From Oscillatoria sp. CS-180 (GTDB taxonomy: Bacteria; Cyanobacteriota; Cyanobacteriia; Phormidesmidales; Phormidesmidaceae): 50,288 nt of DNA. The translations under genes were made by a program, and so were the position numbers. Positions 1 through 50,288 of the stretch are shown in pieces (position 1 is the stretch's first letter; each line of letters begins with the position of its first letter). The stretch is taken from positions 1 through 50,288 of the forward strand of contig NZ_JAQMUB010000048.1 in assembly GCF_028330965.1 (NCBI RefSeq). The letters are read 5' to 3'. The notes below the pieces were generated by a model that saw only the letters and a list, made by a program, of their open reading frames with translations, was not told where the DNA came from and searched no databases.

Positions 1-2
1 CG

Positions 3-443
3 CGCGATCGCATGCTTGGCATTATGCAGCGGACCTACAACCGCACCCTTATTCCTGACGGGTTAGGGGATGAAATGGCTCTGGCCTACAACAAAACAGG
101 CGATATTGGCTCCGCTCTGGGTGACATTGCCTTAGTAGACGCCGCCAATGGTAAACGCTATGCAATTGCTGTCTTAATTACTCGTCCCTTCAATGATGGA
201 CGGGCCAGTGAATTAATTCGACGGATTTCAGGTCGCGTTCATCAGGAGATGAATCAGCCCATCAGTCCGACAGGAAGTGGAGCATTCCCCACCGCCGAAA
301 CTTCACCGACCGAAGAGGGCGTTCCTGATAGTTTCCCTAGCACTCCAGTCGATCCGTCCATTGGGGCACCCGCTGATTCGGACAGCGAGGTCACCCCTGG
401 TTTAGAGCACTCCACCGAAGAGGTTCCGCTTCCGACCAACTAG
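3..443 (+). CDS. Serine hydrolase, class A beta-lactamase-related (3' end only)
   Basis: The reading frame is open through the left edge, so this is the C-terminal part of a longer protein. Residues near the start of the visible part match the C-terminal half of class A beta-lactamase-like serine hydrolases: a KTG triad in YNKTGDIGSALGDIALVD followed by the strand GKRYAIAVLITRP and a terminal helix. The catalytic Ser-x-x-Lys would lie upstream, outside the window, so activity cannot be judged. After the helix comes a tail of about 60 residues rich in Pro, Ser, Thr, Glu and Asp, which is not part of the enzyme fold and is probably disordered. Cyanobacterial proteins of this class are often periplasmic and need not confer resistance. 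The gene converges on the TetR gene. Confidence 0.8.
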   Translation, partial: RDRMLGIMQRTYNRTLIPDGLGDEMALAYNKTGDIGSALGDIALVDAANGKRYAIAVLITRPFNDGRASELIRRISGRVHQEMNQPISPTGSGAFPTAETSPTEEGVPDSFPSTPVDPSIGAPADSDSEVTPGLEHSTEEVPLPTN

Positions 444-496
444 CGTCTTGGGCTGAAAATCGGAACCTGGGAATTCGGGAAGAGTTGTTCATGGTC

Positions 497-511
497 TGAG
501 CCAATGGCTCA
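497..511. terminator. Short hairpin between convergent genes
   Basis: TGAGCC-AAT-GGCTCA is a perfect 6-bp stem with a 3-base loop, sitting between the hydrolase gene and the TetR gene and covering the TetR stop codon. No T-run follows on either strand, so a role in termination or 3'-end protection is only inferred. Confidence 0.3.
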
Positions 512-1138
512 ATCTAGCTCGCGCTCAAGCAACACACCGTTCAGAAAAATGTCCGCAAGTCCTTCAGCAAGAGCCTGCATTTCCTTTGGCGAATCGGCAT
601 CGCTGCCTAGGGTGGTTTGGCTGAAGCCTGCGATCGCAAACATTCCCAAAAATATACGAGCCACTACCCGAGGATCCATTGGACGATAGACACCTCGATC
701 TATAGCGGTTTGGAAAAAAGCTTCTGTAACATCCGTCATTTTGCCAATCACCTCGCCCTGCACCTGTTCCCGCAACTCAGGGTGAAACTGGGCTTCCATA
801 AAACAAACCCGCATCAAGTCAACGTTGCGTGGCAGGTTACCCATCCGCCGCCGCATCACCTGCCCTATTGCTTTGTAACTCGCCATTTCGCTAAGTTCAG
901 TCAGCAAATCAGTCAACAACTCAACCCAGCCATCCGTTGCCACTCTGACTAAAATCGCCTTTTTGCTCTCAAAATGACGAAATAAAGTCCCCTCTGCCAC
1001 TCCGGCAGCCTGTGCCAGATCGCGAGTGGTAGTTCCTCCATATCCCCTACGAGCAAACAATCGCTGAGCAGCCTTCAAAATGCGAGTTTCAGTTTCATTT
1101 TCTACACTCGTCGAAGGCGTTTTATAACGGACGACCAT
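509..1138 (-). CDS. TetR/AcrR family transcriptional regulator
   Basis: A 209-residue protein with the typical TetR layout. The N-terminal helix-turn-helix spans about residues 17-63, including RILKAAQRLFARRGYGGTTT, then DLAQAAGVAEGTLFRHFESK with its TLFRHF recognition-helix signature. The remaining 140 residues are helical and would form the ligand-binding and dimer domain; such domains are too variable to name a ligand. Length is normal for the family. The gene is divergent from the alkyladenine DNA glycosylase gene with about 270 bases between them, so it may regulate itself, the glycosylase or both. It faces the beta-lactamase-like gene tail to tail. Family assignment is firm; target and ligand are unknown. 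Confidence 0.92.
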   Translation of the reverse strand: MVVRYKTPSTSVENETETRILKAAQRLFARRGYGGTTTRDLAQAAGVAEGTLFRHFESKKAILVRVATDGWVELLTDLLTELSEMASYKAIGQVMRRRMGNLPRNVDLMRVCFMEAQFHPELREQVQGEVIGKMTDVTEAFFQTAIDRGVYRPMDPRVVARIFLGMFAIAGFSQTTLGSDADSPKEMQALAEGLADIFLNGVLLERELD

Positions 1139-1410
1139 GACACTAACCTAGAGGCCAACAAGTGGGGATCATCCCACTAGGTCATTTTGCAATCAGGGAA
1201 ACATAACGGCGGTTCGGAATTCATATAACCTCACACTCATCTACAAAAGTCTGTCAAAAGTGTGTCGGGAGCACACCTTTCGTAAGATATGGCAAGAGTT
1301 ATGAGGGTGAAGAATGGACGGTAGCCATTATCCGGTTAGGGATGGGACGCGAATTTTCGCGTCTCCATACAGTGGCTGATTGTTCTCGACAGTTGAGCTA
1401 CGGTAAAGCA
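1139..1410. promoter_or_regulatory. Divergent intergenic region with a small dyad
   Basis: This gap between the divergent TetR and glycosylase genes must hold both promoters. It contains GTGTG-N7-CACAC at 1260-1276, preceded by a partly similar GTCTGTC at about 1250, a plausible place for a TetR-type operator. The dyad is short and unproven. Confidence 0.3.
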
Positions 1411-2031
1411 ATGACATCTACCGACGCCCACTCTTTTCTGGATACGGCTTGGCTGGGCCGCCCTTCTACCGAAGTTGCGCCTGATCTAATTGGCTGCACG
1501 CTGGTCAGACAGTTTCCTGATCGCACCCTCTATCGCGGCACTATTGTTGAGACTGAAGCCTATGCGCCCGATGATCCAGCCTGTCATGCTTACCGTCGCC
1601 GTACGGCCAGGAACGAGGTTATGTTTGGGCCGCCGGGAGCCTGCTACGTTTATCTCATCTACGGTATGTATCACTGCATCAATGTCGTCACAGATTTAGA
1701 CACCGTGCCCAGTGCAGTCCTGATTCGTGCCCTTGATTTAGAAAGCATTCCGCCCTGGGTGGATGAAAAGCAGCGAAAAAAGCGCGATCGCGTCGCGGCG
1801 GGCCCTGGGAAGCTTTGTCGTGCTTTGAAGATCGATCGCACCCTCAACGGGATTCAACTCGAACCGGGTCAGCCATTGTGGTTAGAGCCGCGCTCAGCTT
1901 CTACGCAACAGGCGATTGCGAAGGGGACTCTAAAGATGGTGCAGACGACCCGCATTGGACTAACCCAAGGAGCAGATTTGCCTTGGCGGTGGTATGTGAA
2001 GGGGTGTTCGGCGGTCTCGAAAAAGGGCTAG
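1411..2031 (+). CDS. 3-methyladenine (alkyladenine) DNA glycosylase, AAG/Mpg family
   Basis: Removes alkylated purines from DNA to begin base-excision repair. The protein begins in the family pattern [19 protein letters not shown] and carries the conserved catalytic-glutamate segment [19 protein letters not shown], then [18 protein letters not shown], which lines the base-binding pocket. The C-terminal half contains [11 protein letters not shown], another family hallmark. I chose the ATG at 1411 (206 residues) because it gives the normal length and N-terminus; an upstream in-frame ATG at 1342 would add 23 residues that do not look like the family. The gene stands alone, divergent from a TetR regulator and convergent with miaE, whose 3' end lies 4 bases away. 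Confidence 0.93.
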
Positions 2032-2035
2032 AGCT

Positions 2036-2641
2036 TCAGCTGTGAATTCGGGGTTCAGGGTGAAGGGTAGAGAGGAGTTTGCTTTCAACTTCAGATAGTT
2101 CGAGAAGACGAGTGTTGACGGTTTCTCGATCAAAGTAGGTGGTGGCAAGAACCCAATAGGCTCCATAGTGTCGAGCTTCGGAAGCCATGAGACTGCTGTA
2201 GAACTTCGCCAAGTCAGGCTCGGGGCAGTGGGCAGCAAGGAGACCGAGTCGTTCATGGCTACGAGCTTCGATGAGCGCTGCCACCAAGAGCGAGTCAAGC
2301 ATTCGCAGGGGTTCTTGGCGACGAACCTGAGCGCTCAATCCGGCACCGTAGGGAGGGGCTGGCAAAGGCTTCAAAGGCACCTTGCGGCGTTCTAGCCACT
2401 GGTTCACTAACTCAAAATGACCGAGTTCCTCTTGAGCGATCGCCGTCAATGCTCGCACTAATTTTTCGCTGGAGGGATAGCGACACATCAGGTTCAGAGC
2501 GACCCCGGCAGCCTTGCGTTCACAGTGAGAATGATCGAGCAGCACCGTATCCAGGTTTGCCAATGCCTGATCCAGCCACGCTTGAGACGTTGGCGTTTGC
2601 AAAAACTGAATGGTAGACATTGCGTTGGGAGCCGCGACCAT
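2036..2641 (-). CDS. miaE: tRNA-(ms2io6A)-hydroxylase MiaE
   Basis: A diiron hydroxylase that acts on the hypermodified adenosine 37 of tRNA. The 201 residues contain the ligand pattern expected of the MiaE ferritin-like fold: an early Glu in DHSHCERKAAGVAL, EELGHFELV, then EARSHERLGLL, and SEARHYGAYW. Two Glu-x-x-His type motifs plus separate Glu residues fit the diiron site. Length is normal. The first ATG gives an N-terminus of MVAAPNAMST; the second Met, seven residues in, is an equally good start. It is convergent with the glycosylase gene and lies 28 bases downstream of the large kinase-like gene on the same strand, so the two could be co-transcribed. The family is certain; the exact substrate in this organism is inferred. 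Confidence 0.9.
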   Translation of the reverse strand: MVAAPNAMSTIQFLQTPTSQAWLDQALANLDTVLLDHSHCERKAAGVALNLMCRYPSSEKLVRALTAIAQEELGHFELVNQWLERRKVPLKPLPAPPYGAGLSAQVRRQEPLRMLDSLLVAALIEARSHERLGLLAAHCPEPDLAKFYSSLMASEARHYGAYWVLATTYFDRETVNTRLLELSEVESKLLSTLHPEPRIHS

Positions 2642-2669
2642 TGAATCCTCTATTTTAATTCGCGCAGGT

Positions 2670-4625
2670 TTATTCTAACTCTGTGCTTTCCTCGGGGACT
2701 TGAGGGGTGGAGGTGGCTTGAAGCCTTGATAGTTGGTATTGAGCATCTTCGTAGCAATCAGTGCGTCCCAAATCTAAACAAAGCTGCGATGCTTTCTGAA
2801 GGTCCGTGATCGCAGCTGAAGTATTGCCCAGGTCAGCTTGTAATAGCCCTCGGTCATAGACAGCAAAAACATAGTCGGAATCAATTGCGATCGCTTTGGA
2901 AAAATCTTCCATCGCACCAGGAATATCGTCCATGGCCTGTCGAGTGAGGCCGCGATTGTAATAGGAATCGGAGCTGTCTGGTTCAATCTTGATCGCGATG
3001 TTGTAATCCTGTAGTGATCCCTTAAAGTCACCTAAACGCCGCTTAACTAATCCGCGATTTTGATAAGCTAAACCGTGACTTGGGCGCAGGCCAATTGCTG
3101 CTGAGCAATCATCTAAGGCAGCAACCTGTTCTCCCACGTTGGAATATGACAAACAGCGATTCAGATAGGCCGCCGCTTCAACTTCGGCTGAAGGCTCTAA
3201 TTCAAGGGCCTGAGTGTAGTCTTCAATCGCGCCTTGATCATCGCCCCAGGCCGCACGAGCACTGCCTCGATTCACATAGGCTTTGGTAAAAGTCGCGTCG
3301 TGCCTAATCGATTGGGTGTAGTCCTCGATCGCACCTTGCACATCACCTACTGCAAATCGAAGGTTGCCGCGATCGTAGAGATAGTTTGGATGTTGAGGAA
3401 CGAGTTCAATTGCCCTTGTAATATCTGCTAGCGCCGCTTCTGTGTCGCCCAACTCGAACTGTAGCTGACTCCGCTCTGACAGAGCCTCTGGATTATTAGG
3501 AAAGAGTTGGATAGCACGGGTATAGCGATTAATAGCCCCGTCGGGATCATTGAGCTTTGCAATTTCCGCATCTCGCATGTGTCGCTTTGCCAAAAATCGC
3601 TGCGGAAGTTCTAGGGCGACCAAACCGGCAAGCAAAGCTAGAAACGCAATTCCGGCAACGCCGATAACTTTCCACGGTAGCTTTCTCGTGAATGACCTTT
3701 GGGGAGTAGTTGCGGAAAGTGTCATCCGTCGTGCAGGAACTGAAGGCTGAATGGTGATTGGCAGATCAGCTATGGTTTGGCTATCAATTTGTTCAATATC
3801 TGACAGCACATCGGTTGCTTTTTGATACCGTCTATCAGGGCTGGGATGCACCATACGAGCCAGCAAGCTAATCATATTGACGCTCAATCCTGGAATGCCC
3901 TCTAGCAACCCAACAATTTCCTGTCGCAAGTTAGGATGTTGGGCGGCAGGTAACTCTTCAGCAGCTAGTCCGGTCAAGGCTTGAACCGTCAACATCCCCA
4001 GCGCATAGTGATCGCTGCAAAAAGTGGATTGTCCCTGGAACTGTTCAGGCGCTAGGTAGAATCGACTGGAAGGAGGCGAGTGATGCGAACTGAACACAGC
4101 ATCTCGGCTGAAGACATTTTGACTAATACTTTTGATAGCCCCAAAATCCAACACCACTAGACGGTTATCTTTCTGGTGTCGGATCAGTTTTGAGGGCTTC
4201 AGATTGCCGTGAACAACTCCGCGTTCCTGAGCAAAGGCGACCACGGGTAAAACTTCTTTAAGAAAGTAAAGGGCATCGGATTGCGACCACGGTTGCCCAC
4301 TAACCAGCTCTTCTTTGAGCGATCGCCCAGGAATGAATTCCTGAACAACATAGAAACTCTGCTCAAAGTCAAAGGCAGCAAACGTACTAGGGACTTGCTC
4401 ATGCTGCCCAATGACCTCCAAAACCTCAACTTTTTTTCTAAGCAAGCTAAAAATAAACTTTCGAGTCATCGGGTTACGGGTTGGAAGCCGTAACTGCCTG
4501 ACAACACATCTAGGATGTCCCGGATAATGAATATCTGCCGCCAGAAATGTCTGACCCGCCGGATGGGCGCTAAGAACCTGAACAATCTGGTACCGCCCTC
4601 CAAGGAGCTTTTGAGTCGCAGACAT
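2670..4625 (-). CDS. Ser/Thr kinase homologue with TPR repeats, probable pseudokinase
   Basis: A 651-residue protein (ATG at 4625 preceded by GAAGGGA; a TTG at 4646 would add seven residues). Residues 10-280 form a eukaryotic-type protein kinase fold of the cyanobacterial Spk type. A membrane segment lies at about 320-340 and six to seven TPR units at 355-640. Key residues are missing: the glycine-rich loop is degraded (LSAHPAGQTF), the ATP-binding Lys is Arg (CVVRQL, about residue 43), HRD is HGN (139-141) and the catalytic-loop Asn is Lys (KPSK). Only DFG (160-162) is intact. The SpkB-like kinase elsewhere in this window keeps all four motifs. A scaffold or sensor role with an external TPR domain is likely; catalysis is unlikely but not excluded. 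Confidence 0.88.
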   Translation of the reverse strand: MSATQKLLGGRYQIVQVLSAHPAGQTFLAADIHYPGHPRCVVRQLRLPTRNPMTRKFIFSLLRKKVEVLEVIGQHEQVPSTFAAFDFEQSFYVVQEFIPGRSLKEELVSGQPWSQSDALYFLKEVLPVVAFAQERGVVHGNLKPSKLIRHQKDNRLVVLDFGAIKSISQNVFSRDAVFSSHHSPPSSRFYLAPEQFQGQSTFCSDHYALGMLTVQALTGLAAEELPAAQHPNLRQEIVGLLEGIPGLSVNMISLLARMVHPSPDRRYQKATDVLSDIEQIDSQTIADLPITIQPSVPARRMTLSATTPQRSFTRKLPWKVIGVAGIAFLALLAGLVALELPQRFLAKRHMRDAEIAKLNDPDGAINRYTRAIQLFPNNPEALSERSQLQFELGDTEAALADITRAIELVPQHPNYLYDRGNLRFAVGDVQGAIEDYTQSIRHDATFTKAYVNRGSARAAWGDDQGAIEDYTQALELEPSAEVEAAAYLNRCLSYSNVGEQVAALDDCSAAIGLRPSHGLAYQNRGLVKRRLGDFKGSLQDYNIAIKIEPDSSDSYYNRGLTRQAMDDIPGAMEDFSKAIAIDSDYVFAVYDRGLLQADLGNTSAAITDLQKASQLCLDLGRTDCYEDAQYQLSRLQATSTPQVPEESTELE

Positions 4626-4646
4626 ATGGTAGATGAATCCCTTCAA

Positions 4647-5373
4647 ACTTTTCTGTCAATCAATCTAGAAGCGATTTATTGACTGCTTATAGATTAGGTG
4701 AAGAAAGGACTTTAACAATTCGACACATCATCTTAATGAGATTGGAATGTCTTTATACACCCTTAGGATAAACAGTCCTTGAGACTTTACGGTGAAGCTT
4801 GCTCTTTAGATTGCCCTGAATGTGGAGAAATAGCCTCACTCATCAAACTCTCAAAGCTGATAGCGCTGACAAAAAATACAGACAAAGACGGCCAGGGTAT
4901 GGCGGGTAATTGAACAAACTTCACGGACAGCGTAAGGCATCATTCGTAACCTACACCCGATGTAATAAAAGTAACCGTTCTCTGCTGATTGACCTGGATT
5001 GTTAGAGGAACACGCTCATGAATCCTCTAGCACCTTGAACGCTTCATCTGTAGAACGTTGCTCTTGCCGTCAGGGATTACGCCTACAATCCTACGACATA
5101 TATGAAACCATCGCCTACATTAAGCTTTTGTAGTTAGACGAACTTCTTTCCACAAATGAAACGGTGACAAGGCGGCTATATTCAATCCGTATCGGAAGAC
5201 GTTGGTCTGCAAAAGAGCTGTCTAAATGGTTTGCACTGCCTCGAAGATTGTGTCATTAATCCGTCTTTTACATCATCCAATTTTGTATTTTTATTTCATA
5301 ATGATGACTGGCTTAGACCCATTCAGCAGAATTAGGCCCTAGCCCAATTGGTTTCAGCAATACAAGGGATTTT
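4647..5373. other. Intergenic region, no gene seen
   Basis: About 730 bases without a convincing reading frame. The only clear structure is TAGAGGA-N13-TCCTCTA at 5003-5029, a perfect 7-bp inverted repeat that includes a short ATG frame of a few codons. The region must hold the promoter of the kinase-like gene (leftward) and of the gene at 5374 (rightward). No tRNA or known small RNA was recognised. Confidence 0.4.
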
Positions 5374-5787
5374 ATGAGCGCACCCCAGCCTATATTTGAT
5401 GTTGAACCTTCGGAGCGGCTAAAAGCACTTCGGCAAAAGCGCCAAAAGCAACGCCACCCTAAGGCTCGCTCAGCGCGCTATCGAGCTTTGGGATGGGAAA
5501 TGACCGGGCGCCTAACGGTGAATTTAGTGATTGCGCTCATGGGTCTGTCAGCACTCGTTCGGTTAATTCCTTACTATCAAACCCAGCGCCAGTTTTTGCA
5601 GCAAACAGAAAGTTCTTTGGAACAGGTTCAATCGCAAAATAGTCGCCTGCGGGCAGATTTCACTCGATACTTTGATCCAGCACAAACCAGTCAGGCTATG
5701 CAGGAGAGTAGCGATCGCAAGTCTGAAGGACATATTCCCGTCGTTTTAGTCGATCCCCTTGAGCTACAGGTCGAAGACGGCGAATGA
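5374..5787 (+). CDS. Small single-pass membrane protein with coiled coil, slr1601-like
   Basis: A 137-residue protein with a very basic cytoplasmic N-terminus (KALRQKRQKQRHPKARSARY), one membrane segment at about residues 47-66 (LTVNLVIALMGLSALVRLIP) and a Gln-rich coiled-coil stretch at 70-95 (RQFLQQTESSLEQVQSQNSR), then a short tail. This basic-TM-coiled-coil order is that of FtsL/FtsB-type division proteins, and cyanobacteria have a conserved family of this kind, named after Synechocystis slr1601, proposed to act in cell division. I recognise the architecture, not a sequence-level proof. The start has AAGGGA five bases upstream. It faces the YdcF-like gene tail to tail and has no operon partner. 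Confidence 0.65.
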   Translation: MSAPQPIFDVEPSERLKALRQKRQKQRHPKARSARYRALGWEMTGRLTVNLVIALMGLSALVRLIPYYQTQRQFLQQTESSLEQVQSQNSRLRADFTRYFDPAQTSQAMQESSDRKSEGHIPVVLVDPLELQVEDGE

Positions 5788-5839
5788 TGAAGTATGGGCA
5801 AGGGTAGAAAGAAGAGCAGTCGAACAGATAGGGAAACCG

Positions 5840-6511
5840 TTACGGGTCCCTTTTTTCCATCTCTATGTCAGCCTGATGCTCACAAGTAAATCCTTGTTCA
5901 TTCCACGTCGTTAAATCCACTGACGATAAAGGGAAAACGCTTTCGCAATTGATGCTGTAGACCTGACTAATAAGGGCCCATCCCAGCGATCGCACCACAT
6001 CGGCGATCGTTTTAAGTGGATTCTCAACATTGCCAGGAACACCCGTCTCTTGAACGAGACGCATTTCAGACCAGATTCCGTGGCTGCCCAACAGAATTTT
6101 TGCCAACCAGTTGGCTCTGGGGCTGTGACTAGGTGACGTCACAATTTGAACATGGTGAGCCTGCCACGCTTGCAGGGTCGGCAGGCTGTATCGATAGTTA
6201 TCAAACGTGGAGTCGGCACAGGTTTCCAGCCAGACAGTGCTGAGGGGAGCTGAGACTCGCTCAAACAGAAGGCGAATGCAAGGAGGTTGAGACCCTTGAG
6301 AAATCAAAATAGGAAGGCTGTTGCCTTGCGCAACGGTTTCAGCGATAACCATTTCCCTGCGAATGCTGCCACCTAACACCAAAATCGCGTCGATGGGCTG
6401 CTGGGCATGGCGATAGAGTTGCGTGCCTAAGCTACTGGTCCAGCAGGTCAGGACTAATAGCAGCAGCAGTAGCCCTCCCTTTAAACGAAGCAATCCCTTG
6501 AACATCAACAT
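5840..6511 (-). CDS. YdcF family (DUF218) membrane-anchored protein
   Basis: A 223-residue protein with an N-terminal hydrophobic anchor (GGLLLLLLVLTCWTSSLG) followed by the DUF218 pattern: DAILVLGGSIRRE, then ILISQG, STFDNYRYSLPTL and VQIVTSPSHSPRANWLAKIL. In this superfamily (YdcF, SanA, ElyC) the domain faces the periplasm and is linked to envelope integrity, but the reaction is not settled. The C-terminal region after about residue 180 is poorly conserved. A Met two residues downstream is an alternative start. It lies upstream of nothing obvious on its strand and about 140 bases downstream of ndhO, so it may be the distal gene of a loose ndhO-containing transcript. Confidence 0.8.
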   Translation of the reverse strand: MLMFKGLLRLKGGLLLLLLVLTCWTSSLGTQLYRHAQQPIDAILVLGGSIRREMVIAETVAQGNSLPILISQGSQPPCIRLLFERVSAPLSTVWLETCADSTFDNYRYSLPTLQAWQAHHVQIVTSPSHSPRANWLAKILLGSHGIWSEMRLVQETGVPGNVENPLKTIADVVRSLGWALISQVYSINCESVFPLSSVDLTTWNEQGFTCEHQADIEMEKRDP

Positions 6512-6649
6512 GAGGTTATGGCAGCATTTCGCGATAAGACATGAATGCTGTCAGATTGCCCAGTTAAGGTCAAAAACGGACCGTTTGGATTAGGACGTTC
6601 CTCCCGTCCCTGTAGGAAACATGACTAGTGGTGAATTGTACGGGATGGC

Positions 6650-6871
6650 TTACTCAAACTTTTCCAGTTGGTCGAGGCGTAACCAGATATTAGGAGTCGG
6701 CACATGCCCAAACATGACGAGAGCATAGTCGTCGCGTGTTTCTAAAATTTCGCCTTTTGTCTCAAATAGATAGGGAGGCCAACGGGTATCACTGGCTGTC
6801 GATTCAGCACTGTTTTCGAGTTTTTCACGGACTGCTCGAACGAGGTCGCCCCGCTTTAGTTTCGCTGCCAT
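6650..6871 (-). CDS. ndhO: NAD(P)H-quinone oxidoreductase subunit O
   Basis: A 73-residue subunit specific to the photosynthetic NDH-1 complex of cyanobacteria and chloroplasts, on the cytoplasmic side of the thylakoid membrane. It carries the family start AAKLKRGDLVRAVREKL and the KOW/SH3-like pattern TKGEILETRDDYALVMFG followed by PNIWLRLDQLE. Full length for NdhO. It follows mutM and precedes the YdcF-like gene on the same strand, with short spacers, and psaE lies upstream on the same strand. Confidence 0.97.
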   Translation of the reverse strand: MAAKLKRGDLVRAVREKLENSAESTASDTRWPPYLFETKGEILETRDDYALVMFGHVPTPNIWLRLDQLEKFE

Positions 6872-6926
6872 GTCGCGATCGCACCTTCCAAGTATCGTCT
6901 CTAACTTATTGTAGACGGTTGCCCCC

Positions 6927-7775
6927 TCAACGCTGACATTGAGGACAAAAGTGGGCAGAGCGTCCGGCTAATTTAATCCGACGAATTGGGGTCCCGCAGA
7001 CGCGGCAGGGTTGTTCTTCCCGGTCATACACATTGGCAATGCCTCCGTAATTGCCGTTGACGCCGTGGACATTCCGAAAGTCGCTGAAGGTCGTGCCGCC
7101 TTGGGCAATTGCGGCTTCTAGCGTCTTTTGAATGGCGTTGTGTAAGCGAACAATTCGTTTGCGACCCAAACGGGCACAGAGGGTCGTGGGGCGAATGCCG
7201 CTCAAGAAAAGAGCCTCATCCGCATAGATATTGCCAATGCCAGCAATTAAGGCTTGATCTAATAAGGCATTTTTGATGGGGCGATGGCGGCGGCGGGTGA
7301 CCGTGTAAAGGTAATCAGGGGAAAAGCGATCGCTCAACGGCTCTGGCCCCAAAGCAGCAATGCCGGTAATGATGGATTCGATGCTGTGCTGTGCTGGAAC
7401 CCACCAGAGACGGCCAAAGGTCCGCTGATCGATAAACCTCAAATCATGCGCTTTATCTAAATGCAATATCACGCGGCAGTGCTTAGACATGGGTTCTTGG
7501 AAAGGCATCCAAAGCAACTGCCCTGTCATTCGCAGGTGAACCCCTAAATGTCCTGCTGGCTCGCCATTAGCAGCTTGGAGCGTTGCCAGCAAATACTTTC
7601 CTCGACGATTCCAGGCCAGCAATGTGGTTTCGGCCACACCGTCTAAAAACGCTTCTACAGAACCGGGGTGGGCAATACTGCGGGGTAACAGCACTTGCCC
7701 ACCCCGAATGAGTGCGCTCTGAGTAACTTGATTCAGCCCGCGACGAACGGTTTCAACTTCAGGTAGCTCCGGCAC
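6927..7775 (-). CDS. mutM: Formamidopyrimidine-DNA glycosylase (Fpg/MutM)
   Basis: Excises oxidised purines such as 8-oxoguanine and nicks the abasic site. The start is GTG, and it is certain because the mature N-terminal proline of MPELPEVETVRRGL is the nucleophile, with the adjacent Glu as proton donor. GRRKYLL-type lysine loop is seen as NRRGKYLLATL; the helix-two-turn-helix region includes LLDQALIAGIGNIYADEALF; and the C-terminal zinc finger is intact with Cys pairs CRVC and CPQC. At 282 residues it is full length. It sits between psaE and ndhO on the same strand. Association of a DNA oxidation-repair gene with photosynthetic genes is common in cyanobacteria (general knowledge). Confidence 0.98.
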   Translation of the reverse strand: MPELPEVETVRRGLNQVTQSALIRGGQVLLPRSIAHPGSVEAFLDGVAETTLLAWNRRGKYLLATLQAANGEPAGHLGVHLRMTGQLLWMPFQEPMSKHCRVILHLDKAHDLRFIDQRTFGRLWWVPAQHSIESIITGIAALGPEPLSDRFSPDYLYTVTRRRHRPIKNALLDQALIAGIGNIYADEALFLSGIRPTTLCARLGRKRIVRLHNAIQKTLEAAIAQGGTTFSDFRNVHGVNGNYGGIANVYDREEQPCRVCGTPIRRIKLAGRSAHFCPQCQR

Positions 7776-7904
7776 AATGTCTACAATCCAGCCAAATACG
7801 AGTAACCTTTTGCTAACCTTTTGCCGCAGACAACATATCGAGTTTAGGGCTTTAGCTTTAGCAACTCTCTGCTCTCACCCCATACTGCGCGCTTTCTCTA
7901 AACG

Positions 7905-8138
7905 CTATTCAGCTTCAGCTTTGGCTTTAGCTTTGGCTTTTTTCTTAGGCGCTTCCACTTCTATTAATTCATCTAGTGCGAAGTTGTTGGTGTTTACTCC
8001 GGCGTAGTTGACTTTGTCAAAACGAACAACAGCCGGGTAGCGAATGCCGCTTTGGTCGATAGTTGCAACGGTACCGACATCCTGATACCAGTAAGATTCT
8101 TTCCGAAGGATGCGGACTTTAGAACCACGCTGAACCAT
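7905..8138 (-). CDS. psaE: Photosystem I reaction centre subunit IV (PsaE)
   Basis: A stromal-side (cytoplasmic) PSI subunit that helps dock ferredoxin and supports cyclic electron flow. The SH3-like core starts [20 protein letters not shown] and continues through [20 protein letters not shown] to FALDELIEV, an essentially textbook PsaE. I chose the ATG at 8138 (77 residues), with AGAGGA about nine bases upstream; a frame open further upstream is not used. After the core comes an unusual low-complexity tail, [15 protein letters not shown], encoded by a short tandem repeat of GCT/GCC-AAA codon pairs. Such tails vary between cyanobacteria and are probably flexible. Confidence 0.98.
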
Positions 8139-8428
8139 GAATATGTCCTCTTGAAAAACGAGTTTTATCAACGAATGACTCGTTAAACAGCGTACTACGG
8201 AAGCATCAGGTTACTGACCTGTCAGGGTTTAAGTTTTGTTGCCACACCCCTTCTTAGTCGGCGTTTTGAAACAACTTGAAACATACGAAACAATGTGAAT
8301 TGATGATGGCCAGCATCTATCGACTGACAGGCTAGCAATCGACTGTCCGATGCCAAAATAGGTCTGGTTGTTCGCCTGATGCAGGGCGATCGCTTCTGCG
8401 GGTTATTGTTCTACTATCAACACCACTC

Positions 8429-9037
8429 ATGATTGATCTCTACACGTTTACGACACCCAATGGCCGCAAACCCGTCATTCTGCTTGAGGAAATACAGTTG
8501 CCCTACACCGTGAAGATGGTGGATATCTCTAAGGATGAGCAGTTTTCGCCTGAGTTCGTAGCGCTTAATCCTAACAGCAAGATCCCAGTGATTGTGGATA
8601 CCGAAACCGACATCACTGTTTTTGAATCAGGGGCGATTTTGATTTATCTGGCAGAGAAGACGGGCAGCGAATTGTGGCCGCAGGCCATGAAGCCTCGGAT
8701 GCAGGTACTGGAATGGTTGATGTTTCAGATGGCGAGTGTCGGGCCTATGATGGGGCAGCACAGCCACTTCAAGCGGTCTGCGCCCGACAATGAGTATGGC
8801 ATCAAGCGCTATCGTACTGAAACGCTGCGACTGTTTTCCGTCATGGATAGGCAGTTGAGCCAACACGACTATCTTGCAGGTAAGGCTTATTCCATTGCCG
8901 ATATTGCGACCTATCCTTGGGTAATGACCTATGATTTTCAGGGACTTACTCTCGATGAGCATCCCAATCTGAAGCGCTGGACTGAAACGTTGGGACAACG
9001 TCCGGCCATTCAAACTGGCATGGCTTTGAAGAAGTAA
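8429..9037 (+). CDS. Glutathione S-transferase family protein (YfcG/Nu-like)
   Basis: A 202-residue cytosolic GST. The N-terminal thioredoxin-fold domain (about 1-80) begins MIDLYTFTTPNGRKPVILLE, with the TPNGRK stretch typical of the Nu class (E. coli YfcG, YghU), and has NSKIPVIVD with the cis-proline and FESGAILIYLAEK, the glutathione gamma-glutamyl binding Glu-Ser pair. The helical C-terminal domain includes SIADIATYPWV, the N-capping box of GSTs. YfcG relatives act as disulfide-bond oxidoreductases; whether this one does is inferred from the N-terminal pattern. It is monocistronic, divergent from psaE across 290 bases. Confidence 0.93.
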   Translation: MIDLYTFTTPNGRKPVILLEEIQLPYTVKMVDISKDEQFSPEFVALNPNSKIPVIVDTETDITVFESGAILIYLAEKTGSELWPQAMKPRMQVLEWLMFQMASVGPMMGQHSHFKRSAPDNEYGIKRYRTETLRLFSVMDRQLSQHDYLAGKAYSIADIATYPWVMTYDFQGLTLDEHPNLKRWTETLGQRPAIQTGMALKK

Positions 9038-9101
9038 ACCATTCAAGACGGGTTTAGCCTAGATGTTGTTCTCATAGCGATGAACGATACCTAGTACACC
9101 A

Positions 9102-9222
9102 CGGCAGAAATAGACTCACCATTCAAAACCCTAGGAAAGCTTATCCGCCTTGGTTTTGTAGAGCTTTGCTCTTCTCACAGAGTATTCTCAATTTTGAATT
9201 TTGAATTCCGCGCAGCGGTACC
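9102..9222. repeat. Dispersed non-coding repeat B, copy 1 of 2
   Basis: About 121 bases that recur, same orientation and same length, at 43138-43258. Shared blocks include TCACCATTCAAAACCCT, GGAAAGCTTATC, TTTTGTAGAGCTTTGCTCTT and TTTGAATTCCGCG followed by AGCGGTAC. Differences are single-base changes with essentially no indels. It holds a small hairpin, AGAGC-TTT-GCTCT. It has no reading frame or transposase and no clear terminal repeats. Confidence 0.85.
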
Positions 9223-9471
9223 GGACTAACGGTTGATCAGCTCTATGCCCTGGGTTTGCTTATTCACAATTTTGGCTGTTGGATTAGCGAAAGCAGGCAT
9301 CGTAGGACTGACGATCCGAGCGTTTGTGGTGGCTCTACTGCTGAATGGCATGCACTGTGAGCAGTCTCCAGGAAGACAATATTACAGCCGATAAAGTGGT
9401 CGTTTTTGGTAATAGACCTTCTCCAAAAAAGTGAGTTTAGGTTAGAACTGCAAAGGTGAGTTGAGGGCATC
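9223..9471. other. Intergenic region with a doubtful short hydrophobic frame
   Basis: Between repeat B and the MscS gene an ATG frame at 9245-9394 (plus strand) would encode 49 residues with a hydrophobic centre (GIVGLTIRAFVVALLL). It has no ribosome-binding site, and I recognise no family; it may be a relic or chance. The region also carries the MscS promoter. Confidence 0.2.
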
Positions 9472-11106
9472 TTGAAAACGGCTGTTGAGGAGATAGATGC
9501 TTTGAGAAGTTACTGTTGGCTGAAGCATTGGCAACAAAAATTGCGATCGCTTAAAGGGCTACTTTTGGTGATCGCCTTCTGGCTATTGCTCACAAGTCCG
9601 AGCGCTTCCCAATTTCCCGCACTCAACGAGGCGCCTGTCGTTTTAGATGGCCGCCCAGTCTTTGAAGTAGCTCGCACAAATCAAGTTAATGCTGATGAGC
9701 GTGCTGAAACCATCAGCACGTCTTTGAAAGAGTTTTTGGCGTCCAACGACGAACTCATTGCGACAACAGATATCCGTAACAAGGCTCCCGTCATCCTGGT
9801 GAACGGGCGCTACCTAATGACCGTCACTCAAGATGATGCCGCACTCAATAATGCCGATTCGCCACGATCACAAGCAGCCGTATGGACCCAAGTCCTCAAT
9901 GAAGCTTTAGACGTTGCTCAGCAGGAGCGGAGTCGCGGTTTTCTGCGAGAGCGAATAGTCATTTCCATTAGCGTCCTGATTGTTGCGCTGATCCTCAACC
10001 GGGTAATGGGCTACGTTTGGCGGCGACTGCTACGGCCTTTGATCGAGAGCATAACGACCCCCCAGGATGATGGCAACACGCCACCCGTAGGACTCAATTT
10101 ACTGTTGTCTTCATTGCTGACGCTAGTTCGTCTATCTCTATGGTTTGGCGTTACGACTTATCTAACAAACTTGTTTCCGTTTACGCGCCGTGGCAGTTAT
10201 TTCCTGCGACGACAAGCATTAGTCGGATTTTTGGAACCCAATCTCCGGCTGGGACAAAACGAATTTTCACTGCTGAGCCTACTGATACTCTTCGGGCTTT
10301 TGCTAGGCATCGTTGTCGTTTCAGGCATCATTACTAACTTTTTGCGATCGCGCATCTTGCGTCTCACAGGGATTGATCGCGGTTCACGCGAGGCCATCTC
10401 TGTTCTAATTAAATACAGCCTGATCTTTGTCGGAGCAGTTGTGCTGTTGCAAATTTGGGGCCTTGATCTAAGTTCCCTAGCCCTGATTGCCAGTGCCCTG
10501 GGTGTGGGTGTGGGATTAGGTTTGCAAGGAATCGTCAAGGACTTTGGTAGCGGCTTAGTCCTAGTGTTTGAACGACCTATCCAAGTCGGTGACTTTGTTG
10601 CCTTTGGTGAATTTCAAGGCACCGTTGAGCGAATTGGTGCCCGCAGCACAGAAATTAAAACGCTGGATCAAATTTCGATCATCGTCCCTAATTCCCGTTT
10701 TTTAGATCAGGAAGTTATTAACTGGAGCCATCGCAACCCAGTTTCCCGTATTCGTTTACCCGTCGGTGTTGCCTACAGCTCTGATCCCAAAATAGTCAAA
10801 GACGTTCTGGTCGACGTCAGCTATCAGCATCCGCAAGTGCTGTCAACACCGCCACCGTTGGTATTCTTCAAGGGCTTTGGAGACAGTTCACTCGATTTTG
10901 AACTCCTCGTGTGGATTGCAGATCCGCCAAAGCAATTAGTCATCAAAAGTGATCTGTACTTTGCGATCGAGTCAGTCCTCCGAAGACATGAGATCGAGAT
11001 TCCGTTTCCCCAAAGAGATCTTCACGTCCGCAGCGGCAACTTACCCATCGATCTCTCAGACGGTAATTCAGGGTTATCAACCCCTTTTGCAGAAGACTCA
11101 AACTAA
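9472..11106 (+). CDS. Mechanosensitive ion channel, MscS family
   Basis: A 544-residue membrane channel. The N-terminus has a hydrophobic segment (LLLVIAFWLLLTSPSAS, about residues 30-47) that looks like a signal or anchor, followed by a ~110-residue periplasmic region and then membrane segments at about 160-175, 205-230, 265-290, 310-330 and the pore helix. The MscS core is clear: ALGVGVGLGLQGIVKDFGSG, then FERPIQVGDFV, the beta domain FQGTVERIGARSTEIKTLDQ and IIVPNSRFLDQEVINWSHRN. The start is a TTG at 9472 with GAGGG four bases upstream; a downstream TTG is possible. Cyanobacterial homologues of this layout release solutes on osmotic down-shock. A repeat hairpin follows the stop codon. Confidence 0.93.
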   Translation: MKTAVEEIDALRSYCWLKHWQQKLRSLKGLLLVIAFWLLLTSPSASQFPALNEAPVVLDGRPVFEVARTNQVNADERAETISTSLKEFLASNDELIATTDIRNKAPVILVNGRYLMTVTQDDAALNNADSPRSQAAVWTQVLNEALDVAQQERSRGFLRERIVISISVLIVALILNRVMGYVWRRLLRPLIESITTPQDDGNTPPVGLNLLLSSLLTLVRLSLWFGVTTYLTNLFPFTRRGSYFLRRQALVGFLEPNLRLGQNEFSLLSLLILFGLLLGIVVVSGIITNFLRSRILRLTGIDRGSREAISVLIKYSLIFVGAVVLLQIWGLDLSSLALIASALGVGVGLGLQGIVKDFGSGLVLVFERPIQVGDFVAFGEFQGTVERIGARSTEIKTLDQISIIVPNSRFLDQEVINWSHRNPVSRIRLPVGVAYSSDPKIVKDVLVDVSYQHPQVLSTPPPLVFFKGFGDSSLDFELLVWIADPPKQLVIKSDLYFAIESVLRRHEIEIPFPQRDLHVRSGNLPIDLSDGNSGLSTPFAEDSN

Positions 11107-11110
11107 CCCT

Positions 11111-11147
11111 ATAGCCGTCGCCTCTTCCGTCAGGACAAGACGGCTAT
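11111..11147. repeat. Dispersed repeat A, copy 1 (hairpin core)
   Basis: A perfect 9-bp inverted repeat, ATAGCCGTC and GACGGCTAT, separated by 19 bases that include TTCCGTCAGGAC. It lies 4 bases after the MscS stop, in the gap before the convergent histidine kinase. The same core (TAGCCGTCGC, TTCCGT, AGGAC, AGACGG) recurs at 39887 and, more decayed, at 32388. Its position suggests a role at the mscS 3' end, but there is no T-run. Confidence 0.75.
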
Positions 11148-11175
11148 ACCTGATGCAGCAACGCGCCTGACAACA

Positions 11176-13449
11176 TCAGAGCGCTAACGTCATATCCGTC
11201 GGCAGCGTCACCATAAAAGAGGTCTTTGATGACTTGCTCACAACTTCAATATGGCCCCCAATATGCCACAGCAGCTTTTGCACAAGCGCCAATCCCAGCC
11301 CAGTTCCCCCTTGCTTCCAGGGATCAGAGCTAGGCACTCGGTAAAACTTGTCAAAAATTCGAGGTAGCTCTGCGGGTGAAATTTCAACACCGGAGTTGGA
11401 GACTGTAATGTTGACCTGATCCTCCTGTTCCACCACCGCAGTTACCGAAATTGCTGATCCCGGCGGCGTATACTTGCAAGCATTGTTCAACAACTCCACA
11501 AAAATCCTTTCTAAGCTTGCTTGATCGCTCACCACTTGCGGCAGTTCGTCGGGCAGATGAATTGACAATACTTGCTCGCGACTTTGCGCTCGCTCGTGAA
11601 ACCCATTGACAATGCCAACCAACCAGCTTTGTAAATTGATCCGCTGGGGAGTGATGGGATGATTGCCGCCGTCCAAGCGCTGTAAATCCAGCAAATCATT
11701 GATCAAGCTAATCTCTCGTTCACACTCCTCCCTCAAGACTTGGTAATAGCGAGCAACGCGATTTTGGCTCACTTTGGGCTTTTGGAGTTCATCGTTAAGA
11801 TTAAGCTCTTGATTGAGGGTGACGCCAAGGAGCTGTAGCGCAACTCGCATACTGGTAACGGGGGTCCGCAGCTCATGGGAAACCGTACTCAAAAAGTCGT
11901 CCTTCAGGTGGTTAAGTCGCTCTAGTTCCTTCACCTGAGCTTGGGCTGCTTGATAAAGTCGAGCTTGACGAATCGCGATCGCACATTGATTAGCAACCTG
12001 CTGGACTAAGCGAATCTCCTGTTCTTCGAACTCATAATCCTTCTCGTTGATCAGCCAGAGATCGCCCAAGACGCCCCGATCATCTCGGATCGGGCAGGCA
12101 AACATCGCCACATGCCCACGCACAGGATTGGGTTCTTTGGAACAGAACTGAAAATATTGACCGTCTAACAGCTGATGGTAAACCTCGGGAAAGGCCTCCA
12201 TTTGCGCAACCCGTCCCTGATAGGGTGGCAAGGACTCGTTGTATTCGTAATAAATCGTGGAAGTTCCCTGTTCCAAATCATATAAAGCCGTGTTGGATCC
12301 CTTTGCTCCCAAGACTCCGGTCAGTTCCTCAACGGCTGTTTGCAAAATTTGAGATTCGTCCAGGCTATCGCGCACGCGATCAGTAATGCGTTTGAGCGTC
12401 GCTTCAAAGTCCAAGGCTTGCTGTAGCTGCCGCGTACGCTGTTCTACCTGAGTTTCCAGTTCGGCATTCAGTTTACGCACCTGAGTATAGAGATCGGCCT
12501 GGGCGATCGCGCTCCCAACCTGAGTAGCCACATCGCGTAGAGCCTCCACTTCCCACTGTCGCCAGGGTCGTGGATGACTACAGTCGTGAACACAGATCAA
12601 TCCCAACAAAGTTGTTTCCTGCACCACGGGGATCGCAATGTGAGATTGAACATTAACTGCCTTTAAGTAAACACGCTGCTCGTCAGGCAGGTCGCAGTTG
12701 TCCAGGTCTTCAGCAATTTGAATATGGCCATGGCGATATTCGTCGAGCTGGGAAGCATCAAAACAGGTTTGGTCCAGCAAAATGCCTTTCAAAGAATACT
12801 GATCATCCGCAACGGCTTCGGCAATCACGCCTGTGCGACTGGGCCGTAGGCTGTAAAACAGCACCCGATCCGCCTCCAAAAACCGCCGCAGCTCTTCCAT
12901 GCTGCACTCTAGTAGGTTTTCAGGGCGAATGGACTGTAACAGGTGCTTGGCGATCGCTCCTAGCAGGCGCTCTCTACGAGATTCCTGTTGCAACCGCTGT
13001 TCAGCTTCCACACGACGGGTAATGTCTCGTAGGACGTGAGTCATGAGGAGAGATTGTCCCTGTTCAGCCTGCACGCTGATTTTGACGGACAAAATACGAA
13101 CCTCATCTTTCCCGTTTCGTAGGGCAATCTCTTGCTCCTGACCCGTTTGGGTGGTAAAAGCTTGCTGCTGCAATTGCTTCAGCGTGTCTAGACCCGATTT
13201 AGCGAGCAATGCATTGTCCTGCTGCCCGAGCAAACTGTCTCGGGAACAACCCAATAGATTGCAACAGGCATCGTTTGCGTATACCCAGGCCCCACGAATA
13301 TCCGTGACAAAAACCGGGTCAGCGATGGTATCCAAAATTGTCGGCGGTGCTGGCAGGGGATCAGACACTTTCCTCAATGGTGAAATAGATTTCACAGTAA
13401 TAATCTTTGGGCCATTCCCGGTAAAGGACTGAACAACAGTTGTAGTCAC
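11176..13449 (-). CDS. Hybrid-less sensor histidine kinase with PAS and two GAF domains
   Basis: A soluble 757-residue kinase; start GTG at 13449. Domains in order: PAS at about residues 36-145 (ILDTIADPVFVTDIRGAWVY), GAF1 at 160-320, coiled coil, GAF2 at 355-500, a HisKA dimer domain with the phospho-acceptor histidine in FLSTVSHELRTPVTS at about 525, and a HATPase_c domain with LNNACKYTPPG, ISPAELPRIFDKFYR and GGTGLGLALVQKLL. There are no membrane segments or receiver. GAF1 has a Cys-Phe pair (LDQTCFDASQ) where some cyanobacteriochromes have DxCF, but the usual second Cys-His is absent, so bilin binding is doubtful. No response regulator gene is adjacent, so it is an orphan kinase. It converges on mscS. 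Confidence 0.93.
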   Translation of the reverse strand: MTTTVVQSFTGNGPKIITVKSISPLRKVSDPLPAPPTILDTIADPVFVTDIRGAWVYANDACCNLLGCSRDSLLGQQDNALLAKSGLDTLKQLQQQAFTTQTGQEQEIALRNGKDEVRILSVKISVQAEQGQSLLMTHVLRDITRRVEAEQRLQQESRRERLLGAIAKHLLQSIRPENLLECSMEELRRFLEADRVLFYSLRPSRTGVIAEAVADDQYSLKGILLDQTCFDASQLDEYRHGHIQIAEDLDNCDLPDEQRVYLKAVNVQSHIAIPVVQETTLLGLICVHDCSHPRPWRQWEVEALRDVATQVGSAIAQADLYTQVRKLNAELETQVEQRTRQLQQALDFEATLKRITDRVRDSLDESQILQTAVEELTGVLGAKGSNTALYDLEQGTSTIYYEYNESLPPYQGRVAQMEAFPEVYHQLLDGQYFQFCSKEPNPVRGHVAMFACPIRDDRGVLGDLWLINEKDYEFEEQEIRLVQQVANQCAIAIRQARLYQAAQAQVKELERLNHLKDDFLSTVSHELRTPVTSMRVALQLLGVTLNQELNLNDELQKPKVSQNRVARYYQVLREECEREISLINDLLDLQRLDGGNHPITPQRINLQSWLVGIVNGFHERAQSREQVLSIHLPDELPQVVSDQASLERIFVELLNNACKYTPPGSAISVTAVVEQEDQVNITVSNSGVEISPAELPRIFDKFYRVPSSDPWKQGGTGLGLALVQKLLWHIGGHIEVVSKSSKTSFMVTLPTDMTLAL

Positions 13450-14221
13450 GGAAACCGATGCAGAAGGCTGAGGGGAGGCTTTGAGAGGCTGCTTCTAGGT
13501 GAGATTTATCAATCCCAGACTACAAATTTCAAACGAGTTTAGAGAGCTAGATAGAAATGAGGGTTATCCACTATGGGTAGGGGGCTAGTTATTTAGGAGC
13601 AGGACTGTCCCTCACAAACGAAATTCAAACTGCCTAACAAGGCATATCCTAAGGGTAATTACAGAGAAAGACCAAAAGGTCTGAGACTAACATCTTTACT
13701 GTAAGAATACGGACTTTTCACCGATAAGCATCAGGGAATTTCATAATAAATGCATTGCTCCTCGTCAAAACCACATAATCACTATTCCCTGTTTTTGAGG
13801 AAAACACTCAATCAGACTTGATTTTTGTCATGGGTCTTGCATGAGAGGGAGACAAAGAGCATATCCCTTGCAACCCTCACTTTACATCTCTTCCCAAGCT
13901 TACGAGAAGAGGAATAAGAGGGCGATACAGGGGAATTGCAAACTTGACATACTCTTTGGAAAAACATCCTACCTGTTGAGTCAAGCCCCATCGCAAAAAT
14001 TAGGGGACAAAGGGTTAGACAGTGAGAACAGTTCCTTATTACCACTTGGTCTACAACCTGCTCAAAGAGGTGCTGAGCCACACTCTGGGTAGATTGATCA
14101 ACACAGCTGCACTGTCAGATCACGTCTTTTTACAGCCTGAATTTTTTTTCAGCTTGAATTCAGGTAGAGCACGAGCTGACTCGCGATGCTAAGACCATCG
14201 CTCACTTGAGGCAGTCAACCC
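13450..14221. other. Intergenic region with small inverted repeats
   Basis: About 770 bases with no convincing gene; the short frames on both strands at 13812-14092 lie over each other and match nothing. Structures seen: AGACC-AAAA-GGTCT at 13670-13683; CCTC...AAAAC paired with GTTTT...GAGG at 13760-13800; and CCTGAATT-N13-AATTCAGG, a perfect 8-bp dyad, at 14136-14164, 58 bases before the NADH dehydrogenase start and a possible operator or 5'-leader hairpin. Confidence 0.4.
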
Positions 14222-15538
14222 ATGCTCATTCCCTCCAGATTTTCAACGCCTTCAAGCGGTCCCCCCAGAGTCGTTATCGTAGGTGCCGGTTTTGGGGGCA
14301 TGCAGGTAGCCCAGTCTTTAGCCCACAGTGGCGCTGAGGTGTTGCTGGTCGATCGCAACAACTACAACACGTTTGTGCCGTTGCTATATCAGGTCGCAGC
14401 ATCTCAAATCGAACCTGAAAGTATTGCCTATCCCCTGCGAACGGTGGTGCGACGAACGGCTCTCACCCGCTTCTTGATGGCCGATGTAAAAAAAATTGAT
14501 TTTGAACATCAGGTCGTTGAGACGGTAAATTCGGTACTGCCCTATGACTATCTGGTGCTGGCAACAGGCAGTCAAACTCAATACCTGGGAGTACCTGGAG
14601 CCGCTGACCACGCCTTTCCGTTGAGAACGTTAGACCAGTCTGTAGCGCTGCGAAACCATATCCTGCAACGGTTTGAACAGGCTGAACAAGAGCCTGTTCA
14701 AACGCGACGGCAGCAGCTTCTGACCTTTGTGATAGTGGGCGGCGGACCCACAGGGGTTGAGATGGCGGGTACGCTGACAGAGCTACAGCGATCGCTCCGC
14801 CACGACTATCCCAATTTAGACTGGCGCGAAATGCAAATTGTGCTGGTGCAGTCGGGTAATAACTTATTGACTAACCTACCCGCACGACTAGGACACTACA
14901 CCACACGCAAGCTGCGTAAGCTTGGCGTCAAGGTTCATTTCCAAACCCGGGTAAACCGGATAACCGAACACTCGGTCGAATTTTCTGACGGCTCATTGCT
15001 GCCTGCTGGAACCGTGGTGTGGGCAGCAGGTTTAGAAGCGGCCCTGCCAACAGCAGAGACTGTTCCTGAAACGGCGGCTAAGCGCAAGCTGAAAGTTCAA
15101 TCGACCCTGCAACTCATCGACCGTGAAAACGTCTATGCCATCGGCGATTTGGCCTATGGTGAGCAAAACGGTAAACCCCTGACGGGTGTGGCCCCAGAAG
15201 CGTTACAGCAGGGCGTTGCCGTCGCTCGCAATATTCGTCGTCAGTTGCGTGGGCAAGCGCCGCAGCCGTTCCGCTATCTCAACAAAGGACGGCTGGCAAT
15301 CATTGGTGGCTACGCAGGCGTCGGCAAAATTGGTCCCATCTTGCTGACGGGATTTCTACCCTGGTTAATGTGGCTCAGCGTTCATTTGGTCTACCTACCC
15401 GGATTTCGTAATCGGTTGATGGTGCTGCTGAATTGGCTGCACGGCTACGGTCATGGCGATCGCCCCATTCGGCTTATTCTCACACCCAAAGCAGCCTTTT
15501 CAAGACCGTCCTCCCACACCCGTACCTGCACTAGCTAG
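14222..15538 (+). CDS. Type II NAD(P)H dehydrogenase (NDH-2), FAD/NAD-binding
   Basis: Single-subunit flavoenzyme that passes electrons from NAD(P)H to quinone without pumping protons. Of 438 residues, the first Rossmann fold (VVIVGAGFGGMQVAQSLAHS, residues 16-35) binds FAD and the second (TFVIVGGGPTGVEMAGTL, about 173-190) binds NAD(P)H. DYLVLATGSQ, VVWAAGLEA and NVYAIGDLAYGE mark the remaining FAD contacts. A hydrophobic C-terminal stretch (ILLTGFLPWLMWLSVHLVYL, about 380-400) probably anchors it to the membrane, as in NDH-2 enzymes. The N-terminal 15 residues are extra and disordered. It is followed after 280 bases by doxX on the same strand, probably a separate unit. Cyanobacterial NDH-2 proteins often serve redox sensing as much as respiration (general knowledge). 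Confidence 0.93.
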   Translation: MLIPSRFSTPSSGPPRVVIVGAGFGGMQVAQSLAHSGAEVLLVDRNNYNTFVPLLYQVAASQIEPESIAYPLRTVVRRTALTRFLMADVKKIDFEHQVVETVNSVLPYDYLVLATGSQTQYLGVPGAADHAFPLRTLDQSVALRNHILQRFEQAEQEPVQTRRQQLLTFVIVGGGPTGVEMAGTLTELQRSLRHDYPNLDWREMQIVLVQSGNNLLTNLPARLGHYTTRKLRKLGVKVHFQTRVNRITEHSVEFSDGSLLPAGTVVWAAGLEAALPTAETVPETAAKRKLKVQSTLQLIDRENVYAIGDLAYGEQNGKPLTGVAPEALQQGVAVARNIRRQLRGQAPQPFRYLNKGRLAIIGGYAGVGKIGPILLTGFLPWLMWLSVHLVYLPGFRNRLMVLLNWLHGYGHGDRPIRLILTPKAAFSRPSSHTRTCTS

Positions 15539-15817
15539 GGTGCGTCATCTATCGATTCCAGAAGCCTCGTGGCACAAGCACTATTGGCGTCCATCCTCCA
15601 TTGCTCAGCCCTCCGTTGGTCAGCTAGGGGCTAAAACCGCCTCTAAAATAGAGCATTTAAGCGCCAAATACCGATGACAGATCCTGGCTCCATTGCATCA
15701 AGTCTTAGGTACAAAGCCTGAGGTTTAGAGTGCTTTAATCTTTCCACCGACACGATGTTTTGACCGCAATTGTTACTCAATGTCTGACCCATCACCTAAC
15801 AGTTAGGAGAAAATTCC

Positions 15818-16252
15818 ATGCTTATACAAAAATACGTTCCACTAGTGGCCCGCACTGCGATCGCAATCATCTTTCTTCACAGCGGTATCGGCAAAATTTC
15901 TGACTTTTCGGGAACACAGCAGCAAATTGCAAATGCTGGCTTACCCCTAGCACCTTTAGTCACCCTTTCCACTATTGCTTTTGTCTTTCTGGGTAGCATC
16001 TCGCTCATTCTGGGATACAAAGCTCGCATCGGTGCCGGTCTACTCCTAGCGTTTTTGATTCCGGCTACGCTCGTGTTTCACAATCCCATTGTGGATCCCT
16101 CACAGCTTATCCAGTTCTTGAAAAATCTAGCCATTATTGGTGGCTTACTGATGGTGGTAGCCTACGGATCAGGGCCTGTAAGCCTGAGTCGTTCCACCGT
16201 TGCCCCCGCTTATTACACTGAGCTTCACGAACAGGAGGAAGTCCTGCGATGA
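15818..16252 (+). CDS. DoxX family membrane protein
   Basis: A 144-residue protein with four hydrophobic helices: 8-25 (ARTAIAIIFLHSGIGKI), 45-65, 70-90 and 103-122. The helix 1 pattern with a glycine-rich HSGIGKISDF followed by a Gln-rich loop matches the DoxX/YphA family. Members have been tied to thiosulfate or quinone redox chemistry, but most, including this one, have no proved reaction. AGGAG lies about 11 bases upstream of the ATG. The stop overlaps the start of the downstream histidine kinase gene by four bases (ATGA), so these form an operon with the response regulator. The operon suggests that DoxX is either regulated with or a co-sensor for the two-component pair. Confidence 0.88.
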   Translation: MLIQKYVPLVARTAIAIIFLHSGIGKISDFSGTQQQIANAGLPLAPLVTLSTIAFVFLGSISLILGYKARIGAGLLLAFLIPATLVFHNPIVDPSQLIQFLKNLAIIGGLLMVVAYGSGPVSLSRSTVAPAYYTELHEQEEVLR

Positions 16253-17727
16253 AATACCTGTCTGAGTGGTTGATGTCTTTTGGGAGCTTTCGTATTCGCC
16301 TATTGGCCTGGTACTTTTTGCTTGCCGTTTCGACTACGGGCATAGCAGTCTGGGTAACGCGGCAAATCTACTGCGATCGCCTGTTTGAGCAAGCCGACGC
16401 CGCTTTAGCCGAAGAGGTACAGCGGTTTCAGCAAACAGCTGAGCCATTAACCACTCAGCAGCCCACCCAGCAGGACGTCGCAGCCCTATTTGACCAAATT
16501 GTCGACAATCATATTCCCGCTGAAGATGAATCGGTGCTCACCTTTATTGACGGACAGTTTTATCGAGCGAGTGAGTCCTTACCGGATTGGCTAGCCCAAG
16601 AGCCAACCCTGAAGGCGACCTGGGCCAGTTTGGCAGCGCCTCAACAAGAGCGCTTACAAGGGGAGCATCGAAACATTGCCTACGCTGCTGAGCCGCTAGT
16701 GATCGATCATGAAGTCAGAGGGGTTTTTGTTGCGATCGAAGATCAAACGATTGCCTACCAGTCGGGAACAGGGGCCATTGGGCTGGTCCTCAAGGTTTCG
16801 ACCGCCGTACTGGGTGTCTTCTTCTTGATTGCCTGGGTTACAGCAGGACGGCTATTGAGACCGTTGCGGCTGATGAACCAAACGGCCCGCCAGATCACAG
16901 AATTTGACATGACTCAGCGCATTCCAATTCAAGGCTCTGACGAAATTACAGCCGTGACAGCGACCTTCAACGATATGCTCGATCGCCTGCAAAATGCTTT
17001 CGATGAGCAGCAAGAGTTTCTTAAAGACGTGAGTCATGAGCTACGGACACCAATTACGGTCATTCAGGGACAACTTGAAATCCTGGCCTACCGTCCTGAA
17101 AAACAGGCCGAAACCATTACGCTGATCACCTATGAACTACAGCAGATGAATCGCCTGGTGAATGACCTGCTGCTACTTGCAAAAGCCGAGCGTCCTGATT
17201 TTCTTATCTTGCAGCCAGAAGATCTAGATTGGCTGACGGAGGAGCTTTATCTAAAAGCGCGATCGCTGAATCCTGATCGCGACTGGCGGCTAGAAGCGAA
17301 GGGGCTTTATCCAGTCACTATTGATCGTCAGCGCTTTTCTCAGGCAGTGATGAATTTGCTGCAAAACGCCGTGCGTCATACTCGATCCGGAGACGTCATT
17401 GCTTTGGGATCTGCCGTCGTCGGGGATGAGTTTCGGGTATGGGTACGCGATGCTGGTGAAGGTATCGCCCCTGAGGACCAGACTCGCATTTTTGAACGTT
17501 TTACTCGGGCTACCGACAACAACCGTCAGTTCGAAGGGGTTGGACTAGGGCTATCGATTGTGACTGCAATCGTTGCTGCCCACGGTGGTCGAGTCGAGCT
17601 ATCCAGTACGCTTGGCAAAGGGTCCACATTCACTCTGATTTTGCCCCTTGAACCACCCGTTTTACCGTTTGAATCGTTGACCCATGAATCGCATTCTTAT
17701 CGCGGAAGACAATCCGCATATCGTTGA
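16249..17727 (+). CDS. Transmembrane sensor histidine kinase
   Basis: A 492-residue classical kinase. Membrane helices at about 17-37 (LLAWYFLLAVSTTGIAVWV) and 178-200 (GLVLKVSTAVLGVFFLIAWV) enclose a ~140-residue periplasmic sensor region with no recognised fold. A HAMP linker follows (RLLRPLRLMNQTARQITE), then HisKA with the acceptor His in FLKDVSHELRTPITVIQGQL (about residue 263), and HATPase with NLLQNAVRHTRSG, DAGEGIAPEDQTRIFERF and GVGLGLSIVTAIVAAHGG. It starts in an ATGA overlap with doxX, and its last 44 bases overlap the start of the response regulator gene in another frame. The stimulus is unknown. Confidence 0.95.
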   Translation: MKYLSEWLMSFGSFRIRLLAWYFLLAVSTTGIAVWVTRQIYCDRLFEQADAALAEEVQRFQQTAEPLTTQQPTQQDVAALFDQIVDNHIPAEDESVLTFIDGQFYRASESLPDWLAQEPTLKATWASLAAPQQERLQGEHRNIAYAAEPLVIDHEVRGVFVAIEDQTIAYQSGTGAIGLVLKVSTAVLGVFFLIAWVTAGRLLRPLRLMNQTARQITEFDMTQRIPIQGSDEITAVTATFNDMLDRLQNAFDEQQEFLKDVSHELRTPITVIQGQLEILAYRPEKQAETITLITYELQQMNRLVNDLLLLAKAERPDFLILQPEDLDWLTEELYLKARSLNPDRDWRLEAKGLYPVTIDRQRFSQAVMNLLQNAVRHTRSGDVIALGSAVVGDEFRVWVRDAGEGIAPEDQTRIFERFTRATDNNRQFEGVGLGLSIVTAIVAAHGGRVELSSTLGKGSTFTLILPLEPPVLPFESLTHESHSYRGRQSAYR

Positions 17728-18370
17728 CTTTCTCAAGGCCGGCCTGAAGGCTCACGGATTCACGACGCTGGTTGTTGAAGATGGAAATCAGGCTGCCAAT
17801 CTAGCCAGCAGCAACGACTTTGATTTGCTCATTCTTGACCTGGGGCTACCTGGCAAAGATGGTCTTGCGGTGCTGCGAGAAGTTCGCGGCCAGGGCGAGA
17901 CATTGCCCATTATTGTGCTTACAGCTCGTGATGGTGTAGACGATACGGTGATGGCACTGGAAGGTGGTGCAAACGACTACATGACCAAACCCTTTCGATT
18001 TGAAGAACTGCTCGCGCGGATCAAGGTGCAACTGCGCGATCGCCACTTGCAGACCGCTACTCCATCTGAAACCGTCCTCACTGTTGATAACCTGTCGTTG
18101 AACCTGCTGACGCGACAAGCCTGGGTGGGCGATCGCCGAGTCGAGCTATCTGCCAAAGAGTTTGTATTAGCAGAAGTGCTGCTGCGGCATCCTATGCAGG
18201 TGATGAGCAAAGAGCAGCTGCTAAACCGCGTCTGGGGCTACGACTACGACCCCGGATCCAACATCATCGAAGTCTATATTCGCCACCTGCGTCGTAAGTT
18301 TGGTGATGGCTACATTGAAACGGTACGTGGCATGGGCTATCGATTGAGGCGTCAAACGAATCGGCCTTGA
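17684..18370 (+). CDS. OmpR/PhoB-family response regulator
   Basis: A 228-residue two-domain regulator, the partner of the upstream kinase. The receiver (1-120) has the acidic pair in LIAEDNPH, the phospho-acceptor Asp in LLILDLGLPGKDGL (about 52), the Thr in VLTARDG and the Lys in MTKPFRFEELL. The C-terminal winged helix (135-225) has LSAKEFVLAEVLLRHP and VYIRHLRRKFG followed by ETVRGMGYRLR, the OmpR DNA-binding signature. The ATG at 17684 is fixed by the receiver's first strand, giving a 44-base overlap with the kinase gene. The targets probably include its own operon. It is convergent with coaT, 73 bases away. Confidence 0.97.
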   Translation: MNRILIAEDNPHIVDFLKAGLKAHGFTTLVVEDGNQAANLASSNDFDLLILDLGLPGKDGLAVLREVRGQGETLPIIVLTARDGVDDTVMALEGGANDYMTKPFRFEELLARIKVQLRDRHLQTATPSETVLTVDNLSLNLLTRQAWVGDRRVELSAKEFVLAEVLLRHPMQVMSKEQLLNRVWGYDYDPGSNIIEVYIRHLRRKFGDGYIETVRGMGYRLRRQTNRP

Positions 18371-18443
18371 GGGGCTAAACCGGCCTCGACAAACAGCTAC
18401 AGCGCTGGAGGCTGCTTGCTGCATGACGACCTGACAGGATGAT

Positions 18444-20426
18444 CTAACTTCTCAGCAGTCTCAATCCATTCAAGGTCACCAATAGCGTCGAACCTTCGTG
18501 GCCTAGAACCCCAGCAGGTAGGGTGAGTTCACCGAGAAAATTGGCAATCATCAGCAGGGCGATGGAGGTCAGGGCGATCGCAATGTTTTGCCGAATAATG
18601 CGCTGTGACGTCTTGCCAATGCGAATGGCCTGCTCCAGCTTTTCGAGGCGATCGGCCATGAGAACAATATCGGCAGTTTCCAGAGCAACATCGCTGCCTG
18701 CGCCCCCCATGGCAATGCCGACCGAAGCCTGAGCCAGCGCCGGGGCATCATTGATACCATCGCCGACCATCGCCACGGTGTGGTAGTGCTGTTGCAGTTG
18801 TTGAATAGCCGCAACTTTGTCTTCGGGTAAGAGATTGGCATAAACGGTGTCAACGCCGACGGACTGAGCAACGGTTTGCGCCGTAACGTCGTTGTCGCCA
18901 GTGAGCATGACTGTGGCATGGATGCCCAGTTGTCGAAGGTTGTTGAGCAAGCTAGGAGCCATCGGGCGCACCTGATCGGCAACAGCAAGTAGGCCCAGTA
19001 CCCGTTGTTGCTGACCGATCCAAATAACGGTCTTCCCTTCCCGTTCGAGCCGTTGACTTGCCTGACGCAGTTCGGACGCAGGTTCCCTTTGTTCTACAAC
19101 GGTTTTTGGTGCAGCTGTGCCTACGGCTGCTAGGGATGCATTGGCCCCAACGAATGCCGATTTTCCAAGTCGCACGGCAGTGCCTTCCAAGGTGCCAGAG
19201 ATCCCCTGCCCGACTTCTGCCTGGACTGCGCGAGTTGGGAGCAAGGATAAATTTTGCCTTTGGGCGGCCCGTACTACAGCTTCCGCGATAGGGTGTTCTG
19301 AATAGGCTTCCAAAGAGGCCGCAACTTGCAGCACTCGGTTCGCCTCAACGCTTGGGGCAGGAATCACGTCACTGACCTGAAGGATGCCAGTAGTGAGGGT
19401 GCCTGTTTTGTCGAAGGCGATCGCCTGCACCTGACCTATCGTTTCCAACTGCGCCCCATCTTTGAACAAGATGCCCTGGCGTGCCCCTCGGGCAATGCCG
19501 GACAGCAATGTTGGCATGATCGCCGCCATCAACGCACAGGGTGAAGCCACCACTAAAAAAATCAGGGCGCGGTAGATCGTGGTTTCCCAACTCCACTGCA
19601 ACAGCAACGGTGGCAGGAACGCCAGCAGTAGCCCTACGCCGACAATGACTTTGGCATACCCCCGCTCAAAGGTTTCCAAAAACTGTTGGGATGGCGGAGC
19701 TGAGGTTTTAGCCTGTTCCACCAATCGAATCACTCGCTGAATCAGGCTACTCTCCGGCGGCTTGTGCAACTTCACGGTCAAAGCCCCATTACCGTTAATA
19801 GTGCCGGCAAACACTTCATCACCCATCGCCTTCTCTACTGGAATGGATTCCCCGGTGAGGGGTGCTTGATTCACAGTGCTATGGCCGTCCTGAATCAGGC
19901 CATCCGTCGGAATGAGTTCCCCTGGTTTAATCAAGATGCGATCGCCTACCTGCAACTGCTGCGTGGCCACCATCTGCTCCTGGCCCTGCGAAATCACTCT
20001 GGCTCGATCAGGCGCAAGCTGCATCAAACTGCGGATATTACGCTCGGTCCGATGCATGGCAATACTTTCGAGGGCGCCACTGATGGCAAAGATCAAAATG
20101 AGCACTGCGCCATCCACCAGCAGGTAGTACTCCTGCTGCCATAAACCGAGAATGGCCGCCCCGACTGCTGCCACGATCATCAACAGGTCAACATCTAGTT
20201 CCCGCTCTTGCCACAACGTTGTTAATCCTTCTCGGGCACTATCAAACCCACCAATTACATAAGCTGCCAATAAGATCCAAATACCACTGCCAATCCAATT
20301 CCCAGCCAGCGATAACCAACCTAGGAGTGTCAGTAGTCCACAGGTCGCTGCGGCGATCGCCTCCGGATACGTCTGCAACCCATTCTGAAATCGCCGCTGC
20401 CAAGGGGTAGGAAAACTGTGAGCCAT
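18444..20426 (-). CDS. coaT: Cobalt-efflux P1B-type ATPase CoaT
   Basis: A 660-residue heavy-metal ATPase that exports cobalt across the plasma membrane. It has no N-terminal metal-binding (HMA) domain. TGES (191-194) marks the actuator domain, DKTGT with phosphorylated Asp 339 the P-domain, and VGDGINDAPALAQASVGIAM the hinge. The membrane metal site is SPC (295-297), not the CPC of zinc and copper pumps, and the last helix carries HEGSTLLVTLNGLRLL; SPC plus HEG[GS]T defines the P1B-4 group, to which Synechocystis CoaT belongs. The divergent neighbour is CoaR, its known regulator, which settles the assignment. Cobalt is the expected substrate; other divalent metals are possible. Confidence 0.95.
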   Translation of the reverse strand: MAHSFPTPWQRRFQNGLQTYPEAIAAATCGLLTLLGWLSLAGNWIGSGIWILLAAYVIGGFDSAREGLTTLWQERELDVDLLMIVAAVGAAILGLWQQEYYLLVDGAVLILIFAISGALESIAMHRTERNIRSLMQLAPDRARVISQGQEQMVATQQLQVGDRILIKPGELIPTDGLIQDGHSTVNQAPLTGESIPVEKAMGDEVFAGTINGNGALTVKLHKPPESSLIQRVIRLVEQAKTSAPPSQQFLETFERGYAKVIVGVGLLLAFLPPLLLQWSWETTIYRALIFLVVASPCALMAAIMPTLLSGIARGARQGILFKDGAQLETIGQVQAIAFDKTGTLTTGILQVSDVIPAPSVEANRVLQVAASLEAYSEHPIAEAVVRAAQRQNLSLLPTRAVQAEVGQGISGTLEGTAVRLGKSAFVGANASLAAVGTAAPKTVVEQREPASELRQASQRLEREGKTVIWIGQQQRVLGLLAVADQVRPMAPSLLNNLRQLGIHATVMLTGDNDVTAQTVAQSVGVDTVYANLLPEDKVAAIQQLQQHYHTVAMVGDGINDAPALAQASVGIAMGGAGSDVALETADIVLMADRLEKLEQAIRIGKTSQRIIRQNIAIALTSIALLMIANFLGELTLPAGVLGHEGSTLLVTLNGLRLLRS

Positions 20427-20457
20427 ACCAACTAAAGTTCATTGTGTCAGGGACATC

Positions 20458-20491
20458 AGAATAAACCTTGACATCGATGTTAAAGTCAAGG
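20458..20491 (-). promoter_or_regulatory. coaT promoter with 20-base spacer and MerR-type dyad
   Basis: On the minus strand, TTGACT (20489-20484) and TATTCT (20463-20458) are separated by exactly 20 bases, the over-long spacer typical of MerR-activated promoters and reported for coaT of Synechocystis. A perfect inverted repeat, CCTTGAC-N12-GTCAAGG, at 20466-20491 sits between and over these elements, the expected CoaR site. Its right arm supplies the AAGG ribosome-binding bases of coaR, whose ATG is at 20494, so CoaR binding should also limit its own expression. Confidence 0.85.
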
Positions 20492-20493
20492 CT

Positions 20494-21588
20494 ATGTTGA
20501 CCATCAAAGAATTCACTCAAACTGTCGGCCACGGCATTACGCCTCGTATGGTGCGGCACTATCACGAGGTTGGGCTACTGCCGCAGCCAGAGCGCTCCGA
20601 GGGCAACTATCGACTGTATAGCGATACCGATGTGCAGCGACTCAGGCGCATTGTGGCGTTAAAACAGCAAGGCTTTCAGCTTTCCCACATCAAACAGATG
20701 TTGACCGAACAGGCTGAGTTCAACGGGACGAATTCGCTGTTATCTCAGCTTCAGCAGCAGTATCAGACGGTTTTGCAGCGACTCATTAAATTGCGGCAAA
20801 CCGCAACCGCTTTGGAAAGTCTGCTGGGACGCGATCGCGGCTGTCAGTCGATGCAGGCAGATGCGATCGCTCAGCTTCGGCTCTTGGAAGCCGCTACCCA
20901 AAGTGCTCAATCCCTCAGCGAAGATCTCTGGCATCACCTCGACGCTGCCACATCTGACCATCCTGAAAACTTTCGCGAAGCCCTCCAGCAATTGCTCCCC
21001 GATCTGTCCCAACGCCCCGAAATCGAGGTAGATGTTTTGTCTCACCTGGTTCTAGCCTGCGGCGATGTCAGCCTGGCAGCGTTTGTCCGCTTTAGTAAAG
21101 GGGCAATCAAAGCAGCTCGCGATTCTCTTCAGAGGGGCTGCACCGTTGTTGGCGATGTGCCAGCAGTGACCAATACTCTGGATCAAACTCGGCTGGTCCA
21201 TTTAGGCTGCCAATGGACGACACTGCTAGAAAATCCTCACATTAGTAGCGTTGCCGATGCTGAGCAAACCTTCTGGCAAGCAACAGACAGTCAGGAGCGA
21301 CTTTGTCAGCTAATCGACGGCAACATTTGGGTTGTGGGCTATGCCCCTTCAATATTGATCAAGCTGTGTGAGGCGGTTTCTAAAGACCATCGTCAGCCTG
21401 CACTCATCATTGGCCTACCCCTCGGCTTTAGCCATGCCCCTGCCGCCAAGCGTCAACTGATGCAGCTCAATATTCCTTACCTAACCGTAGAGGGAACATT
21501 GGGAGGCGGACTCTTAGCAGCAGTTGCCTTCAATCGCCTTGCTGCATCGCTGATTGAAAAGCCCGATTGTCATTGCTACCTGGGCTGA
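20494..21588 (+). CDS. coaR: CoaR, MerR-family cobalt-responsive regulator with precorrin-isomerase-like domain
   Basis: Activates coaT when cobalt is in excess. Residues 1-70 are a MerR winged helix (LTIKEFTQTVGHGITPRMVR, then HYHEVGLLPQPERSEGNYRL) followed by a dimer helix. Residues ~170-355 resemble precorrin-8X methylmutase (CbiC/CobH), with GCTVVGDVPAVTNTL, ALIIGLPLGFSHAPAAKRQL and VEGTLGGGLLAAVAFNRL. The protein ends in a Cys-His-Cys motif (359-361), the cobalt-sensing motif described for Synechocystis CoaR. At 364 residues it is full length. The ATG at 20494 is fixed by the HTH start; the operator overlaps its ribosome-binding site. It is divergent from coaT and convergent with the glucosidase gene. 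Confidence 0.96.
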   Translation: MLTIKEFTQTVGHGITPRMVRHYHEVGLLPQPERSEGNYRLYSDTDVQRLRRIVALKQQGFQLSHIKQMLTEQAEFNGTNSLLSQLQQQYQTVLQRLIKLRQTATALESLLGRDRGCQSMQADAIAQLRLLEAATQSAQSLSEDLWHHLDAATSDHPENFREALQQLLPDLSQRPEIEVDVLSHLVLACGDVSLAAFVRFSKGAIKAARDSLQRGCTVVGDVPAVTNTLDQTRLVHLGCQWTTLLENPHISSVADAEQTFWQATDSQERLCQLIDGNIWVVGYAPSILIKLCEAVSKDHRQPALIIGLPLGFSHAPAAKRQLMQLNIPYLTVEGTLGGGLLAAVAFNRLAASLIEKPDCHCYLG

Positions 21589-21693
21589 GTCATACAAGAA
21601 AATCTCCAGCACCGTCAAACTATTGAGGGAGCAAGGAATGGGGTGTGCTTGACTCAAATGCATACCGCTATAAAAGCAATCCATTTTGCCTTC

Positions 21694-24405
21694 TCAATGG
21701 CCTTCAGTAGCATGGCTAGGGCTATACCGTCCCTGTTGCTGAATGAGCTTGGCGACGAGGGCAGTCCAACCCGTTTGGTGACTGGCTCCGATGCCTGCGC
21801 CGTTATCACCATGAAAATACTCGTAAAAGAGAATGTGATTACGCCAATGGGGATCTGACTGAAAAGGACCAGGGCCGCCATAGAGGGGGCGATCGCCCTT
21901 ATCGTCTGGCAAAAAGATAGTCGTCAGCCGCCGCGATAGCTCCGACGCAACTTCCCACAGGTTCATCCAGTTTCCCGATCCGGTCGGACACTCTACCCGG
22001 AAGTCATCGCCTAGGTAGTGATGAAATTTTTGCAATGACTCAATCAGCAGATAATTCACGGGGAACCAGACCGGACCCCGCCAGTTGGAATTACCACCGA
22101 ACAAGCGACTGGTTGATTCAGCGGGCTCGTAGTGAACGTAAAAGTCCTGACCGTTGGCCTTGAAGTGATAGGGATGCTCAGCATGGTAGCGAGACAATGC
22201 CCGAACTCCATAGGGGCTGAGAAATTCTGACTCGTCTAACAGTTTGGTCAGAATGCGCCGTAATTTATCATGGGGCTCAACGTGATCTCGGGTGGCGTAG
22301 CAGAGGGCCAACAGTCTCCGTGCTCCCAGACCTTGGGCTTCCATACAAGCAACGTTTTTCTTCAGCTCGGGACGGTTCTGGATAAACCATTCCAAGCGTG
22401 CTTTGAAACCGGGAACCTGTTCCAGCAGGTCAGGCTCTAGCGTCATGACTGCAAAGAGAGGAATGAGCCCGACCATGGAGCGAATTTTTAAGCGCTGGCG
22501 ATCGCCGTTTGAAAAATGCAGCACATCGTAGAAGAACCCATCCTCTTCATCCCACAGCTGAGTTCGATCCGGGCCGATGTGGTTCATGGCGTCCGCAATA
22601 TAGATGAAATGCTCGAAGAACTTGGTCGCCATGTCTTCGTAGACCATATTCTCTTTGGCTAGCTCCAAAGCAATTGTCAGCATATTGAGACAGTACATCG
22701 CCATCCAGCTAGTGCTGTCCGACTGTTCCATGTAGCCGCCTGTTGGCAAAGGGGCACTGCGATCGAACACACCAATGTTGTCCAGTCCCAAAAAGCCCCC
22801 TTCGAAAACGTTGTTGCCCCCAGCGTCTTTGCGGTTCACCCACCAGGTAAAGTTCAGCAGTAGTTTTTGAAAGACTCGCTCCAAAAAGAGGCGATCGCCT
22901 TTGCCGCGCAGCTTCTCTTCAATCTTATAAACGCGCCAGGTAGCCCACGCATGGACAGGCGGATTGACATCGCCAAACGCCCACTCATAAGCAGGAATCT
23001 GACCATTCGGATGCATGTACCATTCCCGCGTCATGATATCGAGTTGGACCTTGGCAAAGTCTGGGTCAATGGCAGCAATCGGAATACAGTGAAATGCGGT
23101 ATCCCAAGCCGCAAACCAGGGATATTCCCATTTGTCGGGCATGGAAATAATGTCGTTGGCGTCGAGATGTTGCCATTCAGAATTGCGCCCCTGCTGATGT
23201 CCCATGGGTGGCGGTGGCATGGTGGGATCACCCTTCAGCCAACGAGAAACGTCGTAAGCATAGAACTGCTTGACCCACATTAACCCTGCGAAGGCCTGAC
23301 GCTGGATAGAACGCTCTTCTGCACTGATATCAAACGGAGTCACAGCCTGATAGAAGGCATCTGCTTCTTGCTGCCGCTGCTGCATCAGCGCTTCGAAGCG
23401 ATCAAACGGTTCTGCGAGAGAGGACACGTCACTGAATCGCAAACGAACGAAACGAGTTTCTCCGGGAGCAACCTGTAAGGTGTATTGGGCTGCAGCCTTG
23501 GTCCCAATGCTGTCGGGATTCACAGCGTCCGTCTCGCCATTGATGACATAGCGATGAAACGCATCTTTGACATAGGGAGACGGGTTTTTAGAACCATAAA
23601 TGGCTTGATAATTGGTTTCGTTTTCAGTAAACAGCAGAGGACTCTGGGTTGGTTCCTTGGCAGAGTTTTCACAATAGAGATAGCGAGAGCCTAAGTCGCT
23701 ATGGATGGCTTCTAATGTGCTGACCTCTGAGCGCGTATCCGCTAACTTGATGCGGGGTTTTTGGGCCTCCACGTCCCAACTCCAGGTATTGCGAAACCAG
23801 AGCGTCGGCAAGACTTGCAGCGTTTGCGTTTCCGGTCCTCGGTTGACTATGGTGATTTGAATAAGTACATCTTCGGGGGAAGCTTTGGCATATTCTACGA
23901 ACACGTCAAAATAGCGACTCTCTGCAAAGACACCCGTATCTAACAGCTCATACTCGGGTTGGTGTTTGCTCAACTGCTGATTTTGTTCGACCAATTCGTC
24001 ATAGGGGTAAGCCGCTTGAGGATATTTGTACAGCCCCTTCATGTAAGAGTGGGTCGGCGTACTGTCGAGGTAAAAATAGTATTCTTTGACGTCCTCAGCG
24101 TGATTACCTTGATTTCCTGTAAGGCCAAAGTAGCGTTCTTTCAACACCGGATCGTTGCCGTTCCAAAGCGCGATCGCGAAACAGAGCCGCTGCTGCTCGT
24201 CAGAAATCCCCAGAATGCCATCCTCTCCCCAGCGATAGGCTCGTTGATGAGACTGCTGGTGAGAGAAATAATCCCACGCTGACCCCGTTGCACTGTAATC
24301 CTCTCGCACTGTTCCCCACTGGCGATCGCTCAAATAGGGACCCCATTTTTTCCAGGGTGTACCTGCTCCTTCAGTATCCTGTAAGCGCTGATGTTCGGGC
24401 GTCAT
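21694..24405 (-). CDS. GH63-like glucosidase (MGH1-type glycoside hydrolase)
   Basis: A 903-residue cytosolic protein with no signal peptide. The N-terminal half is a beta-sandwich-type region typical of long bacterial GH63 relatives ([34 protein letters not shown]), and the C-terminal half is an (alpha/alpha)6 barrel, including [59 protein letters not shown] and [13 protein letters not shown] at the end, where Asp and Glu residues would serve as catalytic acids. Cyanobacterial proteins of this type are annotated as glucosidases or mannosylglycerate/glucosylglycerate hydrolases; the natural substrate is not shown here. It converges with coaR and follows the carbonic anhydrase gene by 44 bases on the same strand, so the two may be co-transcribed. 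Confidence 0.9.
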
Positions 24406-24449
24406 TGGGGGTCTCCATGAGTGAGGAACAAGGGAGTAGGGGGCTGAAC

Positions 24450-25217
24450 CTATAAAGATTGCAGGACAGAACGCTGGTTGAGCGGTTGCACAGACCGAGC
24501 ATTTGTCGGAAATAGACTAGCAAACGCTTTGAGCTGAGTCGAGGAAATTGCGATCGCATCCTGAAAAATAATCCACTGGACTATTTCTGAGCAGGGTGGA
24601 GTCGTCAGCGATCCGTCATAGCGAAAGCAGCGACGGCCTTGGGGTAACAAATGCTCCAAATCAACCTGGACATTGGAAATCACCTGAGCCGGCGTTTTCT
24701 GGGACGGCATGGTTCGCCAAATGGGTCGCAACTCGATATTTTCCGGTCCTTCTTTCAAAAAGACACTCAATACCACCAGATGGTTGGCTGCATCGGCATG
24801 GACAAAGTGCATCTCCATTGGAAATGGTTTGCCGAATAGGGTGTGCTCACTGGGGTGATGGAAATGAACCTGTTGTAGAGAGTAGTCCCGATTGTCGAGA
24901 CTAAGGTAGCTGGCATTATCAACCACCAATTGAATCGTTTGTCCCGTATGCAAAATGGTCAGTGGTGTTGGCTGGTAGTGGATTTCGACGGTGATCGGTT
25001 CGATTGTGGCCTCGGCTTGCAGGTCGATGGGAGACTGGCGGGTTCCCGTCTGGCACAAGGCATACTGCGGGGTCAACTGGGACCACTGCTTTGGACCGTT
25101 GTTGTCCCCATATCCCCATATCCTGTCGTCGGCTAATGCCTTGCTCTGCGGCCAGTAGGTTAGACCGACGGAAGCGATTGCCATGCCCCCTATTCTCAAA
25201 AACCGTCGCCGATCCAT
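24450..25217 (-). CDS. ecaA: Exported alpha-type carbonic anhydrase
   Basis: Interconverts CO2 and bicarbonate outside the cytoplasm. I chose the ATG at 25217, directly before the twin-arginine signal ([11 protein letters not shown], hydrophobic run, cleavage near KALA); an ATG 24 bases upstream adds eight residues. The mature protein begins [15 protein letters not shown] and has RQSPIDL, the zinc ligands in [11 protein letters not shown] (two His) and EMHFVHAD (third His), and [13 protein letters not shown], all hallmark alpha-CA features; the two Cys expected to form a disulfide are present. It would act in the periplasm in inorganic carbon supply, though the physiological role of cyanobacterial EcaA is debated. 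Length is normal. Confidence 0.95.
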
Positions 25218-25365
25218 AGTGAAATGATTGCGTTTTTCCAACTGCTATCAGGAATTTTCCGTCAGGAAAGCCTTTTCATTCTTTATCCTAAATGCAGCCC
25301 AGGGCAAAAGGACAAAGATTGAGATTTCCCCTGAGGCGATCGCTGGGGTCCATTGCGGTGACTCC

Positions 25366-25845
25366 TTACGATGGCGATTGAGTATCGATATATTCTCGCC
25401 ATCGTTGAATCTTCCCGTTAGTTATCGTAACCACAATGACGTCATCGGCACGACTGCTCTCTCCAGTGGCTCGGTTCGTTTCTTGCCATGACCATTCAAT
25501 AGCGATCCGCTGATCCTGAACGATCATCTGATGCACGTCGATTTTGACAGAATGCTCAGCAGAAAAATCAGCAGTCACCTGTCGGATCGCTTCTTGGCCT
25601 ACCCAACGATCTCCAGGCACAATAAATTCACCGGTGTCAGTAAACAGATTGGCAAACTGCTCAGCGTCACCGTTTTCCCAAGCGGCGATCGCATCACAAA
25701 TTAAGGTGTTAACAAGAGAATCGGCCATCACGCTGTCAAATGGGGATGGCAACGATGCTGCTTCAGGACAGTGGATGCCGCTGATAGCAGCGTATCCCCA
25801 TATCAGCAGTCCTCCCAACCAACCCAAGAGAAGTCTGTTAAACAT
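25366..25845 (-). CDS. Exported NTF2-like (SnoaL/SgcJ-type) protein
   Basis: A ~159-residue protein from the ATG at 25845 (a TTG at 25875 would add ten). The first 30 residues are a signal or anchor (FNRLLLGWLGGLLIWGYAAI). The remainder matches the NTF2-like SgcJ/EcaC fold: AIAAWENGDAEQFANLFTDT, GEFIVPGDRWVGQEAIRQV, IAIEWSWQETNRATG and VVTITNGKIQRWREYID. Such proteins bind small molecules or act as enzymes of diverse kinds, and nothing here points to one. It lies ~125 bases upstream of the carbonic anhydrase on the same strand. Fold assignment is good; function is unknown. Confidence 0.78.
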   Translation of the reverse strand: MFNRLLLGWLGGLLIWGYAAISGIHCPEAASLPSPFDSVMADSLVNTLICDAIAAWENGDAEQFANLFTDTGEFIVPGDRWVGQEAIRQVTADFSAEHSVKIDVHQMIVQDQRIAIEWSWQETNRATGESSRADDVIVVTITNGKIQRWREYIDTQSPS

Positions 25846-25875
25846 TTGAGCCACTATATCTCTAAGGTGACCCAA

Positions 25876-26616
25876 ATAAGATCTTCCTTAGCGAAGGTTT
25901 AGGCTTACCCAAAACGACATAGGGCTAAGCGTTATGAACTGAAATTTTCTACTGAAAACAGATTAAACGAGGTCCTGTCTTTCTGAAGATTACCTCAGAG
26001 CATATCCAGCTTATGGTGTTTATATATTCGCACTGCATAGACGTTTTGCCGTTGTGGTCTAGTACTGTGTTCCGAAGGAGAGCGGCGTCAGGAATACAGG
26101 CAGTGGAATAGTCAGGTCAATTAACTGCGGTTATGGAGTTTTTGTCGCTTCCTCCATTTCATTGCAGCCGAAGGGAGGCGAAACCCTCCATCAGAACGGT
26201 CGTAGGCTGTGAGCTGAGTTAGTGTTCTTATAGCTAAATGATTATTGGGGCTAGGGTGCTTGATCGCTTTGGCCCTATTTCTCTATGCGTGCTCTGTGCA
26301 TTAATTTTTGCAAGTCAACCCATATGGCAGAACGCAAAAGGGTTGAAAGAGTTCATCTCCTACATAGAGTAGACTTTAGCCTGCCCAAAGCTCCCACCGC
26401 ACGCCGCTAACGCTACCTAAATCCACCCCCATAGTCGATTAATGAGGTTTTAGGCAAACAGCCATGCGATGTTGGCGATAGTTTTGCCATGTCGTTAACC
26501 GAACTGACAAAACCGCAGCATCCCTATTTCCTCTATCTGACGATAGATTTTAGAGTAAGGTTTATAGACACTTATGTCGCGACTATTCTTAAACCTTAGG
26601 GAAGCTGCTAACCGCT
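25876..26616. other. Intergenic region with hairpin-rich segment
   Basis: About 740 bases without a gene. Between ~26090 and ~26275 the plus strand can form several hairpins: TCGCTTCCT with GGGAGGCGA (26145-26180), GGAGG-CGAAAC-CCTCC nested there, and TAGGG...CCCTA near 26251-26277 followed by TTTCT. This could be a small structured RNA or a long 5' region of the gene at 26617. I do not recognise 6S, tmRNA, RNase P or SRP RNA in it. Confidence 0.3.
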
Positions 26617-27336
26617 ATGAGCTTTTTCACTTCAGCTGAGCCTCTGATCCGCTGCAAGCAAGAAGCATTGGACGTGCAGGACTTGCGGGGATTGCTTCGA
26701 ATCGAATGGCGGCTAGGGCAATTTCAGTTATTTTCGGGGGCTTACACCCGGATCGACCAAACCTTTATGATATGGGGCTGGATTACAGCAATTATTTTTA
26801 CCGTGGCTCAATTTTCTCAGGTGAATTGGTATAGCCAAGCACTGCTGTGGTCTGGGTTGACTGTGATTGGCATAGTGGCTATGGCCGCCTTGGCATGGTT
26901 TTGGGTCCGTGTCGAACAATTGCGATGGGTTGTGTATGCCTGGGTATTGCTAATGCTCTTGGGGGTAGTGCTAACAGATGCAGGTATTTTTCTGGGTTGG
27001 GGCTGGGTTGTATTGAATCTGTGCCAGCTGTGGCTGGGAATCAGCGCCATCGGCTACGGAGTGACTGGGATCGGTTTGCGATCGCGAACTTTTCTGCTAG
27101 CGGGACTCATTCATGGGATTGGAATTGTCTTGTTGCCCACGTTCAGCACCCTGCCGTTCTTGTTCACCGGGATTATCATTGCGGGTACGCTGTTATTTCT
27201 GTCGGAAGTTCAGTGGGACATGCGTCCTCCTTCAGCTAGCGTCATGCTGACAGACGCTGAGAATGTCTTCAACCAAGCTCAACAAGCACGACGTTTAGCA
27301 GAAAAGGCTAGCTTTCATCAAGGACCACTGGCATGA
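26617..27336 (+). CDS. Polytopic membrane protein of unknown function
   Basis: A 239-residue protein that I cannot assign to a named family. After an N-terminal soluble stretch of about 45 residues it has about six hydrophobic helices: 49-66, 75-96, 103-126, 128-148, 154-175 and 178-195 (FLFTGIIIAGTLLFLSEVQW), many rich in Trp. The tail ends in a short helical segment (AENVFNQAQQARRLAEKASF). Its stop codon overlaps the ATG of the GT2 gene by four bases, so the two are translationally coupled and probably work together, for example in making or placing a glycan or glycolipid. There is no catalytic motif. Start ATG at 26617 is the first plausible one. Confidence 0.7.
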   Translation: MSFFTSAEPLIRCKQEALDVQDLRGLLRIEWRLGQFQLFSGAYTRIDQTFMIWGWITAIIFTVAQFSQVNWYSQALLWSGLTVIGIVAMAALAWFWVRVEQLRWVVYAWVLLMLLGVVLTDAGIFLGWGWVVLNLCQLWLGISAIGYGVTGIGLRSRTFLLAGLIHGIGIVLLPTFSTLPFLFTGIIIAGTLLFLSEVQWDMRPPSASVMLTDAENVFNQAQQARRLAEKASFHQGPLA

Positions 27337-28187
27337 CGAGTTCCCTTGCCATTGTGGTGCTGGTAAAAAATCGTCAGCGTCATTTGGTCAACTTGCTACG
27401 AGGCGTGCAGCAGTCAACCCAGTCTCCGACGGAGGTGGTCGTCGTGCATATGAATGAGCCCATACAGGCCCCCCCGGATTTTTTTCAGGGGACCTATGTG
27501 GGAACTATGGTGCACAACTCTGCCACTGCGCTGCCGTTAGCAGCAGCTCGCAATCATGGAGCAGTAACCGCTCAGGGAGAGCACCTCATCTTTCTGGATG
27601 TGGATTGTATTCCGGCACCTGATTTGGTGAAGGGCTATCAGACCGCTCTTACACAACGACCTGAGGCGATCGCGATGGGAGGGGTCTGCTACTTGCCGCG
27701 ATCGCTGCCGGAAACTTGGCAGTATGATGACCTTCGCCAATGGGGTCAACCCCACCCGGCCCGGATGTACCCTGCCCCTGACCAGTTAGTCCCAACGGAT
27801 GACTATCCTCTTTTTTGGTCATTGAGCTTTGCCCTCATGCGCTCGACCTGGGAGACGATTGGTGGGTTTGACGAGCAATTTCAGGGTTATGGTGCCGAAG
27901 ATACTGACTTTGCTTTTGCGGCCAAAGCAGCAGACGTGCCGCTAGTTTGGGCTGGAGGAGCGGAGGCTTATCATCAACACCATCCTCACTATTCGCCACC
28001 CTTACAGCACTTTCACGACATCGTGAAAAATGCTACGGCTTTCTATCACAAATGGGGCTGGTGGCCGATGGAAAAATGGCTACAGCAATTTGTTGAAGCG
28101 GGCTATATTCACTGGACGGCTATTGCTGACAGGATTGATATCATTGCACCGCCATCAGCGGCGGCGGTAATGGCGGCTCGCCAATAG
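27333..28187 (+). CDS. Family 2 glycosyltransferase
   Basis: A 284-residue GT-A enzyme. It begins SSLAIVVLVKNRQRHLVNLL, has AARNHGAVTAQGEHLIFLDVD with the metal-binding DVD (about residue 85), and ends its catalytic domain with FALMRSTWETIGGFDEQFQG then YGAEDTDFAFAA, the GGFDE/GxxDxD acceptor-side signature of galactosyltransferase-like GT2 enzymes (Glyco_transf_7C type). Donor and acceptor sugars cannot be told. The start overlaps the stop of the upstream membrane-protein gene (ATGA). The 3' end runs 47 bases into the oppositely oriented GT-B gene, so the two are antisense over their tails. There are no membrane segments. Confidence 0.9.
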   Translation: MTSSLAIVVLVKNRQRHLVNLLRGVQQSTQSPTEVVVVHMNEPIQAPPDFFQGTYVGTMVHNSATALPLAAARNHGAVTAQGEHLIFLDVDCIPAPDLVKGYQTALTQRPEAIAMGGVCYLPRSLPETWQYDDLRQWGQPHPARMYPAPDQLVPTDDYPLFWSLSFALMRSTWETIGGFDEQFQGYGAEDTDFAFAAKAADVPLVWAGGAEAYHQHHPHYSPPLQHFHDIVKNATAFYHKWGWWPMEKWLQQFVEAGYIHWTAIADRIDIIAPPSAAAVMAARQ

Positions 28188-29226
28188 CGTCGGGTTGTAG
28201 CTGGGCAAAAGCTTGTGAAATGTAGCCCGCCGCCTGCCGAGCACCCTGATCCGACAAGATTGTCGGCCACCCATCAACTGAGAGCGCTTTTGCCTGTTCG
28301 ATGAGCGATCGCCACTGAATAGCAGCGTTAGGCCAGTCGGTCATCACGACGGCCAGATGATGCTGAGCCAACTGTTCAGCCTTGGCCATTTGTTCATCAA
28401 AAAAGCGCCATTCCGGTAGGGTAATGAATGGTTTTTGCCAATAGCCTACTTCCAGTACGCTGTTGTTCCCGGTGTTGGCAATGACGATATCAGCCTGTTG
28501 CAAATAGGCGTCTGGTTCAGCCACGTAAGGCAAAATCTGCCAGTTAGAGCCGCTTTGTGGGGCATCAAACCCAATACCTATCCAGTCGTATTCTGGAATG
28601 TGGTAGGCGGCTTGGGCGATCGCCGATGATGTGAGCTGACTCATACCTTTACCCCGCATCACAAGAATGTAGGGTCGGGAAGACAAGGCCCGTCGTTGGA
28701 CTGCCTCTGGCGCAACGAAAATGCCCCCTCCATAATGCGTTTTAGCCCGCATCCAGTCGGGTACCCAAGGTTCTTCAAAGGCGCGAGGGTAGCTGGCAAT
28801 CAAACCCGTGGCGGCGCGGTAACACTGGAGATGAGCCGCATCATCCCGGCGACCGCTCATGCGCATGTACAGATAGGGAATGCCACAAAGGCGCATCAGT
28901 AGGGCCGTTTCCACGCAAACGTCGATCACAGCTAGACGACAACGGTAGTGCAGACAGGTTTCAGCAATGGCCCGAACCCGCTCTAGATAGGCGCGATCGC
29001 GACCATAGGGAACATGCAAAACATCGTCCGCTAGCAGGCGATCGCCCGGCGCCCGCATCGAGGGAATCTTCACAAGGGTGAGGGTGGATGACGACGCGGC
29101 GAACAATTCAGGTTTTTCGGAGCCAATCACCGTCGGTATGGATAGATGGCTGAGGATAGCTTCAGCACGGCGCGTATGCCCAGAACCGTCAGCATTCACA
29201 AAATAAAAGAGCGTGTCTGTGTTCAT
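28141..29226 (-). CDS. GT-B fold glycosyltransferase (GT1/GT28/MurG-like)
   Basis: I chose the ATG at 29226 (361 residues), because it overlaps the stop of the upstream GT4 gene by ATGA and begins the Rossmann strand NTDTLFYFVNADGSGHTRRA; a longer open frame upstream is not family-like. The N-terminal half has GSGHTRRAEAIL, the acceptor-domain glycine loop; the C-terminal half has ILPYVAEPDAYLQQADIVIA, NTGNNSVLEVGYWQKPFITL and FFDEQMAKAEQL, which correspond to the nucleotide-sugar-binding SGGxxxxxE and DQxxxA patterns of UDP-glycosyltransferases (here TGNNSVLE and EQMAKA). The product is unknown. The gene is the second of a minus-strand pair with the GT4 enzyme and overlaps the GT2 gene tail to tail by 47 bases. 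Confidence 0.85.
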   Translation of the reverse strand: MNTDTLFYFVNADGSGHTRRAEAILSHLSIPTVIGSEKPELFAASSSTLTLVKIPSMRAPGDRLLADDVLHVPYGRDRAYLERVRAIAETCLHYRCRLAVIDVCVETALLMRLCGIPYLYMRMSGRRDDAAHLQCYRAATGLIASYPRAFEEPWVPDWMRAKTHYGGGIFVAPEAVQRRALSSRPYILVMRGKGMSQLTSSAIAQAAYHIPEYDWIGIGFDAPQSGSNWQILPYVAEPDAYLQQADIVIANTGNNSVLEVGYWQKPFITLPEWRFFDEQMAKAEQLAQHHLAVVMTDWPNAAIQWRSLIEQAKALSVDGWPTILSDQGARQAAGYISQAFAQLQPDAIGEPPLPPPLMAVQ

Positions 29227-30299
29227 AGAGCAGCCGTCGCGGTGAAACGACGAGCAGATTTCGCTGCTAGCGTTTGATACAGTTCGACATACCGCTGAAC
29301 CATGGTGTCTAAAGAAAATAGTCTGATCGCTCGGCGGCGACAGGCGTGACGACATAACCGTTGAGCCTTAGTGATGGCGATCGCCAAGCTAGTTACACAT
29401 TCTTGAACTAGCACTCCCGTTTCTGGTGTTAAAACCTCGGCCAAGGCTCCCCGGTCGAATCCAGCAATGGGGGTACCACTGGCTAAAGCCTCAGCAACGA
29501 CCAACCCAAAAGGCTCATCCCAACAGGGAGTACATAACAAAACGCTGGCTTGCGCAACTTCTCGCGCCAGTGTGTGAGCATCCAAGCACCCTAAATAAAC
29601 GGTCTGTTTGTTGAGTCGGGGTTTGACCTGTTGGTTAAAGTAGTCGGCATCATGAATCGGCCCACAAATGTTGAGGTGAATGTTGGCTAAACTGGCCGCT
29701 TTGATAGCCCAATGGGTTCCTTTTTCGGGAGTAATCCGACCGACCCAAATAGCCTGTTTTCGGGGCAGACCAAACGGTAGCCAATAGCGAGTATCAACAC
29801 CGTTATAAATCAACGTTGTTTTTAGCTGTGGCAGTTTGTTTTGCCAATCATGGGCAACTGATTTTGAAACACTGATCACGAAGTGATTTCTAGCCTTCAT
29901 CCCAGCCCTAAATCCAGATACCAGACTCGGAAATGGCGGCGTATGCAGTACGGTCACCATAGGCATAGGCAATTCATTCACTCTTTCCAAGGGAACATAG
30001 TGCAAACTATTGTTGTGAACGACATCAAAATCACTGTGCTTCAAAAAATCCATCAGTGCCGAATATCGATTTTCTCGGTACTCGACAATTTGATGTTTTG
30101 GTGAAAAGTGTTCAACTGCTGTTGGCTCTAAAAAAGGAACGATTGGCAACGTTTGATCAGATCCACTAGCAGCGAATAACGTTACCTTATGCCCAGACAG
30201 CTGCAGCTGCTTTGTGAGATGAAAAGTATGGGCTTCTAAACCACCTGCAAAAGGTTCAGAAATAGGGTAATGGGAATGAGCAATAATAGCTATTTTCAC
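29223..30299 (-). CDS. Family 4 glycosyltransferase
   Basis: A GT-B enzyme of about 358 residues. I chose the GTG at 30299 because AAGGA lies about eight bases upstream and the protein then starts MKIAIIAHSHYPISEPFAGG, the usual GT4 N-terminus with a glycine loop; an ATG nine bases upstream and a TTG at 30356 are alternatives. Other features are GGLEAHTFHLTKQLQLSGH, VHNNSLHYVPL, IYNGVDTRYW, IWVGRITPEKGTHWAIKAA (donor loop) and DEPFGLVVAEALASGTPIAG (EX7E-like nucleotide-sugar motif). It is coupled by ATGA overlap to the GT-B gene downstream. Together with the GT2 and membrane protein it suggests a glycan or glycolipid locus. Confidence 0.9.
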   Translation of the reverse strand: MKIAIIAHSHYPISEPFAGGLEAHTFHLTKQLQLSGHKVTLFAASGSDQTLPIVPFLEPTAVEHFSPKHQIVEYRENRYSALMDFLKHSDFDVVHNNSLHYVPLERVNELPMPMVTVLHTPPFPSLVSGFRAGMKARNHFVISVSKSVAHDWQNKLPQLKTTLIYNGVDTRYWLPFGLPRKQAIWVGRITPEKGTHWAIKAASLANIHLNICGPIHDADYFNQQVKPRLNKQTVYLGCLDAHTLAREVAQASVLLCTPCWDEPFGLVVAEALASGTPIAGFDRGALAEVLTPETGVLVQECVTSLAIAITKAQRLCRHACRRRAIRLFSLDTMVQRYVELYQTLAAKSARRFTATAAL

Positions 30300-30459
30300 G
30301 CAAAGCATCCTTGGAACGGCACAATCAGCTACTATCGATGCTTTTCCAACAAGCAATCGACAGCTTTTAGTCTGATCAGGAAACTAGATTAGTGGCGATT
30401 CCTAATGACCATTAATCTCGAAAATAAAGATTGTTAAAACACTATAAAATAATTTATTT

Positions 30460-30490
30460 AAAGCGGCTATCTCCCTTCAGAGGTAGCTTT
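30460..30490 (-). terminator. Probable terminator of the DNA ligase transcript
   Basis: On the minus strand AAAGC-TACCTCT and GAGATAG-GCTTT form a stem of about 12 bp with a two-base bulge, followed by AT-rich sequence with T-runs (AAATAAATTATTTTATAG). It lies ~200 bases after the ligase stop, in an AT-rich 330-base gap that otherwise shows nothing. Confidence 0.4.
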
Positions 30491-30688
30491 GATGGACTTT
30501 GATGGTGGCGTTAGATCAACGAGTCAAATAGCTTTAGATTGAGAACCATTGATTTTGAAGCAATCTGCTCTATCCATCTCGATCTGCTTTTTATGGTTTG
30601 CGATCGCCCATGCCTTTATTCTTTTGGAAAGGCATCCTATTGACAGCATTTTAATAACCGGTAAAAGTGCCTACAAAATCTGTCGGCT

Positions 30689-32299
30689 CTACTGCTGATA
30701 GGCCTTCAAAAGCTCCTGGGCCGAAGCTAGGGTATCAGCCTCCTCAATCGGTTTATCGGTCCGCCAGCGCAGGATGCGGGGAAAGCGCACCGAAATCCCA
30801 GACTTGTGGCGTTTAGATTCGGAGATGCCCTCAAAGCCGATTTCAAATACATGGGTAGGCTTTACCGAGCGGACGGGACCAAATCGTTCAATCGTGTGAC
30901 GACGAATCCAGCGGTCGAGCTTTTCAATCTCCTCATTATCCAAGCCGGAATAGGCTTTGGCGAAAGGAACTAAATCGTCTCCCTTCCATAGCGCAAAGGT
31001 GTAGTCCGTAAAGAGATTGGCTCGTTTGCCGCTACCCGCCTGGGCGTAGATCAGTACGGCATCCAGCGTCATAGGATCAACTTTGTATTTCCACCAGTAG
31101 CCGCGCTTGCGACCCACCAAATAGGGACTGTCCCAAGCCTTGATGACCAGTCCTTCTGCTCCTGCTTCACGCGATCGCGCCCGCATGGCTTCCAAGTCTT
31201 CAAATGAGCTGAATTCTAAAGCCACTGATCGATCAATACGGTCATCGGGATTTTTGTCGAGCAGTTCCAGCAGCAGGGCCTTGCGATCGCGCAGCGGCTT
31301 TTCCCGAATATCGTGACTCGTGTGCTCAATCAGGTCGTAAGCAATAAAGCGCACTGGACTCTCTGCCATCACCTTTTTGGTCACCCGCTTGCGACCTAAA
31401 CGCTTTTGCAAATGGTTAAACGTGAGGGGACGATCGCCCTGCCAGCAGAGAATCTCACCGTCTAGCACATGCCCATTAGGAAATGACTGAAACGCTTCCA
31501 CTACCTCGGGGAACTGTTCTGTCACCAAATCTTCTCCCCGTGACCAAATGAAGACCTCATCAGCTCGCTTGATGACTTGAGCACGGATGCCGTCCCATTT
31601 CCATTCCGCCAACCACTGACGATGATCCTCTTCACGGAACTTCTCTTCATCGATTTGAGATGCGAGGAAGAACGGATAGGGCTGACTGGGAGCCGCTTCA
31701 ATCGCTTCTTCACTGAGCAAGTTTTCGTAAAACTCGACAGTAGGCTCAAATTCTCCCATCAGGCGATGGGCCAGAACCGCTTCAGGAATCCCTGAGGCTG
31801 CTGCCAGTCCCTTAATCACCAACTTGGCAGAGGCCCCCACACGAAAGGCTCCAGTGAGCACTTTGTTTAGCACAAAGACCTCATAGTCGTTGAGCGATCG
31901 CCACCACGACACAATCAGTTCATGACGCTCTTCCTCTGTCTCTACTGCCTTCACCAGAGGAATGATTTGCTCCATCCATTCCTGCAAAGGAATATCTGAT
32001 GCCAACTGTCCTTCAAGAGGAGTGTCCCTTAGCAATAAAGCAATGACTTCAGCAGAATCCCCCACATGGGAATAGCAGTCCTTGAAAAGCCATTCAGGGA
32101 TGTTGGAAATACTTAAATAGACATCCCGCAGCACTCGCGACGTAATCAACCGTCGCCTCGTCTTGTTCAACAACAAATAAAGTGCCCACACTGCATTCGC
32201 AGCGTCTTCCTCAGCAAAGTACTGTCGGATTGCATCTACTTTGGCATTGGTCGATGTTGTGGCATCAATCGCTTGAAAAAGCTCAGTAAACCGCTTCAT
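30689..32299 (-). CDS. ATP-dependent DNA ligase
   Basis: A 536-residue ligase that uses ATP rather than the NAD of bacterial LigA. The N-terminal helical domain (1-205) has NDYEVFVLNKVLTGAFRVG. The adenylation domain carries the nucleophile Lys 234 in EWKWDGIRAQ (motif I), FIWSRGEDLV (Ia/III), HVLDGEILCW (III), EGLVIKAWDSPY (IV) and KRGYWWKYKVD (V/VI lead-in); the OB-fold follows. Length and order match the ~530-residue group usually encoded with a metallo-beta-lactamase exonuclease and an Lhr-type helicase. Those partners are not next to it here. It is single, with ~800 non-coding bases upstream and a possible terminator downstream. A repair or end-joining role is inferred from the family. 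Confidence 0.95.
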   Translation of the reverse strand: MKRFTELFQAIDATTSTNAKVDAIRQYFAEEDAANAVWALYLLLNKTRRRLITSRVLRDVYLSISNIPEWLFKDCYSHVGDSAEVIALLLRDTPLEGQLASDIPLQEWMEQIIPLVKAVETEEERHELIVSWWRSLNDYEVFVLNKVLTGAFRVGASAKLVIKGLAAASGIPEAVLAHRLMGEFEPTVEFYENLLSEEAIEAAPSQPYPFFLASQIDEEKFREEDHRQWLAEWKWDGIRAQVIKRADEVFIWSRGEDLVTEQFPEVVEAFQSFPNGHVLDGEILCWQGDRPLTFNHLQKRLGRKRVTKKVMAESPVRFIAYDLIEHTSHDIREKPLRDRKALLLELLDKNPDDRIDRSVALEFSSFEDLEAMRARSREAGAEGLVIKAWDSPYLVGRKRGYWWKYKVDPMTLDAVLIYAQAGSGKRANLFTDYTFALWKGDDLVPFAKAYSGLDNEEIEKLDRWIRRHTIERFGPVRSVKPTHVFEIGFEGISESKRHKSGISVRFPRILRWRTDKPIEEADTLASAQELLKAYQQ

Positions 32300-32387
32300 A
32301 ACTGCTTGGGGAGGCTCTAGGCTATGTAGTTACCCTAACGCCAGTTTGAGCAAATAACGATTAGGGCACGAAGAAGACTCAGCATGT

Positions 32388-32475
32388 TGTGGCCATCGCT
32401 AAGTCCGTTAAGACAAGAAGCGAGCCATTGGGCTATGGGCTAAGCACTCGGATGCTGTTGACAAAGCACTAGATG
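32388..32475. repeat. Dispersed repeat A, copy 2 (decayed core, long form)
   Basis: About 88 bases alignable end to end with 39887-39977. The exact shared block is GCTAAGCACTCGGATGCT, flanked by TCCGTTA..GAC.AGA on the left and TAGATG on the right. The hairpin core seen at 11111 has lost its pairing here. There is no coding capacity. Confidence 0.7.
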
Positions 32476-32766
32476 ACTCAAACTGTCGCTCAAGCAAAAG
32501 GGACAGAATTGTCGTGGGGATTTGGAGACTGTTGAATCTAGCGGAGGCCGCCATGAAGCTTCAAACTGCTTAAAGAGGTAACCGTGCTGTCTTCATAAAG
32601 TTGTTTCATGAACTTTCTGTGAATCCAACGCCGCCTTATCTGAAAGATTCCAAAAATATTGGTGACCCAGAGACGGCTCCGACCTCAGTATGTTCATCCT
32701 CTAAGAACTAGGTCATTAAAAGCCATGCCATCTGGGTCTAGTTTTAGCTTTTTATGCATGAGATTT

Positions 32767-32883
32767 GGGAAAGACTAAAGTTCTGAAAGTTCCCGGTGTT
32801 TGGGGATTTGAAGGACTCACTCAGTGGTCCTCTATTGTTGAGATTTGATCTCGTGTCAGAGCTAAGAAGCCCCGTTTTTTTTT
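32767..32883 (+). ncRNA. Candidate structured RNA ending in a T-run
   Basis: Plus-strand hairpins in a row: GGGAA-N17-TTCCC (32767-32793), AGGAC-(T)-CAC-TCA-GTG-GTCCT (near 32811-32834) and GAGAT-TTG-ATCTC (near 32839-32851), then GCCCCG followed by nine T. Several perfect stems closed by a T-run look like a small RNA with an intrinsic terminator. It matches no family I know, and no promoter is clear. It would lie upstream of the TPR gene and antisense to nothing. Confidence 0.35.
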
Positions 32884-33106
32884 GGTTTTGTGTATGAGGC
32901 TAAAACTTGCATAAACAAATCAAGAAGACTTTCTCGAAACCGACTCGCAGCTTAGGGTTTGAGGCTAAATTGTGATCGATACTCGAATACAGCTTAGTCA
33001 CTCCTCATTGGCGTCTATTCTGTTGCAAGAAATGGGTCAGAACCTATGATTGCGAGGATTTATGACAACAGCCAAGGGAGGTTGATCCTAATCCCGACTA
33101 AATCTA

Positions 33107-34036
33107 GTGTTATCCCTATTTATTCCCGTGACTGTTTTCCGTACTCAGGTCTCTCAAATTTGGCACACCCAAGCCAGCACATCCGATGATATCCAACACT
33201 ATCAAGCGGCTGTTGAGAAGTACGATCGCGTGCTTGATGCTGATCCTCTGGACACGTCTACTTGGATTAATCACGGTTATGCCCTATGCATTCTGAAACG
33301 CTATGATTCGGCCTTGAATAGCTTCCGAAAAGCCATTCAGCTTTCGCCGGAAGAGTGTTCGGCGTGGCATGGGCAAGGGATTGTGCAGGCTAAGCAATAC
33401 AACTTTAAATCGGCTCTAGACAGCTTTAATCAGGCCATCACGCTGGATGATAACAATCCCTCCATTTGGGCGAACCGAGGTAATGCTCTGTTACGACTCA
33501 ATCAGTATCAGGAAGCAGCTGATAGTTTTGACCAGCTCATTCAGTTAGAGCCGAATAACTATCGCGCTTGGTATGACAGAGCGATCGCGCTGGCCGCCAT
33601 GCGTCGCTATCACGATGCCTTGAGCTGTCTGGATACTGCGGTTTCCATCCAATCAGATTGTCACTATGCTTGGACCTATCGTGGCCTCATGCTCAACAAA
33701 CTCTACCGCTTCAGCGACGCGCTTCTGAGTTTTGAGCAATCTTTGCGATATCGGGTGCCCAATGCCAATGCCTGGTATGGCAAAGCAGCGACGTATGCCC
33801 TACAGGGAAAATCAGAGCAGGCGGCGCGGTGGTTGCGGAACGCGATGGCTGTTAACCCAAGCCTTTATCGGGTAATGATGCGAAATGACCCCAGCTTCAG
33901 CGCTGTACTTAAAAGTAAAGCCATGCAGTCTTTGCTACAAAACGGTATTGAACGCAAAGAGAGTGCCAAAGACTCTTTAGAATATCGGCAGTATTCTTTG
34001 CTGGTCGATGGCCCGAACTCCGCATTTAACGTTTGA
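33107..34036 (+). CDS. Tetratricopeptide-repeat protein
   Basis: A 309-residue protein made almost wholly of TPR units: about six from residue 25 to 245, each with the W-LG-A-F-A-P spacing, such as AAVEKYDRVLDADPLDTSTW, then SALNSFRKAIQLSPEECSAW and EAADSFDQLIQLEPNNYRAW. The C-terminus has NDPSFSAVLKSKAMQSLL, a common cap of cyanobacterial TPR proteins. A short hydrophobic N-terminus (FIPVTVFRT) is not a clear signal. The start is a GTG at 33107, with another GTG at 33128 possible. TPRs bind partner proteins; none is named. Its last 29 bases overlap the start of the XPB helicase gene, so it may serve that enzyme as an adaptor. Confidence 0.8.
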   Translation: MLSLFIPVTVFRTQVSQIWHTQASTSDDIQHYQAAVEKYDRVLDADPLDTSTWINHGYALCILKRYDSALNSFRKAIQLSPEECSAWHGQGIVQAKQYNFKSALDSFNQAITLDDNNPSIWANRGNALLRLNQYQEAADSFDQLIQLEPNNYRAWYDRAIALAAMRRYHDALSCLDTAVSIQSDCHYAWTYRGLMLNKLYRFSDALLSFEQSLRYRVPNANAWYGKAATYALQGKSEQAARWLRNAMAVNPSLYRVMMRNDPSFSAVLKSKAMQSLLQNGIERKESAKDSLEYRQYSLLVDGPNSAFNV

Positions 34037-35495
34037 CCGTGGCACCTTAATTCTGCATCCGCCTCCTAAAGGTAGAGCGTGGATTGATTTTGCCACGTGG
34101 GACGATCGCATTGAGCGATTCCGCATTCCGGCACACCAGTATCGTCCTCTGGTGGAAGCGCTGCGAGCAGAGCAAGTCAACTTTGCGGACAAAGTGACTC
34201 AATTTGAGCCGATTCCCCTCAAACTAACAACCCCTTACAAACCCTATCCCCATCAGCAGGCCGCTCTGGACGCTTGGGTAACTAATCGCTGGCGCGGTGT
34301 TGTGGTATTGCCGACCGCTGCAGGAAAGACGTACCTCGCTCATTTAGCCATGCAGGCAACACCACGCAGCACCTTGATCACCGTGCCAACGCTGGATCTC
34401 ATGCATCAGTGGTATGACCAGCTACTAAAAACGTTTCCAGATATCGAGATTGGGCTGTTAGGGGGAGGATCGCGCGATCGCTCTCCTATTCTGGTCGCGA
34501 CCTATGATAGTGCAGCCATTCACGCGGAGACCCTGGGCAACCAGTATGGGCTGCTCATCTGCGACGAATGCCATCATCTGCCGAGTGATTTCAACCGCGT
34601 CATCGCCGAGTATTCCATTGCGCCCTACCGACTGGGACTCACAGCAACGCCGGATCGTGCTGATGGTCGCCACGCAGATCTGGATCAGCTGCTGGGTCCC
34701 ATTGTGTATGAGAAGCAGCCCCAAGACTTAGCCGGAAGCACCCTTGCGCCCTACGAGATTGTTCAAATTAAGGTTGCTCTTGATGACGAGGAGCAAAAGC
34801 GCTATGAGGCTTTGATTCAGCAGCGAAACGAATTCTTGCAGAATGCAAACATTTGGCTGGGTAGTCTGGAGGGATGGCAGCGGTTTGTTCAAGCCAGCGC
34901 TAAGTCTCAGGCAGGCAGACGGGCAATGCTGGCTCATCGAGAATCACGAGCGATCGCCTTGGGGACCGAAGGCAAACTCCGCGTATTAGGCAACCTTTTG
35001 GCGGAACACTATCCTGAGCGCTGCCTGATTTTCACAGCAGATAACGCTACCGTCTACCGCATCTCTCAAGATTTCCTCATTCCCGCAATCACCCACCAGA
35101 CCCCCGTCAAGGAACGTCAGTCAATTTTGGAGAAATTTCGCAGCGGCGACTATCCGACCTTGGTTGTCTCCCAAGTGCTCAACGAAGGGGTCGATGTGCC
35201 CGATGCGCGAATTGCCATCATGCTGTCGGGTACAGGCTCCACCCGGGAATACATTCAGCGATTAGGTCGCATTCTTCGTAAAGGTTCTGGGCAAAAGCAG
35301 GCTGTTCTTTACGAAGTGATTGCGGAAGAAACTACCGAGGAAGGTATTTCCCGCCGCCGCCGCAGTCAGCCGCCCCAACGCAAAATAGGACAGCTGGAGC
35401 TATTACCCTCTCGGAAGCCCTATCCTAAGGCATCGGACCCATTACCCAAAGCAGCTGAGCAGGAAGGGGATTGGGTAGACGAGCAGAAAGAGTAG
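34008..35495 (+). CDS. XPB-type DNA repair helicase (SF2)
   Basis: A 495-residue superfamily 2 helicase of the XPB/RAD25 type. The N-terminal damage-recognition-like domain (1-75) includes KGRAWIDFATWDDR. Motor 1 has YPHQQAALDAWVTNRWRGVV, Walker A TAAGKT (103-108), DECHH (186-190) and LGLTATPDRADG. Motor 2 has the linker with a thumb-like insertion (EEQKRYEALIQQRNEFLQNA), LIFTADNATVYRIS, VVSQVLNEGVDVPDARIAIM and STREYIQRLGRILRKG (motif VI). The C-terminus is basic and Pro-rich, probably disordered. The start ATG is fixed by the MARTPHLTF beginning and lies inside the TPR gene. In archaea this helicase is paired with the Bax1 nuclease; no such gene is adjacent. tadA follows 16 bases later. Confidence 0.9.
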   Translation: MARTPHLTFDRGTLILHPPPKGRAWIDFATWDDRIERFRIPAHQYRPLVEALRAEQVNFADKVTQFEPIPLKLTTPYKPYPHQQAALDAWVTNRWRGVVVLPTAAGKTYLAHLAMQATPRSTLITVPTLDLMHQWYDQLLKTFPDIEIGLLGGGSRDRSPILVATYDSAAIHAETLGNQYGLLICDECHHLPSDFNRVIAEYSIAPYRLGLTATPDRADGRHADLDQLLGPIVYEKQPQDLAGSTLAPYEIVQIKVALDDEEQKRYEALIQQRNEFLQNANIWLGSLEGWQRFVQASAKSQAGRRAMLAHRESRAIALGTEGKLRVLGNLLAEHYPERCLIFTADNATVYRISQDFLIPAITHQTPVKERQSILEKFRSGDYPTLVVSQVLNEGVDVPDARIAIMLSGTGSTREYIQRLGRILRKGSGQKQAVLYEVIAEETTEEGISRRRRSQPPQRKIGQLELLPSRKPYPKASDPLPKAAEQEGDWVDEQKE

Positions 35496-35511
35496 ATGAA
35501 CGGATAAGTGA

Positions 35512-36057
35512 ATGACGTTTACCACTTCTCAGGGCAATACCTTGGCTACCAATCGGCTCATGCACTACGTTGACCCAACCTACGAGCGACACTGCGCCTG
35601 GATGGAACGAGCGCTAGCATTGGCGGATGAGGCAGGGCAGGCGGGAGAGGTGCCTGTGGCGGCGATTGTAGTAGATGACGAGAACACCCTGGTGGCAGAG
35701 GCGGCAAACTATCGGCAGCGGGGGCATGATCCGACGGCTCACGCTGAGGTGTTAGCTCTGCGGCAGGCAGGGCAGATAAGGGGCAACTGGAATCTTACGG
35801 GCTGTACGCTGTATGTGACGCTGGAGCCTTGTCCCATGTGTGCCGGTGCGATCGCCCTTAGCCGCGTTAGTTTGCTGGTCTACGGAGCGGATGACCTAAA
35901 GACAGGAGCCATTCGATCAGTGCTGAATATTCCTGACAGCCCCGCATCGAATCACCGTTTAGCCGTGCTAAGTGGCGTCTTAGAGTCGCGCTGCCGAGAA
36001 CAACTTCAGCAGTGGTTTACTCAGCGACGCCGGAACACCAACGGTGAAAGGCTATAG
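35512..36057 (+). CDS. tadA: tRNA-specific adenosine deaminase TadA
   Basis: Converts A34 to inosine in tRNA-Arg(ACG), an essential step. The zinc-binding cytidine-deaminase-fold motifs are HAE (77-79, in TAHAEVLALRQAG) and PCxxC (EPCPMCAGAI, Cys 107 and 110), both intact, with the proton-shuttle Glu 79. GNWNLTGCTLYVTLEPC is diagnostic. The 181 residues include about 16 extra at the N-terminus; a Met at residue 17 (MHYVDPTYE) would give a more usual length. It lies 16 bases after the XPB helicase on the same strand and is probably transcribed with it. Confidence 0.95.
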   Translation: MTFTTSQGNTLATNRLMHYVDPTYERHCAWMERALALADEAGQAGEVPVAAIVVDDENTLVAEAANYRQRGHDPTAHAEVLALRQAGQIRGNWNLTGCTLYVTLEPCPMCAGAIALSRVSLLVYGADDLKTGAIRSVLNIPDSPASNHRLAVLSGVLESRCREQLQQWFTQRRRNTNGERL

Positions 36058-36102
36058 CTTGCCTCTACGAAACAGACAGATCAAAGTGCTCTGCCACTCT
36101 GA

Positions 36103-36729
36103 CTAGCCTGTGACAGAGGTTTTTAGCTTCTTGAGAATCTGGAGCACTTGTTCAAAATCATCCCCTCGATCAAATAGGAGTTCATCCGATAGAGCATATT
36201 CTGGCGAATGAGTGCGTTGTAGCTTAAGAAAGCGAAAGTTACTACCATTCGTTACTAATCCATATACGGGAGATTGCCCGTTAGGGTTAGCCAGCATGTA
36301 AGTAAGGCATTGAGGAATGGCATTAATCAGCGAGAACCGAGCATGCTTCGATTCCAGGACCAAGATCCAGAGTTGACCACTACAAACTAGGACATCAATC
36401 TTGCCACGATAGACCACATCTTGATCTTCAACCGTGAGATCAACGCTCGCTTCATCCTGCACTCGAAATTCACTTTGATAAAAGTCTGCCAAATCAAGCA
36501 GTGGTGACAGCACTACCATTTTGACGAGGTTCTCGGAGAGCTGCCCCCACTCCAACTGATACGTGAAATTCTGTCGGATATGGGCGAGTGCTAGCTTTGA
36601 GGGTTCTGTCAAAGCGGGAAGTTCCGTTTGCCATTCAGTAAAGAAACTGGCGTGGGTTGTTTTCACAAGTCCAAAGTCTTGCTGAAGAGCACGCAGGTTA
36701 ATTTGAGACGAAATTTGCTGAACTTGCAT
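36103..36729 (-). CDS. PD-(D/E)XK nuclease-like protein (annotated type I restriction R-like)
   Basis: A ~208-residue protein from the ATG at 36729 (a longer frame to 36765 adds twelve residues overlapping the neighbour). Its core reads VVYRGKIDVLVCSGQLWIL then VLESKHARFS and QCLTYMLANP: a D...E-x-K pattern followed by Gln, the active site of the PD-(D/E)XK nuclease fold, with a downstream strand NGSNFRFLKL. Cyanobacterial genomes have many such stand-alone proteins, often labelled type I restriction subunit R from N-terminal similarity. There is no methyltransferase, specificity or helicase gene nearby, so it is not a complete restriction system. It is divergent from the Uma2 remnant and convergent with tadA. 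Confidence 0.7.
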   Translation of the reverse strand: MQVQQISSQINLRALQQDFGLVKTTHASFFTEWQTELPALTEPSKLALAHIRQNFTYQLEWGQLSENLVKMVVLSPLLDLADFYQSEFRVQDEASVDLTVEDQDVVYRGKIDVLVCSGQLWILVLESKHARFSLINAIPQCLTYMLANPNGQSPVYGLVTNGSNFRFLKLQRTHSPEYALSDELLFDRGDDFEQVLQILKKLKTSVTG

Positions 36730-36836
36730 GGCAGCTGACAAATAGGAGGAGGTTGGCCGTCGCAATGAACCAATCGCCGCTGGCTAATTGGCGAGTCCCT
36801 TATGATAAAGGCATCCTTTCGTCGGCGACAACAGCA

Positions 36837-37241
36837 ATGGTCACGCTACAGCTTCGCCAATTAGAAGTGCCTATCGGTCAGCGCTTGCTGCTCCATGATG
36901 TGGACTGGGCGGAGTTTGAGTCTGTTCTAGATGAACTCGGACCGCATCGCGGTACACGCATTGCATACGACAATGGCATTCTGGAAATCATGGCTCCATC
37001 ACCAGAACACGAGTATTTCAAAGAAACCATTGAGGATGCCGTCAAGGATATTGCTGAGTCGCTAGAACGCAGCTACGAAAGCTATGGCTCCACGACCTGG
37101 CGACGGCACGCCGTACAAGCTGGGATTGAGCCTGATAACTGTGGGTTGGATATTCGAGCATTGCCAGCCCTCATTGAGCAACACCGCCATCAAGGCCGGT
37201 TGGCTCTGCGACGGGCCTTGAGAGCATGGGCTAGCCAGTAG
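36837..37241 (+). pseudogene. Uma2-family nuclease gene with internal in-frame deletion
   Basis: From the ATG at 36837 the product has about 134 residues; an upstream start at 36753 would add 28 unrelated residues. The first ~95 residues match cyanobacterial Uma2 proteins (VTLQLRQLEVPIGQRLLLHD, GTRIAYDNGILEIMAPSPEH, STTWRRHAVQAGIEPDNC). The family then needs about 60-70 residues with PPDLxLEID and VPEVWRY, holding the PD-(D/E)XK catalytic residues. Here IEPDNC runs directly into LDIRALPALIEQHRHQGR and ends RALRAWASQ, the normal C-terminal tail. So the catalytic core is missing without a frameshift, and the product should be inactive. Family lengths are from memory; the junction is inferred, not compared with a parent. 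Confidence 0.72.
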
Positions 37242-37259
37242 CGAAAGTCCAGAACACAG

Positions 37260-38669
37260 TCATAGAGCCAGCTTGGGGCGGTGATGTTGCCAGGGATTGG
37301 CTCGCTCTAGCTGAGCGGCCAGCGCCAATACGGTATCATCGGCGGCAGGCTGCCCGACCAGTTGGACGCCAAGGGGCAGACCGGCTGAAGTAAAGCCTGT
37401 AGGAATGGCGATCGCCGGCTGACCGCTGGCGTTAAAGGGAGGACAGGGCGCAATCCAATTGATGATGTTTTCCAAAATCTGTCCGCACCGAAGGGATTGC
37501 CACTCGCCGACCCGAATGGCCGGATTCAGATAGACTGGCAGCAAAATAATGTCATAGTCCTGAAAGGTCTCCACGATTCTGCGAGAGACAACCTGAAGCT
37601 TGCTGATAGCCCGTAGGTACTGACCGCTACGGATACGCCAAGCTCGCCACCAGAGCCAACGATTCATCTTCTCTAGAACGAAGAAGGGCACATTTGCCTC
37701 TGCTAGGACACACTGCCAGGCGATGGTGAAGGGTTCAATCAGCTCTGTCAGGTCGGGAGGCGGAAGTGACTCAACCGCATGACCCAGCGCTTCTAAACGC
37801 TGAGCTGTGTCGAGCACTGCCTGCTTGCAATCAGCATCTGCTTCACCAATCGGATTCACTGCGGTCACTACGCCCACTTTGAGCGATGGCGGATCCGTTT
37901 GGGTGACGTCCCAAAAAGAGGTTTCAGGCGGCGGCAGCCAATAGGGATCCCCAGTGACATAACCGGCCATAACGTCTAAAAAGGCTGCTGTGTCGGCTAC
38001 TGTCCTGCCAATAGGGCCGTTAGTGGCCAGACCCTCAAGCCGTTCACCCACTGGAGCAAAACTGACTCGCCCACGGGAAGGCTTGAGGCCGACCAGACCA
38101 CAGCAAAAGGCTGGGCCACGAACAGAACCACCACCGTCAGACCCCTGAGCGATCGCGCATAATCCTGCTGCCAATGCCGATGCGCCCCCACCGCTGGACC
38201 CCCCCGGCGTATGGGCTAGGTTCCAAGGATTGCGGGTCGGGAGAAAGCCTGGGGGTTCCGTGTAGGGAAAGGAGCCGAGCTGAGAGGTCGCTGTCTTACC
38301 CAAAATGACGAATCCAGCCTCTCGCAGGCGGCAAATCAGGCCATCATCTCTTTCCGCAATGCGGTTACGGGCAGCGGCAATACCGTAAGAACAGGGGACT
38401 CCGGCAATCGGATTTAAGTCTTTCACTGAAAGTGGTACCCCGAAAAAAGGCGGCAGCGTTTCTGTCGTAGTAGCCAGCAGTTCAGTTTTGGCTTGAGCAT
38501 CTGCGATCGCAGCTTCGGTCATCACTGTGAAATAGCTGCCCAGAATAGGATTCAGGCGATCAATGCGTTCTAGATAGAGTTGAGTCAGCTCTAGGGGAGA
38601 AACGGTTTTGTTTCGGATTAAGCGAGCCTGTTCTAGTGCTGGTGCGAACGCGAGATCTATCCTGTTCAT
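37260..38669 (-). CDS. Amidase-signature hydrolase
   Basis: A 469-residue amidase. The Ser-cisSer-Lys triad is visible: Lys in PLSVKDL (about residue 83), the glycine/serine-rich segment TPGGSSGGGASALAAGLC with the cis-Ser, and GSDGGGSVRGPAFCCGLVG with the nucleophile Ser. Other landmarks are LGKTATSQLG, GLKPSRGRVS and FNASGQPAIAIPTGFTSAG near the end. GatA, urea amidolyase and acylamide hydrolases share the fold; this is not GatA because the context and C-terminus differ, and the true substrate is unknown. It stands alone, convergent with the Uma2 remnant. Confidence 0.92.
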   Translation of the reverse strand: MNRIDLAFAPALEQARLIRNKTVSPLELTQLYLERIDRLNPILGSYFTVMTEAAIADAQAKTELLATTTETLPPFFGVPLSVKDLNPIAGVPCSYGIAAARNRIAERDDGLICRLREAGFVILGKTATSQLGSFPYTEPPGFLPTRNPWNLAHTPGGSSGGGASALAAGLCAIAQGSDGGGSVRGPAFCCGLVGLKPSRGRVSFAPVGERLEGLATNGPIGRTVADTAAFLDVMAGYVTGDPYWLPPPETSFWDVTQTDPPSLKVGVVTAVNPIGEADADCKQAVLDTAQRLEALGHAVESLPPPDLTELIEPFTIAWQCVLAEANVPFFVLEKMNRWLWWRAWRIRSGQYLRAISKLQVVSRRIVETFQDYDIILLPVYLNPAIRVGEWQSLRCGQILENIINWIAPCPPFNASGQPAIAIPTGFTSAGLPLGVQLVGQPAADDTVLALAAQLERANPWQHHRPKLAL

Positions 38670-38856
38670 GAATGAAGTTCAGATGTAGATAGGAACAACA
38701 ATCGACCGCCAAACGGTAACACGGGAGCTAGGCATCCTGGAACGCTATGACTCAAGAGTTAAAGAATCGATGTTGTCTTTCCCCCATTTCTATCAAAATT
38801 ATTTATAACTGAAGGTGTACGTAAGTTCGCCACTATTCATCGGCACGACTGACCTG

Positions 38857-39348
38857 ATGACAATGTCCCCAACCCAAGACGAGCAAGCTATTTACCAGGC
38901 CGAAGACGCTCAGGCCATTCTCCAAATTGCGATCGCCCGCCATACCGAAGAAGGTGAACTGACCCGTACCCAGCTATTTGAAATTGCAGAAGAGCTTGGA
39001 ATATCGGCGGGCACGCTGACTGAAGCAGAGCAGCAGTGGCAGCTTCAGCGGGTCGAAAGTGACGACTTAGAAGCCTTTAACCAATTTCAACGACAGCGAT
39101 TTCAAAGCCACCTCATTCGGTTTGTGATTGTCAATCTCATGCTGCTGGGATTGAACTGGCTGGCAGACGGTAGTCTCTCTTGGGCACTCTACTGTCTTCT
39201 CTTCTGGGGAACAGCACTCAGCCTACATGCTTGGCAAACGTATTACCCCAACACTCAACAGCATCGCCGTAGCTTTGAAAAATGGCGGCGACGAGAACAA
39301 ATCAAGCGCTCGTTTAGTCGCTTTATGGATTGGCTGATAGGAACTTAA
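38857..39348 (+). CDS. 2TM-domain protein with N-terminal helical segment
   Basis: A ~163-residue protein from the ATG at 38857 (38863 and a GTG at 38815 are alternatives). Residues ~15-65 are a soluble helical region resembling a small DNA- or protein-binding module (LTRTQLFEIAEELGISAGTL). Two membrane helices follow (IRFVIVNLMLLGLNWLADGS and LYCLLFWGTALSLHAW), then a basic tail (EKWRRREQIKRSFSRFMDWL). This is the pattern of 2TM-domain proteins found next to histidine kinases or as small membrane proteins; no function is established. It is transcribed alone, divergent from the amidase. Confidence 0.75.
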   Translation: MTMSPTQDEQAIYQAEDAQAILQIAIARHTEEGELTRTQLFEIAEELGISAGTLTEAEQQWQLQRVESDDLEAFNQFQRQRFQSHLIRFVIVNLMLLGLNWLADGSLSWALYCLLFWGTALSLHAWQTYYPNTQQHRRSFEKWRRREQIKRSFSRFMDWLIGT

Positions 39349-39477
39349 TTGCCTAAGGCTTAGCCGTTTCTATTGTCTTTTATCTATGCTAACCACCAAT
39401 AACCTCTATAAAGAGTTAATCTGTAATACATATACAGAGACTTGACTGACTGTAATAGATCCACGTAGAGGCAATTG

Positions 39478-39720
39478 ATGAGAATGGGACGAGCTGGACG
39501 CGCTCTGAAGGAAACTTTGGAGACGTACTCCATTAGTCAAAATAAACTAGCCGTCACGATGGGGATGGAACGCACTGTCGTTTATCGTTGGGTACACGAA
39601 CGCACAGACCCCACCGGAGAAACCATTGTAGAGATTGTGCGATCGCTTAACCAGCTCGATCCAAATGCAGCCAAAGCCTTCATTGCGCTCTATCTGGTTC
39701 CTATTCTGAACGAAGCGTAG
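39478..39720 (+). CDS. Small XRE-type helix-turn-helix regulator
   Basis: An 80-residue protein starting at ATG 39478, with AGAGG seven bases upstream. Nearly all of it is one Cro/CI-type helix-turn-helix: RALKETLETYSISQNKLAVT, then MGMERTVVYRWVHERTDP and ETIVEIVRSLNQLDP. The C-terminus AAKAFIALYLVPILNEA is a dimer helix. Such single-domain regulators are common in cyanobacteria, sometimes as antitoxins, but no toxin partner is adjacent on either side. Targets unknown. Confidence 0.85.
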   Translation: MRMGRAGRALKETLETYSISQNKLAVTMGMERTVVYRWVHERTDPTGETIVEIVRSLNQLDPNAAKAFIALYLVPILNEA

Positions 39721-39886
39721 ACAGGCTCAGTTTTAATTTAGCTTGGCAAAAATTACGGAATCGTCTTCTGGGATTGTGTAGTTTTCCCATGAAAGTAGAT
39801 TCGTATCCCCGTTAATTGGTGAAACTGTATTTTGTGGGTTTCCCAGACTCGGCTTGTTGATGACTTTTGCTTATTCGAAACGTTGA

Positions 39887-39977
39887 TGTAGCCGTCGCAG
39901 TTCCGTTAGGACCAGACGGTGAACCATCTGGCCAGGCGCTAAGCACTCGGATGCTATTGGGTGCACAGGCCTAGATG
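39887..39977. repeat. Dispersed repeat A, copy 3 (long form)
   Basis: About 91 bases upstream of the WD40 gene. The left part, TAGCCGTCGCAGTTCCGTTA then GGACCAGACGG, repeats the hairpin core of 11111-11147 with weakened pairing; the right part, including GCTAAGCACTCGGATGCT, matches 32388-32475. This copy links the other two, which share little directly. It lies in the likely 5' region of the downstream gene. Confidence 0.75.
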
Positions 39978-39998
39978 GCTACAGCTCTCTGTATTTAA

Positions 39999-41024
39999 GT
40001 GAACTCATCCGCCATGATGCTGCCTCATTCAACAAAGCTAGCGCCCACCTCTCCTGAAACTCATACTGTCTCTTCAGAGACCGGTTCTCTGAGGCAACAA
40101 TCCCTATCGTCGTCATCGCTCAACTTATTGGCCTTGGGAGGATGGCGCTGCACAAAAACGCTGGACGTGCATCGGAGCTGGGTCCGAACCATAGCCGTTA
40201 GTTCTGATAACCGATATGTTGCCAGCGGTAGCGGCGATACTAAAGTCGCTCTATGGCGCTATCCCCAAGGGGAATTGGTGACTCTGCTGGAAGGACACAC
40301 CGCCTGGGTTCGCTGTGTTGCCTTTAGTCCTGATAGCAAGCTGTTAGCCACGGCCTGCAACGATGACGTTATTCGACTGTGGGATGTAGAAACTCGATCG
40401 CTGGTGGATGTTCTGAAAGGGCACACCAATTGGATTCGAGCGATCGCCTTTAGCCCAGACGGTCGCTATCTTTTTAGCGGCAGTCAAGACAAGACGGTAC
40501 GGGTTTGGCAAATCGGACAGTCAAATCCGCTCAAAACACTGATAGGGCACGAGCACTGGGTCCGCTCGATCGCGATTAGCCCAGACGGTTCAACGTTGGT
40601 CAGTGGCGGACAGGATCATCAAGTTAGGATTCATCGATTGACGGGTCGGGGGACGAACCACAATCTAGTGGGTCATACAGCAGAGGTTCACTCTGTGGCA
40701 ATCAGCCCTAACAATTGGCTAGTGGCAACCGCAGGAGCAGACCGCACTGTCCGATTTTGGAAACTGAATAGCGGTCGTCAAATCACGGCGTTCAAGGCCC
40801 ATTCTGCCCCCATCAATTGCGTCACGTTCAGCCCCGATGGTGAGCTGCTAGTCACCGCTAGCAATGACAAGACGGTCCGCATTTGGCACATCGACAGTGG
40901 TCGCTTAGTGGGCCTTTTGGAAGGTCATGAAGGCTGGGTCTGGTCAGCGGTCTTTGCCCAAGACAGTCGCACTATCGTGAGTGGTGGCTGGAACGGCGAG
41001 GTCAGGATCTGGACACGGACGTGA
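39999..41024 (+). CDS. WD40-repeat protein
   Basis: A 341-residue protein forming one seven-bladed WD40 propeller from about residue 52. Repeats are clear: AVSSDNRYVASGSGDTKVAL, then LEGHTAWVRCVAFSPDSKLL, LKGHTNWIRAIAFSPDGRYL, GHEHWVRSIAISPDGSTLVS, GHTAEVHSVAISPNN, then ITAFKAHSAPINCVTFSPDG and LEGHEGWVWSAVFAQDSR. The first 50 residues are Ser/Thr-rich and disordered. The start is a GTG at 39999 or ATG at 40014/40017. There is no kinase, caspase or NB-ARC domain. WD40 propellers act as protein-binding platforms; no partner is evident, although the convergent neighbour is a Ser/Thr kinase. Confidence 0.88.
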   Translation: MNSSAMMLPHSTKLAPTSPETHTVSSETGSLRQQSLSSSSLNLLALGGWRCTKTLDVHRSWVRTIAVSSDNRYVASGSGDTKVALWRYPQGELVTLLEGHTAWVRCVAFSPDSKLLATACNDDVIRLWDVETRSLVDVLKGHTNWIRAIAFSPDGRYLFSGSQDKTVRVWQIGQSNPLKTLIGHEHWVRSIAISPDGSTLVSGGQDHQVRIHRLTGRGTNHNLVGHTAEVHSVAISPNNWLVATAGADRTVRFWKLNSGRQITAFKAHSAPINCVTFSPDGELLVTASNDKTVRIWHIDSGRLVGLLEGHEGWVWSAVFAQDSRTIVSGGWNGEVRIWTRT

Positions 41025-41061
41025 CGTGGGAAAGACAGCAGCACAGACATGGAGATGGGAA

Positions 41062-42687
41062 TCAACGCATGAGTCCACGTTTGCCATTGGGATATACGGT
41101 GGACCAGTTGGTTCGAGCAACGGCTAACTGATCGTCGGTGATGCGAGCACCCGTCAAATCAGCACCGCAGAGATTAGCTCCCTTAAGGTTGGCTTTTAGG
41201 AGGGTAGCGTAGCTCAAGTCTGCGCCTCTGAGGTCGGCATTCTGGAGATTAGCACTACTGAAATAGGCTCGGCCTAAGTTAGCGCCTCGTAGAGAGGCTT
41301 TCGTTAGGTCAGCACGACCAAAGTTGACATTGCTCAGGTCCGAATTTTGAAAATTAGCTTTCTGGAGCTTGGCATCAGAAAAGTTACCATCGCTCAAAGA
41401 CACCCTTTGTAGATCCACTGAGGTGAGCGTCAACATGGAAAAGTCGCGTCTGCCCTTGCCGTAGGAATCTTTGAGCGCGTCGGCACTCAGCTTTCCTGTG
41501 CCTCCAGAACGGGTGTTGCCCGTCGTGCGATCGCCCCTAGACCGAATGACGCTGTTCATGCCATACCCATTAACCGTATTGAGATTTCTAGAATTAGACG
41601 AACTGCGTGAACTAGCCCGTTCTCGTCGCGCTCGGATAGCAGCAGCCATACGAGACGATGGAGACTCCTTCTGTACCGGCGATCGCTTCTCTCGCAGATT
41701 TCGGTAAGCTGGATTGCCGTCAGCAGTGGGGTCGTTTCGTCCATTGCCAGAATTAGGGAAGGCCATGTTCTGGGCCAGACTGTCCATATACGGTTCTAGG
41801 TCAAGATCTCGCAGGATGGCCTCGACAGACTGGTAGCGATGACGAACCGAAATTTCCAGCATCTTTTGCAGCACTTGAGCGAAGTGATCACTCACATGGA
41901 CTAATCCGCGCCACATCATTTCCCCAGTCGTAGGGTCATAGTTCAAGTCTTTAGGTGACTTTGCGGTCAGCAGATAAATGCAGGTCACCCCAATGGCATA
42001 TAGGTCACTAGCATAGACAGGACGCATTGCCATCTGTTCAGGAGGCGCATAGCCCGGAGTCCCAATTGCGTAGGCCGTAAGCGTCGTCTGGTCCAACGTT
42101 TCAGAAGAGGGATTGACCTTGTCTTTAACCGCTCCAAAATCAATCAAGACTAGCTTTTTATCTTCATCTCGACGGATTAGGTTTGCGGGTTTGATGTCGC
42201 GGTGGATGACTTTGCTTTCGTGAACGTATTGAATCAGCGGCAGGGCTTCACTTAAAAACTGGCGCACGCCCGCTTCGCTGAAGGGACCGCCTTGCCTGAC
42301 TTCCTGTTGTAGTGTCTTACCGTTGATAAACTCTTGAACCAGAAAGAATTCTTGATTGGTTTCAAAGTAATCCAGCAGTCGAGGCAGCTGAGGATGATTG
42401 CCAATTTTGCCGAGAATCTTCGCTTCTCGTTGAAACAGATCCCGAGCCATATCTAAGATGTGCTGGGCATCGGCAGAGGGACGCAGTTGTTTAATGACAC
42501 ACAGCGGATGACCTGGAAGAGACTCGTCGCGGGCCAAAAAAGTCGCACCAAATCCACCCCGACCCAGCGCCCGCAAAGCACGGTAGCGATCGCGCAGACG
42601 CAACAAAGAGCCGCAGGCCTGACAATGGGTAACGCGGGGGGGGTTTTTGGGCTTTGGGCAGTCCAGATTGGTGCAATAACTACTCAT
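41062..42687 (-). CDS. spkB: Ser/Thr protein kinase with Cys motif and pentapeptide repeats (SpkB-like)
   Basis: A 541-residue eukaryotic-type kinase. The N-terminus has a Cys motif, C5-X4-C10 and C22-X2-C25, the redox-sensitive pattern described for Synechocystis SpkB. The kinase domain (35-300) is intact: glycine loop LGRGGFGATF (41-50), Lys 66 in CVIKQL, HRD 162-164 in HRDIKPANLI, DFG 183-185 and GTPGYAPPEQ. A Ser/Arg/Asn-rich linker follows (about 325-410), then about 20 pentapeptide repeats (A(D/N)LxxA, for example LRGANLGRAYFSSANLQNAD) to the end. SpkB has been linked to oxidative-stress tolerance. The symbol rests on architecture. It is convergent with the WD40 gene; direct repeats lie upstream. 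Confidence 0.9.
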   Translation of the reverse strand: MSSYCTNLDCPKPKNPPRVTHCQACGSLLRLRDRYRALRALGRGGFGATFLARDESLPGHPLCVIKQLRPSADAQHILDMARDLFQREAKILGKIGNHPQLPRLLDYFETNQEFFLVQEFINGKTLQQEVRQGGPFSEAGVRQFLSEALPLIQYVHESKVIHRDIKPANLIRRDEDKKLVLIDFGAVKDKVNPSSETLDQTTLTAYAIGTPGYAPPEQMAMRPVYASDLYAIGVTCIYLLTAKSPKDLNYDPTTGEMMWRGLVHVSDHFAQVLQKMLEISVRHRYQSVEAILRDLDLEPYMDSLAQNMAFPNSGNGRNDPTADGNPAYRNLREKRSPVQKESPSSRMAAAIRARRERASSRSSSNSRNLNTVNGYGMNSVIRSRGDRTTGNTRSGGTGKLSADALKDSYGKGRRDFSMLTLTSVDLQRVSLSDGNFSDAKLQKANFQNSDLSNVNFGRADLTKASLRGANLGRAYFSSANLQNADLRGADLSYATLLKANLKGANLCGADLTGARITDDQLAVARTNWSTVYPNGKRGLMR

Positions 42688-42743
42688 GCGACCCGAGGTG
42701 CAATGTTTGCCCGTCTAACATAACCAGGAGTCTTCGTTGAACA

Positions 42744-42770
42744 AATAATACTCAAACGAATAATACTCAA
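42744..42770. promoter_or_regulatory. Tandem 12-base direct repeat upstream of the kinase gene
   Basis: AATAATACTCAA occurs at 42744-42755 and again at 42759-42770, a 15-base period, 57 bases upstream of the kinase ATG. It could be a regulator site or a simple duplication within the promoter. Confidence 0.35.
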
Positions 42771-43137
42771 CTGTATACGATTCACCCTCAACTCCATGCT
42801 ATCTACACAACTATCTATACGCGGTGTAAATAGCCTCATCATGAAAACTAACGTAAGTGTCGTTACATTAACTCAATTATTCCCATGTTCCTAGAGGGGG
42901 TCTATGCCCTTCCTAAGTTTCCGGTGAAGTTTGAATACCAGAAACTGCAAGATTTTCACAACTGTGAGATTGACAGTATGAACATGTATTTTTTGAGAAG
43001 TTGAAAAATTTGTTCGATGAAGTTCCTGGGGTCTTCAACAATACTCTGAGTTCCGTTGTTTTACGGGGCTTTAGTTTCAAAAAACACACAGTTCGCTGGA
43101 TTTCTATTGATGTAAGCCGCTTTGTCCACAACGCTGT

Positions 43138-43258
43138 GGCAGCAATAGGCTCACCATTCAAAACCCTGGGAAAGCTTATCTGCCTTAGTTTTGTAGAGCT
43201 TTGCTCTTCTCGCAGAGTATTTTGAACTTTAAACTTTGAATTCCGCGTAGCGGTACTA
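43138..43258. repeat. Dispersed non-coding repeat B, copy 2 of 2
   Basis: Same orientation and length as 9102-9222. Shared blocks are CTCACCATTCAAAACCCT, GGAAAGCTTATC, TTTTGTAGAGCTTTGCTCTT and GAATTCCGCG..AGCGGTAC; differences are scattered single-base changes. It keeps the AGAGC-TTT-GCTCT hairpin. Confidence 0.85.
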
Positions 43259-43441
43259 GTCGTTGGGAGTCCAGGAGCCAGGACGTGACCGTTGGGGCTT
43301 ATTGCCAGCATCGATAGGTTGACGAAAGGTGTAAATTAGGTGAGGCAAGAACTGTGGAAACAGCCTCTATCTCAGCGTGATTGCTGGGACTTGGGGGCCT
43401 GAGTATGAAGAGTCCTTAAAGAATACCTATCATTGAGGTGA

Positions 43442-43469
43442 AGTCTGAGGAGACGATCGCCTCAGGACT
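43442..43469 (+). promoter_or_regulatory. Hairpin in the pheT leader
   Basis: CTGAGG and CCTCAG form a perfect 6-bp stem around a 9-base loop, extended to nine pairs (AGT with ACT) if one G is bulged. It lies 38 bases before the pheT ATG. No T-run follows, so it is not a plain terminator; it may affect leader stability or translation. Confidence 0.35.
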
Positions 43470-43506
43470 AAGGTTTGACAACTGTTAACGACACGCAAAA
43501 GAAACG

Positions 43507-45954
43507 ATGCGGATTTCTCTGAACTGGCTAAAAGACCTAGTTTCCATCACCTTATCGCCAGAGGAGCTAGCTGATGCTCTGACGATGGCTGGTTTTGAGG
43601 TCGAAGATATTGAGGATAGGAGAACTTGGGCCGAGGGTGTCGTTATTGGCTACGTGACGGACCGACAGCCTCATCCTAATTCAGACAAACTCAGCCTCTG
43701 TACGGTCAATATTGGCGCAGATGAGCCTTCAACGATTGTCTGCGGTGCGGCCAATGTCCGGGCGGATGCCTACGTTCCAGTCGCTAAAGTTGGCACCTAT
43801 TTGCCCACGCCTGATCTTAAAATCAAACCCCGAGAAGTCAGGGGTGTGCTCTCAGCCGGCATGATTTGCTCCTTGGCCGAGTTGGGTTTGGCGAAAGAGT
43901 CTGAAGGCATTCATATCTTTGAAGAAGCAGATTTAGCCTTGGGCAGCGACGTTCGGCCCCTGTTGGGTTTGGACGACGTGGTGCTAGACGTCACCTCAAC
44001 GGCAAACCGAGCCGACGCCCTGAGCATGGTCGGACTAGCGCGGGAAGTGGCCGCCATCACGGGAGCCGAGCTGAAAATGCCGATCGCTCCCAGCCCAGAA
44101 CCTCAGACCTCCTCAGCAGCCGTCACGGTCTCCCTATCGGACCCCAAAGCCTGTCCAATCTATATTGCGACCGTTTTAGAGGCCGTCAAAATTGGTCCGT
44201 CCCCAGCATGGCTGCAACAGCGCTTGCAGTCGGCGGGAACTCGCTCCATCAACAACATTGTCGATATCACCAACTACGTGCTGCTGGAATGGGGGCAGCC
44301 CCTGCACGCTTTTGATCGCGATCGCCTAGCTCATGTGGCGGGCAGCAGCGACTATGCTTTGAGCGTCCGTTTTGGTCAATCCGACGAACGTCTGACCACT
44401 TTGGATAGCCAGGAGCGATCGCTCAAGCCGGAAACGTTGGTGATCACCGCTAACGATCAGCCTGTGGCGTTGGCGGGCGTCATGGGTGGTGAGGAGACTG
44501 AAGTTTTTGATGATACGACGGCAGTCACTCTGGAAGCCGCTTATTTTGACTCAGCCGTGATCCGTAGATCGGCTCGCAGTCAGGGATTGCGGACGGAAGC
44601 CTCAGCCCGTTACGAGCGCGGTGTCAATCCGGCAGAACTGAATTTGGCGTGCGATCGCGCCCTGCATCTCATGCAAACCCTGGCCAGCGCACGGATTGTC
44701 TCACAAGTCACAGACCGGACCCCCGTCGGAGAAATCACGCCCACCCGCACTCTGTCCCTGCGCCTGAAGCGAGTTCACGCCGTTTTAGGACACGTGGTCA
44801 ACTTGGGAACAGAGACCCCAGCACCGATTCCAACCGAGAAAATTCAGGACGTGCTGGAAACGTTGGGGTGCTCCGTTGAGAAGGACGCTGACAACACGGT
44901 GTGGCAGGTGACGATTCCGGCATTCCGCTATCGGGACTTGGAGCGCGAGATTGACTTAATCGAGGAAATTGCCCGCATCTACGGCTACAACTACTTTGCC
45001 AATACCCTGCCCCAAGCGGCCATTGGTGGTGCGCTGTCCCTAGAAGCAGACTTAGCGCAAAGACTCCGCCAGTCCTTACGAGGAGCGGGATTAACGGAGC
45101 TTATTCACTATTCGCTGACCAAACCCGAAACAGAGAATCAGGTCGTCTTAGCCAATCCGCTGTTCACGGAATATTCTGCGCTTCGCACCGATCTCATTAA
45201 CGGCTTGATAGAAGCGTTCAAATTCAATCTGGAGCAAGGCAACGGGCCTCTAAACGGGTTCGAGATTGGCCGTATCTTCTGGATAGAGGGAGATGCAACT
45301 CAAGAAACGGAAGTCGTTGGGGGAATTTTGGGCGGTGATGCGCGACAAGGCAAGTGGGTGACGAGCGATCGCCCCGAACCCCTCACTTGGTTTGAAGCCA
45401 AGGGTGTGCTGGAATCCGTTTTTCAGCGGCTGGGCCTCAGCGTTGACTATCGCGCTGACCATGATGATTCGCGCCTGCATCCAGGCCGCACGGCGTCTCT
45501 CTGGGTGCGGGGACGAACGCGGCTGGGCACCTTCGGACAGCTGCATCCCCAACTGCGCCAGGAGCAGGATCTGCCCGACGAAGTCTATGTCTTTCAGCTG
45601 AACTGGTCTGTTCTTGTGACCTGTCTGGCGACGGCTAAGCATAAAGCGGTGAAGTTCAGCCCCTATTCGATGTTCCCGGCTAGCGATCGCGACATTGCGT
45701 TCTATGCCCCGGTCAGCGTCACGGTGGCCGATCTGGAGAAAGCCATGACCAAAGCGGGCGGCAAATTGCTGAACTCCGTCACCTTGTTTGATGAATATCG
45801 GGGAGAATCCGTTCCCGAGGGACAGCGCAGCTTGGCCTTTCGCCTGGTCTATCGCGCTCTGGATCGAACCCTGACGGACGACGACATTGAACCCGTTCAC
45901 CAAAAGGTGAGAGCCACCCTAGAGAAGCAGTTCAAGGTGGCTCTCAGAAGCTAG
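43507..45954 (+). CDS. pheT: Phenylalanine-tRNA ligase beta subunit
   Basis: The 815-residue beta subunit of the alpha2beta2 enzyme that charges tRNA-Phe. Domains in order: N-terminal [14 protein letters not shown], the EMAP/OB tRNA-binding domain (about 40-150, [20 protein letters not shown]), B3/B4 with the editing site (about 200-390, [20 protein letters not shown]), B5 (about 405-490), a catalytic-like core (500-700) and the C-terminal FDX-ACB domain ([20 protein letters not shown] to the end). Length is complete. The alpha subunit gene pheS is not in the window; in cyanobacteria the two genes are often apart. The start ATG is fixed by MRISLNWL. A ferredoxin gene follows after 39 bases. 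Confidence 0.98.
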
Positions 45955-45993
45955 TGGCTCGGTAGGAATAGCAGGGAATAAGCGAGAGGGAAC

Positions 45994-46335
45994 ATGCCTA
46001 CGATCACGGCCCAGGGAAAAACCTTTGAGTGCGAAACAGGCGCTAACCTGCGTACGGAGCTTTTGAAGCACGGCGTTGATCTTCATAATGGTCAGGCTAA
46101 GATCATCAACTGCCGGGGAATTGGCACCTGCGGCACGTGCGCTGTCCAAATTGAAGGTCCTGTTTCAGAGGCGAACTGGCGCGATCGCTCCCGTCGTGCC
46201 CTGCCGCCCCATAATCCTGATCGGGACTTACGTCTCGCTTGTCAAACTCGGGTTTTAGGGGACATTCGCGTTACCAAGTACGATGAATTTTGGGGTCAGG
46301 GCGCTGAAACCGTTTGGACACCTGAAAAAGCGTGA
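45994..46335 (+). CDS. [2Fe-2S] ferredoxin-like protein
   Basis: A 113-residue soluble iron-sulfur protein. The cluster ligands follow the plant-type order: Cys 40, 46 and 49 in INCRGIGTCGTCAVQ and Cys 83 in RLACQTRV, but the first spacing is C-x5-C rather than the C-x4-C of photosynthetic PetF, marking it as one of the divergent ferredoxins. It has GANLRTELLKHGVDL at the N-terminal helix and a Trp-rich tail. An electron-transfer role distinct from PetF is likely; the partner is unknown. It lies 39 bases after pheT on the same strand, with a weak ribosome-binding site (GAGAGGGA) upstream. Confidence 0.9.
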   Translation: MPTITAQGKTFECETGANLRTELLKHGVDLHNGQAKIINCRGIGTCGTCAVQIEGPVSEANWRDRSRRALPPHNPDRDLRLACQTRVLGDIRVTKYDEFWGQGAETVWTPEKA

Positions 46336-46410
46336 TCATTAAGTAAATCAGAACTATGATGAGGGTAGTTCTGCTGGAAATGGGTGCGTGTCTGTGAGGA
46401 GACTTCACAA

Positions 46411-46770
46411 ATGAGTCGGTATTTATTGGCCGCTATTTTGGGACTGGTTGCCATAGCAACGATTTACGGCATTGGCAACAGTCAGGAAACGCTGCAACGA
46501 GCGACAGATGATTCAAGGGATAGGGCTGTCTCTGACTCGCTGAACAATGACGACATTGCCAGTATCCAAGACGCAGGTCAGAACGTCACCCGTCAAGTTT
46601 CAGCCGATGGAGAGGTTATCGGTGCTCCGCCAACGGCCCAGGTTCCAGACGACGCACCGGAAGTTTTTGATGACGAGGTGCCCGCTGTTGAGCCTGAGCC
46701 TGAGCCAACCATCGAGCCCGTGCAGCCAGTGCCTCCCCGCGATCGCGAGGCGATTCCTGCGCTGTGGTAG
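46411..46770 (+). CDS. Small single-pass protein with acidic, proline-rich tail
   Basis: A ~119-residue protein from ATG 46411, with GAGGAG about nine bases upstream; a GTG at 46384 would add nine residues. The N-terminus is a signal or anchor (YLLAAILGLVAIATIYGI, residues 4-21). The rest is low in structure, rich in Asp and Glu, and ends in a Pro/Glu-rich stretch (PAVEPEPEPTIEPVQPVPPR). I know no function. The tail is probably periplasmic. It is the third gene on the strand after pheT and the ferredoxin and could belong to their transcript. Confidence 0.65.
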   Translation: MSRYLLAAILGLVAIATIYGIGNSQETLQRATDDSRDRAVSDSLNNDDIASIQDAGQNVTRQVSADGEVIGAPPTAQVPDDAPEVFDDEVPAVEPEPEPTIEPVQPVPPRDREAIPALW

Positions 46771-46797
46771 GCCCGGAACATCTACAAACCTCGACAA

Positions 46798-47433
46798 TCA
46801 TCCGGTCACGACAAAGTTGAACAGTGCTTGTGGGCGATCGCCGTTGGCTTCAAGGGCGACTAATAGCTCGGGTTGAAAGAGAAAATCGTCTTGATTCAGC
46901 GGCTCTTCTGGAAAATAAAGCTGCGTTGTGAACGCTGGTTGATTGGGGGCCTGCACCCGCACATGAATATGGCGAGTCCGTCCTGGATAGAGGCCGGGGA
47001 GAATGGTCTCTAGGCGATAGTAGCCCTTGGCATCGGTGAACTGGCGTCCGCGAAAGGTATAGCCGCTGGTGTCGTATTCACCTTGAGGGTCAGTGTGCCA
47101 AAAGTCTAATAGCACATCGGCGATCGGTTCACAGCGAGTTGACAGGACCTGTCCGCTCAGAATGATTGGCGTCCCTGCCAAGCCCGGCTCTATTAGTGAG
47201 GTGCGCTGTGGAGAATGCAGCAGGTAAAACGGCCCGGCGGTTTGTGATGGCGTTGGTTCGTCGCCACAGGCCGGGGTTGGTGACAAATTTTGGCCCCGGA
47301 GCGATGGGTTTACCGCTCGCAATGCCGACCGAACGTTACGACTACAGGTTGCTAACGCAAAAGAGGTCAGCATCAGCGAACCCGTTCGCAACATGGCGCG
47401 ACGACTGGGTTGGTGGACTCTCAGGTGTGACAT
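46798..47433 (-). CDS. Exported intradiol ring-cleavage dioxygenase-like protein
   Basis: A 211-residue protein with a twin-arginine-like signal (RRAMLRTGSLMLTSFALATC). The remainder is the beta-sandwich of protocatechuate 3,4-dioxygenase-type enzymes: SQTAGPFYLL, ILSGQVLSTRCEPIADVLLD, FWHTDPQGEYDTSGY, FTDAKGYYRLETILPGLYPG and RTRHIHVRVQAPNQP. The two Tyr and the HIH pair expected to bind Fe(III) are present, so it may be active. Secreted members are widespread, and their substrates are mostly unknown; protocatechuate catabolism is not implied because no pathway genes are adjacent. It is convergent with the proline-rich membrane protein gene, 27 bases away. Confidence 0.85.
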   Translation of the reverse strand: MSHLRVHQPSRRAMLRTGSLMLTSFALATCSRNVRSALRAVNPSLRGQNLSPTPACGDEPTPSQTAGPFYLLHSPQRTSLIEPGLAGTPIILSGQVLSTRCEPIADVLLDFWHTDPQGEYDTSGYTFRGRQFTDAKGYYRLETILPGLYPGRTRHIHVRVQAPNQPAFTTQLYFPEEPLNQDDFLFQPELLVALEANGDRPQALFNFVVTG

Positions 47434-47484
47434 CTTATTTGTCCTGACGATAACGCTATTGGGTCATTAACCATGATGAACAAT

Positions 47485-47760
47485 TCAAAGCCTAGGGGTG
47501 GGGGTAGCAGTGCCAGCCCTACAGGAGCGATCGCTCTACTCTGAAGGTACTGAACTCAATGACACAGTAGGGTAGGCGATGCCCAACCGACATGGCTCAC
47601 TATTTTGGTTTGGATGCACGATTACCTTCCTGCGTAAAATCGGTATTCCAAAAAGGCGTAGGGTGGGCAGTGCCCACCTCAAAGCCCAAGGGGTAGCACT
47701 GCCCACCCTACTGGAGTACGGTAGGGTAGACAGTGCCTGACGATGCAGCTCACCCTACGA
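47485..47760. repeat. Cluster of GTAGGGTGGGCAGTGCC-type palindromic repeats
   Basis: In the ~420-base gap before thiO-thiG, variants of GTAGGGTGGGCAGTGCC occur at about 47487, 47567, 47658 and 47720, plus an inverted copy. GTAGGGTGGGCAGTGC (47658-47673) and its exact reverse complement (47696-47711) form a 16-bp perfect dyad with a 22-base loop. This motif is a common dispersed element in cyanobacterial intergenic DNA. No TPP riboswitch is seen. Confidence 0.75.
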
Positions 47761-47852
47761 GCGAGAAAGTTATGGAATCTTGAGACCTGCAAGTGCTCAT
47801 GTTCGACTACGATCGAGAAATGCACTTCAGCATTGTGGGATAGAAGAATGAC

Positions 47853-49823
47853 ATGGCAGGGGCTTCAGATGTCCTGATTGTAGGCGGCGGCGTTATTGGC
47901 TTAGCGATCGCCCTTAAGTTACGGCAGCGATCGGTTTCCGTGACGGTGATGAGTCGCGATTTTGCGGAGGCGGCGAGTCATGCAGCGGCGGGGATGCTGG
48001 CTCCAGGAGCCGAACATTTGCCTCCGGGTCCGCTATTGGAGCTGTGCCAACACAGCCTGTATCGCTATCCTGATTGGGTTAGAAAGCTCGAAAGTTTGAC
48101 GGGACAAGACATTGGCTATTGGCCTAGCGGTATTCTCGCGCCGCAATTCACCCGACCTGCTGAGGGGCACGATCGCGCTTCAGCGCACGGTCGCTGGCTA
48201 GAACCCGAGATAGCACGGCACTATCAGCCTGGCCTGAGTGAGGCGATCGCGGGGGCTTGGTGGTATCCCGAAGAGGGTCAGGTTGATCCTCAAGCGCTCT
48301 CGCAGGCGGTGCGGGCTGCCGCCCTGGATGCCGGGGTTGAGATTCAGGAAGGCGTCACCGTGCACGGTTTGGTGCAGCAAAACGGTCGGGTGCAGCAGGT
48401 GCAGACCTCGGTAGGTGATCTGCAAGCAGGGCATTACATTCTGGCGACGGGAGCTTGGTCCAACGCGCTGCTGCCCATTCCGGTCTCCCCCCTGAAGGGA
48501 CAAATGGCCGCCATTCAAGTCCCCCCTCATCATCCCGATCCGCTGCCCCTACAGCGAGTCCTGTTTGGGGACAACATTTACATCGTGCCCCGGCGCAGTG
48601 GTCGCATTGTTTTGGGAGCCACTTGCGAAGCCGTGGGGTTCACGCCCGGCATCACCGTAGCGGGCCTGGCGCACCTGTTTCACGAGGCCGCCACGCTATT
48701 CCCCCGGCTCGAAACCTTTCCCGTACAAGAAACCTGGTGGGGATTCCGGCCTCTAACCCCTGATCAGGCACCGATTTTGGGGCCTAGCGCCTGCGACAAT
48801 CTCACCTTGGCGACTGGCCACCATCGCAATGGCATTTTGCTGATGCCCATTACCGCTGAAATGGTTGCCGACTGGGTCTTAGACAAAAAATCGTCTTCCT
48901 TGCTAGAGTCTTTTTCATGGCAGCGGTTTGAACGGCCTGCGTCGCCGTCTTTGCCTGTTCCTTTACCTCAACAGCCCATGCAAGTTCTCGATCCGTCTCC
49001 CTCGGCCTTAGAGATCACCCCGACCCCTGAAGATGCGCCCCTGGTGATTGCGGGACGTGAGTTTCGCTCTCGGTTGATGACGGGGACTGGGAAGTATGCG
49101 AATTTTGAGACCATGCGGCAGGCGATCGCGGCCAGCGGCAGCGAAATTGTGACGGTGGCCGTCCGTCGCGTGCAAACCAATGCCCCCGGTCACGAAGGAC
49201 TGGCAGAAGCGCTGGACTGGTCCCGCATTTGGATGTTGCCCAACACAGCGGGCTGCAAAACTGCTGAAGAGGCCATTCGGGTGGCGCGACTGGGCCGAGA
49301 AATGGCCAAGCTGCTGGGTCAGGAAGACAATCATTTCGTCAAGCTCGAAGTGATTCCCGACGCGAAGTATCTGCTGCCGGACCCCATTGGCACCCTGCAA
49401 GCGGCTGAACAGCTGGTGAAAGAAGGGTTTGCCGTGTTGCCTTACGTCAATGCCGATCCGATTTTGGCGCAGCGGTTAGAGGCGGTCGGCTGTGCGACAG
49501 TAATGCCCCTGGGGTCTCCCATTGGCTCAGGTCAGGGCATCCGCAATGCCGCCAATATCCGCATCATCATCGAAAATGCCACAATTCCGGTCGTTGTGGA
49601 TGCGGGCATCGGCACCCCCAGCGAAGCCGCCGCCGCCATGGAGATGGGAGCCGACGCTCTGTTAATCAATACGGCGATCGCGAAAGCCCAAAATCCAGTC
49701 CTCATGGGGCACGCGATGGGCCTAGCCACCACCGCCGGACGACTCGCCTACCGCTCAGGCCGCATCCCCATCCAATCCCACGCCAGCGCCAGCTCCCCCC
49801 TAGCTGGCCGCATTACTGAATAG
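47853..49823 (+). CDS. thiO/thiG: Bifunctional glycine oxidase ThiO - thiazole synthase ThiG
   Basis: A 656-residue fusion for the thiazole branch of thiamine synthesis. Residues 1-360 are the FAD enzyme ThiO, which oxidises glycine to iminoacetate (dinucleotide fold [19 protein letters not shown] at 7-25; [52 protein letters not shown]). Residues ~395-650 are ThiG, which condenses iminoacetate with deoxyxylulose phosphate and thiocarboxylated ThiS ([60 protein letters not shown]). A Pro-rich linker joins them. The fusion is known in cyanobacteria and lets unstable iminoacetate pass between sites. ThiS is not visible nearby. It is followed by the CRISPR leader. Confidence 0.97.
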
Positions 49824-49912
49824 CGTCAAGGGGATAAAACCGCAAAATATTGCGAAATGATGCCTTTGGAATTGACAATCTCAGTCAAGCGGCTATTCTT
49901 AAGCAAAGGCTT

Positions 49913-50110
49913 CCAAATCTGAGGGGGTCTGCCGATCCTTGAAAACCGCATAACGTCGTCAACCCCCTCAGATTGCTTTCCGTGCAAGGGTTTCAGCCCT
50001 TTCTGAGGAGGGGTTATTGACAGCAATTCTCAACTATTCTGCCTCGAAATTGACCCCCTCAGATTTGGGGTGTTCAAAGCCTTGCTATGCAAGGGTTCTA
50101 GATCGAGGGG
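49913..50110 (+). promoter_or_regulatory. Putative CRISPR leader with C-rich/G-rich hairpins
   Basis: This region left of the array, in the orientation set by the repeat's GAAAC end, contains CCAAATCTGAGGGGGTC (49913-49929), exactly inverted at 50052-50068. CCCCCTCAGATT starts two related units, at 49963 and 50054, each continuing with TGCAAGGGTT and closing with a G-rich arm, so both can fold (CTCAGA with TCTGAG; CCCCCTC with GAGGGGG). The second arm ends inside the first two bases of repeat 1. No cas gene or promoter is evident. Confidence 0.5.
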
Positions 50111-50288
50111 GGTTCAACCTCCCACTACCCCGCAAGGGGACGGAAACAGACTCAGCACTGATGCGAACCCAGCCATTAGCCGGTTCAACCTCCCACTACC
50201 CCGCAAGGGGACGGAAACGCTCCACCCAAAACAGTTGCTGTCTGAGTGTAGGGTTCAACCTCCCACTACCCCGCAAGGGGACGGAAAC
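50111..50288 (+). CRISPR. CRISPR array, first three repeats, continuing off the edge
   Basis: Three identical 37-base repeats at 50111-50147, 50182-50218 and 50252-50288, separated by different spacers of 34 and 33 bases. The repeat begins GGTTCAACC, contains the hairpin CCCC-GCAA-GGGG and ends GGGGACGGAAAC, giving the crRNA handle ACGGAAAC on the plus strand. Its GTTCAAC...CCCCG..AGGGGAC.GAAAC outline resembles the type III repeat of Synechocystis (CRISPR3). cas genes must lie beyond the window. Confidence 0.97.

Follow-up and report, generated by a model that had tools for sequence, protein, structure and literature searches.

The window, by which we mean the whole 50,288-nucleotide stretch of DNA analysed here, encodes a membrane-linked pseudokinase fused to TPRs that is conserved among cyanobacteria and is not an oddity of one genome. 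Judging from its sequence, we think it fairly probable that the protein is a non-catalytic transmembrane receptor or scaffold of the cyanobacterial kinase-transmembrane-TPR family whose pseudokinase domain docks a partner; cousins of the gene adjoin a gene for a working kinase, and the window protein therefore probably relays signals by binding and not by phosphorylating. The upstream position of a pseudokinase gene beside an intact TPR-kinase gene, seen in families f19 and f34, is a newly found arrangement and the most useful lead from this work. The pseudokinase family is common to several cyanobacterial families and is under selection, and since some lineages encode the pair and others either member alone, they are natural experiments on the contribution that a pseudokinase makes to a kinase.

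Table 1. Features of the window discussed in the text, with positions counted from its first nucleotide.
Feature	Positions	Strand	Remarks
MiaE-family tRNA hydroxylase gene	2036..2641	-	28 bp downstream of the pseudokinase gene; Pfam MiaE, 276 bits
Pseudokinase-transmembrane-TPR gene	2670..4625	-	ATG at 4625; 651 aa
Sixteen helices read as eight TPRs, residues 361-638	2712..3545	-	Pfam TPR, full-length model
Cysteine pair C616/C624	2754..2780	-	neighbouring helices 602-619 and 622-638
Cysteine pair C491/C507	3105..3155	-	neighbouring helices 480-496 and 500-513
Transmembrane helix, residues 320-338	3612..3668	-	hydropathy, alignments
Kinase-fold domain, residues 7-281	3783..4607	-	Pfam Pkinase, phmmer to PknB, AlphaFold2 model and structure match
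DFG, retained, residues 160-162	4140..4148	-
K146 (KPSK) at the catalytic-loop Asn position	4188..4190	-
H139-G140-N141 at the HRD position	4203..4211	-
K65 at the alpha-C Glu position	4431..4433	-
R43 (CVVRQL) at the beta3 (VAIK) Lys position	4497..4499	-
Degenerate glycine loop LSAHPAGQTFLA, residues 18-29	4539..4574	-	replaces LGxGGFGxTYLA
SpkB-like kinase, internal control	41062..42687	-	K, E, D, N and DFG intact (KEDND)

A kinase fold with a dismantled active site

The kinase-like domain scores 57.6 bits against the Pfam Pkinase profile (cut-off 31.7), its closest solved relatives by phmmer are PknB and StkP-type kinases, and its AlphaFold2 model (pLDDT 83.2, pTM 0.81) matches PknB and Stk1 with a Z of about 25; EssB/YukC is absent from the best 50 structure matches listed for this model. 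By Pfam and by the model the protein has the Hanks-type Ser/Thr kinase fold, and it lacks the residue set of an active Hanks-type kinase: read in the order beta3 Lys, alpha-C Glu, HRD Asp, catalytic Asn and DFG Asp, its catalytic state is R-K-N-K-D, the DFG Asp being the sole remainder. Pseudokinases are defined, in the passages of PMC12599244 that bear on the matter, by loss of the beta3 Lys, the HRD Asp or the DFG Asp, and two of these three are lost here. The sequence-only reading had listed the glycine loop, beta3 Lys, HRD and catalytic Asn as lost and DFG and the fold as kept, and every residue call proves correct; the loss of the alpha-C Glu is a further one that it did not contain. The nearest named relatives are from uncultured Halomicronema.

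That reading had also pointed to the SpkB-like kinase at 41062 as retaining all catalytic residues, which it does, and because it keeps K, E, D, N and DFG the control holds. The gene for this pentapeptide kinase is convergent with a stretch at 39999-41024 (+) that looks WD40-like by eye. The organism's own genome yields 20 matches to the family profile at E<=1e-10, and 18 of the other 19 could be read, all 18 with an HRD-type Asp (the beta3 and alpha-C columns are unreadable in two of these kinases, L223 and L224). The nineteenth match, C14:11743-12273, is one of two kinase-like stretches of a long ORF and has HRN and no DFG, so the window gene is not the sole degraded kinase domain of its genome. 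This ORF on contig C14 (L221, L225; C14:10891-12273, minus strand) encodes a degraded HRN domain and then a domain with HQD and DFN, a pseudokinase-kinase tandem inside one protein that differs in class from the window gene. The top-scoring intact relative in the same genome (L207, G000:C60) is an intact kinase followed by a TPR-like part and has no clear transmembrane helix.

The transmembrane helix is followed by a PQ (residues 341-342), which shows no variation in alignments A1 and A2, and then by the TPR region. The full-length model was built from three sequences and its kinase half is poor, so its TPR part alone was used; pLDDT there is mostly 82-97, falling to 71-72 at its end. Pfam also returns a TPR_BSK1_C match in the protein, below the cut-off of that profile. 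Exactly four cysteines lie beyond residue 360 within the aligned part, at the same positions in all 26 solitary proteins examined. In an alignment of 50 solitary, paired and active members (the 26 chosen solitary proteins and 24 sequences from 13 of 40 pair regions), the pair 491/507 is complete in 45 sequences and wholly absent from 5, the pair 616/624 is complete in 32 and wholly absent from 18, and in no sequence does one cysteine of a pair occur without the other. It is in 18 f34 sequences that the second pair is missing and in five of six f19 sequences that the first is, and since the rows are related these losses amount to few events. Cysteines kept or lost as pairs probably form two disulfides, which would place the TPRs in the periplasm or the thylakoid lumen; the earlier suggestion that the TPRs are external is thus probably right, on the evidence of these paired, invariant cysteines.

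Conservation and selection of the pseudokinase

At least 42 of 388 genomes of the class match profile A2 at 392 bits or more, a line placed, after the scores had been viewed, at the gap above the next score of 363 among the matches listed; the profile was built from members of the family, and in this search and that of the window's family the best five candidates per genome were scored. The HRD Asp is absent from every one of the 42 homologues above the gap, all of which were read; below the line stand intact kinases together with further degraded ones. Within the window's family the gene occurs in at least 35 of 63 genomes, and there are several genera in which, among the matches listed, no sampled genome has it.

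What these proteins share is an absence. The sequence-only reading had proposed aligning orthologues to see whether HGN and the Arg are conserved, and as such they are not: what the group has in common is that the catalytic Asp and the alpha-C Glu are gone. In the larger tree none of the 41 pseudokinase rows has either residue, and all 47 pseudokinase rows of the kinase-domain residue table (87 domains, from 100 after removal of identical ones) are likewise without the alpha-C Glu. At the site of the HRD Asp the solitary branches carry N, E, H, R, T, C or S; Arg at the beta3 position is found in the window's genus and in G058, and again in L109, L118 and L151, with Lys in the other solitary members read; Lys for the catalytic Asn is confined to the window's branch and G058; and the DFG Asp has become Gly in members of f3, f4, f10 and f24. 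Among the 41 rows the beta3 Lys persists in 19, the catalytic Asn in 26 and the DFG Asp in 24, and with these residues kept in so many rows nucleotide binding may persist in many of the pseudokinases. The mildest case, L059 (G009), has the glycine loop, Lys, Asn and DFG, with HGE at the HRD position and Lys for the alpha-C Glu. Orthologues with an intact HRD and Lys had been named as the sign of a recent local decay; the HRD Asp occurs in 0 of the 42, and the beta3 Lys is nevertheless kept in many solitary members.

These retained residues bear on the idea that an unusual catalysis survives, be it a remnant of phosphotransfer or, as in SelO, a different nucleotide reaction. The window's branch still has DFG, many solitary members have Lys, Asn and DFG, and some pseudokinases do catalyse other reactions (PMC12599244, in the passages concerned). 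The base site, the DFG Asp and the glycine loop nonetheless vary from one solitary branch to another, so that no conserved set of active-site residues remains, and we regard retained catalysis as improbable.

The gene is maintained by selection. In seven pairs of close solitary homologues the kinase-domain dN/dS is 0.026-0.092, similar to the 0.036-0.154 of the TPR part; eight pairs had been chosen and L076/L081 was left out, L081 being identical to another row, two of the seven pairs share a sequence, and the window's own sequence, having no close enough relative, lies outside the set. Ratios this low exclude simple decay, and the recent local decay that the earlier reading had set against its own proposal is ruled out by them; its description of a conserved pseudokinase agrees with these ratios and with the universal loss of the catalytic Asp above the score gap. 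The window's branch has suffered more active-site losses than its nearest relatives, as would be expected if the gene had lost its function in this lineage and were now decaying, but the listed family members have open frames without inner stops and the four cysteines are invariant, and together with the strong purifying selection in the seven pairs this makes such decay extremely improbable.

Pseudokinase-kinase gene pairs and their ancestry

In two families other than the window's, f19 and f34, the gene immediately upstream of an intact TPR-kinase gene, and co-oriented with it, codes for a similar pseudokinase. The pair is present in 32 of the 40 regions fetched (L166-L205; 5 of 5 from f19 and 27 of 35 from f34), which is not a frequency, since the regions were chosen from matches and at least the first 20 of them because both genes had been seen. 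The pseudokinase gene comes first and the intact kinase (KEDND) second in all 32 pairs; by genome, five of the six f19 genomes have the pair. The active f19 partners share the transmembrane-PQ-TPR build of the window protein. In eight f34 regions from four genera the intact kinase stands alone. Paired pseudokinases have a higher kinase-domain dN/dS than their active partners in six of seven comparisons (0.10-0.27 vs 0.05-0.14), the seventh being one in which the active kinase is higher, at 0.58 with few silent changes; they thus evolve faster and could be less constrained. Four paired genes from two f34 genera (L193, L196, L197 and L199) are strongly degraded, with ETHGKI at the HRD loop, and have an unusual letter make-up, yet they adjoin an intact kinase.

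The pairs suggest that the pseudokinase originally served, or preferentially serves, to act on a kinase. A stricter form of this idea is that the pseudokinase is an obligate allosteric partner, which forms a dimer with an active kinase and turns the latter's activity on or off, the partner of the window protein then being some other intact kinase. The co-orientation and constant order of the pairs, the common build of the active f19 partners and the many intact kinases of the window's genome all speak for it. Against it, a profile of the active partner finds no close copy in 60 genomes of the window's family, where the best match reaches 360 bits and covers the kinase domain only (329.6 bits at best in the window's own genome), compared with 564-602 bits in all six f19 and f34 genomes that hold the partner, some of which contributed rows to the profile; the window's pseudokinase thus appears to be without such a partner at home. 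The eight f34 kinases with no pseudokinase beside them also count against an obligate relation. So do the PknB-type dimer contacts, which we take to be R10, L33 and D76 in PknB numbering, mapped through a PknB alignment: the equivalent positions do not tell active and pseudo members apart. We therefore consider an obligate allosteric partnership rather unlikely, and continue to favour a receptor or scaffold that docks its partner.

The ancestry of the pseudokinases reads differently from the two halves of the protein. A kinase-domain tree of 81 rows with the catalytic columns masked (49 chosen rows plus the kinase genes from 18 of the 40 pair regions, all of them cyanobacterial kinases) unites every pseudokinase row in a single clade (96/82) next to the active kinases of f19 and f34, and 98% of its bootstrap trees need one change; a masked tree of 66 rows, from which 21 near-copies of the 87 were left out, gives the same clade (83/89). 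AU tests do not reject separate formation of the pairs within f19 (p 0.307) or within f34 (p 0.052). For the TPR halves, one clade holding every pseudokinase is rejected (p 0.0004), and their tree joins the f34 pseudo- and active kinases (100/100); a clade of solitary and f19 pseudokinases is not rejected (p 0.329). The solitary clade that contains the window gene is found in both trees, with 27 rows at 99/94 in the kinase tree and at 73/82 in the TPR tree. An intact f1 kinase, L080 (G035), falls near the pseudokinase group in the kinase tree with low support.

Because the kinase and TPR halves disagree, we do not claim a single origin: these trees would fit either pseudokinases that originated repeatedly, each next to an active sister, or a single ancient pair whose TPR halves have been homogenised by gene conversion. 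A tentative reading, which we hold to be possible and short of probable, is that in cyanobacteria, perhaps more than once, the first of two tandem genes for a membrane TPR-kinase came to encode a pseudokinase that forms a two-receptor complex with its active sister, as a bacterial counterpart to pairs of a pseudokinase and a kinase receptor like HER3/EGFR, and that the window's lineage kept the pseudo-receptor alone and re-wired it to other kinases. An earlier hint of such pairs may lie in a 2007 survey, which lists two Trichodesmium kinases with neighbouring locus numbers, Tery_4781 (TPR 11, deviating motifs) and Tery_4782 (TPR 10) (PMC2176072); they fit as a candidate pair like those of f19 and f34, although neither paired genes nor a family of this kind is set out in the passages concerned.

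Precedents, a working model and the gene neighbourhood

Degraded cyanobacterial kinases without the catalytic Asp have been noticed before. The same survey describes active cyanobacterial cbSTKII kinases with TPRs, five cyanobacterial STKs that lack the catalytic Asp, among them SpkE, in which no kinase activity was seen, and nine with deviating motifs, including Tery_4781; in the parts of it that bear on SpkE (slr1443), this protein is placed near marine STKs and no TPR domain is given for it (PMC2176072). Passages of PMC1262709 report TPR kinases and include a table of kinase-like sequences from prokaryotes in which the catalytic Asp is missing. Our search, which lay mostly outside the subscription literature, recognised no publication on the pseudokinase-transmembrane-TPR family or on the gene pair; PMC7517822, in the portion concerned, is unrelated. 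The nearest active relatives in our kinase tree (L115, L119, L106-L108 and L147) have the same kinase-transmembrane-TPR order and, unlike the window protein, possess K, E, D, N and DFG.

The closest architectural precedents are EssB/YukC and TraF, from the type VII or type IV secretion systems of Gram-positive bacteria, which, in the passages of PMC13037476 and PMC12599244 that describe them, have a cytosolic pseudokinase domain, one membrane helix and a helical outer domain; the outer domain of TraF resembles TPR proteins, and EssB/YukC is a non-catalytic hub. The window protein likewise has a pseudokinase domain, a single transmembrane helix and a helical domain whose outside location is suggested by its cysteines, so that by the precedent of EssB/YukC a hub role can plausibly be imagined. 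It differs from these proteins in that its TPRs are canonical and carry paired cysteines, and in that its family falls with TPR-kinases in our trees, which cover cyanobacterial kinases. A model for docking is offered by the mycobacterial membrane protein MviN, whose pseudokinase recruits an FHA protein after its phosphorylation by PknB (PMC12599244, in part); MviN differs from the window protein in its family, ActPs3, and in its other fused domains. The same source, in its relevant passages, describes the bacterial CP1 pseudokinases, which occur in cyanobacteria, as variably degraded, without a transmembrane helix and linked to a COG3899 ATPase domain (PMC12599244). The window protein is not assigned to CP1, as it has a transmembrane helix and TPRs, and its Pfam matches at E<=0.001 include no ATPase domain.

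On the receptor or scaffold reading, the disulfide-held external TPR domain would bind a ligand or an envelope partner, the single helix would carry the resulting change to the cytosolic pseudokinase domain, and this domain would dock or release a signalling partner, such as another kinase or a phosphoprotein reader, with no phosphorylation of any target. An active kinase may be the ancestral or favoured partner, and the window's lineage seems to manage without a dedicated one. Plant BSK kinases, eukaryotic proteins without a transmembrane helix that combine a kinase-like domain with C-terminal TPRs, are thought to scaffold receptor signalling; their likeness to the window protein lies in the generic kinase-like and TPR parts.

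The surroundings of the gene are local in character. The MiaE gene follows the orthologue in five of the six genomes of the window's genus, the sixth (G005) having a contig end there, and among the 23 stretches compared it was not found beside the pseudokinase gene outside that genus. MiaE was accordingly rejected as a functional operon partner, and the adjacency, being limited to one genus, is not taken as a sign of function. No neighbour is common to all genera in the 23 stretches, and among the clustered neighbouring ORFs, few of them named, no secretion gene was recognised beside the pseudokinase gene. In other genera the neighbourhood is a different one (for example L133-L135, L142-L144 and L140-L141). 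Some gene families turn up in two to five of the stretches, the window's 5374-5787 reappearing in G058, and a transporter-like gene recurs near the pseudokinase gene in G058, G002 and G003. In L128 a second MiaE-like stretch (13804-14079), 62% identical over part of its length, lies a few kb from the first. In L131 (G009) the pseudokinase gene is followed at 4592-5494 (-) by a gene for a 300-aa protein that by eye looks TPR-like and has a signal-like N-terminus, and that could be an outer partner of the pseudokinase.
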